Shown: piece by piece, positions 1 through 55,155 of the stretch
How positions within the stretch are numbered: the first letter of the stretch is position 1
Layout of the letters: each line of letters begins with the position of its first letter
Assembly (NCBI GenBank): GCA_009779925.1
Contig: WRAZ01000011.1
Coordinates: 1-55,155, forward strand
Direction of reading: 5' to 3'
DNA from: Chitinivibrionia bacterium
Lineage (GTDB): Bacteria; Fibrobacterota; Chitinivibrionia; Chitinivibrionales; Chitinivibrionaceae
DNA: 55,155 nt
Notes under the pieces: model-generated
What the model was told of the DNA's origin: nothing
Database searches by the model: none
What the model saw: only the letters and a program-made list of their open reading frames with translations
Made by a program: the position numbers and the translations under genes

Positions 1-2053
1 CAAAATAAGTTCCTGCTTCCGTCGGTAAAGTGCCGTTGGAAAATTCGCCGCGGGCAGTTCTCGACCACAAAATAACTTCGTTCCCGCCGCCGATATTTCC
101 GACAATTTCAAGCCCGTCTCTTGTGGTGTAAGTCAAAGTCGGAGAAATTTCCGCTCGGATAATGCTGAAATTTCTTGTCGCACCCGTCAAATTTATATTC
201 GGATTACCCGCCAAACTTGCGGTAGCCGTATAATTCCCGACATCTTTGGTCGCCTCGCTTGTAATTGTTATCGGCAACATCATTCCGTTTTTCGTTCTTG
301 CGGTTGCGGCAGGCATTTGGATTGCGCCGTTATATGCAAAACTCGTCCTTTCTTCCCAGATTACTTCGATATCTTCGGGCTCACCCGCAACGCCGTGCGC
401 AATAAGATTTTTGAACGAAAAAGTTATAGGAGAAGTATATTCATAAGGTCTGAATCTAAATCCGATAACATTTTTGGTGAGAACGCTTGGTCTTACTCTT
501 TGCCAATTGCTACCACCTATAATCGGTTCAAACATTCCTAATTCAAAAAATCCTAATGGTGAAAAACTTGTTTCATCAGCAGCCGGAATCTCAGTGCTTT
601 TCGGTTGCCCCCCTTGAGGAAAAGGAATTTCTCCTTGCGTAGTTAAGAGCGAAAAGAGCCAGCTTTCATCGATGAATGCCTCAACAAATTCAAGACCTCT
701 GTATCCGCTCCAATCGCCTGCAAATTCGTAATCCACGTATGCGTCTGCGGCGTTAATCGTGAATGTGAAAAATTCTTGGTCTCTGCCGTTTACCGTTGCA
801 TCTCCGCTTGTCTTCCAACCGTCAATATCATTTGTCAAATCGCGTTTTCTGGGGTCTTGTTCAAGTCCGTAAACAGTAAATTCAAAAATTTCCGCAGTCG
901 TGCCGACGCCCCATAGATGCGTGTTCGGCATAAAAATAATCCCCGACAAAGCTCTGAACCTGCTATCTAAATTTGTCTGCAATATCGGAAGGGAATTAAT
1001 CCAATCGGGCTGCCTGAAGTCGCGCGGGTTTAATATTGCAGTTCTCGGAGTTGGAGAGGCAGGCAAAATTACTTCAAAACCGCCGGGGTGCCCCACATCA
1101 GCCAGCAATAAATGCAGATTTCGGCTTGATGTATAAGTTATCTTCATTCCTGTAACTTTGCTCCAATCCCCGTCTGTTATATGCTCCACGGGAGCCCACG
1201 CGTGCTTCATCTCGCATCCGTCCCAGCCGTGAATCCTGCATTCGCCACTCGGAAGCGACGGAGTGCCGTCGCAACTTTGATTTAAGGCATAAAAAAAGTC
1301 CATTTTCATACTTTCGCCGTTGCGTGTCATTGTGGTATGCGAACCGAGACCGTCAATTCCGTCAGGACCGCGAAGAGACAAAGGGTGGTCGATCCATTTC
1401 GCATCCAGCAAATTAACTCCCGCACCCGCATTAACACTGCCGCTCGCAAAATTTGCGACAAGTCGTGTAATTTCGGCAGTTGCAGTTCCTCCTGCGGGAT
1501 TGAGTGCAGAGTTAAACGCTAACCCTGTAATATAATTTAATATGCTTCCCAAAGGTTTTATTAAATGCGGGTGATTTACTTGAACCCAAGTATCTTGTCT
1601 GAAACTCCACAAATCAAGCGTTCTTGTGTGCGTTCCTGCAGGTAATTCTACTGCAAAATTGTGTCCGATGGCTCCATCGTCATCAACAATGGTGAGGATA
1701 ATATTGGTGCTTGCAGTGTAAGTTATCTCAATACTTCTGAGATTGCTCCAATCCTCCGCCCCATCGGAAATAAAGACATTTCCCCAAGGGGCATTAGTCC
1801 AATCAGAACTGAAAGGTTGCCAAGTCGCGCGCCACGCAACTTTGCCGCTCGAGAGAAACTTACCTCCAACGGTATCAAGAGGAACTAATACCATATCAGG
1901 GTGAGGAGCCACATTGCCTCTACCCGAATTACTCAACCATTCTCGACTCCCGTCAAGCAAATCCACTCTTCCCGTGAGCATCTGCCGCTCACCGCCAAAA
2001 ATCACACTCGCGACAATCCCTATTGCCGCAAAGACCTTAATTAGTTTGCTCAT
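1..2053 (-). CDS. Secreted multi-domain protein with carbohydrate-binding-like modules and an MBG-type domain, 3' end cut by the window
   Basis: The reverse strand is open from an ATG at 2053 to the window edge (684 codons) with no stop, so the C-terminus is missing. The start is set by AAGGAGG 8 bases upstream. Residues 1-20 form a signal peptide (MSKLIKVFAAIGIVASVIFG). Two related beta-rich modules follow, each with a 'DWSxhxxhxITYTxS' stretch and a later 'TAEI' strand; they resemble CBM/CIA30-like folds. A third region carries 'DYEFAGDWSGYRGLEF'. Near the edge there is an MBG/YDG-type immunoglobulin-like repeat (YNGAIQMPAA ... GNYTATASLAGNPNI). The product is probably a cell-surface polysaccharide-binding protein or glycan-active enzyme; no catalytic domain is visible. 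The missing end may carry the C-terminal domain seen at 28.8-29.2 and 50.7-51.0 kb. Secretion is well supported; the binding function is inference. Confidence 0.8.
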   Translation of the reverse strand, partial: MSKLIKVFAAIGIVASVIFGGERQMLTGRVDLLDGSREWLSNSGRGNVAPHPDMVLVPLDTVGGKFLSSGKVAWRATWQPFSSDWTNAPWGNVFISDGAEDWSNLRSIEITYTASTNIILTIVDDDGAIGHNFAVELPAGTHTRTLDLWSFRQDTWVQVNHPHLIKPLGSILNYITGLAFNSALNPAGGTATAEITRLVANFASGSVNAGAGVNLLDAKWIDHPLSLRGPDGIDGLGSHTTMTRNGESMKMDFFYALNQSCDGTPSLPSGECRIHGWDGCEMKHAWAPVEHITDGDWSKVTGMKITYTSSRNLHLLLADVGHPGGFEVILPASPTPRTAILNPRDFRQPDWINSLPILQTNLDSRFRALSGIIFMPNTHLWGVGTTAEIFEFTVYGLEQDPRKRDLTNDIDGWKTSGDATVNGRDQEFFTFTINAADAYVDYEFAGDWSGYRGLEFVEAFIDESWLFSLLTTQGEIPFPQGGQPKSTEIPAADETSFSPLGFFELGMFEPIIGGSNWQRVRPSVLTKNVIGFRFRPYEYTSPITFSFKNLIAHGVAGEPEDIEVIWEERTSFAYNGAIQMPAATARTKNGMMLPITITSEATKDVGNYTATASLAGNPNINLTGATRNFSIIRAEISPTLTYTTRDGLEIVGNIGGGNEVILWSRTARGEFSNGTLPTEAGTYF

Positions 2054-2147
2054 AAGAACAACCTCCTTTTTAAGTTATGTTGAAAAATATATTGAAAAAA
2101 CGAATATCTGCTATTTGTGCTTTTTACCCACATAACACACCCCGCTT

Positions 2148-2168
2148 CTATATACCGTAGGTATATAG
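2148..2168. promoter_or_regulatory. Perfect 9-bp palindrome, candidate operator
   Basis: CTATATACC and its exact reverse complement are separated by GTA, 95 bases upstream of the secreted-protein start at 2053. The AT-rich palindrome in a promoter position suggests a dimeric repressor site or a promoter element. No regulator can be named. Confidence 0.4.
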
Positions 2169-2206
2169 TATAGATTTTTTGCAGAGTGGTGAGATATGGG
2201 CGAGTA

Positions 2207-2241
<35 letters not shown>

Positions 2242-2426
2242 ATTTCGACCTCTCGCTGTTGTCAAGGGATTTCGGCATTTTTGTGCATTTTGCATTCTTT
2301 TCTCCTCGGTTTTTGGTTTTTACTTTTTTCTCAAATTTCTTGATAGATAAAATATATTGTGGCGAGGGTGAAGTGGGGGATTATTTTTGGTTTTGGTGAA
2401 GATTGTGGGGGAAGGGAGAAAATGTG

Positions 2427-2456
2427 TGAAAAAGGCGCAGAGATAATCTTTGCGCC
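2427..2456 (-). terminator. Terminator of the Rpn gene
   Basis: Read on the reverse strand, an 11-bp stem (GGCGCAAAGAT pairing with ATCTCTGCGCC, one G-T) is followed by a T tract, 20 bases after the Rpn stop. The same terminator with its flanks recurs at 23829-23857. Confidence 0.8.
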
Positions 2457-2475
2457 GCTGGTTGGTTTGGTGGGG

Positions 2476-2652
2476 TCAGTATTGCAAACGCAGAACGTCG
2501 TCGATGAAAAGACCTGTATATCGCGCTACGGTGTTGGCATCCACGCCGTCGTTCAGCATATTTACGGCAACTTGTCGCATTCCTTGAGTTATTCCTTGAG
2601 TTATTCCTTGAGTTATTCCTTGAGTTATTCCTTGAGTTATTCCAAGTTGCAT
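2476..2652 (-). CDS. Possible nested gene for the Rpn C-terminal domain (RpnS-like antitoxin)
   Basis: An in-frame ATG at 2652 (residue 244 of the Rpn protein) would yield a 58-residue peptide: the GITQ repeats plus the terminal helical domain. A purine-rich stretch (GAAGAAAGAG) ends 8 bases before it, a weak Shine-Dalgarno match. In studied Rpn systems the short product is translated from such an internal start and blocks the full-length nuclease. The position immediately before the four-residue repeats is as expected, but separate translation here is inference. Confidence 0.35.
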   Translation of the reverse strand: MQLGITQGITQGITQGITQGITQGMRQVAVNMLNDGVDANTVARYTGLFIDDVLRLQY

Positions 2653-3381
2653 TCCACGCGCTCTTTCTTCATCGCCGCGCACTCTCAAAGCATCTTCTGT
2701 TTTCCATTCTGTTAACAACATATTTATAACCTCCGATCCTTTATCGTTGAAATAAGTGTTTAATATGTTTTTCTCCAAGCAGTCCATTATCGCCTTTTTT
2801 ATTGCCTCGTCTCTACTCATATTTTTTTCATAATTGCGAGCCATTGCTATGAACATTTCGTATCCTTTCAATGTTTCGCTTCTTTCCGCAAACTGAGGGT
2901 TTTTGCCTTCGTTTATATTGTAAACTTTGACAATTAGTTCAAGTTCCGACAATGCTCCTTCTTTTTGCTCAAACATATCCGACAATTTAAGCGTTTCTTC
3001 GTCAGGGTAATCCGTTTTTCCGTTGTATAAAACAATAAATTCGGGGCGCGGAATAGTAATTCTGTTTTGTTTATACAAAGTTTCCGCTTCTATTATCTTC
3101 TCATAAACCCGTCCCATATAAAGCAACATTCTAAGCGGCATATTCGGGTTTATTGTCGATTGGTGCTCTATTAAAACAACGAATTTGTTGTCTATTACAA
3201 ACGAAATATCGTTCATCTGTTCCATATACAGCACGTTTTCCAACGTTGTTATTTGTATCTCCGTGTCTTCTCCGTAGTTGGTATTTTGTATCGCATTATA
3301 CAACTCCAAAAGTTTATCTTTTTCGCCGAACAAACTTGTAAAAACACTGTCTTTATATTCCCTGTTTGCTTTTGCGCTCAT
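2476..3381 (-). CDS. Rpn-family PD-(D/E)XK nuclease (recombination-promoting nuclease / putative transposase family)
   Basis: A 301-residue protein. The N-terminal part (about 1-230) fits the PDDEXK_2 / Rpn family: 'REYKDSVFTSLFGEKDKLLELYNAI', then 'FVIDNKFVVLIEHQST' (the E-x-Q strand of the nuclease fold), then 'LRMLLYMGRVYEKI' and 'PEFIVLYNGK'. The C-terminal part has five perfect GITQ units (about 247-267) followed by a short helical domain ending LRLQY. Rpn proteins are DNA endonucleases. In enterobacteria they act as anti-phage toxins held in check by their own separately translated C-terminal domain, whose four-residue repeats vary between strains. The repeats and tail here match that layout. 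The gene is monocistronic with its own terminator. The family is clear; the defence role is inference. Confidence 0.9.
   Translation of the reverse strand: MSAKANREYKDSVFTSLFGEKDKLLELYNAIQNTNYGEDTEIQITTLENVLYMEQMNDISFVIDNKFVVLIEHQSTINPNMPLRMLLYMGRVYEKIIEAETLYKQNRITIPRPEFIVLYNGKTDYPDEETLKLSDMFEQKEGALSELELIVKVYNINEGKNPQFAERSETLKGYEMFIAMARNYEKNMSRDEAIKKAIMDCLEKNILNTYFNDKGSEVINMLLTEWKTEDALRVRGDEERARGMQLGITQGITQGITQGITQGITQGMRQVAVNMLNDGVDANTVARYTGLFIDDVLRLQY
2581..2640 (-). repeat. Five perfect 12-bp tandem repeats encoding GITQ
   Basis: TCCTTGAGTTAT is repeated five times with no mismatch inside the Rpn gene. A 12-bp unit changes copy number without shifting frame, so slippage would lengthen or shorten a helix by four residues per unit. 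Confidence 0.97.
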
Positions 3382-3621
3382 TTTTTCTCCCTGAAATTAT
3401 GCCGTCAATATGTAAAAATACATTATTACCGCAACAATTTACGAAAAAATCTTGAAAAACGGAGAATTTACGATGTTTATATGTTTGTTTGCGCGCGGAT
3501 GTGTTTCTCACAAAAAAAACTTAAAATTCACGATTTTCTAAAAAAAGATCTCACATTATCCGCGCAAATAGTATTTTTCCTTGCAAATTGTTGTATTTTT
3601 ACAAAAAAACGGAGAAAAGAA

Positions 3622-4590
3622 ATGTTTCGCCCCGAAATTAAAGTTTACGATTGCACTATTCGCGACGGCGGTTTGATGAATTCGTCGAAATTCTCGCACG
3701 AGACCGTAAGAAACGTTTATAAAGCGTGCTGTGAAGCGGGAGTTGATGTCGTGGAACTCGGATATAAAAACAGTAAAACGATGTTTTCGCCCGAAGAATA
3801 CGGTGCGTGGCGCTTTTGCGAAGACTCGGATTTGATGAAAATTATTGACGGGATAGATAATCCGAAAGGCACGAGAATTGCCGTTATGCAGGACGCGCAC
3901 AAGGCGTTTGCGGAAGACGTGGCGCCAAAAAGCGAAAGCCCTGTCGATATAATTCGCGTGGCAACTTACGTAAAAGATATAGACAAAGCGATACATTTGG
4001 CGAACGAGGCACACAAAAAAGGCTACGAAACAACCATAAATATAATGTCGGTTTCGACGGCGATTGAGCGGGAGCTCGACGAGGCGTTGGCGCAAGTTGC
4101 AAAAGAAACAAACGTTTCGGCGTGTTATATAGTGGACAGTTTCGGCGCGCTTTACTCGGAAGACATTGATTATTTTGTCGATAAATTCAGCGGAATTTTG
4201 GGCGATATAAATAAGGTTGGAATTCATTGCCACAATCAACAGCAACTCGGATATGCAAACACGATTGCGGCGATAATAAAGGGAGTAAATCACCTTGACG
4301 GAGCGCTTTACGGCTTCGGAAGAGCGGCGGGAAACGCGCCGACGGAACTTTTGATTGGCTTTTTGAAGAACCCTAAATACAATATTCGCCCGCTTTTGGA
4401 CGTTATAGGCAAAGAAATTGTAGGGCTTCAGGAGCAAATGAAATGGGGATATTCTATTCCATATATGGTCGGCGGACTTCTTAACAGGCACCCCGACGCG
4501 GCAATGAAGATGATGAAAATTCCCGATACCGACCCGAATAGGTGTGATTTTGCTCGCTTTTACGACGAAATGGCTAAGGAAGATTTTTGA
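3622..4590 (+). CDS. DRE-TIM metallolyase / HMGL-like aldolase-type enzyme
   Basis: 322 residues from an ATG preceded by GGAGAAAAGA; the frame is open upstream but only this start has a good RBS. The N-terminal 'YDCTIRDGG' is the DRE-TIM signature, and 'VGIHCHNQQQLGYAN' carries the HxH metal ligands, as in 4-hydroxy-2-oxovalerate aldolase, HMG-CoA lyase and isopropylmalate synthase. 'DGALYGFGRAAGNAPTELL' matches the C-terminal barrel strand seen in stand-alone aldolase-domain proteins. The expected chemistry is metal-dependent aldol cleavage or condensation of an acyl substrate. The length matches stand-alone HMGL-like proteins, not full LeuA. The substrate is unknown. It stands alone upstream of the tmRNA gene. 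Confidence 0.85.
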   Translation: MFRPEIKVYDCTIRDGGLMNSSKFSHETVRNVYKACCEAGVDVVELGYKNSKTMFSPEEYGAWRFCEDSDLMKIIDGIDNPKGTRIAVMQDAHKAFAEDVAPKSESPVDIIRVATYVKDIDKAIHLANEAHKKGYETTINIMSVSTAIERELDEALAQVAKETNVSACYIVDSFGALYSEDIDYFVDKFSGILGDINKVGIHCHNQQQLGYANTIAAIIKGVNHLDGALYGFGRAAGNAPTELLIGFLKNPKYNIRPLLDVIGKEIVGLQEQMKWGYSIPYMVGGLLNRHPDAAMKMMKIPDTDPNRCDFARFYDEMAKEDF

Positions 4591-4620
4591 TTATTTGTTA
4601 TTAAAATAAATGCAAATTGT

Positions 4621-4638
4621 AAACTACTGAGGTAGTTT
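4621..4638 (+). terminator. Hairpin after the aldolase-like gene
   Basis: AAACTAC-TGAG-GTAGTTT forms a 7-bp stem with a 4-base loop, 30 bases after the stop and 22 bases before the tmRNA 5' end. The following T content is weak, so it could be a terminator or part of the tmRNA promoter region. Confidence 0.45.
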
Positions 4639-4660
4639 GAATTTTGCAAGGCAAATTTTC

Positions 4661-5016
4661 GGGGGTGTATAGGCTTTCGACGGTTTGCGGGCTCTTTGAA
4701 CTGTATGTAGCAGATGATGGTTGGCTGCTTTAACAATCCGTCAAAAAATAACTGCAGAAGACTATTCTTACGCGGTAGCGGCTTAATATTAGCCGTGCGT
4801 CTTGCAGGGGATTGGCGTTCGTTTCTTGTGGGACGTAAAAACTAAGGACGATCGGCGGTAAGGTACATCGGGTTATCGCTTAAATAAACGATGTGTGAAT
4901 ATTATCAAGCGTGTCAATTCGCGTGGTTTTATTCGAGATTAAAAGATTGACTAAACATATAGTAGTTCACTGAAAGCGCATATCGGACAGGGGTTCAATT
5001 CCCCTCACCTCCACCA
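4661..5016 (+). ncRNA. ssrA: Transfer-messenger RNA (tmRNA)
   Basis: The 5' end GGGGGTG pairs with CACCTCC before the encoded CCA at 5014-5016, forming the tRNA-like acceptor stem. 'TAGGCTTTCGAC' near the 5' end and 'GGGGTTCAATTCCCC' near the 3' end (T arm) are standard for one-piece tmRNA. The resume codon is GCA at 4754; the tag reads AEDYSYAVAA and stops at TAA 4784-4786. The length (356) is typical. It rescues stalled ribosomes and tags products for proteolysis. The tag ends VAA where most end LAA. Confidence 0.96.
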
Positions 5017-5131
5017 CTCCTTGCCGTCTCCTTGCCGGAGGGGCTGTTTGTAGCCGGGATTGGTTTTTGAACGGCTTGGTTGCAGAATTTGGAGTTTTGG
5101 CTTAGAGACAGCAAAGATTTGCGAAGTTTTC

Positions 5132-5204
5132 GGGGCATTAGCGCAGTTGGTAGCGCACCTGCATGGCATGCAGGTGGTCAGGGGTTCGAATCCCCTATGC
5201 TCCA
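5132..5204 (+). tRNA. tRNA-Ala, anticodon GGC
   Basis: A full cloverleaf: acceptor GGGGCAT with ATGCTCC (one G-U), D arm GCGC...GCGC, anticodon stem CCTGC/GCAGG with loop ATGGCAT (anticodon GGC), and T arm AGGGG TTCGAAT CCCCT. The CCA is not encoded; the discriminator A is followed by a T tract that can serve as terminator. Confidence 0.96.
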
Positions 5205-5367
5205 TTTTTTTTGTTTTGTTATTTCCAACTATTTTCTAATAAAATCCGCAAAAACACTGCTTAAAAACAACAAAATCACGAAAAATCATTCAAAACCGCA
5301 AAACGCGTCGTCAAAATATTATTTTAGTAGTGATAATTTTTCACTTAACACAAAAAGAGAGGTTTAT

Positions 5368-6606
5368 ATGTCTAGCTCAGTTTCACTTAAATCGCCTGTC
5401 CAACGCAAAATTTTGGTTATAAATTGCGGGTCGTCGTCGCTCAAATTCACGCTTTACGACACCGACAAGGAAGGTTTCGCCGCAAACGGTCAGGTTGACA
5501 GAATAGGTACGGGAAAGCCGATGGGGCTTATATACGACAATGTAATATTGGAAATAAAAGACGACATTCAAGCGGGCAATCACGCAGATGCATTCGCCGC
5601 AATGCTGAAAGAATTGACAAACTGCAATCACGGCGTAATAAGCGACCCGAGCGAAATTGACGCGGTCGGACACAGAGTTGTTCACGGCGGAGACGCATTT
5701 TTTGAAACCACGCTCATAACAGACGATGTTTTGGCGAAGCTCGAAGAAATTTCGGGACTTGCGCCGCTTCATAATCCTGTAAATATTATCGGCATACACG
5801 AGGCTATGAAAGTGTTTCCGAACGCAAAACAAGCGGCGGTTTTCGACACGGCTTTCCACAGCACAATGCCGAAACACGCGTTTCTTTACGGGCTTCCTAT
5901 CGAATACTACACCGAAAAGAAAATCCGCAGATACGGTTTCCACGGGACGTCGCACTATTTTGTTTCGCTTAAAGCGGCGGAATTTGTCGGCAAAAATCCC
6001 GAGGAGCTCAAAATTATCTGTTGCCACCTCGGAAACGGCGGCTCGGTTTGCGCAATCGACGGCGGAAAATCGGTCGATACTTCAATGGGGCTTACTCCCG
6101 CGGAAGGCATAATTATGGGAACAAGAGCGGGAAGCATAGACCCTGCGATTTTGCTTCATTTAATGGACGCCTACAATATGTCGAGCAAAGACCTTAACGC
6201 AGTCCTTAACAAAAAATCGGGACTTTTAGGACTTTCGGGTGGAATTTCAAACGATATTCGCGACATTAACGCCGCCGCCGCGGAAGGAAACGAAAAAGCT
6301 ATAACCACGCTGAGAACATTCGGCTACAGCATTAAAAAGTATATCGGCGCATATTTGGCGGCTTTAGGCGGCGCGGACATACTAATTTTCACAGGCGGAA
6401 TAGGTCTCTGGAACGACGCAGTTCGCGCAGAAGCAGTAAGCGGACTTGCAGGTTTGGGAATAGAATTAGACGAAACAAAAAACAAAAGCGCCAACGGCAC
6501 CAAAACAGTAGCCGAAGCGTCAAGCGATAAATCCAAAACAAAGATTTTGGTTATCAGAACAGACGAAGAATTGGTAATAGCAAGCGAAACTTTGGCGAAG
6601 TTGTAA
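5368..6606 (+). CDS. ackA: Acetate kinase
   Basis: 412 residues; the start is chosen for the AGAGAGG RBS and the family N-terminus. It interconverts acetyl phosphate and acetate with ADP/ATP in the cytoplasm, normally paired with phosphate acetyltransferase (not in this window). Motifs in order: VINCGSSSLKF (phosphate loop), HRVVHGGD (arginine of the active site), FDTAFH, RRYGFHGTSH, HLGNGGSVCAI, GTRAGSIDP (catalytic arginine) and LIFTGGIG. The last motif normally continues GIGEN, with a Mg-coordinating glutamate (Glu384 in the Methanosarcina enzyme); here it reads GIGLWN. The fold and other active-site residues are intact, so this is acetate kinase with an unusual active-site substitution. 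Confidence 0.93.
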   Translation: MSSSVSLKSPVQRKILVINCGSSSLKFTLYDTDKEGFAANGQVDRIGTGKPMGLIYDNVILEIKDDIQAGNHADAFAAMLKELTNCNHGVISDPSEIDAVGHRVVHGGDAFFETTLITDDVLAKLEEISGLAPLHNPVNIIGIHEAMKVFPNAKQAAVFDTAFHSTMPKHAFLYGLPIEYYTEKKIRRYGFHGTSHYFVSLKAAEFVGKNPEELKIICCHLGNGGSVCAIDGGKSVDTSMGLTPAEGIIMGTRAGSIDPAILLHLMDAYNMSSKDLNAVLNKKSGLLGLSGGISNDIRDINAAAAEGNEKAITTLRTFGYSIKKYIGAYLAALGGADILIFTGGIGLWNDAVRAEAVSGLAGLGIELDETKNKSANGTKTVAEASSDKSKTKILVIRTDEELVIASETLAKL

Positions 6607-6623
6607 TTTGCGATATGATAATA

Positions 6624-6643
6624 GGGCGAAAGATTTTTCGCCC
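6624..6643 (+). terminator. Hairpin just after ackA
   Basis: GGGCGAAA and TTTCGCCC form an 8-bp stem 18 bases after the ackA stop. There is no T tract on the forward strand, so it may be a transcript-stabilising hairpin preceding the stronger terminator at 6685-6728. Confidence 0.5.
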
Positions 6644-6684
6644 AAAGAAAACAAATAATACGCGCTGATGAAACTCAAGAGAAC

Positions 6685-6728
6685 AAAAAAAACACACCCC
6701 GCAAATTCAAGCGAGGTGTGTTTTTTTA
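6685..6728. terminator. Bidirectional terminator between ackA and the FGE lipoprotein gene
   Basis: The stem ACACACC/GGTGTGT is bordered by A7-8 on the left and T7 on the right, giving a U-tract terminator on both strands. It sits between convergent genes. Confidence 0.85.
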
Positions 6729-6768
6729 TTATCCACAACTCAAAGAAAGAGCCAAATACCAGCAGCAA

Positions 6769-7614
6769 TTAGTTTGAATTGTGGGAGAAAGCGATGCGAA
6801 AGCCGCCGCAGTTTGCCCGAACAGCAGAGCCTCGTAAGCCACGATTAGCCACACGCCCCCAAGATGCTTCGATTAAAAAACTGCCGCCGCGTGTTCCACC
6901 AAGATCGTTCCATAGAGTACTCGTAAACTCCCAAACATTGCCGCTCATATCGTAAATACCTAATTCATTCGGAGCAAGCCCGCCAACAGGTTGTGTCATT
7001 GCTGTCGGTCTATTGCCGTTATGCCAAGCAACATCATTCGCTGTATTACTTCCCGCCCAGGTAAAATCCGTACCGCCATTATTGCCGCCGCGCAAATTTC
7101 CACCACGCGCGGCAAATTCCCATTCACTATCTGTCGGTAAACGACCGCCTACGCGCTCTAAGAAACCGTCGGCTGCATTTATATCATTCCAACTTACCCT
7201 TTCCACAGGATTATCTGGTAAGTTAGTAGAGCCGACTGCCGCCCCACCTCTAAAAAACGACGGAGTAGCGCTTAATGTAGGGTGCCCTGTCATTACAGCT
7301 TGATACTGCGCTTGCGTTATGGGATACTTACCTATCCAAAATCCGGTGCTTATTGTATTGCTGAAACCGACTGTAATAGGAGTTGTTGTGATACAGGCGC
7401 CAGCCATGAAAGTTCCGGGCTCTACAAAGATGACCTCTATTGAAGTTCCACTTACAGTTATTGTTGCCGCTTGACCGTTCACTGGGTTTGACGGAAGCGT
7501 GTTAGGTCCATCGCCACCGCCGCCGCCTCTGTTATCATCGTCATCTGAACACCCAGTCCAGAACATACTTGCGGCAAACACCGTTGCCAAAACCAAGAAT
7601 TTTTTGAAATTCAT
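6769..7614 (-). CDS. Lipoprotein with FGE/SUMF1-type (formylglycine-generating sulfatase-modifying) domain
   Basis: 281 residues. The signal peptide ends in a lipobox (FWTGC, Cys22), then an Asp/Gly linker (DDDDNRGGGGGDG). From about residue 55 the FGE-sulfatase fold runs to the end: 'VEPGTFMAG', 'GFWIGKYPITQAQYQAVM', 'PVERVSWNDI', 'GRLPTDSEWEFAARGG', 'NELGIYDMSGNVWEF', 'RGGSF' and 'GGFRIAF'. In bacteria this fold is often a ligand-binding or structural domain without formylglycine chemistry, and I see no sulfatase nearby. Outer-membrane or periplasmic anchoring is likely. It is paralogous to the C-terminal half of the protein at 52841-54079. Confidence 0.88.
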   Translation of the reverse strand: MNFKKFLVLATVFAASMFWTGCSDDDDNRGGGGGDGPNTLPSNPVNGQAATITVSGTSIEVIFVEPGTFMAGACITTTPITVGFSNTISTGFWIGKYPITQAQYQAVMTGHPTLSATPSFFRGGAAVGSTNLPDNPVERVSWNDINAADGFLERVGGRLPTDSEWEFAARGGNLRGGNNGGTDFTWAGSNTANDVAWHNGNRPTAMTQPVGGLAPNELGIYDMSGNVWEFTSTLWNDLGGTRGGSFLIEASWGRVANRGLRGSAVRANCGGFRIAFSHNSN

Positions 7615-7990
7615 AAAACACCCCTTAAATTAAAATTAAAATAACCATTAGTTGCAAATTTATACGGAATGTTTCAGAAAAACTCAAAGCACACCCCGTT
7701 TGTCATAAATTCCTGTGATACGAGGTTATCTCCAAAACCTATTTAGTCAGAAATATATGAGAAAAGGGTGTGCTTGCTATGCAGATACACACGCTATCTC
7801 ATTTTCTCACTAAATTGAACATTGGAGATATTCGTATCAGAGAAAATGAAAAAATCATTTTTTAGTCAAAGAACAGAGAGAAAATACTATTTGGGCGATA
7901 GTTATGTGAGTGAAGATTTCTACAATTGCGGATTTTGTTGCTATATTGTTTTGGCAAATGATATTTTTATTTTAGAAAAGGAAGAAAATT
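7615..7990. other. 376-base spacer dominated by a long palindrome
   Basis: No gene is visible. It contains the promoter and RBS of the FGE lipoprotein (left), the large imperfect palindrome at 7716-7839 and the RBS of the DUF4160 gene (right). A second small hairpin lies near 7845-7865 (AAAATGA...TCATTTT). Confidence 0.7.
7716..7839. repeat. Imperfect palindrome of about 124 bp
   Basis: TGATACGA at 7716-7723 and TCGTATCA at 7832-7839 bound two arms of about 60 bp that match along most of their length, including ATCTCCAA/TTGGAGAT, TTTAGT/ACTAAA, ATGAGA/TCTCAT and GTGTG/CACAC. Such a structure could be a miniature mobile element or a very stable RNA hairpin. No terminal duplication is obvious. 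Confidence 0.75.
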
Positions 7991-8293
7991 ATGCCTAACA
8001 TATTTGAATATTTGGGAATCGTGCTGTATTTTTATTCAAGCGAACACGAGCCAATTCACTGCCACGGCAGATACGGAGAATTTGAAAGTAAAGCAGAGTT
8101 TTATATAAGCAACGGCGAAATAACCGAAGTAAAAATAAAAGAAGTAAAGGGTATGAAACCGCTCAAAGGCGCAAAATTAAAAGACTTTAAGGAGTTTCTT
8201 AAAAATCATTCGCCGCAAATAGTTGCAAAATGGGTGGATTTCTTTGTTTATCATAAGGATGTTCCTTTTGAAAGGATAGAAAAGCATCTATGA
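7991..8293 (+). CDS. DUF4160 family protein
   Basis: 100 residues, RBS GGAAG 8 bases before the ATG. 'YFYSSEHEPIHCHGRYGEF' carries the conserved H-E-P-x-H-x-H core of DUF4160, and the C-terminal half is Lys-rich and helical. Its stop overlaps the next start by four bases (ATGA), so the two are translationally coupled. DUF4160-DUF2442 pairs are widespread and behave genomically like toxin-antitoxin modules; which would be toxic is not established from sequence. Confidence 0.8.
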   Translation: MPNIFEYLGIVLYFYSSEHEPIHCHGRYGEFESKAEFYISNGEITEVKIKEVKGMKPLKGAKLKDFKEFLKNHSPQIVAKWVDFFVYHKDVPFERIEKHL

Positions 8294-8580
8294 AAATAAC
8301 CGTAGAATACAACAGTGATAACTCTTTTTTTCTCCCACAAATAAGGCAAGCCGATTTTGCGGGTGCTTATTCGGTTTTGCTTACATTTAGCGACGGTGTA
8401 AAAAGAAAAGTGAATTTCGGCGGATTTTTGAAAAAATCTCTGCATCCGACAATTCGTTCTTATTTAGACGAAAATAATTTCAAAAAATTCAAAATTGAAC
8501 GCGGAAATATTGTTTGGGGTAAGAACTGGGATTTGGTTTTTCCTGTAGAGCAATTATACGAAGGTAAAATAAAAGTATAA
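8290..8580 (+). CDS. DUF2442 family protein
   Basis: 96 residues starting inside the previous stop codon. It has the short DUF2442 pattern: an alternating-strand N-terminus, 'LLTFSDGVKRKVNF', 'LHPTIRSYLDENNFKKFKIERGNIVWG' and a closing 'DLVFPVEQLYEG'. It is the likely partner of the DUF4160 protein. A terminator follows at once, so the pair forms a complete two-gene unit. Confidence 0.8.
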   Translation: MKITVEYNSDNSFFLPQIRQADFAGAYSVLLTFSDGVKRKVNFGGFLKKSLHPTIRSYLDENNFKKFKIERGNIVWGKNWDLVFPVEQLYEGKIKV

Positions 8581-8610
8581 AAAAATAAAATTTACTGCGA
8601 AGAATAACAA

Positions 8611-8646
8611 AAAAAGACGGTCGGAAATTCCCCAGCCGTCTTTTTT
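8611..8646. terminator. Terminator after the DUF4160/DUF2442 pair
   Basis: AAAAAGACGG pairs with CCGTCTTTTT around a short loop, with A and T runs on the two sides, so it can act on both strands. A near-copy with the same core lies at 9631-9666. Confidence 0.85.
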
Positions 8647-8883
8647 ATTTACAATGCTTATTCAACTTACTTAAAGGGCAAGAATGAAAAGTCGGGGCTT
8701 ATTCCGACAATTCAAACTTTATCGCACCTACAAACTCCGCCAAACAGCAGATTTTTCTGTATTTTGCCATTTTCCCACAATTTTTCTTCGCTCTTGACAA
8801 CAATATCGGCATTTTATTATTTCAACCACTGTTTTAATCAGTGATTAAATCGATGATTGAATTTGTTTTTTTTATATAGTTTC

Positions 8884-8907
8884 GGGCTTTGGGGAAAATG
8901 AAGAAAA
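8884..8907 (+). repeat. 24-bp direct repeat, left copy
   Basis: Begins GGGCTTTGGGGAAAATG and recurs identically at 9590-9613. The two copies flank the VapBC-like pair. Confidence 0.85.
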
Positions 8908-8997
8908 TTACAGAAGTATTATAAACACTTGATTTATTCGGTGGCATTTAATTATTTTATATATGATTGAATTCCTAAAATAATTAAGGAGGGCATT

Positions 8998-9156
8998 ATG
9001 TTTTCACTTCAAAAAAACGTAAAAACAAACACTAATACAAAAGACGGCAATTTGCTGGCAAGCGTTCTCCGTTTGCAGATTTCGCGCCCGGTTAATTATG
9101 ACTGGAAAAAAGATTATGCCGAAGCATTGGGAGAGAAATATGCGCGTATTCATTGA
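8998..9156 (+). CDS. Small antitoxin-like protein upstream of VapC
   Basis: 52 residues from an ATG with a strong AAGGAGGG RBS (8987-8994). The sequence (MFSLQKNVKTNTNTKD ... PVNYDWKKDYAEALGEKYARIH) matches no family I recognise. Its end overlaps the PIN-domain gene by 17 bases, and the size, order and overlap are those of a type II antitoxin. The conserved-looking C-terminus (DWKKDYAEALGEKYA) could be the toxin-binding helix. Confidence 0.6.
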   Translation: MFSLQKNVKTNTNTKDGNLLASVLRLQISRPVNYDWKKDYAEALGEKYARIH

Positions 9157-9547
9157 TGCAAATATAATTATTGACGTTTTGCTTAACAGGCAAGACCTTT
9201 ACGAAGACGCTTCTAATGTTTTGAGAATTTGCGAAGAAAAGAAAACTGCGCTTGCTCCGCATACCATTTCAAATATATTTTTTATTACGAGAAAAGATTA
9301 TACGCCCAAAGAAAGAAAATCAATGTTGCTTGGAATTCTTGAATATATAGATATTGTCCCTACGGGGAAATATCAAATTGTTCAAGCGCTGAAAAACGAA
9401 AACATAGACGATTTTGAAGACGCTTTGCAGCTTGAATGCGCAAAAGAATTTAATGCTGATTTTATCGTTAGCAGAGATGTTAACGGATTTTCAAATACCG
9501 ATATTGAAGTAATTACTCCGAAAGAATTTGTAAGAAAATTCGGTTAA
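9140..9547 (+). CDS. PIN-domain ribonuclease, VapC-like toxin
   Basis: 135 residues. I chose the ATG at 9140 (RBS GGGAGAG, then MRVFIDANIIIDVLL) over an upstream in-frame ATG at 9098 because the PIN fold starts right at this methionine. Acidic residues expected of the metal site are present: Asp6 (FIDANIIID), an internal Glu/Asp pair in 'DDFEDALQLECA' and Asp in 'IVSRDVNGF'. PIN toxins cleave RNA. The gene overlaps the antitoxin-like gene, and a bidirectional terminator follows. Confidence 0.88.
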   Translation: MRVFIDANIIIDVLLNRQDLYEDASNVLRICEEKKTALAPHTISNIFFITRKDYTPKERKSMLLGILEYIDIVPTGKYQIVQALKNENIDDFEDALQLECAKEFNADFIVSRDVNGFSNTDIEVITPKEFVRKFG

Positions 9548-9589
9548 TTGTAAAAAGTGCGGGATTTGTATTTATTTTAATACAGTTTT

Positions 9590-9613
9590 GGGCTTTGGGG
9601 AAAATGAAGAAAA
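9590..9613 (+). repeat. 24-bp direct repeat, right copy
   Basis: Same 24 bases as 8884-8907, again located upstream of a GACGG/CCGTC terminator or gene boundary. It may record duplication of a spacer around an inserted module. Confidence 0.85.
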
Positions 9614-9630
9614 AAATACAAAAATTTACA

Positions 9631-9666
9631 AAAAAAGACGGTCGGAAAATTCCCAACCGTCTTTTT
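9631..9666. terminator. Bidirectional terminator between vapC-like gene and secF
   Basis: A GACGGT/ACCGTC stem flanked by A6-7 and T5, situated between convergent genes. It is nearly identical to the hairpin at 8611-8646. Confidence 0.85.
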
Positions 9667-9684
9667 ATTTATTTGAACTTCAAC

Positions 9685-10629
9685 TTACTTGTTGATAATC
9701 CACTTTTTATTCCACATCACAAGAATTGCGCAAGCGATATACAATGACGAGAATGTTCCGATTGTGAAGCCGAAGGTAAGCGCCGCGGCGAAATTTTCCA
9801 GAACGTTGCCCGAGTTGAAGAACACGAAGAATATCGACAAAACAACCAAAAGCGTTGACCCGGTCGTTACTATGTTTCTCTTGAATGTCTCGTTTATACT
9901 TTTGTTTACAAGGTCGTCAAAACTCATTTTCTCGAACGCTTTGTCGGCGAGATTTTCGCGAACGCGGTCGAAAATAACGATGGTTGAGTTTATCGAGTAA
10001 GCAACAACCGTAAGAATTGCCGCAAGAACGGGAATAGAGAATTCCCAACCCGTTATCGCGAAAAGACCTACCGTAAGAAATGCGTCGTGAGCAAGCGCCA
10101 CAACAGAGGCAATTCCGTATTGATACTTAAAGCGAATTGCCAAATACAAAACTATTACGGCAATCGAAAGAAGTATGGCTTTAAGCGCGTCCGCCTGCAA
10201 TTCGCGTCCGATACGAGGTCCGACGGTTTCTACTCTCAGGACTTCAAAGGGCTTTCCTTCAAAGTTTTGCGCCAAAACGTTTGCTACTTGCTCGCGCACG
10301 TTAATGCCCTCGCCTTGCGCTTTGAGCGTTATTTGCATTTCTGTTCCTTGTGTTTCGCCGATTGAGCGAACGAGGCGTACTTCGGGAGTTCCCAGACCTA
10401 AGGTCGATACTTCCTGACGAATTTTGCCTATATCGGAGCGAACGTCGTCTTGAAAGTAGATTTGCAATTCTGTTCCGCCGACAAAATCCACCGAAAAATT
10501 AAGTCCGCCGCGTGCAATCAGGGCAATTATTGTAATCGCAATAAGTATGCCGGAAATAGCAAAGGCAATTTTTCTGTTCCCGATGAAATTTATGTTGGGA
10601 ACTTTGAAATTTGTAGTAGTTTTTTCCAT
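9685..10629 (-). CDS. secF: Protein translocase subunit SecF
   Basis: 314 residues with six predicted membrane segments. N-terminal TM 'IAFAISGILIAITIIALI', then 'GLNFSVDFVGGTELQI' (the conserved SecF motif), a periplasmic domain to about residue 130, then five TMs with 'VGPRIGRELQADAL', 'SINSTIVIFDRVREN' and 'FKRNIVTTGSTLL'. It uses the proton motive force with SecD to finish Sec-dependent export. It starts 18 bases after secD and is co-transcribed with it. Confidence 0.96.
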   Translation of the reverse strand: MEKTTTNFKVPNINFIGNRKIAFAISGILIAITIIALIARGGLNFSVDFVGGTELQIYFQDDVRSDIGKIRQEVSTLGLGTPEVRLVRSIGETQGTEMQITLKAQGEGINVREQVANVLAQNFEGKPFEVLRVETVGPRIGRELQADALKAILLSIAVIVLYLAIRFKYQYGIASVVALAHDAFLTVGLFAITGWEFSIPVLAAILTVVAYSINSTIVIFDRVRENLADKAFEKMSFDDLVNKSINETFKRNIVTTGSTLLVVLSIFFVFFNSGNVLENFAAALTFGFTIGTFSSLYIACAILVMWNKKWIINK

Positions 10630-10647
10630 TTTTCTTCTCCGTTTCTC

Positions 10648-12354
10648 TTATATGCTCAATTTTTCAACCTTACCGCTTGCTGTTGCAACACGGAAAACGG
10701 TTTTGGTGAATGTGAGTGCGGTGTAAAGCGACACCGAAATACCAATCAACATAGTCAGCGCAAATCCGCGAATTGGACCCGAGCCGATATTATACAGAAT
10801 AAGCGCGACAAAAATCGTTGTGATATTCGCGTCGAAAATCGCTCTGAACGCTCTTGCGTATCCTGCTTCTATGGCAGTGCGCGGCGCTTTTCCGACTTGC
10901 AACTCTTCGCGAATTCTTTCGAAAATCAGAACGTTTGCGTCAATCGCCATACCTACTATAAGTATTATACCTGCAATACCGGGAAGCGTTAAGGTCGCCG
11001 ATAATCCCGCCATAATTCCGAGAACAAAAAGAACGTTGAGAACTACCGCGATAATTGCGACAAATCCCGAAAGTTTGTAGCGGTAAAGCATAAATATCGA
11101 CACCAAAATAAAGCCGATAAGAAGCGCCCACGAAGCCCGCATAATAGAATCGAAACCCAGAGAAGGACCGATTACGCGCTCCTCAACAATTTCGATTGGA
11201 GCGGGAAGCGCACCTGCCTGCAACACAACCGCGAGCGCGCGCGCTTCCTCGATGGTGAATTGCCCGCTGATTTGCGCGCGACCCAAAGAAATTCTTTCGT
11301 TGATTGTCGGCGCGGAGTAAACAAAATCGTCGAGAACGATTGCCATTCTTTCGCCTACGTTGCGCGAAGTTATACGCTCAAACTCTCTTGCGCCGCGATT
11401 ATTGAAAACCAAACTCACCACGGGGGCGGAAGGTCTCATAGGGTCGCTTGACATCTCCTCGCGCGCGCTTTCTATATTTTCGCCGCCCATAGCCGCTTCC
11501 GCTCTTACAAAATACAGGCTAAAAAAGCGCTGTCCTGTTCCTCTGTCCGCCGAAGCTCTGTTGCTGCGTAAAAATCTTGAAGTCCCGAAGCCGCCGCGCC
11601 TGAGTGCGTCAATTACGTCTTGGCGCGCCAAAATTTCCATAACCGCGCTTATGTCGCGCTCGCGAACTCTTACATCGCCGCCGTGTCCGAACAAATAATC
11701 GGAAAATCTGCTGACCTGCGCTTCTTGCTCTTCGACTTCTTCATCTTCGCGAGCGGTGGCTCCTGCGAATAATCTTTCTGCAAGGCGCTGTTCTTCGCCG
11801 ACTGCTTCCGTAGGCTCTTGGGCATTTTCGATTACCTCTTCGCCTTCGCCGCCTGCGCCTGTAGCTCCTCTTGCCGCCATTTCGTTGCGCAACGCCCTGT
11901 CAATTATGCCGACCGCGTTCATAAACTCCGCGTCGGAGCGCAAAACGTGAAATCTCAGCTGAGCGGTCGATCCAAGCACCTCGCGGGCAATGGTTTCGTC
12001 GGTCAAGCCGGGCAATTCAACTATAAGACGGTCGCGCCCCTGCTTTTGAATATTCGGCTCGCTCAACCCCAAACCGTTGATACGGTTTTCGACAATCGTA
12101 AACGCTCTGTCGAGCAAATCGTCGTCGTGTTGGTTTTCGCGTGTTCGCTGAACTTCCAGAACAAGTCGCATTCCCCCCTGCAAATCAAGCCCCAGATTTA
12201 TAATTCTGTTGCGTAGTTGCGGGTCCTCGTTAATAATTCTTCGTTGCTCTTCCGCCGAATGACCGTAAAGTCTAATGGACGGATAAAGCGTATAAATCGA
12301 AGCGCCAATAAAAAAAACTGTGAGCATTATAGCCCAGATACTGCTTTTTCGCAT
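10648..12354 (-). CDS. secD: Protein translocase subunit SecD
   Basis: 568 residues. N-terminal TM, 'INLGLDLQGGMRLVLEV' (SecD signature), a large periplasmic P1 region, 'FNNRGAREFERITSRNVGERMAIVLDD' and 'GQFTIEEARALAVVLQAGALPAPIEIVEE', then five TMs with 'GMAIDANVLIFERIREEL' and 'ANITTIFVALIL'. The P1 head contains a Glu-rich insertion (about 165-225, GGEGEEVIENAQEPTE...) that is not standard and may be a flexible linker. RBS GAGAGG before the ATG. First gene of the secDF operon. Confidence 0.96.
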   Translation of the reverse strand: MRKSSIWAIMLTVFFIGASIYTLYPSIRLYGHSAEEQRRIINEDPQLRNRIINLGLDLQGGMRLVLEVQRTRENQHDDDLLDRAFTIVENRINGLGLSEPNIQKQGRDRLIVELPGLTDETIAREVLGSTAQLRFHVLRSDAEFMNAVGIIDRALRNEMAARGATGAGGEGEEVIENAQEPTEAVGEEQRLAERLFAGATAREDEEVEEQEAQVSRFSDYLFGHGGDVRVRERDISAVMEILARQDVIDALRRGGFGTSRFLRSNRASADRGTGQRFFSLYFVRAEAAMGGENIESAREEMSSDPMRPSAPVVSLVFNNRGAREFERITSRNVGERMAIVLDDFVYSAPTINERISLGRAQISGQFTIEEARALAVVLQAGALPAPIEIVEERVIGPSLGFDSIMRASWALLIGFILVSIFMLYRYKLSGFVAIIAVVLNVLFVLGIMAGLSATLTLPGIAGIILIVGMAIDANVLIFERIREELQVGKAPRTAIEAGYARAFRAIFDANITTIFVALILYNIGSGPIRGFALTMLIGISVSLYTALTFTKTVFRVATASGKVEKLSI

Positions 12355-12705
12355 AGATAAAACCTCTCAATTTTCAAAAAAACAACGCCGTTTTCACGGG
12401 TAAAATATTAAATCGCAAAGGTAAAATGCGGTATTAAATGAAAATGTGAGGTATTTTGTGTGAAATTTGTAGAAAATTAAGAACAAAAAACGGCAAATAG
12501 TAATTTAACACCACAAAAAAACTTCTTCACTGTATAGTTTTCTCTAATTTTTATGAAAACTAATTTTTCACCATTTATAAAATCGTCGTATAACCCCATA
12601 TGCTCCCCATTATCCAAGTAATCCATTTTTTTTGTTTCAAATAACGGGAAGAAAATACATTATACAGAGAGGCAAATATTATTTTTCTTAAAAAAAGGAA
12701 AATAA
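12355..12705. other. Divergent spacer between secD and the RhuM gene
   Basis: AT-rich with no open frame of note. It must carry the secD promoter (reverse) and the RhuM promoter (forward; ATTATACAG near 12657 is a possible -10 region). No hairpin stands out. Confidence 0.5.
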
Positions 12706-13716
12706 ATGACAAAAAACAAAAATGAAATTATTATTTATCAAAGCGAAGACGGGCAAACAAAGGTTGAAGTTTTACTTAACAACGATAATGTTTGGTTGCC
12801 GCTCGATAAAATCGCACAAATTTTCGGACGTGATAAATCGACTGTATCAAGACACATAAAAAACATATTTGAAGACGGCGAACTTGACAAAAAAGCAACT
12901 GTTGCAAATTTTGCAACAGTTCAAACCGAAGGCACAAGGCAAGTTATGCGGGACATAGAGTTCTATAACTTGGATATGATTATTTCTATCGGCTATCGTG
13001 TAAATTCACAAAACGGCATTCTTTTTAGAAAATGGGCGACCGAAATATTAAAAGAATATATCCGCAAAGGTTTTGCAATGAACGACGAACTGCTGAAAGA
13101 AGCGGGCGGCGGGAATTATTTTAAGGAATTGATTAGCCGAATTAGGGATATTCGTTCAAGCGAGAAGGTTTTTTATCGTCAAATTTTGGATATATACGCC
13201 ACAAGCGTTGATTATGACCCAAAATCCGAAACTTCAATCGAGTTTTTTAAGTTGGTGCAAAATAAAATGCACTATGCGGCACACGGAAAAACTGCCGCCG
13301 AATTAATAGTCGAACGCGCAAGTTCCGAATTACCGTTTATGGGATTAACCGCCTTTAAGGGCAAAAAACCAACAAAAAATGAGGCAATTATCGCAAAAAA
13401 CTATCTAAACGAAAAAGAAATTAAGGCGTTAAATTTAATAACTTCGATGTATCTTGATTACGCGGAACGTCAAGCGCAGAAAGAAGAAGTGATGTATATG
13501 AAAGACTGGGTTGTCAAACTTGACACATTCTTAAAAAACAACGACGAAAATATTTTGCAGAACGCAGGAAGCGTCAGCCGCGAATTTGCAGTTGAACACG
13601 CAAACAACGAGTATGATATTTACAGAGAAAAAACAAAAAACGAATTAACTCAAGTCGAGCAAGATTTTCTTGAAACCATTCGAGCAACTTATAAATTGTT
13701 AGAAAACAAAAATTAA
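12706..13716 (+). CDS. RhuM family protein (virulence RhuM), full length
   Basis: 336 residues, RBS AAAGGAAA. The N-terminal domain (about 10-130) is the RhuM/Bro-N-like DNA-binding-type fold: 'NVWLPLDKIAQIFGRDKSTVSRHIKNIFEDGEL', then 'YNLDMIISIGYRVNSQNGILFRKWATEILKEYI'. The middle is 'IRDIRSSEKVFYRQILDIYATSVDYD' and 'FFKLVQNKMHYAAHGKTAAELIVERA'; the end is 'MKDWVVKLDTFLKNNDENILQNAGSVS'. RhuM proteins are common in genomic islands; the molecular function is unsettled. A mutilated paralogue sits on the far side of uvrA. Confidence 0.9.
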   Translation: MTKNKNEIIIYQSEDGQTKVEVLLNNDNVWLPLDKIAQIFGRDKSTVSRHIKNIFEDGELDKKATVANFATVQTEGTRQVMRDIEFYNLDMIISIGYRVNSQNGILFRKWATEILKEYIRKGFAMNDELLKEAGGGNYFKELISRIRDIRSSEKVFYRQILDIYATSVDYDPKSETSIEFFKLVQNKMHYAAHGKTAAELIVERASSELPFMGLTAFKGKKPTKNEAIIAKNYLNEKEIKALNLITSMYLDYAERQAQKEEVMYMKDWVVKLDTFLKNNDENILQNAGSVSREFAVEHANNEYDIYREKTKNELTQVEQDFLETIRATYKLLENKN

Positions 13717-13870
13717 CGCCTCGGCAGTCGGCAATGAAGATGTTTGGTATTTTTTGCAATTTTGCCCAAAAACAACATTTTTACAACAAGCAAATATTAT
13801 TTTCCAGATAACCACAAAGAATGAATTGGTGAAGTTTTTCTGTAAAACTTTGTCAATTTGTTTGATTTTT
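13717..13870. other. Short spacer after the RhuM gene
   Basis: No gene is visible; AT-rich sequence leading to the hairpin at 13871. Confidence 0.5.
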
Positions 13871-13897
13871 AACGCTTGAAAAAGCGTGATTTTTTTG
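13871..13897 (+). terminator. Terminator downstream of the RhuM gene
   Basis: ACGCTT/AAGCGT stem followed by GA and seven T. It lies 155 bases after the RhuM stop. Confidence 0.65.
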
Positions 13898-14249
13898 TAT
13901 GTTGCAACAAAACGACTTATGGTCGTTCTGTTTGGAGTTGTAGCATACACGTCTTTCCGACAAAGGCAGTAGCAGTAATAGTATCAACGTTGTTGGCAAA
14001 TGGGGAGTGGAAATTTTTGGAGAAAGATTTTATATGTTTGAATTCACTGCCAACAAAATGTATTTCCTTGATGATGAAACCGGTGAAAGAGACTACGATG
14101 AAGAAGCTGCAGATTATAAAATCGAAGGAAGTAAAATAATGTTTGGAGAAGGAGGAACGTGGTTTGAACTCGGGACTTATTCCAACGGAAAAATAGCATT
14201 ATCCGCAGCAACTTTCGGGATGTCTTTTGAACTCGTTAAACTAAATTAA
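13888..14249 (+). pseudogene. Frameshifted small lipoprotein, lipocalin-like remnant
   Basis: Two frames together give a plausible small lipoprotein. The first reads a hydrophobic signal-like segment (LMVVLFGVVAYTS) up to about 13958. The second, shifted, reads SDKGSSSNSINVVGKWGVEIFGERFYMF... to a stop at 14249. The joined text would have a lipobox region followed by a 'VVGKW' lipocalin-like start; the lipobox cysteine is lost and about two bases appear to be missing at the join. The second frame has no good start of its own (only GTG at 14007), so I call it broken. A functional short protein from that GTG cannot be excluded. Confidence 0.55.
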
Positions 14250-14289
14250 GTTTACTGCAAAAAAGTTATTAAATAAAATCAGAAATCAT

Positions 14290-14320
14290 AGGGGCGGGAA
14301 AATTTCTCACCCCTTTTATT
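14290..14320 (+). terminator. Terminator-like hairpin before uvrA
   Basis: GGGG...CCCC with an internal GGGAAA/TTTCTC pairing is followed by TTTTATTTT. It separates the lipoprotein remnant from uvrA. Confidence 0.55.
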
Positions 14321-14365
14321 TTGGCATTTAGTATTTTTGAAGCATAAAACCAAAAAAGAGGAAAT

Positions 14366-17179
14366 ATGGAACAGAAAAACATAGTCATCAAGGGCGCTCG
14401 GGTACACAATCTTAAAAACATTGACGTGGAAATTCCGCGGAATAGTTTTACCGTGATTTCGGGGCTTTCGGGGAGCGGAAAGTCGTCGCTTGCGTTTGAT
14501 ACGCTTTATTCGGAAGGACAACGCCGCTATGTCGAAAGTTTGTCTGCATACGCGCGGCAGTTTTTGGGGCTTATGGAAAAACCCGACGTGGACAGTATCG
14601 AAGGGCTTTCTCCCGCGATTTCAATTGAGCAAAAAACGGGCGGGCACAATCCGCGCTCTACCGTGGCAACCATCACCGAAATTCACGATTATTTGCGCCT
14701 GCTTTACGGAAGCATAGGCGAGCCGCATTGCTATAATTGCGGAAAGCCGATAAGCAATCAAACCGTGCAGGAAATGTGCGACGCAATTCTTTCTTTTGAG
14801 GAAGGAACAAAAATCCAATTGCTCTCCCCTATTATAATAGGAAAAAAGGGCGAACACATCGACATCATAAAACACCTGCGCGAAAACGGCTTTGTAAGGG
14901 CGGTAATCGACGGCGAAACCAAAATGCTCGAAGACGAAATTACGCTCAACAAACAGCAAAAACACACGATAGAGGTCATTGTCGATAGATTGGTAATGAA
15001 AAAAGACATCGGACACCGCCTCACCGACTCGGTCGAAACCGCGCTTAAACACTCCTGCAACGCGAGTTTAATTGTGGATAAAAATGGCGAACGCGTGCTT
15101 TTTTCCGAAAATCTTGCCTGCCCCGACTGCGGAATAAGTTATGCCGAAATTTTGCCGCGAAATTTTTCGTTCAATACACCTTTCGGCGCGTGCCAGAGTT
15201 GCAGCGGGCTTGGATTTGTCAATGATTTCGACTTGGATTTGGTTATCACGAGCAAAAAAAACCAGCTTGTGCATTCTATTGCTTCTTGGAACGGAATTAG
15301 TTATGCGGCGAGTTATAATCGGCAGATTTTTTATGGGCTTTGCGATACATACAACATAGACAGAAAAGCGAGCTGGAACGATTTAACCGAAGCGCAGAGA
15401 AACATTATTTTGCACGGAAGCGGTTCCAAAAACATAAAAACTTCGTGGAGCAACAAGCCTTTTGAAGGGGTAATTCCAAACCTGCACAGGCGCTACAAAG
15501 AGACCGAATCTGGCGCAATTCGCGAGTGGATTGAGGGTTTTATGATTCAAAAAACTTGCCCCGATTGCGGCGGATTTCGACTTAACAAGGAGTCGCTTTC
15601 GGTTTTAATCGGCGGCAACGTAGGGGCGAAAAATTCGTCTCCGGCGATGAATATCGGCGAATTGTTGCACAAAAGCGTCGATGACGTAAAAATTTTCTTC
15701 GATAATCTTAATTTGGACGAACGACAACAATTTATCGCCAAGCAGATTTTGCGTGAAATAAATTCGCGGCTCGGATTTTTGGTAAATGTCGGGCTTGGAT
15801 ATTTGACATTAGACAGAATGGCGCAAACTCTCTCGGGCGGCGAAGCACAGCGCATACGGCTTGCCACGCAAATCGGGTCGCGGCTTACGGGGGTAACCTA
15901 TATTTTGGACGAGCCGAGCATTGGACTTCACCCGCGCGATAATTCCAAACTTTTGAGCACGCTTTTGTCGCTTCGGGACTTAGGAAACACGGTTGTTGTT
16001 GTAGAACACGACGAAGAAACGCTGAAATCCGCCGATTATTTAATCGATATAGGACCGCGAGCAGGCAGACACGGCGGCGAAATTGTCGCGGCAGGCACTC
16101 CCGCCGAGGTTATGGCAAACCCGAATTCGCTTACGGGCGGCTATTTGTCGGGGCGGCTGAAAATAGAATTTCCGAAAGAGCGAAGGACAGGAAACGGCAA
16201 TTCCATTAAAATAATTAACGCGAGCGGCAACAATCTCAAAAACGTAAACGCCGAAATTCCGCTTGGGACGCTTACGGTCATTACTGGCGTTTCGGGAAGC
16301 GGAAAATCCACGCTCATAAACCACACGCTTTATCCTGCGCTGTCAAAATTCCTGCACAAAGCAAAAGAGCACCCCTTGGAGCACGAAAAAATCGAGGGAA
16401 TGCAGTTTTTGGACAAAGTTATAAACATAGACCAGTCGGCAATCGGGCGCACACCGCGTTCCAATCCCGCGACATACACAAAATTATTCGACCTTATTCG
16501 CGATTTATACGGCTCGCTTCCCGAAAGCAAAATTCGCGGCTACGACAAAGGGCGCTTTTCCTTTAATGTAAAAGGCGGGCGTTGCGAAGCGTGTCAGGGC
16601 GACGGCGTAAGCAAGATTGAAATGCACTTTTTGCCCGACGTTTTTGTGGAGTGTTCGGAATGCCGCGGAAAACGCTACAACCGCGACACATTGGCGGTAA
16701 AATTCAAAGAAAAAAGCATTGCCGACGTATTGGAAATGACGGTTGACGAAGCGTTGGAATTTTTTCAGGCGCTCCCCTCTTTGCGCAAAAAAGTCGAAGT
16801 TTTGTCCCGCGTAGGACTTGGCTATATTCATTTGGGACAGCCCGCGACAACGCTTTCCGGCGGCGAAGCGCAACGCATAAAACTCGCCTCCGAACTAAAC
16901 CGCCCCGCAACGGGAAAAACGATTTACATTCTGGACGAGCCCACAACAGGACTTCACTTTGAAGACGTAAAAATGCTTATGCGCGTATTGCAAGAATTGG
17001 TAGATATGGGCAATTCGGTGGTGGTTATAGAGCACAATTTAGACGTAATAAAAAGCGCCGATTGGATAATAGACCTCGGTCCCGAAGGCGGCGGCAAAGG
17101 CGGTCGAGTAGTCGCCGTGGGTACTCCCGAAGAAATCGCGGGGAATATGGCGAGCACGACGGGGAAGTATTTGGGGTGA
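14366..17179 (+). CDS. uvrA: Excinuclease ABC subunit A
   Basis: 937 residues, the usual length, RBS AGAGGAAA. Damage-recognition ATPase of nucleotide excision repair, acting as a dimer with UvrB. Visible in order: first Walker A GLSGSGKS (33-40); zinc pairs CYNC, CPDC/CQSC and CPDC; '[17 protein letters not shown]' signature with '[15 protein letters not shown]'; second Walker A GVSGSGKS; the zinc finger CEAC...CSEC; and the second signature [13 protein letters not shown] with '[15 protein letters not shown]'. All ATP-site residues look intact. The gene is flanked by RhuM copies, the downstream one beginning 8 bases after the stop. Confidence 0.98.
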
Positions 17180-17187
17180 AAACAAAA

Positions 17188-17807
17188 ATGAATAATAAAA
17201 AACAAGAAATAGTAATTCGCAACAGCACTGCGGAATTTTTAACTTTTGCCTATCAATCAAAAGGCGACGACGTAGAAGTCCGCGTTCAAGACGGAAGCGT
17301 TTGGCTTTCTCAAAAAAGTTTGGGGATGCTGTTTGAAACAACACCTGAAAACATACTTGTTCATCTTAAAAACATATTTAAAGACGGCGAACTTGATGAA
17401 AATTCAGTTGCTAAAATTTATTTAGCAACTGCCTCAGACGGCAAAAAATATAACATAAAACACTACAATCTCGACGCGATTATCGCTGTCGGTTATCGGG
17501 TAAATTCCGCTCGGGCAACTGCGTTTCGTCAATGGGCGACTACCGTTTTGCGCGACTTTACTCTTCGCGGCTATATAATCGACCGCAAAAGAATGGAAAA
17601 CGGCGCGTTCCGCTGACAATGGCGGATTGGGCTAAACACTTGGACTTAATTTTACAGGCAAACGGCAAAGATATTTTGGAAGATACAGGCTCAATTACAG
17701 CCGCATTGGCAAAACAACACGCAGAAAACGAATTTGAGAAATATCGCCCAATTCAAGACAAGTTATTTCAGTCGGATTTTGACAGGGTCTTGAAAGAATT
17801 GGAGTAG
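17188..17807 (+). pseudogene. RhuM family gene with internal deletion and frameshift
   Basis: The first part (MNNKKQEIVIRNSTAEF ... RQWATTVLRDFTLRGY...) is a normal RhuM N-terminus ending 'MENGAFR' at a stop at 17614-17616. In the next frame the text resumes as 'RVPLTMADWAKHLDLILQANGKDILEDTGSITAAL', the RhuM C-terminus, to 17807. About 150 residues of the middle are missing, and the join lies at GGCGCGTTCC, where codons of both sides can be read, suggesting a deletion between short homologies. It begins 8 bases after uvrA, so it is probably read through from it. A truncated N-domain protein could still be made. Confidence 0.85.
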
Positions 17808-17817
17808 ATTAAACAAT

Positions 17818-17870
17818 TTGGTATTATTAAATAATATATATTTTTGATTTTTCCCCTCACTTTCATTGTG
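17818..17870 (+). repeat. 53-bp imperfect direct repeat, left copy
   Basis: Starts TTGGTATTATTAAATAA and ends CCTCACTTTCATTGTG; a close copy lies at 19300-19354. The pair brackets the octamer repeats and the lipoprotein gene. Confidence 0.8.
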
Positions 17871-18020
17871 CCAAATATTATATTTGCGAACAGAAAATTG
17901 ATGCCGATAAAAAAATAATAAAGATGGGCAAAATGGCAAAAAATGGGCTAAACACTTGTAAACACTTGACTTTTGCGATGGACAAAACGTATTTTATACT
18001 ATATACATTTGTATATATTC

Positions 18021-18105
18021 TCGCTGTCTCGCTGTCTCGCTGTCTCGCTGTCTCGCTGTCTCGCTGTCTCGCTGTCTCGCTGTCTCGCTGTCTCGCTGTC
18101 TCGCT
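18021..18105 (+). repeat. Ten perfect TCGCTGTC octamer repeats
   Basis: TCGCTGTC repeats ten times without error, plus five bases. It ends 118 bases before the lipoprotein ATG at 18224. An 8-bp unit is not a multiple of three, and an open frame through it has only repeat-derived sequence, so I read it as non-coding. Confidence 0.97.
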
Positions 18106-18148
18106 TCTAAGCGAAAAATAATTTTTCAGAATTTTTTTTATAAATTTG

Positions 18149-18176
18149 AGCGCAAGGCCAACTCTTTGCGCTTTTG
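18149..18176 (+). terminator. Terminator-like hairpin between octamer repeats and the lipoprotein gene
   Basis: AGCGCAA/TTGCGCT stem followed by TTT, 48 bases before the lipoprotein ATG. It could be an upstream terminator or a leader hairpin. Confidence 0.45.
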
Positions 18177-18223
18177 GGTATTTAGTGTTTTTTTTAACTT
18201 TAATTTTTTAAGGAGGACGTTTT

Positions 18224-19030
18224 ATGAAAAAAGCGTTTTGGTTATTAGGTTTATTGATTAGTGTAGCGTTGTTTGTAGGCTGTTCAGACAACGACAAAGG
18301 CGGTGGTGATACTGCTTTAGGATTGCCTTCAGTCCCCAATGCGACAGGTGGAGAATTAACAGCGCGTCCTACTGCACCAAATGTGGTAGTAAATGAAAGC
18401 AACTTAAACGATTTTGCCGAAGCGTTCAGTATGATGATGGCAAGTGGTGGCTACTACTCGCCTGAACAAAACTCTACGAACAAAGCAAGATCTGTTAATA
18501 CTAACAGAAGAGCAAGATTAGGGGCTACAAACTCTGACAGAACTGCAAGGTCTTGGAGCCCTGTCTATTCTGATAGTGGCGAAGAAACAGAGCTAGGAGA
18601 TTATAGTGGACGAATTGATATCGTTTGGACGTATAATATGAGATATAAAGAAACTGCTAACGGCGAAGAGTGGAATGCTAACGGCACGGGTATGGCAAGA
18701 TTCTTTAACTTTTCACATAACGGCAACCTATTTCTTGGCGGCGCATTAGGTGCTGCATTTTTAGATAATGGCTATGAAAACGAAACAGGCTGGGGTGATA
18801 CATTAGAAGACAAAGTTAACGGAACGCTTCGATTTAACGGTGCATTTGAAGGAAGTATTACTTACAACAATGTTCACATAAGACAAACTTGGGGCTATAG
18901 TTATATAACCAATGATTACACTGACGATTTCAAAGTACTTGGCGGTTCGTTAACTATAAACAGCGGTGGCAGAACCTTTAGTATTGACGCTGAAGAATTC
19001 AAAGATTTTTTCTCGTTGATGCATTTTTGA
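18224..19030 (+). CDS. Lipoprotein of unknown function
   Basis: 268 residues; strong AAGGAGG RBS. The signal peptide ends in lipobox LFVGC (Cys20), then a D/G-rich linker (SDNDKGGGD). The mature part is polar, with an Arg/Ser/Asn-rich stretch (about 85-110) and a beta-rich C-terminal half ('GRIDIVWTYNMRYKE', 'GTLRFNGAFEGSITYNNVHIRQTW', 'GSLTINSGGRTFSIDAEEF'). I recognise no family. The last third alternates strands in the way of small periplasmic barrels or bilayer-facing lipoproteins. Its own terminator follows. The neighbouring repeats suggest variable expression. Confidence 0.85.
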   Translation: MKKAFWLLGLLISVALFVGCSDNDKGGGDTALGLPSVPNATGGELTARPTAPNVVVNESNLNDFAEAFSMMMASGGYYSPEQNSTNKARSVNTNRRARLGATNSDRTARSWSPVYSDSGEETELGDYSGRIDIVWTYNMRYKETANGEEWNANGTGMARFFNFSHNGNLFLGGALGAAFLDNGYENETGWGDTLEDKVNGTLRFNGAFEGSITYNNVHIRQTWGYSYITNDYTDDFKVLGGSLTINSGGRTFSIDAEEFKDFFSLMHF

Positions 19031-19066
19031 TTGACAACTGTTTTTTTTATAAGCAGTTTTTTAATC

Positions 19067-19097
19067 GGGTAGCCTCAAAAGAGACTGCCCTTTTTTG
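19067..19097 (+). terminator. Terminator of the 18.2-kb lipoprotein gene
   Basis: GGGTAG...CTGCCC stem with extra CTC/GAG pairing, loop AAAA, then six T, starting 37 bases after the stop. Confidence 0.8.
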
Positions 19098-19113
19098 TAT
19101 TTTTTCTTCCGTA

Positions 19114-19134
19114 GAGACGCAATGCTTGCGTCTC
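19114..19134. repeat. REP-like palindrome GAGACGCAA/TTGCGTCTC
   Basis: Perfect 9-bp arms with a TGC loop, preceded by GTA. Similar GTAGAGACGC...GCGTCTC palindromes are interspersed repeats in several phyla; only one copy of this type is in the window. Confidence 0.6.
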
Positions 19135-19299
19135 AAACGGTCGGTTGGGCAGGGTGGTTGAATTACAATAATCGTGCAAAATCGCCTATCTGCCTGACAC
19201 CGTCGTTTTTTCATTAGTTGTTTTTGTGGTTTTTTTTAATTATTAACGATTATCTATCGCCACGGCAGGGGTAGCCGAGCGCGTTAGAATATAGTTTGC

Positions 19300-19354
19300 T
19301 TGGTAATATTATTAAATAAATATATTTTTTATTTTTTTCCTCACTTTCACTGTG
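19300..19354 (+). repeat. 53-bp imperfect direct repeat, right copy
   Basis: Matches 17818-17870 with few differences (TTGGTAATATTATTAAATAA ... CTCACTTTCACTGTG). Only the right copy runs on into the coding-like fragment that follows. Confidence 0.8.
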
Positions 19355-19468
19355 GATTCACAAGAAGCGAGTTCATCGACCTTTGGCGCGCGAGACGGTA
19401 TGAGCAGAGAACATTGCGGAATGGCGTGGGACTTGTGGGATCCAAATGATTGCGGCGACGATGACTGA
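19352..19468 (+). pseudogene. Possible C-terminal gene remnant
   Basis: From 19352 a 38-residue frame reads VDSQEASSSTFGARDGMSRE then HCGMAWDLWDPNDCGDDD and stops. The composition (Trp, Cys, Asp-rich end) looks coding and a hairpin with T-rich tail follows (19501-19530), but there is no RBS. I read it as the tail of a lost gene cut off by the upstream repeat; a tiny peptide is the alternative. Confidence 0.3.
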
Positions 19469-19497
19469 GAACGGCTACGTTTAGCAGTTTACTTAAA

Positions 19498-19530
19498 GGG
19501 GACGAGGTTTTTCTCGTCTCATTTGTTTGT
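19498..19530 (+). terminator. Hairpin after the possible gene remnant
   Basis: GACGAG/CTCGTC with a six-base loop (GTTTTT), followed by a T-rich but interrupted tail. Confidence 0.5.
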
Positions 19531-19563
19531 TTGCGGAGGGGGGGGGAATCGACCTATTTGGTA

Positions 19564-20886
19564 TTATTGAAGCAGATTTGAAATAGCGTATAACGGATAA
19601 ATTTCGACATTATCAATCCGACCGAAATTTTCGATAGAAGTTCTTATTCCAAGCGCGCTTTTTTTCTCTTCCATAAATAATCGCAAACTCGGCATCGCGC
19701 CTTTGCTTCCCGATTTTACCTCTATCGGAATAATATTGTTGTTCTTTTGTATAAGATAATCGACTTGCGCATTGCTTTGTTTTTTTTCTCTGTGCCAACA
19801 ATATAATTGACACGGTATATGACACGATGACGCTTTAAGTATTTCCAAACCGACAAACATTTCTGCCAAAGCGCCCATATTTATGGTCTTAAAATCTTGT
19901 GCTATAATTATTTGGGAAGAGTCAAATCCAAGCATTCGCAAAAACATTCCCGTGTCTAAAAGCAACATTTTTCTTCGCTTGTAATTTGCTTCTGCGCCCA
20001 AAGGAATACCATTTGCCGAACTATGCACAACAGGAATTACAAGTCCCGCCATTATCAATAATTCAAGAGATTGTTTTACTTGGTTGTTATTCAAATTTGA
20101 GACCTTTTCATAAACAAACTTAGAGTCAATTTGATTGGCAACCGATTCAAATACATTTTCGATATGAATGCCGGACATTCTTTTTTTGTATTTTGCAAAA
20201 TCGCTTCTGAATGTGGTTATCAAATCGTCAATTACTGTCTGACTTTCAAGCAAACTGTTTGTTGCAATATATTTTGCAATTGCTTCGGGCATTCCGCCGG
20301 TAATAAGAAAAATCTTGAATATTTTTTTTAATTCGTTGTGTATAATATCGGAAAGCGGTTTTTGCGAACTTGCCTTTCTGTAAGCTTCAACAAGCATTTT
20401 TTCTTTTTTTGCGAACATAAATTCTTCAAACGAAAAAGGATACAGAAACAACGAACGTATTCTTCCAACTGCGAAAGACGGCATTTCTTCTATGGCGAAT
20501 TCCAGCAGAGAACCTGCGGCTATCAAATGCAACTCTTGGTATTTTTCATAGAAGTATCTCAACTTTGCCAAAGCCGCAGGACAACTTTGTATTTCATCAA
20601 AAAACACAAGTGTTTGCCCTGCCGTGATTTCTTTCTTATAGAACAAAGATAGCTGTTCACAAATTTCTTGCGGTGAATTAAACTGCTCAAAAAGTATATG
20701 GACAGCTTTATCGTCGTCAAAATTTACTTCGATATATGTTTTGAACGATTTTGCCAAATTGCGAACAGCAGACGATTTACCAACCTGACGAGCGCCTCGT
20801 AAAAGTAGCGGCTTTCTATTTTTCTCATCAGCCCAAGAGCGTAAAACCACGTCGATTTTTCGTTCAAAATAAGTGTTTTCTATCAT
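19564..20886 (-). CDS. AAA ATPase with DUF4143 C-terminal domain
   Basis: 440 residues. AAA_14-type N-terminus with Walker A GARQVGKSS (31-39) and Walker B LVFFDEIQ (93-100), then 'LIAAGSLLEFAI' and the 'SFEEFM' element that precedes the helical region. The C-terminal DUF4143 domain has 'LLDTGMFLRMLG', 'GALAEMFVGLEIL', 'YCWHREKKQSNAQVDYLIQKNNNIIPIEVKSGSKG'; this last E-V-K-S-G-S-K-G with the upstream D-Y is PD-(D/E)XK-like. These proteins are common, often in multiple copies, with no settled role; a nucleic-acid-linked ATPase is likely. Three repeats at 33-bp spacing lie before its start. Confidence 0.92.
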   Translation of the reverse strand: MIENTYFERKIDVVLRSWADEKNRKPLLLRGARQVGKSSAVRNLAKSFKTYIEVNFDDDKAVHILFEQFNSPQEICEQLSLFYKKEITAGQTLVFFDEIQSCPAALAKLRYFYEKYQELHLIAAGSLLEFAIEEMPSFAVGRIRSLFLYPFSFEEFMFAKKEKMLVEAYRKASSQKPLSDIIHNELKKIFKIFLITGGMPEAIAKYIATNSLLESQTVIDDLITTFRSDFAKYKKRMSGIHIENVFESVANQIDSKFVYEKVSNLNNNQVKQSLELLIMAGLVIPVVHSSANGIPLGAEANYKRRKMLLLDTGMFLRMLGFDSSQIIIAQDFKTINMGALAEMFVGLEILKASSCHIPCQLYCWHREKKQSNAQVDYLIQKNNNIIPIEVKSGSKGAMPSLRLFMEEKKSALGIRTSIENFGRIDNVEIYPLYAISNLLQ

Positions 20887-20902
20887 AACTCCTCCTGTTT
20901 CT

Positions 20903-20986
20903 ACAAAAAGTCAAGGTGAATTTCATCAAATATACACAAAAAGTCAGGGTAAATATAATACAATTACTGCAAAAAGTCAAGGCAAA
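20903..20986. promoter_or_regulatory. Three direct repeats at exact 33-bp spacing
   Basis: (A/G)CAAAAAGTCA(A/G)GG occurs at 20903, 20936 and 20969. The 33-bp period is about three helical turns, as for binding sites on one face of DNA. It lies in the divergent spacer between the DUF4143 ATPase and cmk. The period is also 11 codons, so a decayed coding repeat is an alternative. Confidence 0.6.
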
Positions 20987-21082
20987 ACGCGAAATAGTTT
21001 ATTTTTATTTAATTTTCCCCTATCCACTTTCGGCATAATGTATTTTATGCCGCACATTTTGGGATTTTTTGGAGATTTTTTA

Positions 21083-21748
21083 GTGATTATTACCATCGAC
21101 GGACCTGCGGGAAGCGGGAAGACCAGCACTTCTAAGGCAATAGCCGAGAAAATCGGTTTTCAATGTATTGACACAGGGGCGATGTATCGTGTTATTACGT
21201 TAAAAGCGTTGCGTGAGAATGTTGCGTTTACCGACGAAGACAAAATGGGTGAATTGACGCGAAATACCAAAATCGAATTTGAGGGCGTTGTTCCTAATGT
21301 AAGAGTGATTATGGACGGCGAAGATGTGTCGGAGGCTATTAGGTCTGATGAAATTACAAAGAACGTTTCCGATTACTGCGCGGTAAAAATTGTGCGTGAA
21401 TTGCTTGTGGAGCAACAGCGAGAAATCGCAAAGGGCAAAAATTCCATAGCCGAAGGACGCGATATGGGAACTGTTGTTTTTACGGGAGCGGAACTTAAAA
21501 TTTATATGATTGCAGACGTAGCGACAAGAGCCCAAAGAAGACAAATGGATTTTGAAAAATTGGGGATTAAAAAAACGGTTGAAGAAATTGCGGCGGATAT
21601 TGAAACGAGAGACAAAAAAGACAGCTCGCGCGCAAATTCACCGATGACAAAGCCAGAAGACGCAATAGTAATTGACACTTCGAACTTGAAATTTGACGAA
21701 CAGGTGGAGAAAATTATTGCATTGGCAAAAGAAAAAGAGAGTTTTTGA
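21083..21748 (+). CDS. cmk: Cytidylate kinase
   Basis: 221 residues from a GTG at 21083 with GGAG 8 bases upstream; this puts the P-loop (IDGPAGSGKTSTSKAIA) at the N-terminus, as in the family. Upstream in-frame ATGs would add a non-conserved hydrophobic extension. Motifs: 'DTGAMYRVITLKAL' (CMP-binding), 'RSDEITKNVS', 'AEGRDMGTVVF' and 'RDKKDSSRANSPM' (lid arginines). Phosphorylates CMP/dCMP with ATP. It is 45 bases upstream of rpsA, the common cmk-rpsA pairing. Confidence 0.93.
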   Translation: MIITIDGPAGSGKTSTSKAIAEKIGFQCIDTGAMYRVITLKALRENVAFTDEDKMGELTRNTKIEFEGVVPNVRVIMDGEDVSEAIRSDEITKNVSDYCAVKIVRELLVEQQREIAKGKNSIAEGRDMGTVVFTGAELKIYMIADVATRAQRRQMDFEKLGIKKTVEEIAADIETRDKKDSSRANSPMTKPEDAIVIDTSNLKFDEQVEKIIALAKEKESF

Positions 21749-21793
21749 TATTTTTTACTATTAACCTTAACCAAAAATTGGAGAGCGCCTATT

Positions 21794-23590
21794 ATGGCTA
21801 AAACCAAAAAAGTTTTAAAAGCAGTTGACGCAAATGGCAACAATGTGGACTTGAAAGAATTCGAAGAAGGCTTTCACAGCACGGAAGAAATCACTCGTAT
21901 TTTGAACGAGTACAAAACAAAAGGCGACGAAATCGGCTCGGTAGTTGATATTGTTCCCGGCGAAATCGTGAAAGGAAAAATCCTTCAAATCAACGACAAA
22001 GACGTATATGTGGGTATCGGATATAAATCCGACGGAGCGGTTTCTACTGCTGAATTCCGCAACTTGGAAGACCTCAAAGTCGGCGACGACATCGAAGTTT
22101 ATGTCGAAAAACTTGAAGACAGCGACGGAAATTTGGTGCTGTCAAAATCTCGTGCAGACTTCTTGCGCGTTTGGGACAGAATTAACGAAGCGCACGATAA
22201 CAAAGAAATCGTTCAAGGTAAACTTACAAAAAGAGTTAAAGGCGGAATTGCCGTTGACTTGTTTGGTGTGGATGCATTCCTTCCCGGCTCGCAAATCGAC
22301 TTGCGCCAAATCCCCGACTTGGATTCTATTTTGGGCAAAACTTTCGACTTGCGCGTAATTAAAGTGAACAAAACTCGCAGAAATATCGTTGTTTCACGCA
22401 GGGCGCTTTTGGAAGAAGAGCGCGATAAGCAACGCGGTGAAGTTATCGCAAAAATCGAAAAAGGTCAGGTCAGAAAAGGTATCGTTAAAAACATTACCGA
22501 TTTTGGTGTATTTATCGATTTGGGCGGCGTAGATGGTCTCCTTCACATTACAGATATGTCGTGGGGCAGAGTGAACGACCCGAAAAATCTTCTTCAGCTT
22601 CACCAAGAAGTCGATGTTATGGTTTTGGATTTCAACGAAGAAAAAGACAGAATTTCGCTTGGTCTTAAGCAACTTCAAGACCACCCTTGGAAAGACATTG
22701 ACGACAAGTTCCCAGAAAACTCGCACGTTAGCGGAAAAATCGTTTCGGTAACAGAATACGGCGCATTTATGGAGCTCGAAAAAGGCATAGAAGGACTTAT
22801 CCACATTTCCGAAATGTCTTGGACACAGCACATTAAACACCCGTCGAAAATCGTTTCGGTTGGCGACATTGTTAAGGCTGTCGTTCTTAAAATCGACAAG
22901 GAAGCAAACAAAATTTCACTCGGTCTCAAACAACTTATGGAAGACCCGTGGAAAGGTGTGCGCGACGAGTTCCCGATTGGCAAAATAATGAAAGGCAAAA
23001 TCAGAAATCTTGCGGCATTCGGCGCCTTTGTCGAGCTTAAAGACGGAATTGACGGTCTCATTCATATTTCGGATATTTCTTGGATAAAGAAAATCCTTAA
23101 TCCGGGCGAAGTGTTCAAAAAAGGTCAGGAAATCGAAGTTAAAGTTATCGACATCGACGAAGACAAACACAGAATTTCTTTGGGTATCAAACAACTTACC
23201 GAAGACCCGTGGAACGATTTGGCGAAAAAATACAATATCGGCACAAAATGCGAAGGCAAAATCGTCAGAATTCTTGACAGAGGTATTGTTGTTGAATTTG
23301 AAGACGGCGTAGAAGGCAACATTCCGACAAAAGAAATCGGCTCGCAGGTGGAACACCCCGCGCTTATTTTCTCAATCGGCGACAAAGTTCCCGCAGAAGT
23401 TATCGAATTTGACTTGGACGGACAAAAAATCGTACTTTCGATAGCAGAATATTTCAAAGGAAACGCAGGCGAACTCGAAAAGTTCAAAGCCGCGCACCCA
23501 ATTAAAAAAGGCTTGACTTTGGAAAAAATCCGCGCTGACGAAGAAGCGGCAAGAAACGCTTTGGAAGCAGACGATGACGACGAGGACTAA
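21794..23590 (+). CDS. rpsA: 30S ribosomal protein S1
   Basis: 598 residues with six S1 RNA-binding domains, starting near residues 55, 135, 222, 307, 393 and 480. Repeated signatures such as 'GIVKNITDFGVFIDLGGVDGLLHITDMSW', 'GKIVSVTEYGAFMELEKGIEGLIHISEMSW' and 'KGKIRNLAAFGAFVELKDGIDGLIHISDISW' are clear in the central domains; the first and last are more diverged, as in typical S1. The C-terminus is acidic (EADDDDED). It binds mRNA on the small subunit. Co-transcribed with cmk, and strong terminators follow. Confidence 0.96.
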   Translation: MAKTKKVLKAVDANGNNVDLKEFEEGFHSTEEITRILNEYKTKGDEIGSVVDIVPGEIVKGKILQINDKDVYVGIGYKSDGAVSTAEFRNLEDLKVGDDIEVYVEKLEDSDGNLVLSKSRADFLRVWDRINEAHDNKEIVQGKLTKRVKGGIAVDLFGVDAFLPGSQIDLRQIPDLDSILGKTFDLRVIKVNKTRRNIVVSRRALLEEERDKQRGEVIAKIEKGQVRKGIVKNITDFGVFIDLGGVDGLLHITDMSWGRVNDPKNLLQLHQEVDVMVLDFNEEKDRISLGLKQLQDHPWKDIDDKFPENSHVSGKIVSVTEYGAFMELEKGIEGLIHISEMSWTQHIKHPSKIVSVGDIVKAVVLKIDKEANKISLGLKQLMEDPWKGVRDEFPIGKIMKGKIRNLAAFGAFVELKDGIDGLIHISDISWIKKILNPGEVFKKGQEIEVKVIDIDEDKHRISLGIKQLTEDPWNDLAKKYNIGTKCEGKIVRILDRGIVVEFEDGVEGNIPTKEIGSQVEHPALIFSIGDKVPAEVIEFDLDGQKIVLSIAEYFKGNAGELEKFKAAHPIKKGLTLEKIRADEEAARNALEADDDDED

Positions 23591-23628
23591 GAAAGTTGAG
23601 GCGTAATAGCTTAAACTGAAGAATAATC

Positions 23629-23685
23629 AGACCGTATATCGGTCTTTTAAGAGGCGCAGGAGAATTTCTGCGCCTCGTTTTTTTT
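23629..23685 (+). terminator. Tandem terminators of cmk-rpsA
   Basis: AGACCG-TATAT-CGGTCT followed by TTT, then GAGGCGCAG/CTGCGCCTC with loop GAGAATTT followed by G and eight T (23651-23685). The second is a strong intrinsic terminator. Confidence 0.9.
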
Positions 23686-23828
23686 GATAATTTCGCCAAA
23701 CCACAAAACACCAAATTCACCCCTCAAGCATAATCTTATTACTCGTATGTTTAGCCGCTAAAATGTCCTTTTGCTTTGCCGTGGAGAAACTCAACAAAAA
23801 ATCACTAAATCCCACAAAACCAACCATC

Positions 23829-23857
23829 GGCGCAAAGATTATCTTTGCGCCTTTTTT
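23829..23857 (+). terminator. Stand-alone terminator copied from the Rpn locus
   Basis: GGCGCAAAGAT-T-ATCTTTGCGCC, a perfect 11-bp stem, then six T. About 55 bases here match the reverse strand of the Rpn terminator (2427-2480), including flanks on both sides, yet no gene precedes it. Confidence 0.8.
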
Positions 23858-24032
23858 CACACGTTTTCGTGTATTTTTTACATTTTCAAGATTTTTCCGC
23901 AGGTTGCTGTGGGAATATCGTATATTACCTCTGCCAAAAATTGAGATTAGTAGGGATTTTTATCCTTATTTTTCGTTATTAGTTGTATTTGTCTATCTGT
24001 AGAGATAGTCAGCGAAATAATCCTTTGGGGTT

Positions 24033-24130
24033 GTTCTGCCTGACTGGCTGTTTTTTCAACTAAAACGATAAGGTATAATTCTCAATTTTTGGCGAAATAA
24101 GAATTTCGGCAGAACAGCCTTGCTGTTTTT
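24033..24130 (+). promoter_or_regulatory. Candidate attenuator or promoter region of the FRG cassette
   Basis: GTTCTGCC (24033-24040) and GGCTGTT (24046-24052) can pair with GGCAGAAC (24108-24115) and AACAGCC (24113-24119). The same AACAGC can instead pair with GCTGTT (24122-24127), giving a small terminator followed by TTT. TATAAT lies between at 24074, so a promoter there would leave out the first segment. Regulation is inference. Confidence 0.35.
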
Positions 24131-24190
24131 CTGCGTTAAGCTTGGAAAGTTGGTTTATAACAATATAAATTAGTAAAGAGAGGTTGTTAA

Positions 24191-24886
24191 ATGGGAGAAA
24201 TTACAGTGAATTCTTTTAGCGAGTTTCATCAAGCGATTCAAAAATTAAGGCGCAAAAAATCTCTGATATTTCGTGGCTTATCGGACGTTAATTATGAACT
24301 TATTCCGTCTATTTGCAGAGATGGATCAAAAGCCGAACGATTAAAATTAGTAGAGAAAAGATTGTTTAACATGTTCAAAAAATCAGCGATTGCATATATT
24401 AAAACGGTTCTTCCTTCCAATGATTGGGAATGGCTTGCGCTAGCGCAACATTACGGATTACCAACAAAATTAATGGATTGGACTTATAATCCGTTGATTG
24501 CGCTCTTTTTTGCGATTGAAGAAAAGGAAAAGGGGGTAGATAGATGTGTGTATGTCTCTTGGAATTATGAAAATTTAATAAATATGGATATTAATCCATT
24601 TAATCTTAGCGACAAAATAAATAAAACCCAATACTATATTTATCAGCCGCCATATTTTACAGAACGGGTTATTACACAATCCAGCGTTTTTACGATTCAC
24701 CCGTTAGATAATTATGGGTGTAATACAAACGACATTTGCAAGATAGTAATAAAAGAGGATTGTCGGGAGGAATTAATGGACTCAATTATAAGATACGGAG
24801 TAGATTATAAAACTATTTTCCCTGATTTGGGCGGCTTATGCAAGGATATTACGCTATTTTCTTATCGTTGGGAAAAAGAATCGTAA
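24191..24886 (+). CDS. FRG domain-containing protein
   Basis: 231 residues, RBS AGAGAGG. The N-terminal FRG motif is at 27-29 within 'SLIFRGLSDVNYELIPSICR', and the second core motif is 'WLALAQHYGLPTKLMDWT' followed by 'NPLIALFFAIEE'. FRG proteins are named for this Phe-Arg-Gly motif; they are frequent in prophages and islands and several are linked to anti-phage functions, but the activity is not settled. First gene of a three-gene unit with small spacers (23 and 1 base). No signal peptide; likely cytoplasmic. Confidence 0.9.
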   Translation: MGEITVNSFSEFHQAIQKLRRKKSLIFRGLSDVNYELIPSICRDGSKAERLKLVEKRLFNMFKKSAIAYIKTVLPSNDWEWLALAQHYGLPTKLMDWTYNPLIALFFAIEEKEKGVDRCVYVSWNYENLINMDINPFNLSDKINKTQYYIYQPPYFTERVITQSSVFTIHPLDNYGCNTNDICKIVIKEDCREELMDSIIRYGVDYKTIFPDLGGLCKDITLFSYRWEKES

Positions 24887-24909
24887 AAAAACAGAAAAAG
24901 GAGCGTGGT

Positions 24910-25233
24910 ATGAAAAATGAAAAAAAGGAAATCAAAAACAATGCAAGATTAAGACGATCAGTAAAAGCAAGTTGTCGCATCGCATATTCTTCGCAAATTA
25001 ACACAATCTCAAAGGAATCAGACATTGTTGAACATGAAAAGGTTGCTTTTGTTGCAGACAATGCCAAATCTGTTAGAAAAGCCAAGAAAAAACACAGTGC
25101 AGCAATCGCATATCACTGTTCTCAAAAGGCAAGAGTAAAAAAACGTAGTAGATTTTTGGTAGAAGCACAGTCGTCAGAAGAAACTGTCAAAACTTCCGTG
25201 GATATTTTGAAAGAACTAAAAGGAGGAGAGTAA
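24910..25233 (+). CDS. Small basic protein of unknown function in the FRG cassette
   Basis: 107 residues from an ATG preceded by AAAAGGAG. It is Lys/Arg/Ser-rich with alternating basic clusters (NARLRRSVKASCRIAYSSQ; SVRKAKKKHSAAIAY; QKARVKKRSR). The A-Y-(S/H)-(S/C)-(S)Q-K/I pattern occurs twice (IAYSSQ and IAYHCSQ), suggesting an internal duplication of about 60 residues. It could be nucleic-acid binding. It is one base from the next gene, so translation is probably coupled. I recognise no family. Confidence 0.7.
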   Translation: MKNEKKEIKNNARLRRSVKASCRIAYSSQINTISKESDIVEHEKVAFVADNAKSVRKAKKKHSAAIAYHCSQKARVKKRSRFLVEAQSSEETVKTSVDILKELKGGE

Positions 25234-25234
25234 T

Positions 25235-25741
25235 ATGCCAAATACAGCCGAGTGGATAATGGCTATAGCCTCAATTATTGCTAGTATTGGAGGCATATTA
25301 GCAGCTTTAGTTGCGGTATGTCAGATTCCTCAATTAAAGAAACAACTGGAGAACGGTAATAGTGAATTAAGGAATGCTAATTTGCAATTGAAAAACACTG
25401 TATTGACCAACATTCTGTCGTTAGAAACAGAAATGAATATCAGAAAAGAAAAGGTAGATGAGGTGGGCTTCGAGTATGAAAAACTTAAAAATGCGGGAAA
25501 ACTGACTGATAATCTTAAAAACGTCTATAAAAGTCGCATTAATGCGGCTCTTGAAAACTGGTTTAACTCTATTGACAGATTATGTTTTTGTATAAAAAAC
25601 GAATATTTGATAGAGAAAGACTGGAAAGCGGAGTATAGAGATTATATCATTGATGTTGTTAAAGGACACGAAGGTAAATTTGGTGTTGCGTCGAAGTATA
25701 AAAACATTGTTGATATAAACGAAAAGTGGTTGAGGGTGTAA
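25235..25741 (+). CDS. Single-span membrane protein with coiled coil, FRG cassette
   Basis: 168 residues, RBS AGGAGGAG overlapping the upstream stop. One N-terminal membrane helix (about 8-32, IMAIASIIASIGGILAALVAV), then a heptad-like region 'QLKKQLENGNSELRNANLQLKN' and a helical tail with 'INAALENWFNSIDRLCFCIKN'. This one-TM-plus-helical-tail shape is common among small membrane proteins in defence islands, but I cannot assign a family. Topology is probably N-out/C-in. It is the last gene of the unit; a GCGTT/AACGC hairpin follows. Confidence 0.8.
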   Translation: MPNTAEWIMAIASIIASIGGILAALVAVCQIPQLKKQLENGNSELRNANLQLKNTVLTNILSLETEMNIRKEKVDEVGFEYEKLKNAGKLTDNLKNVYKSRINAALENWFNSIDRLCFCIKNEYLIEKDWKAEYRDYIIDVVKGHEGKFGVASKYKNIVDINEKWLRV

Positions 25742-25796
25742 GATAAAAAAAACAAAAATTTAACAGCGTTAAAAAACGCAGAAAAAAGAGGTTGGT

Positions 25797-28700
25797 ATGG
25801 TTAAGATTAAAGTGTTTTTATTGGCGGTGATGGTTTTCGCAAGTGTGGTGTGTGCAGGTGTTGGCGATGAGGTTTGGTCGCAGGATGGCGATATTGAATG
25901 GAATATTCACAATTATGTGCTTACTATTCGCGGTGATGGAAAGATGCCTAATTATAACTTTCAGGAAACTGCACCTTGGAATTCACATATTTTTTCTTCC
26001 GCGATTATACAAAATGACGTAACAAGCATAGGGGTAAATGCTTTTAGTGATCATCGCGGATTAAGAGAAATATCTATTGGGAACTCTGTTCAAACTATTG
26101 GAAACTATGCGTTTTTCGGCACCAACTTAACTTCTGTAGTTATCCCAAACTCTGTAATGACTATTGGAGACTATGCTTTTGCCACTCTTAACAATTGGAC
26201 TATGCCTTTGACTTCTGTGGTTATCCCAAACTCTGTAATAACTATTGGGGTTGGAGCTTTTTCAGGTAGCAATTTAAAGGAAATAACCATTCCAAACTCA
26301 GTGACACGTATTGAACGGTCCGCATTTTTGGGCAACACTAACTTGACAACATTAAACTTAAATGCCGATAATGTTAGTTTTGGATGGGAAGCATTTGGTA
26401 ATACCCCTAATTTAACACGGCTTAATATTGGTGCTCAAGTAGCAACGAGACCAGTAAGAGAACTGTTGAGATTACCTAATTTAACTTATATTAGCGTAGA
26501 TGCTCAAAATATTGCACTAAGTTCTTATGATGGCGTTTTATTTAGTAAAGAGAGAGACACTCTGATGAGATTTCCTAATGGTCGACAAGGCGCTTACGTT
26601 ATTCCTAATTCGGTAAACACTATTGGAACTATAGCATTCGAGGCTGCTACCTTATTAACAGAAGTAACCATACCAAATTCGGTAAACACTATTGGAACTA
26701 TGGCATTCGAGGCTGCTACCTTATTAACAGAAGTAACCATACCAAATTCGGTGACTAGTATTGGCGATCGCGCGTTTGCGAGTATGCCAAATTTAACAAC
26801 GGTAAATTTTAATGCTGTAAATATTGCTCACAATAGATTATTATTTTCAGGTAGCAACAGCATAACGCAAGTTAATATCGGCGACCAAGTGACAAGAATC
26901 CCTGGTTCTGCTTTCAGTAGGCTAACCAACTTAACAGAAATCATAATCCCAAATTCAGTGGTTAGTATTGGCAGTAGGGCGTTCGAGATGACTGGTTTAA
27001 CTAAAGCAACAATAGGTAATTCAGTATCTTCTATAGAAGATATGGCTTTTAGTAATACAAATTTAACAGAAATTACAATTCCCAACTCTGTAATAGATAT
27101 TGGTAATAGTGCATTCGCGAATACAAATTTAACAGAAATTACAATTCCCAACTCTGTAATAGATATTGGTAATAGTGCATTCGCGAATACAAATTTGACA
27201 GATGTCTCCATTCCCAATTCAGTAACAAGTATCGGGCGGGAAGCATTTGCAAATAACACTAGTTTAAAAACGGTATATTTTAATGCTAACTTAACAAGTG
27301 TTGGTTGGGGTATGTTTTCGGGGGCTAATAGTATAGCACGAGTTAATTTCGGCGACGAAGTAACTACAATACCAAGTATTTTTAGAGGGGTAAACAGTTT
27401 ACAAGAAGTCATACTTGGTAATTCGGTAACAACCATAGAAAACTTTGCGTTTGAGAATACTGGATTAACCGAAATCACCATTCCAAATTCAGTAACAACC
27501 ATTGGATACGCCGCGTTTCGTGGCACGCCAAACTTAACAACTGTAAATTTTAATGCAGAAAATATTACCAATATGGCGGGTAATGTGTGGCGTATTTCTA
27601 ACCATGTTTCAGAGCTATTCAATACAAGTATAACCACCATCAATATCGGAGACAATGTAACGGTAATCCCAGCTAATGCTTTTGTGGATCTACGAGGGAT
27701 AAATGAAATAGTTATTCCCAATTCAGTGACGACTATTGGAAGTAGGGCGTTCGACGGTGCCACTAATTTAACAGAAATTACAATTCCCAACTCTGTAATA
27801 GATATTGGTAATAGTGCATTCGCGAATACTAATTTGACAGAAGTCTCGATTCCCAATTCAGTGACGACTATTGGAAATGGTGCGTTCGACGGTGCCACTA
27901 ATTTAAAAGAGATTACTATCGGTAATTCTGTAACAAGTATTGCGCCTTATGCATTTGTTCGTACAGGTCTGAGAATAGTAAACTTTAACTCAAAAAACAT
28001 GGTTGAAGCTATGAATTTGGTATGGGGTGAAGGCGAAAGTAATATACCTGCAATTATTCAAGTAAATATCGGTGACAGTGTAAAAGTAATTCCTAGTAAT
28101 GCTTTTCGCAATTTATCAGAGTTAACAGAAGTAGTTATTCCTAATTCAGTAACAAGGATTGGGGCTATGGCTTTTGCAAATACAGGTTTGACGGAAATAA
28201 CTATTCCCAGTTCAGTGGCAGATATTGAATATCGTGCATTTTGGGGAACATCTTTAACTTTAGTTAGAAACACGGCAGAATCTCCGCAACGTATTAGCCA
28301 AGATGTGTTTTTAGACTTAGATATAGCAAGTGCAACACTTTTTGTTCCATATGAGAGTTTAGTTGCTTACAGAATGGCGCCTATTTGGCAAGATTTCGGA
28401 AATATTGTTGCTCTAATCTATGATTGGAGCGAATGGAGTGAATGGAGAACAACCGTTATGGCAAGTTGTGTTCTGGCAGGAAGCAGAGAAAGAATAAGGA
28501 TCTGCCGTACGCATAGTATACAAGACAGAGAAATTGAAGTCATTCCTACTCTTAACCACAGTTTTCTCGAAACTTGGACGACAATAACTCCTGCAACTTG
28601 CAACACTGCAGGCTTAGAGCGCCGAGAATGTTCACGCTTTGCAACTTGCGGTCATTACGAAACCCGTCCAATCGCTCCGCAACCTTGCGGTGGTACATAT

Positions 28701-29177
28701 TGCAATATTTGCAATCCCAAATGCGGAAATTACCCCCGCACTTGCGGCAGAAGCGACTGCAACGAGCCACACTCTTGCAATGATGAAAATTGTATGATTT
28801 GCAGACCTAATTCAATCCGCCCCCGCGAAACGGAAAACCGCCAATACGGCATTATCCTCGAAGAAAATCCCGTCTCCGATTCTGCGGTAATCTTTATCCG
28901 AACTCCCGAACAAGCAACAATAACCTTGCGAATTTTGGATAATTTGGGCAATGTCGTATTCACGGAAACCGCTGCGTACGGGCGGGTTGGGAGACAGGGT
29001 CTCCACTTCGTATCAAACCCGCCCATACAAAACGCCGTCGATAACGCAATCATTTGGAATTTGACCAACCCCTCAGGCAGGTTTGTCGCCAACGGCACGT
29101 ATTTGGTGGTGGTGGAGGCGACAGGTATCAGCGGAAAGGTGTACCGATATTCGGCAAGAATCGGCGTGAACAGGTAG
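25797..29177 (+). CDS. BspA-like leucine-rich repeat surface protein with C-terminal Ig-like domain
   Basis: 1126 residues, RBS AGAGG. Signal peptide to about residue 20 (MVKIKVFLLAVMVFASVVCAG). After an introductory 'WSQDGDIEWNIHNYVLTIRGDGKMP' strand, about 25 TpLRR/LRR_5 units of the type 'LTEITIPNSVTSIGxxAF' run to near residue 860. A Cys-rich region follows (CGGTYCNIC ... CGRSDCNE ... CNDENCMIC, about 975-1015). The C-terminal domain (about 1030-1126) has 'ITLRILDNLGNVVFTE' and 'NPSGRFVANGTYLVVV', related to FlgD-like/T9SS-associated Ig domains, and is shared with the protein at 50684-52720. BspA-type proteins mediate adhesion. Near-identical repeats at DNA level (such as 27060-27190) would favour recombination. 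Confidence 0.92.
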   Translation: MVKIKVFLLAVMVFASVVCAGVGDEVWSQDGDIEWNIHNYVLTIRGDGKMPNYNFQETAPWNSHIFSSAIIQNDVTSIGVNAFSDHRGLREISIGNSVQTIGNYAFFGTNLTSVVIPNSVMTIGDYAFATLNNWTMPLTSVVIPNSVITIGVGAFSGSNLKEITIPNSVTRIERSAFLGNTNLTTLNLNADNVSFGWEAFGNTPNLTRLNIGAQVATRPVRELLRLPNLTYISVDAQNIALSSYDGVLFSKERDTLMRFPNGRQGAYVIPNSVNTIGTIAFEAATLLTEVTIPNSVNTIGTMAFEAATLLTEVTIPNSVTSIGDRAFASMPNLTTVNFNAVNIAHNRLLFSGSNSITQVNIGDQVTRIPGSAFSRLTNLTEIIIPNSVVSIGSRAFEMTGLTKATIGNSVSSIEDMAFSNTNLTEITIPNSVIDIGNSAFANTNLTEITIPNSVIDIGNSAFANTNLTDVSIPNSVTSIGREAFANNTSLKTVYFNANLTSVGWGMFSGANSIARVNFGDEVTTIPSIFRGVNSLQEVILGNSVTTIENFAFENTGLTEITIPNSVTTIGYAAFRGTPNLTTVNFNAENITNMAGNVWRISNHVSELFNTSITTINIGDNVTVIPANAFVDLRGINEIVIPNSVTTIGSRAFDGATNLTEITIPNSVIDIGNSAFANTNLTEVSIPNSVTTIGNGAFDGATNLKEITIGNSVTSIAPYAFVRTGLRIVNFNSKNMVEAMNLVWGEGESNIPAIIQVNIGDSVKVIPSNAFRNLSELTEVVIPNSVTRIGAMAFANTGLTEITIPSSVADIEYRAFWGTSLTLVRNTAESPQRISQDVFLDLDIASATLFVPYESLVAYRMAPIWQDFGNIVALIYDWSEWSEWRTTVMASCVLAGSRERIRICRTHSIQDREIEVIPTLNHSFLETWTTITPATCNTAGLERRECSRFATCGHYETRPIAPQPCGGTYCNICNPKCGNYPRTCGRSDCNEPHSCNDENCMICRPNSIRPRETENRQYGIILEENPVSDSAVIFIRTPEQATITLRILDNLGNVVFTETAAYGRVGRQGLHFVSNPPIQNAVDNAIIWNLTNPSGRFVANGTYLVVVEATGISGKVYRYSARIGVNR
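28976..29029 (+). repeat. Palindromic element inside the coding region, long form
   Basis: GTACGGGCGGGTT and AAACCCGCCCATACA are arms around a 24-base insert containing its own GGAGAC/GTCTCC palindrome. The whole element is translated in frame (YGRVGRQGLHFVSNPPIQN). The same element without the insert lies in the gene at 50684-52720. Confidence 0.8.
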
Positions 29178-29204
29178 AAAAATGTTTTTTTAACACGTTT
29201 TTTC

Positions 29205-29236
29205 AAGGGCGAAGAGAAATACTTCGCCCTTTTTTA
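29205..29236 (+). terminator. Terminator of the BspA-like gene
   Basis: AAGGGCGAAG/CTTCGCCCTT stem followed by T6, 28 bases after the stop. Confidence 0.9.
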
Positions 29237-29371
29237 TTTATCCAGATAGCATTATTTGCAGAATATAAACAGGAAAATTTATTTATTGTTGCACGAGACG
29301 TGTGGATTAAATTATTTTACTGTGTTAATTTAATGTAAAACTTTATTAAACCGAAAACGGGAAAAGGTTGT

Positions 29372-30514
29372 ATGAGCGAAGAAGTTATAGAAAAAAAGCG
29401 AAAATACGCGCGAAATTTGAAAGCTAAACGAGAAAAATTCGTAGGATTTATGAAAAGAACAGTCAATAACATTATTGTCTTAAATGAAAAGAATGTAAAA
29501 GATATGCCGAAAACTCATTTGCTTGCTTGTTGCGCGCACAGAAGCCATTTGGACTATCTTGTTCTGGGATTGAAAATTCCCGAATTCGGCGCGTCTCAAA
29601 TTCGATTTGCCGCGGGCGACAATCTTACTCGCATACCGTTTCTGGGAAGTTTGTTTCGCTCGGTCGGCGCGTTCTCGGTTTATCGCGGAAAATCGTCGCA
29701 AAGAACTTATTTAATGCAACTTACCCATAAAGTAAAAATGATAGTTGCAAACGGCGATACTGTTATAGTGTTTCCCGAAGGCGGACGAAGTTATAACGGA
29801 AAGATGGGCGATATAAAGTCGGGCATAATTTCGGCGGGCGTTTTGGCGCAGAAAGAAAATCCGAAGCAACCTATTTACTACCTGCCTTGCGGTATAAATT
29901 ACACAAACCTTCCCGACATCCGTGCATTCGATTTGCTTTTTAAGGCAAAAAAAATACGCGATAATTCCGAAAATGTATTCACTAAAACTTTGGGGAGTAT
30001 TCTTTATTATTGGGCGGACATAAAAGTGTTTTTGGGCGATTGGATTTTCAAAAAAAAGACTGACATATATCTTAACGTAGGAAAACCTGTCGCATTATCG
30101 AGTATTACCGACGTCGAGAGCAAATATCGCGCAGAGGGAAAAACGGCGATTGCGGCAAACAAAGACGCCATAAACGATTGCGCAACTTGGCTTGAAAAAC
30201 GCTTTTACGAAATTTTCCCGATACTTCCGCTGAATATTACGGCGTATCTCTTCAAAAAATACGGACGAAAAGGCTTAAGGGAAGAGCAGGTCGAAAAAAT
30301 GCTGACCCAAATCAAAAAAATGTCGTTTTGCGTGGATGCTTTGAGCAATATGGACACTAAGCAAATCCTCAGAACGGGAATTTCACAGCTCAAAGAAAAC
30401 GGAGCTACAGGCGGGATTTATCACGTTCGCTTAAAAAGAAAAAATCGTCTCGATTATTTTGCGGCGTTTTTGGAATCAGCAATAGAATATTACGAAAAAC
30501 AGAGCGAGGCGTAA
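29372..30514 (+). CDS. PlsB/PlsC-type glycerolipid acyltransferase
   Basis: 380 residues. The acyltransferase HX4D motif is 'AHRSHLDYLVLG' (H56, D61); 'IRFAAGDNLTRIPFLG' is motif II; 'VIVFPEGGRSYNGKMGDIKSGI' is the substrate-binding motif III; and 'PIYYLPCGINYTNLPD' is motif IV. The spread and the 'AAGDNL' motif are closer to the PlsB glycerol-3-phosphate acyltransferase core than to small PlsC, though at 380 residues it is shorter than E. coli PlsB. Likely a membrane-surface enzyme of phospholipid synthesis. First gene of a five-gene operon; one base separates it from the next gene. Confidence 0.85.
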   Translation: MSEEVIEKKRKYARNLKAKREKFVGFMKRTVNNIIVLNEKNVKDMPKTHLLACCAHRSHLDYLVLGLKIPEFGASQIRFAAGDNLTRIPFLGSLFRSVGAFSVYRGKSSQRTYLMQLTHKVKMIVANGDTVIVFPEGGRSYNGKMGDIKSGIISAGVLAQKENPKQPIYYLPCGINYTNLPDIRAFDLLFKAKKIRDNSENVFTKTLGSILYYWADIKVFLGDWIFKKKTDIYLNVGKPVALSSITDVESKYRAEGKTAIAANKDAINDCATWLEKRFYEIFPILPLNITAYLFKKYGRKGLREEQVEKMLTQIKKMSFCVDALSNMDTKQILRTGISQLKENGATGGIYHVRLKRKNRLDYFAAFLESAIEYYEKQSEA

Positions 30515-30515
30515 T

Positions 30516-31862
30516 ATGGCATTTCGTAATTATTTGATAAGCGACATTATTCTGGACGTGGACAGCGACTTCAAAGACGAAGCGTTGGACTTTGTTGTCA
30601 AAAGAATGTGCAAAAAAGCAAAGATTGCGAAATACAAGCCGATTATCGACGAAATTTTGGAGCGCGAAGACAACGTGTCTTCTTTTGTAGGGCAAGGCGT
30701 AGCCATTGTAAAAGCAACCGCCACCATAGAAAACGATTTTGCAATAATGGTCGCCCGAAATTGCGAAGGAATAAGTTATGACGCCGCCCGAAAAGCAAAA
30801 GTAAATATTTTAGTGGTGGTTCTTATAAATAAAAATGTCAGCGAGGAAAAAGTTATAGAATTAACCGCAGACATCGCAACATTTTTTAAGGATATTACGA
30901 TTAACGCCGCTGTAAAAAGCGAGGAAACAGACACTATTTCGGAACTTTTCCGTGAAAAAAACGAAGAAGAAGACGGCGAAAAAAAGACAACAAAAGAGCC
31001 GCTTTTATCATCTGCCGCAGCCCTTGCCCGTGAAATAAACGCAAAAGCGATTTTGATTTTTGCCGACGCTAAACAAGATGTGGAATTTCTCAGAAATATC
31101 CGTATCCGCAAGCAAATAATAATTATAACGGCAAACAGAAGCAGATTTCCCGAAAACCTGATAGATTACGATTTTGTGCAGGCGCCGGCAGGAAAGGCGA
31201 GTGGAATGGGTCAGATAAAAATCGGAATAATGCTCGCCCTCTCTCGAAATTTAATAGCGCGCGAAGACACTGTCGTTTGCATTGCAGGAGCTCCGGGAAA
31301 AGATGTATTTAATCTTATTTCGGTAGTCGATATAGACAAAGAATTTGACTTTTTCTTCACACACACGCGCTCGCTTACTCCGCCCGACGTAAAGCCCGAA
31401 GTTTTGGAGCGGGTCTTGGGACTTGCAACCGAAATCGGACTTGAGGGGCGCGAGGGCAGGTCGATAGGCACAATTTTTGTTTTGGGCGACAGTGAAAATG
31501 TGGATGACCACATAACGCAACTCATAATAAATCCGTTTAAGGGCTACAAAAAGAGCGAGCGAAATGTGCTCGACCCCGCAATAGAAGAAACTATAAAAGA
31601 ATTTGCCAGCATCGACGGCGCGTTTGTGGTCGATGGAGGCGGCGTAGTGATTTCGGCGGGAACATATCTGAACCCCACTTTCCCCGACACGGGAATGATA
31701 CCCGAACTTTTGAGCGGATTGGGAGCGCGGCACGCGGCGGCGGCTGGAATTACCGTCTGTACCAACGCCATAGCGATTGTCACTTCGGAATCCACAGGAC
31801 AAGTTACGGTTTTCAAAAACGGCTCAACTGTTTTGACACTTTCTAAACAAGGCGGACTGTAA
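30516..31862 (+). CDS. Probable diadenylate cyclase with EIIA-like and PK_C-like N-terminal domains
   Basis: 448 residues. Residues 1-140 resemble a PTS EIIA type 2 fold ('ILEREDNVSSFVGQGVAIVKA') but lack the phospho-histidine. Residues 160-285 resemble the pyruvate kinase C-terminal-like domain seen in DacZ/CdaZ cyclases ('AAALAREINAKAILIFADA', 'IIIITANRSRF'). Residues 300-445 fit the DisA_N/DAC domain: 'IDGAFVVDGGGVVISAGTYL' contains the DGA motif (367-369), and 'GARHAAAAGITVCTNAIAIVTSESTGQVTVF' aligns with the 'RHRAA...VSEETG' region, but the RHR motif reads RHA (405-407). It would make c-di-AMP. It is tightly packed in an operon with lipid, division, priming and sigma genes. Confidence 0.8.
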   Translation: MAFRNYLISDIILDVDSDFKDEALDFVVKRMCKKAKIAKYKPIIDEILEREDNVSSFVGQGVAIVKATATIENDFAIMVARNCEGISYDAARKAKVNILVVVLINKNVSEEKVIELTADIATFFKDITINAAVKSEETDTISELFREKNEEEDGEKKTTKEPLLSSAAALAREINAKAILIFADAKQDVEFLRNIRIRKQIIIITANRSRFPENLIDYDFVQAPAGKASGMGQIKIGIMLALSRNLIAREDTVVCIAGAPGKDVFNLISVVDIDKEFDFFFTHTRSLTPPDVKPEVLERVLGLATEIGLEGREGRSIGTIFVLGDSENVDDHITQLIINPFKGYKKSERNVLDPAIEETIKEFASIDGAFVVDGGGVVISAGTYLNPTFPDTGMIPELLSGLGARHAAAAGITVCTNAIAIVTSESTGQVTVFKNGSTVLTLSKQGGL

Positions 31863-31864
31863 GA

Positions 31865-32302
31865 ATGAAGCTGAAAATGAAGAAAAGAGTTCTCGTTTTC
31901 AAACTTATTATCGCGGTAGCAATTATCGCGGTAGCAGTCGTCAGTGCAAGACCTATCAGAGCGATTTTTTTTGACAGAGCGCAAACAAAAAGCATAATGA
32001 AAAGCAAAATCGCCGAAAAAGATTCGCTTCAAAACATATTGCGAGGAATAAAGGAAGACCCCAACAATTTGGAAAGAGTTGTTCGCAACAGCGGTTATTC
32101 ACGGAAAAACGAAACTATGTTGAAAATTATAGCCCCCGACCGAGAAAGCGAAAACAGAAGAATTGAAACAGGTTTATTTTTGGGAATTGCGGCGGCAACA
32201 ATAATTTTGCTTATAATACTTTTTGCCGTTCCCGTAAAAACCAAAGAAGAAAAAAATAAAGAGGAAGAACGTCCGTGCAATCAGACGGATACGCAAGAAT
32301 AA
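31865..32302 (+). CDS. FtsB/DivIC-like membrane protein
   Basis: 145 residues. A Lys-rich start, a membrane helix (about 10-30, LVFKLIIAVAIIAVAVVSA), a short helical stretch and 'DPNNLERVVRNSGYSRKNETMLKII', which resembles the end of septum-formation initiator proteins. A second membrane helix (about 102-122) is not typical of FtsB, so the match is only approximate. If correct it would sit in the divisome. ATG at 31865 or M5 could be the start. Its 3' end overlaps dnaG by 28 bases. Confidence 0.6.
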   Translation: MKLKMKKRVLVFKLIIAVAIIAVAVVSARPIRAIFFDRAQTKSIMKSKIAEKDSLQNILRGIKEDPNNLERVVRNSGYSRKNETMLKIIAPDRESENRRIETGLFLGIAAATIILLIILFAVPVKTKEEKNKEEERPCNQTDTQE

Positions 32303-34080
32303 AAGAAGAAATCCTGAAAAGAGCGGACATCGTATCTACGATAGAGCGTTATGTTCCGCTTAAAAAATCAGGAAATTCCTATATGGGTTTATGCCCTTTT
32401 CACAACGAAAAATCACCGTCATTTTCTGTCAGTCCCGACACAGGAAACGGTGGAATGTACTACTGTTTCGGTTGCCAAAAAGGCGGCGATATTTTTAATT
32501 TTCTTATGGAAAAAGAGGGTTTTTCGTTTACGGAAGCATTGAAATCTCTCGCAAGCGAGTACGGAATTCCGTGGAATATAGAAAACAGCAAAAAAGAAGG
32601 GGACGAATACACCTCGACTTCTAATCGTTTTACTCTGCTTAAAGCGAGTGAATTTGCCGCCAATTTTTTCTACGACGAAATGAAAAAAAGTGCGTTTGCC
32701 AAAGAATACTTTAAGAGCCGCGGCATTTCGGGAGAAACTGCCAAAGAATTTCGCCTCGGATTTGCTCCAAACTCTTACGACGCACTACTTTCGGCGGCGA
32801 GAAGAGCCAAATTTGACGAAAATTTGCTTATAGAAGCCTCGCTTATAAAAAAGAGTGAATGGGGCGTTTATGATTTTTTCAGAAACCGCGCAATTTTTCC
32901 GATATTCGACACTTCGGGCAGACCCGTTGCTTTCGGCGGGCGGGCAATGGGCGACGAAATGCCGAAATATCTGAACTCTTCAAACTCGCCGCTTTACGAC
33001 AAAAGCCGAATTTTTTACGGATATTATCAGGCGCAGAACGAAATTAAAGCCGAAAAAACCGCGATTTTGGTAGAGGGTTATATGGATATGATTTCGCTCT
33101 ATCAGAACGGAATAAAAAACGCCATCGCCCCCTGCGGAACAAGTTTTTCGCAAGAACACGCTGTTTTTTTGAGCAGAGTATGCCAAAAAGCCATAGTTGT
33201 TTTTGACGGCGACAAAGCAGGAATAAACGGCGCAAAAAAGATTATAGAAAAACTTCTGCCTCTAGAAATCGATGTGCGCCACGTTTTAATTCCAAACAAC
33301 CAAGACCCCGACGATTTTGTGCGAAAGAACGGAAAAGACGCATTTTCAGAACTCGTAAAACATTCGCAGGACGGATTTTCTTTTTGTGTAGAGCAAATAG
33401 AAAAAGAACGAAACGTTGCCACTCCCGTCGGAAAAAGCAAGGCGCTCAAAGACATAACACCAATGCTTGCAGAGATTAAAAACGAAATTATTCTGTCGGA
33501 TTTTATCACAAATATTTCGATGCGGTGGAAAATCGCCCCTACCGAAATTAAGCGCAGTATTTACAATTTGCCAAAGAACCCAAACACTGCCGCGCCCGCG
33601 TCCACATCTGAAAACTTCAACTTTCAGGACGAAAACAAGCGTGTTTTTTATACTGAAGAAGGTAGAATATTGCAACTTCTTTTTTGCTACCCAAACATTC
33701 TTGCTGAAATAAAAAACGAAACAGAAGACGATTTATTTTGCGAAGCCCTTGTAAACAGATTATTTTTACTTATGAAGCGCGGTAATCTTGACAAGGACAA
33801 CTTCCTCAGAAATGAAAATTTATACGGTCAGGAAACAGCGTTTTTGCTTACATTGACAAGCGAAGAAAGCGGCGTGCAAAACGAAGATGAGGCGAGAGAA
33901 CAGGTAAATATTAAGTTAAACAGATTGCGAAAAATTGACCTGCAAAAGAAAAACGAACGCTTAAAAGACCTGATAAGAGAAGAGAGCGACGAAGAAAAAA
34001 GAATAAATATGCTTGCAAAGTTAGCAAAAAATCAAAAAGAAATCGCTGCCCTGCAAAAGAAAAAAACGGAGTTAAAATGA
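32275..34080 (+). CDS. dnaG: DNA primase
   Basis: 601 residues from a GTG at 32275 (RBS GAGGAA). N-terminal CHC2 zinc finger: Cys40, His43, Cys64, Cys67 ('CPFHNEKSPSFSVSP', 'YYCFGCQKGGD'). The RNA polymerase basic core and TOPRIM domain follow: 'FRNRAIFPIFDTSGRPVAFGG' style core, 'ILVEGYMDMISLYQNG', 'APCGTSFSQEHA' and 'VVFDGDKAGINGA'. The C-terminal helicase-binding region is divergent. Makes primers for replication. It overlaps the FtsB-like gene by 28 bases and the sigma gene by 4 bases (ATGA). Confidence 0.97.
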   Translation: MQSDGYARIKEEILKRADIVSTIERYVPLKKSGNSYMGLCPFHNEKSPSFSVSPDTGNGGMYYCFGCQKGGDIFNFLMEKEGFSFTEALKSLASEYGIPWNIENSKKEGDEYTSTSNRFTLLKASEFAANFFYDEMKKSAFAKEYFKSRGISGETAKEFRLGFAPNSYDALLSAARRAKFDENLLIEASLIKKSEWGVYDFFRNRAIFPIFDTSGRPVAFGGRAMGDEMPKYLNSSNSPLYDKSRIFYGYYQAQNEIKAEKTAILVEGYMDMISLYQNGIKNAIAPCGTSFSQEHAVFLSRVCQKAIVVFDGDKAGINGAKKIIEKLLPLEIDVRHVLIPNNQDPDDFVRKNGKDAFSELVKHSQDGFSFCVEQIEKERNVATPVGKSKALKDITPMLAEIKNEIILSDFITNISMRWKIAPTEIKRSIYNLPKNPNTAAPASTSENFNFQDENKRVFYTEEGRILQLLFCYPNILAEIKNETEDDLFCEALVNRLFLLMKRGNLDKDNFLRNENLYGQETAFLLTLTSEESGVQNEDEAREQVNIKLNRLRKIDLQKKNERLKDLIREESDEEKRINMLAKLAKNQKEIAALQKKKTELK

Positions 34081-35210
34081 GTTTGAGTATTGACGAAAAA
34101 TTAGAACATTTGTTGAAATACGCAAAATTGCAAGGTTTTGTGGGCATTTCGCAAATAGAAGAAATAGCCGACAATGTTGAGAATGATGAAAATATTTTGC
34201 GCCAAAAATTGACGGACGCAGGCGTTGAGATAAACGTTTTTTTGCGCACTCCAACACCAAAATTCGGATACAGAACAGCTGTATATCACGATAAAAAAAG
34301 GACTTCTTTCTCTCTGACAACCCGAATTGACGAAAAAGGAAACACTTCTATTTTAACTCCGCAAAAAGAAAAAGAATTATTCCAAAAAATGACTTACGCA
34401 CGCAATGAAATTTTGAAATACGACTCCGAAAACACTGAAATCAGCGAAAGCGCACAAGCAAAACGTAATAGTATGAAAGAAGAATATTCCACATATAAAC
34501 GTGAAATAATAGAGGCAAACATCCGCCTTGTTTTCAGTATTGCAAAGGAATACAGCGCCGCACACAAAGGAATTTTAGACATAAGCGACATAATTCAGGA
34601 GGGAAATATAGGACTTATAGACGCGGTCGAAAGCTTTGACTGCGAGCGAGGAATTAAATTTTCGTCTTGGGCGGTTTGGTATATCCGAAGGCAAATTTGG
34701 ACAGCGGTAAATTCTTTTAAGAAGGGTGTTTATGTACCTGCAAAGACATCCACACAATTACATAAAATTTCGATTTTTGAGGAAAGATACAAGGCGCAAA
34801 AAGGCGAAAACCCGTCTGTTTACGAAATTGCAGAAGAACTTGGCTTAAAAGAAAAACATATAATGGCGCTTTTGGCTTATGATTTCGGCGAACTAAGTCA
34901 ATCCAACGAATTTGCAGGTATTTGTTTTAACGATTTAGAAAAAGCTGACGAGCAAACAAACGACCCTTTCAACATTTTGGCGCAGAGAGTGCTTAAAGAA
35001 AACATAGACAAAATGCTGTGCGAAATTCCCGAAAGAGAGAGGCAAATGCTGATACTCTACTTCGGTTTATCGCCCGACAAAGAGCCGATGAATATGGCGC
35101 AAATAGGAACTATGTTCGAAATATCACGCGAAAGAGTGCGGCAGATTATAGATAATTCGTTAGAACAAATGAAAAAGCGCCAAAACACGCTGATAAAAGA
35201 ATATCGCTGA
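34077..35210 (+). CDS. RpoD-like sigma-70 family factor
   Basis: 377 residues, start overlapping the dnaG stop. A region 1.1-like N-terminus; region 2 at about 145-215 ('ANIRLVFSIAKEYS', 'DIIQEGNIGLIDAVESFDCERGIKFSSWAVWYIRRQI'); region 3 near 'PSVYEIAEELGLKEK'; region 4 at about 315-370 ('IPERERQMLILYFGL', 'ISRERVRQIIDNSLEQMK'). Placement after dnaG, as in the macromolecular-synthesis operon, favours the primary sigma. Region 2.4 departs from the usual primary-sigma 'YATWWIRQAI' text, so an alternative sigma is possible. Confidence 0.85.
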   Translation: MSLSIDEKLEHLLKYAKLQGFVGISQIEEIADNVENDENILRQKLTDAGVEINVFLRTPTPKFGYRTAVYHDKKRTSFSLTTRIDEKGNTSILTPQKEKELFQKMTYARNEILKYDSENTEISESAQAKRNSMKEEYSTYKREIIEANIRLVFSIAKEYSAAHKGILDISDIIQEGNIGLIDAVESFDCERGIKFSSWAVWYIRRQIWTAVNSFKKGVYVPAKTSTQLHKISIFEERYKAQKGENPSVYEIAEELGLKEKHIMALLAYDFGELSQSNEFAGICFNDLEKADEQTNDPFNILAQRVLKENIDKMLCEIPERERQMLILYFGLSPDKEPMNMAQIGTMFEISRERVRQIIDNSLEQMKKRQNTLIKEYR

Positions 35211-35212
35211 AA

Positions 35213-35932
35213 TCAGTTAGGCAAAAACCGTCTGAAACCCGAAAGATACTTTCCCCAGTAAATGTCGTTGAGCGGATTTATGGCAACTCCTCTTGTTGAT
35301 GAGGAGTGAATAAAAGTTCCGTCGCCCAAATAAATTCCTACGTGGTTAATTCGGTTGCGGTTGCGCGGATTTACAAAGAAAACCAAATCGCCCTTTCTTA
35401 TATTGTTGCGTGCAACCCGCGTTCCTCTGTCATACATCGTTTGAGCGTTGGTGCGTGCAAAATCGGTATGTCCCAAATCCTGATAAACCCGCCACACAAA
35501 TCCCGAGCAATCAAATCCGTTTCGGGTGCTTCCGCCGAAAAGATACGGGACGCCGAGGTATCTTTCGGCGGCGCGCCTTATTCTTCCCTGACGAGGACTT
35601 TGCACTGTTTCGCGATTTTCTTCTTGTGGTGGCGGAGGTTGCCTGTGTCTTACCTCAAAAACAGCTGTTTGCTCGGCAACTGCGACAATTTCCTGCAACA
35701 CCAAAGTATCTTCTTGTACCGATACGTTTGCCGCTTGATTTTGTCGGACTTGTTCTCGATTAAAGGACGGGCGAATTCTGCCGCTTACGTGTATTTCTCT
35801 GATATAATTCTCGTCGAAAGACGGACGAACATTTCTGCCTTGCAAAGTGCAACCGCTTAATATAAAAAACGCAAGAAAAAAGATTTGTTTAGTTATTGCT
35901 TTTTTCCAATTCTTTGGAGACGGCATAGGCAT
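35213..35932 (-). CDS. NlpC/P60 family lipoprotein, probable peptidoglycan endopeptidase
   Basis: 239 residues. Lipobox FILSGC with Cys28, an Arg/Gln/Pro-rich linker, then the NlpC/P60 domain from about residue 118. Catalytic triad: Cys142 (GFDCSGFVW), His197 (NHVGIYLG), His209 (FIHSSS). It would cleave peptide cross-links or stem peptides of peptidoglycan. The start overlaps the end of gatA by 44 bases; only the methionines at 1 and 3 precede the signal peptide, so the overlap is real. Its stop lies two bases from the stop of the convergent sigma gene. Confidence 0.92.
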   Translation of the reverse strand: MPMPSPKNWKKAITKQIFFLAFFILSGCTLQGRNVRPSFDENYIREIHVSGRIRPSFNREQVRQNQAANVSVQEDTLVLQEIVAVAEQTAVFEVRHRQPPPPQEENRETVQSPRQGRIRRAAERYLGVPYLFGGSTRNGFDCSGFVWRVYQDLGHTDFARTNAQTMYDRGTRVARNNIRKGDLVFFVNPRNRNRINHVGIYLGDGTFIHSSSTRGVAINPLNDIYWGKYLSGFRRFLPN

Positions 35933-37310
35933 ATTCTCCTTTGAAATTCGGCGCCATTATCTGTATTCCTATCGGCAACCCGTCGATTTTACCCATTGGA
36001 AGCGCAACGGCAGGACAACCCACCAAGTTTGCGGAAACTACATATTTATCGTTGAGATACATCTGCACAGGGTCTAAAATTTCTCCGATTTTGAACGCAG
36101 GGGTCGGCGTTATAGGCGACAAAATAATATCGCATTCTGCAAACGCTTTATTGAAATCGGCAATTATAAGCGAGCGAATTCGAGCCGCCTGCAAATAATA
36201 TGCCTCGTATTGCCCCGAGCTTAAAAAGTAAGTTCCGAGCATTATTCTGCGCTTTACTTCCTCGCCTAATCCTTGGGCGCGCGTAAGTTTATACATTTCG
36301 TCGAGCGTCTTTGCTTCCTTGCTTCTATAACCGAAACGAACACCGTCAATGCACGACATATTTGATGACGCTTCCGCCGTCGCTAAAACGCAATATGCGG
36401 AAACCGAATGCTCTGTGTTTTCGAGGGAAATATCCACGAATTTTGCGCCGTTGTCTTTTAGATATTTTACTTTTTCGTCAAAAAGCGCGCGAACATTTTG
36501 CGGTAAATCGCTCGTTAAATATTCTTTCGGCAGACCTATAACTGCACCGTTTATTTCTTTTTTAGCAAATCCTACGAATGCTTTCTGACAATTTGTAGCA
36601 TCTCTCTTGTCGGCGGTGGCAATTACCTGAAGCAAATATTTTGCGTCATCAATCGAATTTGCCATAGGACCTACTTGGTCAAACGACGAAGCAAGCGCGC
36701 TTACTCCGTATCGGCTGACAAGCCCGTAAGTCGGTTTTACTGATACTACTCCGCAAAAAGACGCAGGCTGACGAATTGAGCCGCCCGTGTCGCTTCCCAA
36801 CGCCAAAGGCACCATTCCTGCCGCAATTGCCGCGGCGCTTCCGCCCGAACTTCCGCCGGAAACTCTTGTTAAATCATACGGATTTTTCACACAGCCGAAG
36901 AATGACGTTTCGTTGCTTGAGCCCATTGCAAATTCGTCCATATTTGTTTTTCCGACGATGATTGCGCCTGCTTTTTTGAGTTCTTCTATGACGTGCGCGT
37001 CGAAAGTCGGTATATAGTTTTCGAGCATTTTTGAGCCGCAGGTTGTGCGAATTCCTTTTGTGGAAATATTATCTTTTACGGCAATCGGAATTCCGCATAA
37101 AGACATTTTTTTCTTTTCGGCGGGACTTAATTTATCCAATTCGGAAGCGGTTTTGCGAGCATAATCGTCGCAAATCGTAATAAATGCGTTTATTTCGCCG
37201 TTTTTCTCGTTAATTATTTTAAGCGATTTTTCGACAAGCGATATTGCCGTTATCTCGCCGCTTTGTACCGATTTTACAACTTCTTCGACACTATTTTCAA
37301 AAAAACTCAT
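35889..37310 (-). CDS. gatA: Glutamyl-tRNA(Gln)/aspartyl-tRNA(Asn) amidotransferase subunit A
   Basis: 473 residues. Amidase-signature family with the Ser-cis-Ser-Lys triad at Lys79 ('IAVKDN'), Ser154 ('SGGSSGGSAAA') and Ser178 ('GSDTGGSIRQP'), the same numbering as well-studied GatA. Releases ammonia from glutamine for transamidation of mischarged tRNA with GatB and GatC (not in this window). Upstream gene of a reverse-strand pair with the NlpC lipoprotein. Confidence 0.97.
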   Translation of the reverse strand: MSFFENSVEEVVKSVQSGEITAISLVEKSLKIINEKNGEINAFITICDDYARKTASELDKLSPAEKKKMSLCGIPIAVKDNISTKGIRTTCGSKMLENYIPTFDAHVIEELKKAGAIIVGKTNMDEFAMGSSNETSFFGCVKNPYDLTRVSGGSSGGSAAAIAAGMVPLALGSDTGGSIRQPASFCGVVSVKPTYGLVSRYGVSALASSFDQVGPMANSIDDAKYLLQVIATADKRDATNCQKAFVGFAKKEINGAVIGLPKEYLTSDLPQNVRALFDEKVKYLKDNGAKFVDISLENTEHSVSAYCVLATAEASSNMSCIDGVRFGYRSKEAKTLDEMYKLTRAQGLGEEVKRRIMLGTYFLSSGQYEAYYLQAARIRSLIIADFNKAFAECDIILSPITPTPAFKIGEILDPVQMYLNDKYVVSANLVGCPAVALPMGKIDGLPIGIQIMAPNFKGEYAYAVSKELEKSNN

Positions 37311-37325
37311 ATTTGCCTCGCAATT

Positions 37326-37616
37326 TTACTTAAACCAACGGTATGCCCACAGCGAAACTATGACGCCTACTATAGACATTGTATTTATGTTCATTTCAAA
37401 ACCGAACTGAAATTTTATCGCCTGAATGTCAACGGAAACAGGATAAGGATATCCCGCCGATATAGGCAAGAAATTGAATAAGAACAAATCTCTGACAACG
37501 TTCGCGTCTCCAGGGATTTGACCTATAAGCAAGCCCAAATAACTTCCGATGATAAGCCCTATTACACTAACGAAAACAAGTGTAGATAATTTTTTTTCCA
37601 CAAGCAATTTTGGCAT
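37326..37616 (-). CDS. DUF4321 family membrane protein
   Basis: 96 residues from an ATG with GGAG 8 bases upstream; the frame is open further but lacks another RBS. Two membrane helices ('LVFVSVIGLIIGSYLGLLIG' and 'INTMSIVGVIVSLWAYRWF') around 'FQFGFEMNIN', the usual DUF4321 layout. Function unknown. Fifteen bases upstream of gatA, so it is likely the first gene of a DUF4321-gatA-NlpC operon. Confidence 0.75.
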   Translation of the reverse strand: MPKLLVEKKLSTLVFVSVIGLIIGSYLGLLIGQIPGDANVVRDLFLFNFLPISAGYPYPVSVDIQAIKFQFGFEMNINTMSIVGVIVSLWAYRWFK

Positions 37617-37765
37617 AAACCAACTCCTTTTCTCAAAATTTTGACACAAAAATACTATATCGCGCAAACCGAATGCAAAAACTACCAATATTTTCCGACA
37701 AAAAAACAAAAGAACTTGGTGCAGATAGTATTTTCAGTAAAAATAAAGGAGAAAAACATAAAAAA

Positions 37766-38530
37766 ATGACCAACGAAGACTTTGACATCGCTTATGCCGT
37801 TTTAAAAGAGCATTTTGAGAACAACAAAACGCCCGTAATCGATTTAATGGCAATCGAAGACGGAGACCCGTACAAAATACTTGTCGGCTCAATCCTTTCG
37901 ACGCGCACAAAAGACGAAACCACATCAACTGCCTGCAAAAAACTGTTTGAAAAAGCGGATAATCTTGAAAAATTGGCGACGCTTTCTACCGAAGAAATCG
38001 AAAAACTGATTTTTCCCGTTGGGTTTTACAGAGAAAAAGCGAAAAACTTAAAGCAAATACCGCATATTGTTAACGAAAAATTCGGCGGCGTTATCCCAAA
38101 AACCATTGATGAACTACTTGAATTTCCCGGGGTCGGGCGAAAAGTTGCAAATTTGGTTGTCGCCGCCGCATTCAAATTACCCGCTATTTGCGTTGATACT
38201 CACGTTCACCGAATTTTTAATCGTCTCGGCTACATAAAAACAAAAAATCCGTTAGAAACCGAAATGGCGTTGCGAAAAAAGCTCCCCGAAAAATACTGGC
38301 TCGGCGTAAACGGATATATGGTATCTTACGGACAAAATATCTGCCGCCCGATTTCGCCCAAATGCGAGATTTGCAAAATATCGGAAATTTGTGAGTTTAC
38401 AAATAAAGAAACTTTGCAAAAATACCACAAAGCAATAAGCGAAACGCAGTTTGCGGGTCAAAGAGCAGGCATAACTCCCGAAATTATCAACGATGTTATT
38501 AAAGAGTATCGAAGAGAAAAGAGAATATAA
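37766..38530 (+). CDS. nth: Endonuclease III
   Basis: 254 residues, RBS AAGGAG. Helix-hairpin-helix 'LEFPGVGRKVANLV' with catalytic Lys126, catalytic Asp144 ('VDTHVHR'), and a [4Fe-4S] cluster from Cys193, Cys200, Cys203, Cys209 (C-x6-C-x2-C-x5-C). Removes oxidised pyrimidines and cleaves the AP site. The C-terminus runs about 40 residues past the cluster, longer than E. coli Nth (211). It is divergent from the DUF4321 gene. Confidence 0.96.
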   Translation: MTNEDFDIAYAVLKEHFENNKTPVIDLMAIEDGDPYKILVGSILSTRTKDETTSTACKKLFEKADNLEKLATLSTEEIEKLIFPVGFYREKAKNLKQIPHIVNEKFGGVIPKTIDELLEFPGVGRKVANLVVAAAFKLPAICVDTHVHRIFNRLGYIKTKNPLETEMALRKKLPEKYWLGVNGYMVSYGQNICRPISPKCEICKISEICEFTNKETLQKYHKAISETQFAGQRAGITPEIINDVIKEYRREKRI

Positions 38531-38540
38531 CAAAAAATAA

Positions 38541-38698
38541 TAGACTTCTTGCGAAATCATTGTAGGGGCGGGTTTCAAACCCGCCCTTTTACTGTATCAA
38601 ACACGAGATTAAACACAGGTGGGCGGTGATTTGGGCGGGTTTGAAACCCGCCCCTACAGAAAATCGTTCGCGTTTTTTTAGATTTCGCAAGAAGTCTA
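38541..38698. repeat. Composite palindrome: 18-bp inverted repeats around two REP elements
   Basis: TAGACTTCTTGCGAAATC (38541-38558) is the perfect reverse complement of 38681-38698. Inside are two REP palindromes in opposite orientation: one starting at 38561 (TGTAGGGGCGGG...) and one ending at 38658 (...CCCGCCCCTACA). The order is that of a BIME or a small mobile element. Confidence 0.85.
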
Positions 38699-38716
38699 AT
38701 ATTCTCCTCGTATATC

Positions 38717-38758
38717 AAAAAAAAGAACAGACGGCAACAACTCCGTCTGTTCTTTTTT
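38717..38758. terminator. Bidirectional terminator downstream of nth
   Basis: AAGAACAGACGG/CCGTCTGTTCTT stem with an eight-base loop, flanked by A and T runs. It is a near-copy of the flagellin terminator at 38925-38958. Confidence 0.8.
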
Positions 38759-38924
38759 GGATAAGGGACAAGCACAAAATAACAAAAAAAGTGCCTGTCC
38801 CTATGAAGATGGTGCAAAATAACAACAGAAAGCACCGCCCCCAATAGAGCGAATATAAAAACATGGAATACACTCGCTCCTTTTTTGGAGTTTGCGCAAC
38901 ATGGAGAGTGCGCTCCCTCCGATA

Positions 38925-38958
38925 AAGAACAGGCGGCAACAACTCCGCCTGTCCTTTT
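38925..38958 (-). terminator. Flagellin terminator
   Basis: On the reverse strand GGACAGGCGG/CCGCCTGTTC with an eight-base loop is followed by TTTAT, 28 bases after the flagellin stop. The loop sequence is shared with the hairpin at 38717. Confidence 0.75.
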
Positions 38959-38985
38959 GGAAAAATAACAAACTTAATATCCAAG

Positions 38986-40533
38986 TTATCTGAGCAGTGC
39001 CAACACGCCTTGTGTTGAAGCATTCGCTTGAGACAACATAGAAGTTGCAGACTGCACCAAAATCTGATTTGTGGTAAATTTGGAAGCTTCGCTCGCAAAA
39101 TCCACGTCTCTGATTTGGCTTTCCGCCGCTTGTTGGTTGACAATCGAGGTTGTAAGATTGTTAATCGTGCTTTCGAGACGATTAACCAACGCACCAATAT
39201 CCGAACGAGCGCGGCTTACTTCTTCAATCATATCGTCCAAAACCCCTATAGCGGCAATCGCACTATCGCCTGTAGAGCCGCCAATACTTGCCATTCCTTT
39301 TGCGAAAGTAATTGCCGTGTAGTCCACTGTGATAGAGTCCACTCCAACTACATCATTCGCACCAATCCACAAGTCTCTGCCGTTAAACATACTGTCGCCG
39401 CCTCTTGAGCGTGTGTCAAAAATCTGATGAGGTATATTACTCACACCATTGATATTAAATTCAGCCATATCCATCGCGGCGACTGCATCTCTTCCCTGTT
39501 TTCTAACAGCATCGAGCTGTGCATTGGTAAGCGTAAGGGCGGTTGTATTACCACCTGCGCCAAAGTCGTGCCCATCAACATCTACACCGGCACTTCTGAG
39601 AGCATTTCGCTGAGTTTCGCTCAAATCACCCAAGGCAGTTGTAGAAGCAATCGACAATCCGTTTACTCTATAATCAGAGTTACCCAATGTTCCAGCAGTA
39701 GTCCGAGTAATATTGGGGTTATTACCCAAGAACTCAAAACCACTGTTAAACGTAGCCCCTACTGCAGCATAACCTCTGTGTATTTGGGTAGTATCGGGAA
39801 TAGTGAGGACATTACTAGCCGCAGAAGCCAAGAGAGAGCGCTGTTCTACATCTCCCATCTGAGCGTCGATAATACTTGTAGCCATCGCTCGAATATCATT
39901 TCTCCAAGCAGTGTGCGCATCACTAAGAGCCCCCGGTATCCCACTATCCCGAGCGTCTTGTGCTGCCCGACTATTTTGAAAACTATGGACACCACCACCA
40001 GCATTTAACTGCCTCATAATATCTGTAGCCAATAACTCTATCGCATCATTTCTGAAATTTATCAAAGCATTAGCTCTTTCATTTCTATTTGTTAAAATCT
40101 CTTGGTTTGACGATTGAGGTCCTGTGAGTAATTTAATGCCGTTGAAGTTTGTTTCGTCGATAATTCTCTCGATTTCTTCTGCCAATGCCTGAAATTCAGA
40201 GTCCATATACGAACGCTCGGTTTCGCTGTAAGTGTTCGTTGATGCCTGAATTGCCAACTCTCTTTTGCGTTGCATAATGTTGTGCAACTCGTTCATTGCT
40301 CCTTCGGCAATGTTCAATGCGCTGATACCATCAAGCGCGTTTCTTTTTGCTTGTTGTGCCCCCCTTACCTGCGTTCTCAACCCTTCCGATAACGCCAAGC
40401 CTGCCGCGTCGTCGCTTGCTCTGTTAATTCTGAGACCCGTTGACAATTTTTCCAAATTGTTTGAAACTTGTCTGTTGTTCATAAACAAAGCACCTTGAGT
40501 GTGCAATGATGAAATGTTGTTGTTAATACGCAT
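38986..40533 (-). CDS. Flagellin
   Basis: 515 residues, RBS AAGGAGG. N-terminal D0/D1 'MRINNNISSLHTQGALFMNN' and 'LEKLSTGLRINRASDDAAGLA', then 'AEGAMNELHNIMQRKRELAIQA'; C-terminal 'ARSDIGALVNRLESTINNL' and 'AASKF...QILVQSATSMLSQANAS', ending LALLR. The central 150-400 region is a variable surface domain. It forms the flagellar filament after export by the flagellar type III pathway. It implies a motile species; no other flagellar gene is in the window. A candidate sigma-28 promoter with CAAG repeats precedes it. Confidence 0.96.
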   Translation of the reverse strand: MRINNNISSLHTQGALFMNNRQVSNNLEKLSTGLRINRASDDAAGLALSEGLRTQVRGAQQAKRNALDGISALNIAEGAMNELHNIMQRKRELAIQASTNTYSETERSYMDSEFQALAEEIERIIDETNFNGIKLLTGPQSSNQEILTNRNERANALINFRNDAIELLATDIMRQLNAGGGVHSFQNSRAAQDARDSGIPGALSDAHTAWRNDIRAMATSIIDAQMGDVEQRSLLASAASNVLTIPDTTQIHRGYAAVGATFNSGFEFLGNNPNITRTTAGTLGNSDYRVNGLSIASTTALGDLSETQRNALRSAGVDVDGHDFGAGGNTTALTLTNAQLDAVRKQGRDAVAAMDMAEFNINGVSNIPHQIFDTRSRGGDSMFNGRDLWIGANDVVGVDSITVDYTAITFAKGMASIGGSTGDSAIAAIGVLDDMIEEVSRARSDIGALVNRLESTINNLTTSIVNQQAAESQIRDVDFASEASKFTTNQILVQSATSMLSQANASTQGVLALLR

Positions 40534-40612
40534 AAAAGCCTCCTTGCTTTTGCCGCCTTAGCGGCTTCGTTTATATTGTTTTTTAGTAGCACTTCCTTGG
40601 CTACATTTTGAA

Positions 40613-40644
40613 ATATCGTCCTTGCTTGCTTGCTTGAAACTTTA
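40613..40644 (-). promoter_or_regulatory. Candidate sigma-28 flagellin promoter with CAAG-repeat spacer
   Basis: On the reverse strand TAAAGTTT (40644-40637) is a perfect sigma-28 -35 and GACGATAT (40620-40613) matches six of eight bases of the -10 (GCCGATAA). The 16-base spacer is exactly four CAAG units; the usual spacer is 11. Transcription from it would give a leader of about 70 bases. Confidence 0.5.
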
Positions 40645-40687
40645 GTGTTTTGTTAAAAAAGACTAAAGTTTCAAGCAAGCAAGCAAG
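40621..40687. repeat. 26-bp perfect inverted repeat carrying CTTG repeats
   Basis: 40621-40646 (four CTTG units then AAACTTTAGT) is the exact reverse complement of 40662-40687, with a 15-base loop. The left arm is the -35 and spacer of the candidate flagellin promoter. As RNA it would form a very stable hairpin; on the forward strand a T-rich stretch follows. Confidence 0.95.
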
Positions 40688-40930
40688 TGTTTTTGAGATT
40701 TTTTTGCATTTTCTTCCGCTTGGCTGTGGGAGTTCGGCTAAATTGAAGGAAAAAGACTTTTTTTTTATTTTTTTGTTTTTTTTTGAAAAGATTGAAAAAA
40801 AATTTGCGTTTAAAAGCGGAAAAAAACTATTTTCAGCATTATTGCATCGCTGAAAAGACAACGGAAATTCCCCGTTTTTATTTTGTTTTATGTATTATAA
40901 TAATATTATGGTGATTTTGCCGGTTGTTAT

Positions 40931-41452
40931 TTACCGAATATCTGTGATTTTATCGAAACGCAGTTTTTTATTTTCGCGAGGAAATTGTGTTTCGGCGGAA
41001 TATCCAAGCGCAACAATAGAAAGTACTCGGTGATTGGCAGGAATGTTAAGAAGTTCCTGAACATATTTTTCGGCGGTAGTATCATTATTGTGATTTCGCC
41101 CCCTTACTTGCACCCAGCAACTTCCAAGTCTCAAAGAGTGTGCCGCCAATTGCAGAATTATGGATGAAATGGAGGCGTCCTCAATCCAGACGTCGCAGAT
41201 ATTTTCGTCGCCGCAGATTACTACCGCCAATTTTGCGCCGTTTATAAGCGCCGAGCCGTCTTCCTTGCAGTGTGCCAATTTTTGAAGCAGTGCAGGGGTA
41301 TGAACAAAATAGAAATTCCACGTGTCGCGGTTCCTTGAAGTGGGCGAGTAAAGCAACGCTTCTTTTAGCGCGGCAATATCGGTTTGCGAAATATCTTTAT
41401 CGCCAAATTTTCTTACACTCTTGCGAGTTTTTATAGTTTCTATCGTTTCCAT
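40931..41452 (-). CDS. Nitroreductase family protein
   Basis: 173 residues from the ATG at 41452, which begins the conserved 'METIETIKTRKSVRKFGDKDIS'. The upstream frame is open but non-conserved, and the RBS is poor. FMN-binding pattern: R-(S)-(V)-R near the start, 'LLYSPTSRNRDTWNFYFV' and the late 'LGSCWVQV' and 'VALGYSAE'. Such proteins reduce nitro compounds, quinones or flavin with NAD(P)H; the substrate is unknown. Short for the family but complete. Confidence 0.85.
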   Translation of the reverse strand: METIETIKTRKSVRKFGDKDISQTDIAALKEALLYSPTSRNRDTWNFYFVHTPALLQKLAHCKEDGSALINGAKLAVVICGDENICDVWIEDASISSIILQLAAHSLRLGSCWVQVRGRNHNNDTTAEKYVQELLNIPANHRVLSIVALGYSAETQFPRENKKLRFDKITDIR

Positions 41453-41575
41453 ACATATAAAAATATTATATAGCAATAAACAAAAACAAGAAAAATGTGT
41501 TTTTTTGATTTTGTGCCGCGAAAATAAAGTATTTTTACCGGCGTTAAACAATACAATGCATTGTGGAGAAGTGTT

Positions 41576-43231
41576 ATGAAATTAACTAAATTTTTTACCT
41601 GCCTGTTTTTTTGCTTTTGGGTCGCAGTCGCCTCGTCTATTTTCTTGCCTGACTTGAATTCGGATACTCTTACCGCTGAGCAAAAACTCCACATAACAAA
41701 TTTGGTGCAGGAGCGCAGAAATCAAGACTTGGGGCTTGGGATAATAGGCGACGCAAGAGGCGGCAACACAAACAACCTGTCGAATTTGTCGAGAATTTTT
41801 ATGGAAGACAGTCTTGAAATTGCCGCAAACGCTATTATAATAAGGTACGCAACGTTTTTACCGTCGCTGAATATTCCCCTGCAACCCGTTCGTCCGCTTA
41901 TTACCGAAATTTTTTCCATAACGAATTTACTCAGAACAGATAACTTCGCAGTATTACTTGACGACGGAAACGCTACGCGAAACGGCGACACCATAAACGT
42001 TCCCGATGAAGGTTTTGCAATAATTCGCCACAATAACAATTACAGAATCACGCTTCATCCAAACACAAGGGTTGTTATTGCGCGCTCGCACATTTCGCTT
42101 ATTGAAGGAGAATTGTCAATTTCACTGTCGGACAACATATTTCCCGACCAAGCCACAGGTTCGCTCAGAATAAATACCACAAACGGCAATTTCAACTTAA
42201 ACGGAAGCGCGTTTATTTCATCGCGAGACACGACCGTTATGCAATTATACAGCGGAACTGCAATATTCGGAACGGACAACAGAACCCAAAGCATTACGGA
42301 AGGCAACGCAATGCTCGTTTTTTGGCAGGAAGTGATTGACGTAAGACCAATTCCGACCCTTCCGCAATTTCCGATAGCCGAAAATGAAGCTATACTTCCG
42401 GGCGACCCCGTAATTTTCGCAAACACAAGCGCCTTTCACCAACGACTTATAATTGCCGACGAAGAAAATAATAAAATAGCAGACACTATTATAAACGTTG
42501 ACACCTTAAATCTAATGCTTGATTACGGTAAAAAACAATTTTTCTTACAGGACATTGACACTCTCGGGATTTTTTCAGATTGGGCGCACATAAACGTGGA
42601 CTTGCAAAGAAAAAGCGGACTTAAATCGCTCGAAATTTTTAGCGACACGCTTTTTTACACCACCGACCACCGCTTCTTCACATTCAACGGCGTTGCGGAA
42701 ACAAGCGTAAGAGTTTTTGTAAATTACGACGAACTGACACTCTCCCAAGACGGAAATTTCAGCCACAGAATAAAGTTGCAGGATGAGCTGAACCATCCCG
42801 ACGTAGTTATATTGTACAGAGATTTGAGCGCAGACACAGTTTCGCCTGCTATTTTTTACACAGGATTTGACGAAAGAATTACAATGAACGACTTGATTAT
42901 GGACTTGCCGGCATTCACCGTAAGCCGCACATACAAATGGCGAGGCACGGCTCCGACCGCCACAAGAGTTTCAGTAAACGGCTTGAATTTGGAAATCGGC
43001 GAGGACGGTTTTTTTGAGAGGACATTACGTACACGCGCTTTCATAAATCACCCCGTAATAATGGAAATAGATTTTGAAAACGGAAACAGCAAGGTATTCG
43101 AGAGACACGTAAGTAGAAAACGATACACAAGTTCCGGAGAAATAGGATTTCGCGAAGCAATGATTTCGGTAGTCGCCGCACTTTGCGTCGGCTCATTATT
43201 GGCGACATCTTTGTTAGCGCAACAAAGATAA
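41576..43231 (+). CDS. FecR-like domain protein, exported
   Basis: 551 residues; start at the ATG with GGAGAA 5 bases upstream. Signal peptide (LTKFFTCLFFCFWVAVASS). About residues 130-260 resemble a FecR domain: 'FAVLLDDGNATRNGDTINVPDEGFAIIRHNNNYRITLHPNTRVVI' and 'GSLRINTTNGNFNLNGSAF...TVMQLYSGTAIFG'. The remainder is beta-rich with Ig-like stretches ('FTFNGVAETSVRVFVNYDELTLS', 'WRGTAPTATRVSVNGLNLEIG'), and a membrane helix lies at the C-terminus (ISVVAALCVGSLLATSLLA). FecR-domain proteins sense or bind surface polymers. Exact role unknown; 88 bases separate it from the next gene. Confidence 0.8.
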   Translation: MKLTKFFTCLFFCFWVAVASSIFLPDLNSDTLTAEQKLHITNLVQERRNQDLGLGIIGDARGGNTNNLSNLSRIFMEDSLEIAANAIIIRYATFLPSLNIPLQPVRPLITEIFSITNLLRTDNFAVLLDDGNATRNGDTINVPDEGFAIIRHNNNYRITLHPNTRVVIARSHISLIEGELSISLSDNIFPDQATGSLRINTTNGNFNLNGSAFISSRDTTVMQLYSGTAIFGTDNRTQSITEGNAMLVFWQEVIDVRPIPTLPQFPIAENEAILPGDPVIFANTSAFHQRLIIADEENNKIADTIINVDTLNLMLDYGKKQFFLQDIDTLGIFSDWAHINVDLQRKSGLKSLEIFSDTLFYTTDHRFFTFNGVAETSVRVFVNYDELTLSQDGNFSHRIKLQDELNHPDVVILYRDLSADTVSPAIFYTGFDERITMNDLIMDLPAFTVSRTYKWRGTAPTATRVSVNGLNLEIGEDGFFERTLRTRAFINHPVIMEIDFENGNSKVFERHVSRKRYTSSGEIGFREAMISVVAALCVGSLLATSLLAQQR

Positions 43232-43319
43232 TTTTTTTTAATTTACAAGTCGTATTTATATATATATTGTACGTACGCGGCGTAAAATTTCATATTTGGA
43301 AAGGATTTTGGCACTTATT

Positions 43320-46043
43320 ATGGCTAATTTTTTGTTTTTTTTGTCGGGCGCGTCGTCGCTCATTTATCAAATTTGTTGGATTAGATTATCATCACTCATT
43401 TTCGGCTCTACAATAGCCGCTTTATCTATGACCACAGCCGTTTTCTTCGGCGGAATGGCTCTGGGAAACTATTTAATAGTGCGAAAACCACGAGAATTTA
43501 CACCAAAATTATACGCAAAATTAGAATACGCGCTTGTACTTTTGGGACTTGTAAGTATTGTATATTTCAGATTTGCCGCAACTTTGCCCTTTAACGACAG
43601 TTTTTTAGGATTTCTGCCGCAACTTTTGCTTATGATTGTCGCCGTCGGACTTCCCGCAATAATTATGGGCGCGTCGTTCCCCGTAATGGTCGGTCTTACA
43701 AAAGAAAATTCGCCCGAAAAGAAAATATCGGGAGTGTATTTCATAAATTCGCTCGGCGCGGTTTTCGGAACTGTTCTTTGCGGATTTGTCCTTTTGCAAT
43801 TTATCGGAATAACAAGTTCCATATTTGCCGCCGCCGCAATCGGTCTTTTTATTGCTGTCTCGGTGAGATTTGTATTTAAAAACAGTGCGACCCCCGCCCC
43901 CGTTTTACCCGCCGCTCCCCTACCGCTTTTGCCGATAGTTCTTTTTGCAATCGTCGGATTTAACGGAATGTTAGCCGAAATTGTAGCAAACAGATTTTTG
44001 GCACTCATTATTACAAACACTATTTTTGTTTATACGCTGACTATCGCTTTCGTAATTTTAGGTTTGTCGCTCGGAGCGGGAATTTTCGGAAAAATTATGG
44101 AGAAACTGCCCAAAGATTACAACTGGTTCGGCATTTTGGCATTTGCTTGGGCGGCTGTTTTCGGCGCGATTTTCTTTTTACTTCCCACCCGTTTTTGGAT
44201 GACAACCACGGCAGAACAGACAATTTCCTCTATTGTATTTATAACCGCCATTATCGCGTTTATTCCCTCTCTTATATCGGGAGCAATGTTTCCTGCGGCA
44301 ATCAGAATGACAAACAACAAATCGAGCGAGAAAATTGCGGGGGTTCTGTCGTCCGTAAACACACTCGGCGGAATTTGCGGCTCGCTTTTGGCAGGATTTG
44401 TGCTTTTACCGACAATCGGGGTTGCCAATACCGTTCTTTTGGCTATAATTATTTCCGTATCGGTCGCATTTTTTGCCATTTACAAATATTCGCCTAAAAA
44501 AATCACGCTCATTTTAGTTTTACTGCCAATCGCCGTGCTATTTTTCGGGCATACAAATTACAGAGATTTTATAAGAAATTATCTGTCTTTCGGCAAACGC
44601 CAAACCCTTTTGGTTTACAAAGAAGGGCGCGAAGCTGTAGTTTCGGTTTTAACGGCAGGCGGCGTAAAAACAATGGAAATCGACCGCTTGTGGCAAGGTG
44701 AAAACCGCAAAACGCGTCAGATTATGGCGGCGCACATTCCCGCAATAATCTCAAGAGACGACCCGAGAAATGTTCTCATTATAGGTTTCGGAACAGGACT
44801 TACGGCGAGCAGATTTTTGCATTACGACATAGAAAATCTTGTTGCCGTCGATATAGAAAGAGCTGTATTCGACTTCGCAAAAAGTGAATTCGGCGCAGAT
44901 TTTCTTTACAACGACAACGTTAGAATACTTGTTGAAGACGGACGAAATACTCTTAGGCGCCAAGATTTAAAATACGATATAATTTCAGTGGAAATCGGAC
45001 AAGTTTTCCGCCCGCACTCCGCAGGATTTTACACTCGCGAATTTTACGAAGCCGCTTCACTCAGGCTTACCGAAAACGGAATTATAAGCCAATTTGTGCC
45101 GATAGCATCGTTTAACTTCCATAAATTTAAATCGGTAATAAAGACATTTATCAGCGTTTTCCCGAATGCTCAATTATGGTACAACGGAAGCGAATTTTTA
45201 CTGCTCGGCACAAACGGCGAATTTTCAGATTTGAGCAGTGAACGAGCAACAAATATATTCACGCAAAACCAAAGTGTAATAAATGATTTGAAGTGGAGTT
45301 ATTGGGGCGGCGCTCTTTATCCGCTTTCCGACAGACGAGTTCTTGCGGCAAACTTCCTTATGGGACGCCACGATTTGGCGTCAGTCGCAATGGACGGCAT
45401 AATTTTTACCGACGACCTGCCGATACTTGAATTTTACGCCGCCGTTAATCGTCAAAACCCGCCTTTTATTGACTCTTTGCAAAGATTTCTTTCTCCCGTG
45501 GAATTGATAATCCCCGAAATTATAGACCGAGACGACCTATTGGGAATAGAAGGAATACGCAAAAGCAACATTGGCGACATAATCGCGAGCGAACTGTTTT
45601 TTGCGTATATGAACCAAATACACCCCGTCCCCGCACTTTTGGAAGAAGCGTTAAAGCATAACCCGCTGAACTTGCACGTATTATCGGAACTCGCAAGCAT
45701 AAAATATGAACAGCGAGACTTTCAAAACTCGGTGGTATTTTTCAATATGGCATTAAGACTAAATCCGCACAACACCTTTATGCGCCGACAATTCGCCCTC
45801 GCTTTAATACAAGTTGACGCGATAAATCCCGCTATAGAAAATCTTCTGATAACCATAGATATGGCGCCCGACGATTTCATAGCGCACACCATACTCGCAG
45901 GTCTTATGATACAGCGCCAAAATTTTGAGTTGGCAATGGAGCACATAGAGTTTGCTTTGCGAATAAGACCGAATTACTCGGAAGCATTGCGTATGCACGA
46001 GTATTTGAGCACCCTGTTTCAAATGCAGGACACGCTTCGATGA
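43320..46043 (+). CDS. Membrane-bound spermidine-synthase-like protein with C-terminal TPR repeats
   Basis: 907 residues. About twelve membrane segments occupy residues 1-420 in an MFS-like pattern ('FLSGASSLIYQICWIRL' is the usual N-terminus of such fusions; 'GAVFGTVLCGFVLLQFIG', 'GICGSLLAGFVLLPTIG'). A soluble spermidine-synthase-like Rossmann domain follows (about 440-690): 'NVLIIGFGTGLTASRFL', 'NLVAVDIERAVFDFAK', 'LYNDNVRILVEDGRNTLRR'. The end (about 770-905) has TPR-like helix pairs. Polyamine substrate is not established for this class. Start at ATG 43320; AAGGA lies 15 bases upstream, so TTG at 43309 is an alternative. Confidence 0.87.
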   Translation: MANFLFFLSGASSLIYQICWIRLSSLIFGSTIAALSMTTAVFFGGMALGNYLIVRKPREFTPKLYAKLEYALVLLGLVSIVYFRFAATLPFNDSFLGFLPQLLLMIVAVGLPAIIMGASFPVMVGLTKENSPEKKISGVYFINSLGAVFGTVLCGFVLLQFIGITSSIFAAAAIGLFIAVSVRFVFKNSATPAPVLPAAPLPLLPIVLFAIVGFNGMLAEIVANRFLALIITNTIFVYTLTIAFVILGLSLGAGIFGKIMEKLPKDYNWFGILAFAWAAVFGAIFFLLPTRFWMTTTAEQTISSIVFITAIIAFIPSLISGAMFPAAIRMTNNKSSEKIAGVLSSVNTLGGICGSLLAGFVLLPTIGVANTVLLAIIISVSVAFFAIYKYSPKKITLILVLLPIAVLFFGHTNYRDFIRNYLSFGKRQTLLVYKEGREAVVSVLTAGGVKTMEIDRLWQGENRKTRQIMAAHIPAIISRDDPRNVLIIGFGTGLTASRFLHYDIENLVAVDIERAVFDFAKSEFGADFLYNDNVRILVEDGRNTLRRQDLKYDIISVEIGQVFRPHSAGFYTREFYEAASLRLTENGIISQFVPIASFNFHKFKSVIKTFISVFPNAQLWYNGSEFLLLGTNGEFSDLSSERATNIFTQNQSVINDLKWSYWGGALYPLSDRRVLAANFLMGRHDLASVAMDGIIFTDDLPILEFYAAVNRQNPPFIDSLQRFLSPVELIIPEIIDRDDLLGIEGIRKSNIGDIIASELFFAYMNQIHPVPALLEEALKHNPLNLHVLSELASIKYEQRDFQNSVVFFNMALRLNPHNTFMRRQFALALIQVDAINPAIENLLITIDMAPDDFIAHTILAGLMIQRQNFELAMEHIEFALRIRPNYSEALRMHEYLSTLFQMQDTLR

Positions 46044-46300
46044 GCGTTAGATATAAAGCGGGAAGTTTTGAATGCGGCGGCGGTTTTGTACGCAGTATTC
46101 TTCGTGAGAAAACAAATGGGGACGAACAAATTTTGCTTGTAAATACAAATAAAACTTATTCGTCTCCCGACGACGCCGCAATTCTTGCCAAAACCGATAT
46201 TGAACAATCGCTCGCTTACGCTCAAAGCGGCAAATTTCAAAGCATAGACCACGCGCTCAGCGCAACAGGCTATCAACAAATAGTTGAAGAAAAAGAGTAA
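46040..46300 (+). CDS. Small protein of unknown function coupled to the spermidine-synthase-like gene
   Basis: 86 residues, starting in the ATGA of the previous stop. 'MSVRYKAGSFECGGGFVRSILREK' and a helical C-terminus ending EEKE. No family recognised. Overlap and shared terminator suggest a regulatory or accessory role to its upstream neighbour. No signal or membrane segment. Confidence 0.65.
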   Translation: MSVRYKAGSFECGGGFVRSILREKTNGDEQILLVNTNKTYSSPDDAAILAKTDIEQSLAYAQSGKFQSIDHALSATGYQQIVEEKE

Positions 46301-46326
46301 GGGCAGGTTTTTTACAACCTGCCCTA
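46301..46326. terminator. Hairpin between convergent genes
   Basis: GGGCAGGTTT/AACCTGCCC stem; adjoining A and T content is modest on both sides. It closes the upstream operon and the beta-barrel gene to the right, and resembles the REP family in GC-rich arms. Confidence 0.6.
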
Positions 46327-46356
46327 CATAAATTTAACCAAACAAATTGCAGAAGA

Positions 46357-46932
46357 TTAAAATCTTACCCCTGCGCCGAGAGTAATCGCTGAGCCCAAAT
46401 TATTTACAAGCCCAAATCCGCCTTCAGCCCAAAAGTTTATTCTTGGTGTGAAGAACCAACGAATACCCGGTCTTGCCATAACAACAAAATCCGTATTGGT
46501 ACCATCATCTCTGGAAACTCCCGCTTGCCAGCTCCAACTATGAATTCTTAAACCTGCGCCAACTACTACATACGGGTCAAGAACAGTTGCAACTGTTATA
46601 TTGCCTTTGGTAGCAGGAATACCGAACGGGTGAAATCCAAAGCGAAAAGCAGGTGTAATGTATGTGTGCTCCCATTCTGTAAGAACTCTTCTATAACTAT
46701 GCTGAAATAAACCGAACTCTGCTCCCGCTGAGAACATATCAGTTATCATACGGTCATACACAAGCGTAACACCTGGACGGGTTTTGTCGTAGCTATTGTT
46801 TTTGTCATTGTAAAGACCTGTGTTAAGAGTGAGACCTGCATTAAAAGCATTGTCTCCCGCTCCAATCGCCAATTCGCGTTGAGCAAACGCCACTGTTGCT
46901 ACAAGAAAAAGCACAAAAAACATCTTTTTCAT
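46357..46932 (-). CDS. Outer membrane beta-barrel protein
   Basis: 191 residues. Signal peptide with cleavage at 'ATVAFAQ'. The mature chain alternates in short amphipathic strands ('GLTLNTGLYNDKN', 'AGAEFGLFQHSY', 'PAFRFGFHPFG', 'DPYVVVGAGLRIHSW', 'MARPGIRWFFTPRINFWAEGGFG', 'ITLGAGVRF') and ends in Phe, the usual C-terminal signature for barrel assembly. Probably an eight-stranded barrel of the OmpW/OmpA-like size class. Function unknown. Confidence 0.85.
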   Translation of the reverse strand: MKKMFFVLFLVATVAFAQRELAIGAGDNAFNAGLTLNTGLYNDKNNSYDKTRPGVTLVYDRMITDMFSAGAEFGLFQHSYRRVLTEWEHTYITPAFRFGFHPFGIPATKGNITVATVLDPYVVVGAGLRIHSWSWQAGVSRDDGTNTDFVVMARPGIRWFFTPRINFWAEGGFGLVNNLGSAITLGAGVRF

Positions 46933-47048
46933 AAAAAAACTCCTTAAAAAAAATTAAAATTGTTATCTATTTAAAAACCACCACTAAAATAATATCTGCC
47001 GACTGCATAAATCAGCAAAATCTCACATAGAGGCTTAATTTTCAAATA

Positions 47049-47083
47049 ATAAAAGGCGATAACAATAAATTATCGCCTTAAAT
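47049..47083 (-). terminator. Terminator of thrS-infC-rpmI-rplT
   Basis: On the reverse strand AAGGCGATAA/TTATCGCCTT with a seven-base loop is followed by TTATTATTT, about 15 bases after the rplT stop. Confidence 0.88.
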
Positions 47084-47093
47084 AAATCCTCGT

Positions 47094-47447
47094 TTACGCT
47101 GTAGCTCTTACTTTTTCCACTACAGCTTTGAACGCGGTAGGTTCGTTTACTGCAAGGTTTGCAAGAACTTTTCTGTCTAATTCGACATTGTTCTTTTTGA
47201 GACCTGCGGTGAATGTTGAATAATTAAGCCCGTGTTCGCGAACTGCCGCGTTAATTCTCATTATCCACAAAGCGCGGAACTGTCTCTTTTTCTGTTTTCT
47301 GTCGCGATAAGCATAAACGCCCGCGCGCCAAACTGCGTCCATTGCGCTGACTATCGCATTTTTTCTTTTGCCGAAATATCCTTTTGCGGCGTGGAGCACT
47401 CTTTTTCTTCTTGCTCTGGAAGCAACCCTATTTTTAGCTCTTGGCAT
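47094..47447 (-). CDS. rplT: 50S ribosomal protein L20
   Basis: 117 residues, exact family length. '[30 protein letters not shown]' and '[32 protein letters not shown]' are diagnostic. Binds 23S rRNA during early 50S assembly; in other bacteria it also represses its own operon. Last gene of the operon, 15 bases after rpmI. Confidence 0.98.
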
Positions 47448-47462
47448 TTTTTCTTCCTTTCC

Positions 47463-47657
47463 TTATGCAGCAATCATTGCTTTAATTTTTTTCTCTTGCG
47501 ATTTGTGAACAAGCGCCGACCCGCGAAGATTTCTCTTTCTCTTCGGACTTTTCTTGGTCAAAATGTGGTTTTTAAACGCCTTACTGCGTCTTACTTTTCC
47601 CGTTCCCGTCAAACCAAACCGTTTTTTCGCGGCTTTTCTGGTCTTCATTTTAGGCAT
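47463..47657 (-). CDS. rpmI: 50S ribosomal protein L35
   Basis: 64 residues: '[62 protein letters not shown]', which matches L35 throughout. RBS AAGGAG. Fits between infC and rplT, the conserved order. Confidence 0.97.
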
Positions 47658-47712
47658 AACCTTCTCCTTTGATAATATTATTTTTTGTTAAACTCTAATT
47701 TTCCACTTTTTT

Positions 47713-47732
47713 GGGCGGGCTTACCCCGCCCA
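47713..47732. other. GC-rich hairpin between infC and rpmI
   Basis: GGGCGGG-CTTAC-CCCGCCC, seven perfect pairs. Neither strand has a T run at the exit, so it is not a classic terminator; it could be an mRNA processing or L20-regulatory structure, or a relic of the REP family. Confidence 0.5.
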
Positions 47733-47748
47733 CGACACCGATAAAATT

Positions 47749-48411
47749 TTATTCTTCAGTAGTTTCTGTGATTTCGTCGTCGTTGTCGTCAGTCTCCTCC
47801 ACAGGCGGTTTTTGTTTGCTCAAAGTTGCAAATTCTTCAGGGTGCTCTTTTTCGTACAGCTTTATCTTTTTGGCGTCGGGCATATAATTTGACATCATAC
47901 TCTTGCCTTCCAAAAAGAATTTTCTCTCGGCTGTTCCCAAAACTTCCAAGTCTTTATCGACCCTCTTCAAAACTTCTGCGCCCAAATCCTTATACATATT
48001 CTCGCGCCCGCGAAAAACAAGCGTTATTTTTACTCTGTGTCCTTTAATCAAAAACGCCTTTGCGTGCTTCATTTTAAAATCGTAGTCGTGCGTATCAACT
48101 CTCGGAGCAAGTTTTATCTCTTTTACGGTAGTTTTTGCTTGTTTTTTCTTGTTGTCTTTCTGTTTTTTAGCCTGCTCATACTTGTATTTTCCGTAATTCA
48201 TAACCTTGCAAACGGGCGGAGTGGCGGCTTCCGCAATCAAAACCAAATCCAAATCTCTGCCCCTCGCAACATCCATTGCATCGCGCGAAGACATAACTCC
48301 CAACGGCTCGTTGTCCGCTCCGATTACTCTAACCTCCGAAAAACGTATCATATCGTTAATCTTCGTTGTATCCTCTTCTCTTTGAGGTCTCTGAAATCTG
48401 TTTCCGGCTAT
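47749..48411 (-). CDS. infC: Translation initiation factor IF-3, probable AUA start
   Basis: About 220 residues from an ATA at 48411 with GGAGG five bases upstream. This frame includes the conserved N-terminal text before the ATG at 48351: 'FQRPQREEDTTKINDMIRFSEVRVIG', which fits the IF-3 N-terminus (RINEEIRxxEVRLIG). Starting at the ATG would remove it. IF-3 genes often use rare start codons (AUU in E. coli), which IF-3 itself discriminates against, giving autoregulation. Core: 'NEPLGVMSSRDAM', 'PPVCKVMNYGKYKYE' and 'VKEIKLAPRVDTHDYDFKMKHAK'. The acidic C-terminal tail (DDNDDEITETTEE) is an extension. Sits between thrS and rpmI. Confidence 0.93.
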   Translation of the reverse strand: MAGNRFQRPQREEDTTKINDMIRFSEVRVIGADNEPLGVMSSRDAMDVARGRDLDLVLIAEAATPPVCKVMNYGKYKYEQAKKQKDNKKKQAKTTVKEIKLAPRVDTHDYDFKMKHAKAFLIKGHRVKITLVFRGRENMYKDLGAEVLKRVDKDLEVLGTAERKFFLEGKSMMSNYMPDAKKIKLYEKEHPEEFATLSKQKPPVEETDDNDDEITETTEE

Positions 48412-48441
48412 TTTGCCCTCCAGTTTTATGGTTTAATAAAC

Positions 48442-50358
48442 TCAATATCCCGATTTTTCGGATACCTGTTTTTGCAGTTTTTCAATAAATTTGTCTATCT
48501 CCTGCGCGCCCAAATCTCCCTGACCGTGAAGCCTGACGGAAATATTGCCCGCGCTCTGCTCTTTTTCGCCTATAATCAGCATATAAGGAACTTTATTAAC
48601 TTCCGCGTCCCTAATCTTAAAGCCGATTTTTTCGTTTCGAGTATCCATTTCCACTCTAATTCCCGCTTGCTTTAGTTTCCCAAAAACTGTTTCGGCGTAA
48701 GGCAAAAAGTTGTCGCTGACAGCTATTATTTTTGCTTGGACGGGAGCAAGCCAAAGCGGCATAAATCCTGCGTAATGTTCAAGCAGAATTCCGATAAATC
48801 GCTCCATTGAGCCCAAAAGCGCGCGGTGTATCATAACGGGACATTTTTTTTGTCCGTCGCTGCCCGTGTATTCCAATTCAAAGCGCATAGGCATACTGAA
48901 ATCCAACTGAATTGTGCCGCATTGCCAGCTTCTTTTAAGGCAGTCGCGAATATGAAAATCAATTTTAGGTCCGTAAAACGCGCCGTCGCCCGGGTTTAAT
49001 TTGTAGTCGATTTTGCGGTTTTCGAGAACGTTTTGCAATGATTTTTCCGCGATTTCCCAAACGCTGTCGTCGCCGATGTACTTTTCGGGTTTTGTCGATA
49101 ATTCAACAAAAAAGTCGCTGAAACCGAATGTCTTATACACGTCGAATATAAATTCTATAACATCGTTAATTTCTGTTTCGATTTGCTCGGGCATACAAAA
49201 TATATGCGCGTCGTCCTGAGTAAATTGGCGCACCCTGAAAAGCCCGTGAAGCGCCGACGATTTTTCGTGCCTGTGAACAAGTCCGAATTCAAAATTACGG
49301 ATAGGCAAATCGCGGTAAGAACGAACGGTGTTTTTGTAAATCAGAAGTCCGCCCGGGCAGTTCATCGGCTTAATCGCATAAGGCTGTTCGTCGATTTCGA
49401 CAAAATACATATTGTCCTTATATTTGTCCCAATGTCCGCTTTTATGCCACATTGTTTCGTTCAGAATAACGGGCGTTTTTATTTCGCCGTAGCCGCGTTT
49501 TATATGCTCCGCGCGGCTGAATTTTGCAACTTCGTCGTAAAGCGTCATTCCCTTGGTGTGCCAAAACGGGAAACCTATCCCCTCTTCGTGAAAACTGAAC
49601 AAGTCCAATTCTTTGCCGAGTTTGCGGTGGTCGCGCTTTTTCGCCTCTTCCAAAAGCGTAATATATTCGTCCAAATCTTTCTTTTTCGGAAACGAAATCC
49701 CGTAAATTCTCTGCATCATAACAGGATTGTCCTTATGATGCTCGGGACGCCAATGCGCCGATGAAGTCGCAAGCAATTTGAACGCCTTAATATATCCCGT
49801 ATCGGGCAAATGCGGTCCGCGGCACATATCCTGCCAAGCACCCTGAGTATAAAATGACGGGTCGCCGACAATATTGCTTTCGAGCAGTTCTATTTTATAT
49901 TTTTCGCCCTTGCTTTCAAAGTATTTTTTTGCCTCTTCGCGGCTCATAACGGAGCGAGTATATTCTTTTTTCTGCAATGATATTTCAGTCATTTTTTTCT
50001 CAATAGCAGTCAAATCTTCGGGCTTAAACGGCTCCACGTCTCCAAAATCATAATAAAAACCGTTTTCGATTGCAGGACCTACCGCCAATTTTGCGTTCGG
50101 ATACAAGTCCTGCACCGCCTGCGCAAGCAAATGCGACGAAGAATGCCAAAACACCTCTTTACCCTCGGGCGAGTCAAAAGTAATGACCGAAACCTTGTCG
50201 CCGTCGGACAATTTATAATTCAAATCGACTAATTCACCATTCACGCAACCCGCGAGCGCATTTTTTGCAAGACCTATGCTTATTGTCGAAGCAAGTTCGG
50301 CAACGGTAGCATTATCGGCAATTTCAATCCGAGTTCCGTCGGGAAGAAATACTTTCAT
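48442..50358 (-). CDS. thrS: Threonyl-tRNA synthetase
   Basis: 638 residues. TGS domain (MKVFLPDGTRIEIADNATVA), SAD editing domain ('WHSSSHLLAQAVQDL' with HxxxH), class II core with zinc ligands in 'NCPGG', 'DDAHIFC' and 'VMIHRALLGS', motif 2 'LVHRHEKSSALHGLFRVRQF', and the C-terminal anticodon domain ('VEMDTRNEKIGFKIRDAE'). RBS GAGGA. First gene of the operon; its stop is 30 bases before the infC start. Confidence 0.97.
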   Translation of the reverse strand: MKVFLPDGTRIEIADNATVAELASTISIGLAKNALAGCVNGELVDLNYKLSDGDKVSVITFDSPEGKEVFWHSSSHLLAQAVQDLYPNAKLAVGPAIENGFYYDFGDVEPFKPEDLTAIEKKMTEISLQKKEYTRSVMSREEAKKYFESKGEKYKIELLESNIVGDPSFYTQGAWQDMCRGPHLPDTGYIKAFKLLATSSAHWRPEHHKDNPVMMQRIYGISFPKKKDLDEYITLLEEAKKRDHRKLGKELDLFSFHEEGIGFPFWHTKGMTLYDEVAKFSRAEHIKRGYGEIKTPVILNETMWHKSGHWDKYKDNMYFVEIDEQPYAIKPMNCPGGLLIYKNTVRSYRDLPIRNFEFGLVHRHEKSSALHGLFRVRQFTQDDAHIFCMPEQIETEINDVIEFIFDVYKTFGFSDFFVELSTKPEKYIGDDSVWEIAEKSLQNVLENRKIDYKLNPGDGAFYGPKIDFHIRDCLKRSWQCGTIQLDFSMPMRFELEYTGSDGQKKCPVMIHRALLGSMERFIGILLEHYAGFMPLWLAPVQAKIIAVSDNFLPYAETVFGKLKQAGIRVEMDTRNEKIGFKIRDAEVNKVPYMLIIGEKEQSAGNISVRLHGQGDLGAQEIDKFIEKLQKQVSEKSGY

Positions 50359-50472
50359 TTTTTATCCTCTACAATCTGACACAAAAAAAAACCAAAAGTT
50401 TCGCTTCTAATCATAAGCATTACGCCCAATCCCTGCGGTGCGAAAATAACCTTGGGATTTGTAAGTTTTTCG

Positions 50473-50549
50473 TGGTGGGCAACAGCAGACTCGAACTGCT
50501 GACCCCTTGCATGTCAAGCAAGTACTCTAACCAACTGAGCTAGTCGCCC
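50473..50549 (-). tRNA. tRNA-Val, anticodon GAC
   Basis: Read on the reverse strand: acceptor GGGCGAC with GTTGCCC, D arm GCTCAGTTGGTTAGAG, anticodon stem CTTGC/GCAAG with loop TTGACAT (anticodon GAC), T arm CAGCAG TTCGAGT CTGCTG, and an encoded CCA at 50475-50473. Confidence 0.95.
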
Positions 50550-50643
50550 ACAAAATTCGGGAGGAAAATAATATATTCCCAAAGCAAAATGCGGTTTTTG
50601 ATACGAAAACGTGAAATTTTCCTGTTTTTTATGGGAATGAGCT

Positions 50644-50675
50644 CAAAAATAGGGCAACCTCAAGGGTTGCCCTAT
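50644..50675 (-). terminator. Terminator of the surface-protein gene at 50.7 kb
   Basis: TAGGGCAACC/GGTTGCCCTA with a four-base loop; on the reverse strand it is followed by TTTTT. It lies 9 bases after the stop. Confidence 0.8.
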
Positions 50676-50683
50676 ACAAGAAA

Positions 50684-52720
50684 TTATCGGCTTACGCCAA
50701 TTCTTGCAGAATACAAATATCGTCTTCCGCTGATACCTGTTGCCTCTGCGATAATCAAATATGTGCCGTTGGCGACAAATCTGCCTGAGGGGTTGGTTAA
50801 ATCCCATATAATCGCGTTATCATCGGCGTTTTGTAGGGGCGGGTTTGAAACCCGCCCGTACGCGGAGGTTTCCGAAAACACAACATTGCCCAAATTATCT
50901 AAAATCACCAAATTCACCGTTGCTCGTTCAGGCGTTATCACCGAAATCCTCGCAAAATCCGACACTACCGCGTTTTCGAGAATAATCCCGTATCTGCTAT
51001 CGCGCAATGCATTTTGGCGAATAAAACTTGGACGAAACTCATCCGTTCTTATAAAAAACTCCGTTGCTCCGATTTGGTAGTTTTCTGCAAGCATTCCCTC
51101 GGTTTCTATTCTCAGCAGATACAATCTGTATCTTACAAGGTCGTCCGAACGTCCGAAGCGAGACGAAGCTTCTATTTCTGGTTCGGGAATATCGATAATT
51201 CTTACCGTGGGGCGCTCTGTGCCGAAAACGCTTATGTCGTCGGTTTGTCCGTCGGGGTCTGTTGCAAAGTTATTAAAACCAAGCAATGTGGAAATCAGAT
51301 TTTGCAAATTTGCCCGATTGGGAAGCAAATCAGGGGCTAGGGCTACATTCACGGTATCTCTTTCTGTTGTGCTTAGCGCTAAACTTACTCTTTCGTCTCT
51401 TTCGGCTTCTATTACAATGTTTATCTGGCGTTTCCGTATTGTGTAGGCGCGGGTGTTTTCGCGCAATATATAATTTCGACGAGTTGCTTCGTCTTCTATT
51501 ATCGCCAAAACAGGGATGTTTTCTCCCGCTCCGCTTCGAAGTCCCGAAACGTGCAGGGGAATGTCGGTTTCGCCGTCGCTTACGCTTGCCGCGGGTACTT
51601 GTACCGTCCAATCAAAAGTAAACGGTCCGAGATTTGTCCATTGAACGGTTAATTCTTTAGGGTTAATTGTAAAAGGCATCACATGATTTCTAAGCATTAC
51701 ATTAGGATACTCCCCAACTAATTGAGCGACGGCGGCATGGCTTCCCGCATTACTTTGTCCGCCCACTATCTTTATCTCATAATCGCCCGCGACGCTTGCC
51801 GAAGGAACCTGCAAAGAGCCGTCGTATATAAAAAAGGTATTGCCCCAATCGACGTTTATAATCATTATTCCGGGTGCAACAATCGTAAACATGGCGGTAG
51901 CCGTTCCCGAATAATCACTGATACCCTTAACCGTGACCGTAGCCGAGGACGATACGGCAATGTTATTTGTAAACTCAACCGTATAATCTATATCACGCTG
52001 CAAAATAATTCCGTTTACAACAACCTGAACATCCGGGCGGATTTCGCTGCCGTTATGAATCTGCACATTTATCGGAGTTATGGCGTTTGGCGGAATAGGG
52101 GTTACGCTTACAGGCGGGGTGTTTGACGTCCAGCGGGCGTAAAGCGTGATGTTTTCGTTGACAATATCGCTATCGAAATCCCAAGCCGTGGTTAGTCCCA
52201 AATCGAGAAACCAGCCGCCGAAAGTAAAGTCGCTTCGGGTGGGAGCGGAGGGGGCGGTGATTTGGGAGCCCGGGCTGATGTTGCTAAGGTAAGGGATTGC
52301 GGAGCCGCCGTTGGAGTTGAATACAACTCTGTGGAATGTGATGTTGCCGGCGTTAATGTGGCGCAAAAACGGAAAGCCGTCATTTATATTGGCGTTAATT
52401 CCCCAAATTGTGGTGAAGTTCCAGTTGGTAAAGTATGATTGCTGGCGCATTTGTGTAGTGGTGAGCGGAACTCCTCTGCCGTCGTTGTCGGTTCTGCCGC
52501 TGGTTTGGCTGTTGAAAAAGGAGTTGGCGACAGTGCCGGAGTTGCTGCCGACTAAACCGCCGATGTTGCTTACGGAGCCGACAATCAAGCCGGCTGAGTA
52601 GCTGTTTTCGATGGTACCGAAATTGGCGCCGACCAAGCCGCCGCCGCCGGTGCTTGCAATTGCTGTTGCTACTGTTATTGCTAGTAGCAAGAGGATGAAT
52701 TTGTGTTTGTTTTGTTCCAT
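50684..52720 (-). CDS. Surface protein with GLUG, InlB-type and MBG repeats and C-terminal Ig-like domain
   Basis: 678 residues. Signal peptide (FILLLLAITVATAIAS). GLUG motifs 'GGLVGANFGTIENSYSAG' and 'GGLVGSNSGTVANSFF' (27-70) are followed by 'WGINANINDGFPFLR', then an InlB B / Listeria-Bacteroides repeat ('VFNSNGGSAIPYLSNISPG...GGWFLDLGLTTAWDFDSD...LYARW', about 130-192). Then YDG/MBG-type repeats ('FIYDGSLQVPSAS', 'FTFDWTVQVPAAS') and the C-terminal domain shared with the BspA-like protein ('LVILDNLGNVVFSE', 'NPSGRFVANGTYLIIAEATG'). Likely an adhesin or glycan-binding protein. The GLUG section is short, so the N-terminus may be truncated by recombination. Confidence 0.9.
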   Translation of the reverse strand: MEQNKHKFILLLLAITVATAIASTGGGGLVGANFGTIENSYSAGLIVGSVSNIGGLVGSNSGTVANSFFNSQTSGRTDNDGRGVPLTTTQMRQQSYFTNWNFTTIWGINANINDGFPFLRHINAGNITFHRVVFNSNGGSAIPYLSNISPGSQITAPSAPTRSDFTFGGWFLDLGLTTAWDFDSDIVNENITLYARWTSNTPPVSVTPIPPNAITPINVQIHNGSEIRPDVQVVVNGIILQRDIDYTVEFTNNIAVSSSATVTVKGISDYSGTATAMFTIVAPGIMIINVDWGNTFFIYDGSLQVPSASVAGDYEIKIVGGQSNAGSHAAVAQLVGEYPNVMLRNHVMPFTINPKELTVQWTNLGPFTFDWTVQVPAASVSDGETDIPLHVSGLRSGAGENIPVLAIIEDEATRRNYILRENTRAYTIRKRQINIVIEAERDERVSLALSTTERDTVNVALAPDLLPNRANLQNLISTLLGFNNFATDPDGQTDDISVFGTERPTVRIIDIPEPEIEASSRFGRSDDLVRYRLYLLRIETEGMLAENYQIGATEFFIRTDEFRPSFIRQNALRDSRYGIILENAVVSDFARISVITPERATVNLVILDNLGNVVFSETSAYGRVSNPPLQNADDNAIIWDLTNPSGRFVANGTYLIIAEATGISGRRYLYSARIGVSR
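50832..50861. repeat. Palindromic element inside the coding region, short form
   Basis: The REP core GGGCGGGTTTGAAACCCGCCC without its last base run is centred at 50847 with TGTA on the left and GTAC on the right, the same element as at 38561 and 38633. It is translated in frame as GRVSNPPLQ within the C-terminal Ig-like domain. Confidence 0.85.
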
Positions 52721-52840
52721 TTCATATCTCCTTTTTATTTTGTTTTCCTCACCCCAACCCTCTCCATTTTGGAGAGGGAGTTATTAAAATGCACTGTCGG
52801 CTTTCAAGCCGGTTTTTTGTCAAATGCCTCCCTGCAATAT
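52721..52840. other. Short spacer with two hairpins
   Basis: A CCCTCTCCA/TGGAGAGGG palindrome (about 52757-52778) and a CGGCT/AGCCG hairpin followed by TTTTTT (about 52798-52816). The latter terminates forward transcription; no strong reverse terminator is visible, so the two surface genes may be co-transcribed. Confidence 0.5.
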
Positions 52841-54079
52841 TTAAATTGCGGGAAACACCACGCGGAAACCGTATTGGTTGTTGCGAGCCATCCAATTGTC
52901 GTAGGGATGGGCCGCTACACGAGCACTACGCACAAAAGACATCCAACTCCCTCCGCGTAACACGCGTCCACTACTAAACGGTGTACTCGTCCATTCCCAA
53001 ACATTACCGCTCATATCGTAGATCCCTAACTCATTTGCCGCTAAACCTCCAACAGGTTGAGTGCTTAGTGTCGGTCTATGCTGGTCATACCAAGCAACAT
53101 CGTTTGCTGTATTGCTACCCGCCCAAATAAAATCTACTCCTCCGTTATTTCCTTGCCGACGATTTCCGCCGCGGGCTGCAAATTCCCATTCGTGGGCTGT
53201 CGGAAGCCGTGCGCCAACACGTGCCAAAAAACCATCCGCTGAAGTTATATCATTAAAATTTACCATCTCCACAGGATTGTTGGGACGACCGCTAAAATTC
53301 GACGGAGTAGCACTTAAACTTGGGTGCCCTGTCATTACCACCTGATACTGCGCTTGCGTTACAGGGAAACGCCCTATCCAAAACCCTTGACTTATTGTCT
53401 GACTTGTGCCTGCCGTACTGTTTTGCGCACAGAAACCAAACATAAACGTACCCGGTGCAACATAAATTAAATCAATGTGAATACCGCGCACTAAGAGCCG
53501 TACACCTTGACCTTCTACAGGATTTGAAGGAAGAGATGTAACAATAGGAAATTCGGGAAGATCAACTTGCACTCTTGTTTCAACCAAAGAAAATGAATTT
53601 CTTATAGTTCCTCTGTTTTCTGCTACCAAACCGCCAACACTTGGTGCGGCTACTACACCAGAAGCGCGAACTTCCTCAATTGTTCCTCGATTTACCGCCG
53701 CAATCGCACCTGCCAAATTAACGCCGATAATATTTATATCAACAGACAAATTCCGCACTACTCCACTGTTGCCAATAAAACCGAAAAATCCAAGATTACC
53801 GTCTGCGCTCAAGTTGTTTATTACTACGCCGCTGACGGTTCGTCCGTTTCCGTCGAATGTTCCTTGAAATTCCGGTATCGGCACCCACTCTCCTGTGAGA
53901 GCGATGTTGTTAGCAAGACGATAATGCGCCGTTAAGTTGTTGCGCACCACGTTCAGGTGTTCGGGCGTTGAGATGACGAACGGGGCGGCGGCGGAGCCGT
54001 CGCCGTTGGTGAATGCCCATAGGTTTGTGGCGATAGATAGTGCTATCGCCAATGGTTTGAGTAGGTTGTTGGTTTTCAT
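52841..54079 (-). CDS. Exported protein with GLUG motifs and FGE/SUMF1-type domain
   Basis: 412 residues, RBS AAAGGAG. Signal peptide ending LWAF. N-terminal GLUG-adjacent region ('FTNGDGSAAAPFVISTPEHLNVVRNNL', 'FQGTFDGNGRTVSGVVI', 'GLVAENRGTIRNSFS') to about residue 170. From about 205 the FGE fold: 'VAPGTFMFG', 'GFWIGRFPVTQAQYQVVM', 'NPVEMVNFNDI', 'ARLPTAHEWEFAARGG', 'ELGIYDMSGNVWEW', 'VLRGGSWMSF' and 'QYGFRVVF'. It is paralogous to the lipoprotein at 6769-7614 fused to a GLUG module. Surface or periplasmic; catalytic formylglycine activity is not implied. Confidence 0.9.
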   Translation of the reverse strand: MKTNNLLKPLAIALSIATNLWAFTNGDGSAAAPFVISTPEHLNVVRNNLTAHYRLANNIALTGEWVPIPEFQGTFDGNGRTVSGVVINNLSADGNLGFFGFIGNSGVVRNLSVDINIIGVNLAGAIAAVNRGTIEEVRASGVVAAPSVGGLVAENRGTIRNSFSLVETRVQVDLPEFPIVTSLPSNPVEGQGVRLLVRGIHIDLIYVAPGTFMFGFCAQNSTAGTSQTISQGFWIGRFPVTQAQYQVVMTGHPSLSATPSNFSGRPNNPVEMVNFNDITSADGFLARVGARLPTAHEWEFAARGGNRRQGNNGGVDFIWAGSNTANDVAWYDQHRPTLSTQPVGGLAANELGIYDMSGNVWEWTSTPFSSGRVLRGGSWMSFVRSARVAAHPYDNWMARNNQYGFRVVFPAI

Positions 54080-54410
54080 TTTTATTCTCCTTTTTGTTTT
54101 TATTGTACAACAACTTATACAATTTATTCAAATTTCTAAACCCATCTTTTTTTTCTTCATTTTTGTAATGTAATTTACAAATCAACTTTGATAATTTATA
54201 AATTATTACAAGAACAATAATTAAATGCACGCACGCAAAAACACTAAATACATTAACATTAATTTTATCGTCTATCAGTGGAAAACTAATAGCAGTAATG
54301 TTATTGGCAAACATTATTATTATCATAATTATTGTAATGCCTACAAGAAGTACTGCAATACCAACAAGTATTGAGTCTGTAAAAACTCCAGTATCAGCAT
54401 CATTACCCAT
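53910..54410 (-). CDS. Two-TM protein overlapping the next gene by 170 bases
   Basis: Frame of 166 codons. Residues 10-35 and 54-75 are membrane helices ('VGIAVLLVGITIIMIIIMFA', 'FACVHLIIVLVIIYKLSKL'), followed by 'NEEKKDGFRNLNKLYKLLYNKNKKENKNEN'. The last 55 residues are an arginine-rich, low-quality reading that runs through the start of the FGE gene in another frame, so an ancestral stop near 54080-54110 was probably lost. The start overlaps the upstream gene by 8 bases. No family recognised. Confidence 0.55.
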   Translation of the reverse strand: MGNDADTGVFTDSILVGIAVLLVGITIIMIIIMFANNITAISFPLIDDKINVNVFSVFACVHLIIVLVIIYKLSKLICKLHYKNEEKKDGFRNLNKLYKLLYNKNKKENKNENQQPTQTIGDSTIYRHKPMGIHQRRRLRRRPVRHLNARTPERGAQQLNGALSSC

Positions 54411-54855
54411 TCAACTTACCCCCGTTAAAATCAGTTTCTTTCTTCACTGTTTCCCACACCTCTTTACCAACCTGTGCCATAGATTCCAATATTGACTCTT
54501 TAACAGCAAAATATTCTTTATCATTTTTTACATTGTCTAACTTGATTACGAGCATAAACATCATTTGGTGCTTATTTTCGTTTCTGTTAAGTTTTGATAA
54601 AACAAGTGCTCTTGCTTTGTTGTATTTGTAATTATATTTATTTTTTTCCTCTTCGGTATTAGCGTTTCGCAACACATCTATAGCCCCAAGCATAACACCA
54701 ATATCGTCATATAAATTATCCATCCAATCTAACCTATGCATAGAAACCGTTTGTGAATAATTTTGTTGGCTTGAAGATTTAGAGACGATAAGGCTACTGA
54801 TTATCGCTAAAACTAAACTGATAAAGATTGTAAGCATATCACTCATTTCAAGCAT
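54403..54855 (-). CDS. Single-TM protein with helical cytoplasmic tail
   Basis: 150 residues, RBS GGGGTG. N-terminal membrane helix (about 6-25, MLTIFISLVLAIISSLIVS), then 'MHRLDWMDNLYDDIGVMLGAIDVLRNANTEEEKNKYNYKYNK' and a helical end. The 'R-x-x-W-x-x-x-L' element just after the membrane helix recurs in small membrane proteins of bacterial islands, but I name no family. Coupled to the two-TM gene downstream. Confidence 0.75.
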   Translation of the reverse strand: MLEMSDMLTIFISLVLAIISSLIVSKSSSQQNYSQTVSMHRLDWMDNLYDDIGVMLGAIDVLRNANTEEEKNKYNYKYNKARALVLSKLNRNENKHQMMFMLVIKLDNVKNDKEYFAVKESILESMAQVGKEVWETVKKETDFNGGKLNG

Positions 54856-55155
54856 AATTCACCCCCCTTGCCCAAACCAACCAAAGACCGCCCAATCTCC
54901 TTGAGCCACCCAAACAACAACACAAAACCCCTCTCAAAAAAGAGGTTTTCATAAATATATCCTGAAGTTTGACTTCGCGTATTACTTTTAGCTGATGCGC
55001 GTAAGCACCTGCAAATCAACGACTTATACGTGTGTGGGGGGGGGGGGGGGAAAACCAAGCTTTATTTGCTAATTTTTCGCCGGTTGTGGGGGGGGGGTGA
55101 GGTGGTGGGGTTTTATATAAGCCCAGTGGGGGGAAGGTGTAACTTTTGAGTTTCA
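54856..55155. other. Low-complexity window end
   Basis: No gene is visible. G15 (55036-55050) and G9 (55088-55096) runs make this region slippage-prone and also error-prone in assembly; short frames here are unconvincing. Confidence 0.6.

Follow-up and report, generated by a model that had tools for sequence, protein, structure and literature searches.

Promoters of the sigma-28 (FliA) class have in E. coli the consensus TAAAGTTT-n11-GCCGATAA, and two of them are activator-dependent, namely aer, which has CRP at -49.5 and an 11-nt spacer, and trg, likewise with CRP (PMC2859248). Tetranucleotide repeats at a promoter are known from the meningococcal nadA gene, where a (TAAA)n tract upstream of the core promoter differs between alleles in unit number, from 5 to 12 units among isolates and from 4 to 13 in constructs (PMC2791445). 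Perfect stems, for their part, can be both created and maintained by template switching (PMC8794818). A search of a limited literature collection for repeats within the spacers of flagellin promoters gave no relevant precedent.

Here we describe a flagellin locus at which these three themes meet in one element. We propose, with a probability of roughly 0.42, that it is a palindromic long-spacer sigma-28 flagellin promoter that is conditional, gated by a factor at its dyad or by a DNA structure, and maintained rather than rapidly flipping. Beyond the earlier reading of this DNA we add that the repeats stand in both arms of the palindrome, that the element occurs at four loci, and that a spacer of 12 is nearly as normal as one of 11.

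Promoter architecture

The window, that is the whole stretch of DNA analysed here, is contig C11 (55,155 nt) of a 2.50-Mb assembly in 88 contigs that is 97.6% complete. Its relevant features are as follows, with paralogous copies named by their contigs (C20, C42 and C46).

38986-40533, minus strand: flagellin gene, 515 aa, intact, with Flagellin_N and Flagellin_C domains
40534-40551, minus strand: hairpin AAAAGCAAGGAGGCUUUU, whose loop presents the Shine-Dalgarno/GGA, second CsrA-like site
40552-40565, minus strand: leader hairpin 2, GCCGCUAAGGCGGC, closing pair G-C here and A-U at C20
40586-40604, minus strand: leader hairpin 1, GUAGCCAAGGAAGUGCUAC, with GGA in its loop, CsrA-like site
40613-40620, minus strand: -10 element GACGATAT, 6/8, CGA core present
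40621-40636, minus strand: spacer (CAAG)4, 16 nt, the array of the right arm
40637-40644, minus strand: -35 element TAAAGTTT, 8/8 to the sigma-28 consensus (PMC2859248), within the right arm
40621-40646, minus strand: right arm of the perfect 26-bp inverted repeat, containing the -35 and the spacer
40647-40661, no strand: palindrome loop, read as CTTTTTTAACAAAAC on the minus strand; the C20 paralogue has almost the same loop sequence
40662-40687, minus strand: left (upstream) arm, with mirrored (CAAG)4 and mirrored -35, no adjoining -10
40714-40738, minus strand: upstream block GCCGAACTCCCACAGCCAAGCGGAA, conserved at C11, C42 and C46 and less exact at C20

The first-pass annotation had placed a sigma-28-type flagellin promoter here, with four CAAG units exactly between a perfect -35 and a good -10, and both statements hold when the elements are read on the minus strand; moreover the genome encodes FliA itself (C28, 265.5 bits against a cut-off of 190). 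The array is not a chance arrangement, since YAAGYAAGYAAGYAA occurs seven times in the 2.5-Mb genome, in every case in these flagellin promoters, while its reversed control does not occur at all.

What sets the promoter apart is its spacing. A census of the pattern TAAAGT...CCGATAA across the window genome and its relatives listed 150 sites, of which 59 had a spacer of 11, 35 one of 12 and 4 one of 16, against a background of about 4 per length. Among sites of the window genome that end in CCGATA, six have a spacer of 11, three of 12 and one each of 8 and 10, with none at 16, and elsewhere in the genome two flagellins have spacers of the usual length (11 at C3:87366 and 12 at C35). The annotation's view of 11 as the standard is thus right for the commonest class but too narrow, 12 being nearly as normal here. 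At 16 the elements are out of register, beyond the 11-12 nt functional spacing of sigma-28 sites in this phylum. It had also pointed out that losing one unit would give 12, and this is borne out: 12 is a spacer in actual use, for example at the C35 flagellin, and a single unit therefore alters functional spacing.

Other promoter assignments were considered and set aside. The loose pattern TAAA...CGATA was too common to be of use, sigma-70 matches were at chance level, and a second candidate sigma-28 site within the conserved upstream block (GCCGAACT) has no -35 at the right spacing and is absent at C46 and C20. A TTCCGCTTG-type block stands by flagellin promoters in both genomes of the genus (window 40714-40734; G001:C142:2988-3008), in opposite orientations relative to the gene, and may be a chance resemblance. 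Upstream of its start, a further flagellin paralogue (L017, G000:C3:30759) has no sigma-28 site and carries instead a sigma-54-like TGGCACGCACATTGCA; judged by these upstream sequences, this genome seems to use more than one sigma factor for its flagellins.

The palindrome and the mRNA leader

The -35 and the repeats had been described as mirrored in a perfect 26-bp inverted repeat, and we find that this palindrome is real and that its pairing is preserved. Its arms (40621-40646 and 40662-40687) enclose a loop of 15 nt, or can alternatively be drawn as 31-nt arms at 97% identity, and each contains the CAAG repeats. As DNA the hairpin folds at -30.6 kcal/mol (z -9.7), with no shuffle equally good, and whether folded as RNA or as DNA the stem is much stronger than its shuffled versions. 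Rfam gave no match at the palindrome. Nor does it have the form of an invertible promoter of the Hin/fim type, with only 15 nt, promoterless, between the arms.

Downstream of the -10, at a distance of 7-8 nt, C11 and C20 share a leader hairpin, which is resembled at C35. The transcript therefore probably starts near 40606, which would leave the palindrome outside the flagellin mRNA with its centre about 47 bp upstream of that start. Within the leader two hairpins present GGA, one of them over the Shine-Dalgarno, and in this the leader is like those under CsrA control. Similar CsrA-like GGA hairpins (AAGGA in a stem-loop) are seen in several flagellin leaders here and in relatives (window 40534-40604; L010; L016). 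Beside flgK/flgL on C8 we found neither csrA nor a CsrA-like motif.

Copies in the genome and in relatives

The element is present at four loci of the genome: C11, C42 (at a contig edge), C20 (before a flagellin) and C46, where the contig ends inside the left arm. The genes upstream are unlike, being nitroreductase-like and on the same strand at C11 and divergent at C42 and C46, which argues that the element belongs to the flagellin promoter and not to a neighbour. Flagellin coding parts for C42 and C46 are not in the assembly and were probably lost by collapse of near-identical genes. We count the promoter module at no fewer than three flagellin loci, and probably at four. Because independent loci carry the element and C20 has paired changes, a chimera or assembly artefact was rejected. 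Three contig ends lie in or adjoining flagellin sequence (G000:C42:1, G000:C46:16160 and G000:C35:21819). More near-identical flagellin genes are probably absent from the assembly.

Outside this genome the element has no evident counterpart. BLAST of the promoter region against 168 genomes of the phylum confined it to this genome, bar two short matches of 24-29 nt (G007 and G024) that we take as chance. Many of the relatives' genomes come from a genus that lacks flagellins, as would fit Fibrobacterota. When the flagellin upstream regions of relatives were read no comparable palindrome was seen, the longest other arm being 12 bp against 26-27 here; TAAAG...CGATA sites, where present in those regions, mostly have a spacer of 11 or 12. 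Mirrored -35 boxes upstream of the relatives' sigma-28 sites were not above control level, so that these boxes do not amount to a conserved dyad and the element has no known operator in common with them. Two pattern scans of a genomic contig collection for the array with a -35 (and -10) returned no match, and the single match in a viral contig scan fell within coding sequence and was dismissed as coincidence.

Evolution of the arrays and the stem

The copy at C20 differs: both of its arms are built of four TAAG units, against the CAAG of C11 and C42, and a further pair has changed as well (its -10 is TCCGATGA, again 6/8). In the three sequences compared, all 26 stem pairs are formed; both partners have changed in five of them, and in no pair has one partner changed alone. 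With three sequences only, the shuffle control for paired change has little weight (6 of 500 shuffles score as high as the real alignment); the sliding control gives a clear result. Arms that evolve together in this way require either selection on pairing or copying between the arms, and the concerted change from one unit to the other requires that units be turned over.

Of 34 aligned sites in the core of the dyad, between the arrays, 2 distinguish C11 from C20, whereas for synonymous sites the fraction that differs is 0.58. Conservation of the mirrored -35 and of the loop equals that of the -35 itself, which suggests that the dyad works as a unit. Some of the conservation of the core could be due to gene conversion from one promoter to another. 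The two flagellins themselves have diverged to a dS of about 1.1 and a dN of about 0.145; the resulting dN/dS of about 0.13 implies that both genes have been kept functional. The CAAG and TAAG versions agree in having four units and hence a spacing of 16. In short, the (YAAG)4 array keeps the -35 and -10 16 nt apart, and palindrome, core and four-unit length are all preserved despite the change of unit.

We propose that four units are the normal, maintained state, from which sigma-28 polymerase alone would start weakly or not at all. Output would then be set at the dyad near -47, where a hypothetical dimeric regulator may bind or, alternatively, where supercoil-driven hairpin extrusion may alter the shape of the DNA. 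The likeness of the arms could be explained if template switching copied changes across and selection kept the result, and a CsrA-like control in the mRNA leader would act as a second layer. Loss of one unit would yield an ordinary promoter with a 12-nt spacer, as a rare mutation rather than the usual mode of control. That the element is maintained we conclude tentatively, and with somewhat less than even confidence, from two well-diverged versions only (C11/C42/C46 and C20) and thus from few independent events.

Alternative explanations

The annotation had further suggested that slippage could flip the repeat count. Put fully, four units would be the off state (spacer 16) and three the on state (12), with slipped-strand mispairing driving phase variation of several flagellins. 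We regard this as doubtful, though it has real points in its favour, as the spacer of 12 is fully used in genome and phylum, the concerted CAAG/TAAG change means that units did turn over in evolution, other long simple repeats exist in the genome ((AG)15 and (TCTCGCTG)11), and the flagellins are under purifying selection though their assembled state should be off. However, all seven arrays at the four loci have exactly four units, including those in left arms, which carry no promoter and set no spacer, and the length stayed at four while a letter changed in every unit. Since the C11, C42 and C46 copies are close, these seven arrays amount to about two independent lineages, and a switch that is mainly off could give the same picture. 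Four units are also short, tetranucleotide loci studied for variation having more than 10 (PMC6889271), and loss from one arm would spoil the palindrome, an allele of which no example was seen. A fast switch predicts drift of the count in the left arm and loci in different states; as neither is seen, a maintained, dyad-dependent promoter is the more economical reading.

It is unlikely that the palindrome is a mutational relic, made by template switching and slippage in little-used extra flagellin promoters and devoid of a regulatory role. Template switching by itself does yield perfect stems with paired multi-base changes (PMC8794818), and the element is restricted to one genome. Against it stand a core so much more conserved than synonymous sites, the retention of the -35, of the CGAT in the -10 and of the leader hairpins, and the purifying selection on the proteins.

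Slightly less probable still is a promoter-independent structure, an insulator or terminator between the flagellin and its upstream genes, for although the hairpin is very strong and is followed at C11 and C20 by T-rich plus-strand sequence, there is no T run on the flagellin-sense strand, a terminator scan omits the palindrome, a separate terminator-like hairpin lies at 40860-40876 beyond the nitroreductase, the divergent upstream genes at C42 and C46 leave no sense read-through to stop, and the fit to the -35 with an end exactly at the -10 would be coincidence. Least probable of all, we think, is a self-templating promoter, in which template switching from the mirror upstream arm would rewrite the downstream arm and reset the spacer, in length and sequence, to four units after slippage, so that a rare three-unit 'on' state would be transient and biased back to 'off' across the flagellin bank.

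Other repeats in the window

Several further repeats were noted in the window. An (AG)15 tract (2210-2239), within a small open frame on the minus strand (2050-2295), seems more likely than the CAAG array to undergo hypervariable slippage, and a lipoprotein-like frame of 268 aa at 18224 has a perfect (TCTCGCTG)10.9 repeat (18019-18105) about 120 bp upstream. A 12-bp repeat in 5.4 perfect copies (2579-2643) is in frame, as ITQG repeats, in a 301-aa protein that we take to be a PD-(D/E)XK/Rpn-type transposase-like protein. Tandem 66-69-bp repeats that are 71-98% alike (26607-27910) probably belong to a repeat surface protein. The last 120 bases of the contig hold a G15 run (55036-55050) and further G-rich runs, which could be either a variable tract or an artefact of sequencing.

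Significance and comparison with known systems

If the maintained, dyad-dependent promoter is the correct reading, a tandem repeat would here keep sigma-28 flagellin promoters out of register, with control through a palindrome, at several loci at once, and a set of flagellins could be silent or conditional together. The paralogues would also offer a natural case of compensated changes in a promoter palindrome, on which the template-switch idea could be tested outside RNA genes.

As in meningococcal nadA (PMC2791445), a tetranucleotide repeat stands at a promoter and its unit number sets the spacing of contacts. Unlike in nadA, all arrays here have four units, lie between the -35 and the -10, and are part of a palindrome. 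The aer promoter is similar in that a dyad precedes its sigma-28 -10, at -49.5 compared with about -47 from the inferred start here, but our spacer is 16 rather than 11 and our palindrome much longer. With the stems maintained by template switching (PMC8794818) the element shares a perfect stem and multi-base compensated changes, whereas those stems are in RNA genes and this one is in a promoter and has arms that are tandem repeats as well. Finally, it resembles canonical sigma-28 (FliA) promoters of the form TAAAGTTT-n11-GCCGATAA in its perfect -35, its CGA-core -10, the flagellin downstream and the presence of FliA, yet differs from them in that its 16-nt spacer is itself a tandem repeat and that -35 and spacer together form one arm of a 26-bp palindrome.
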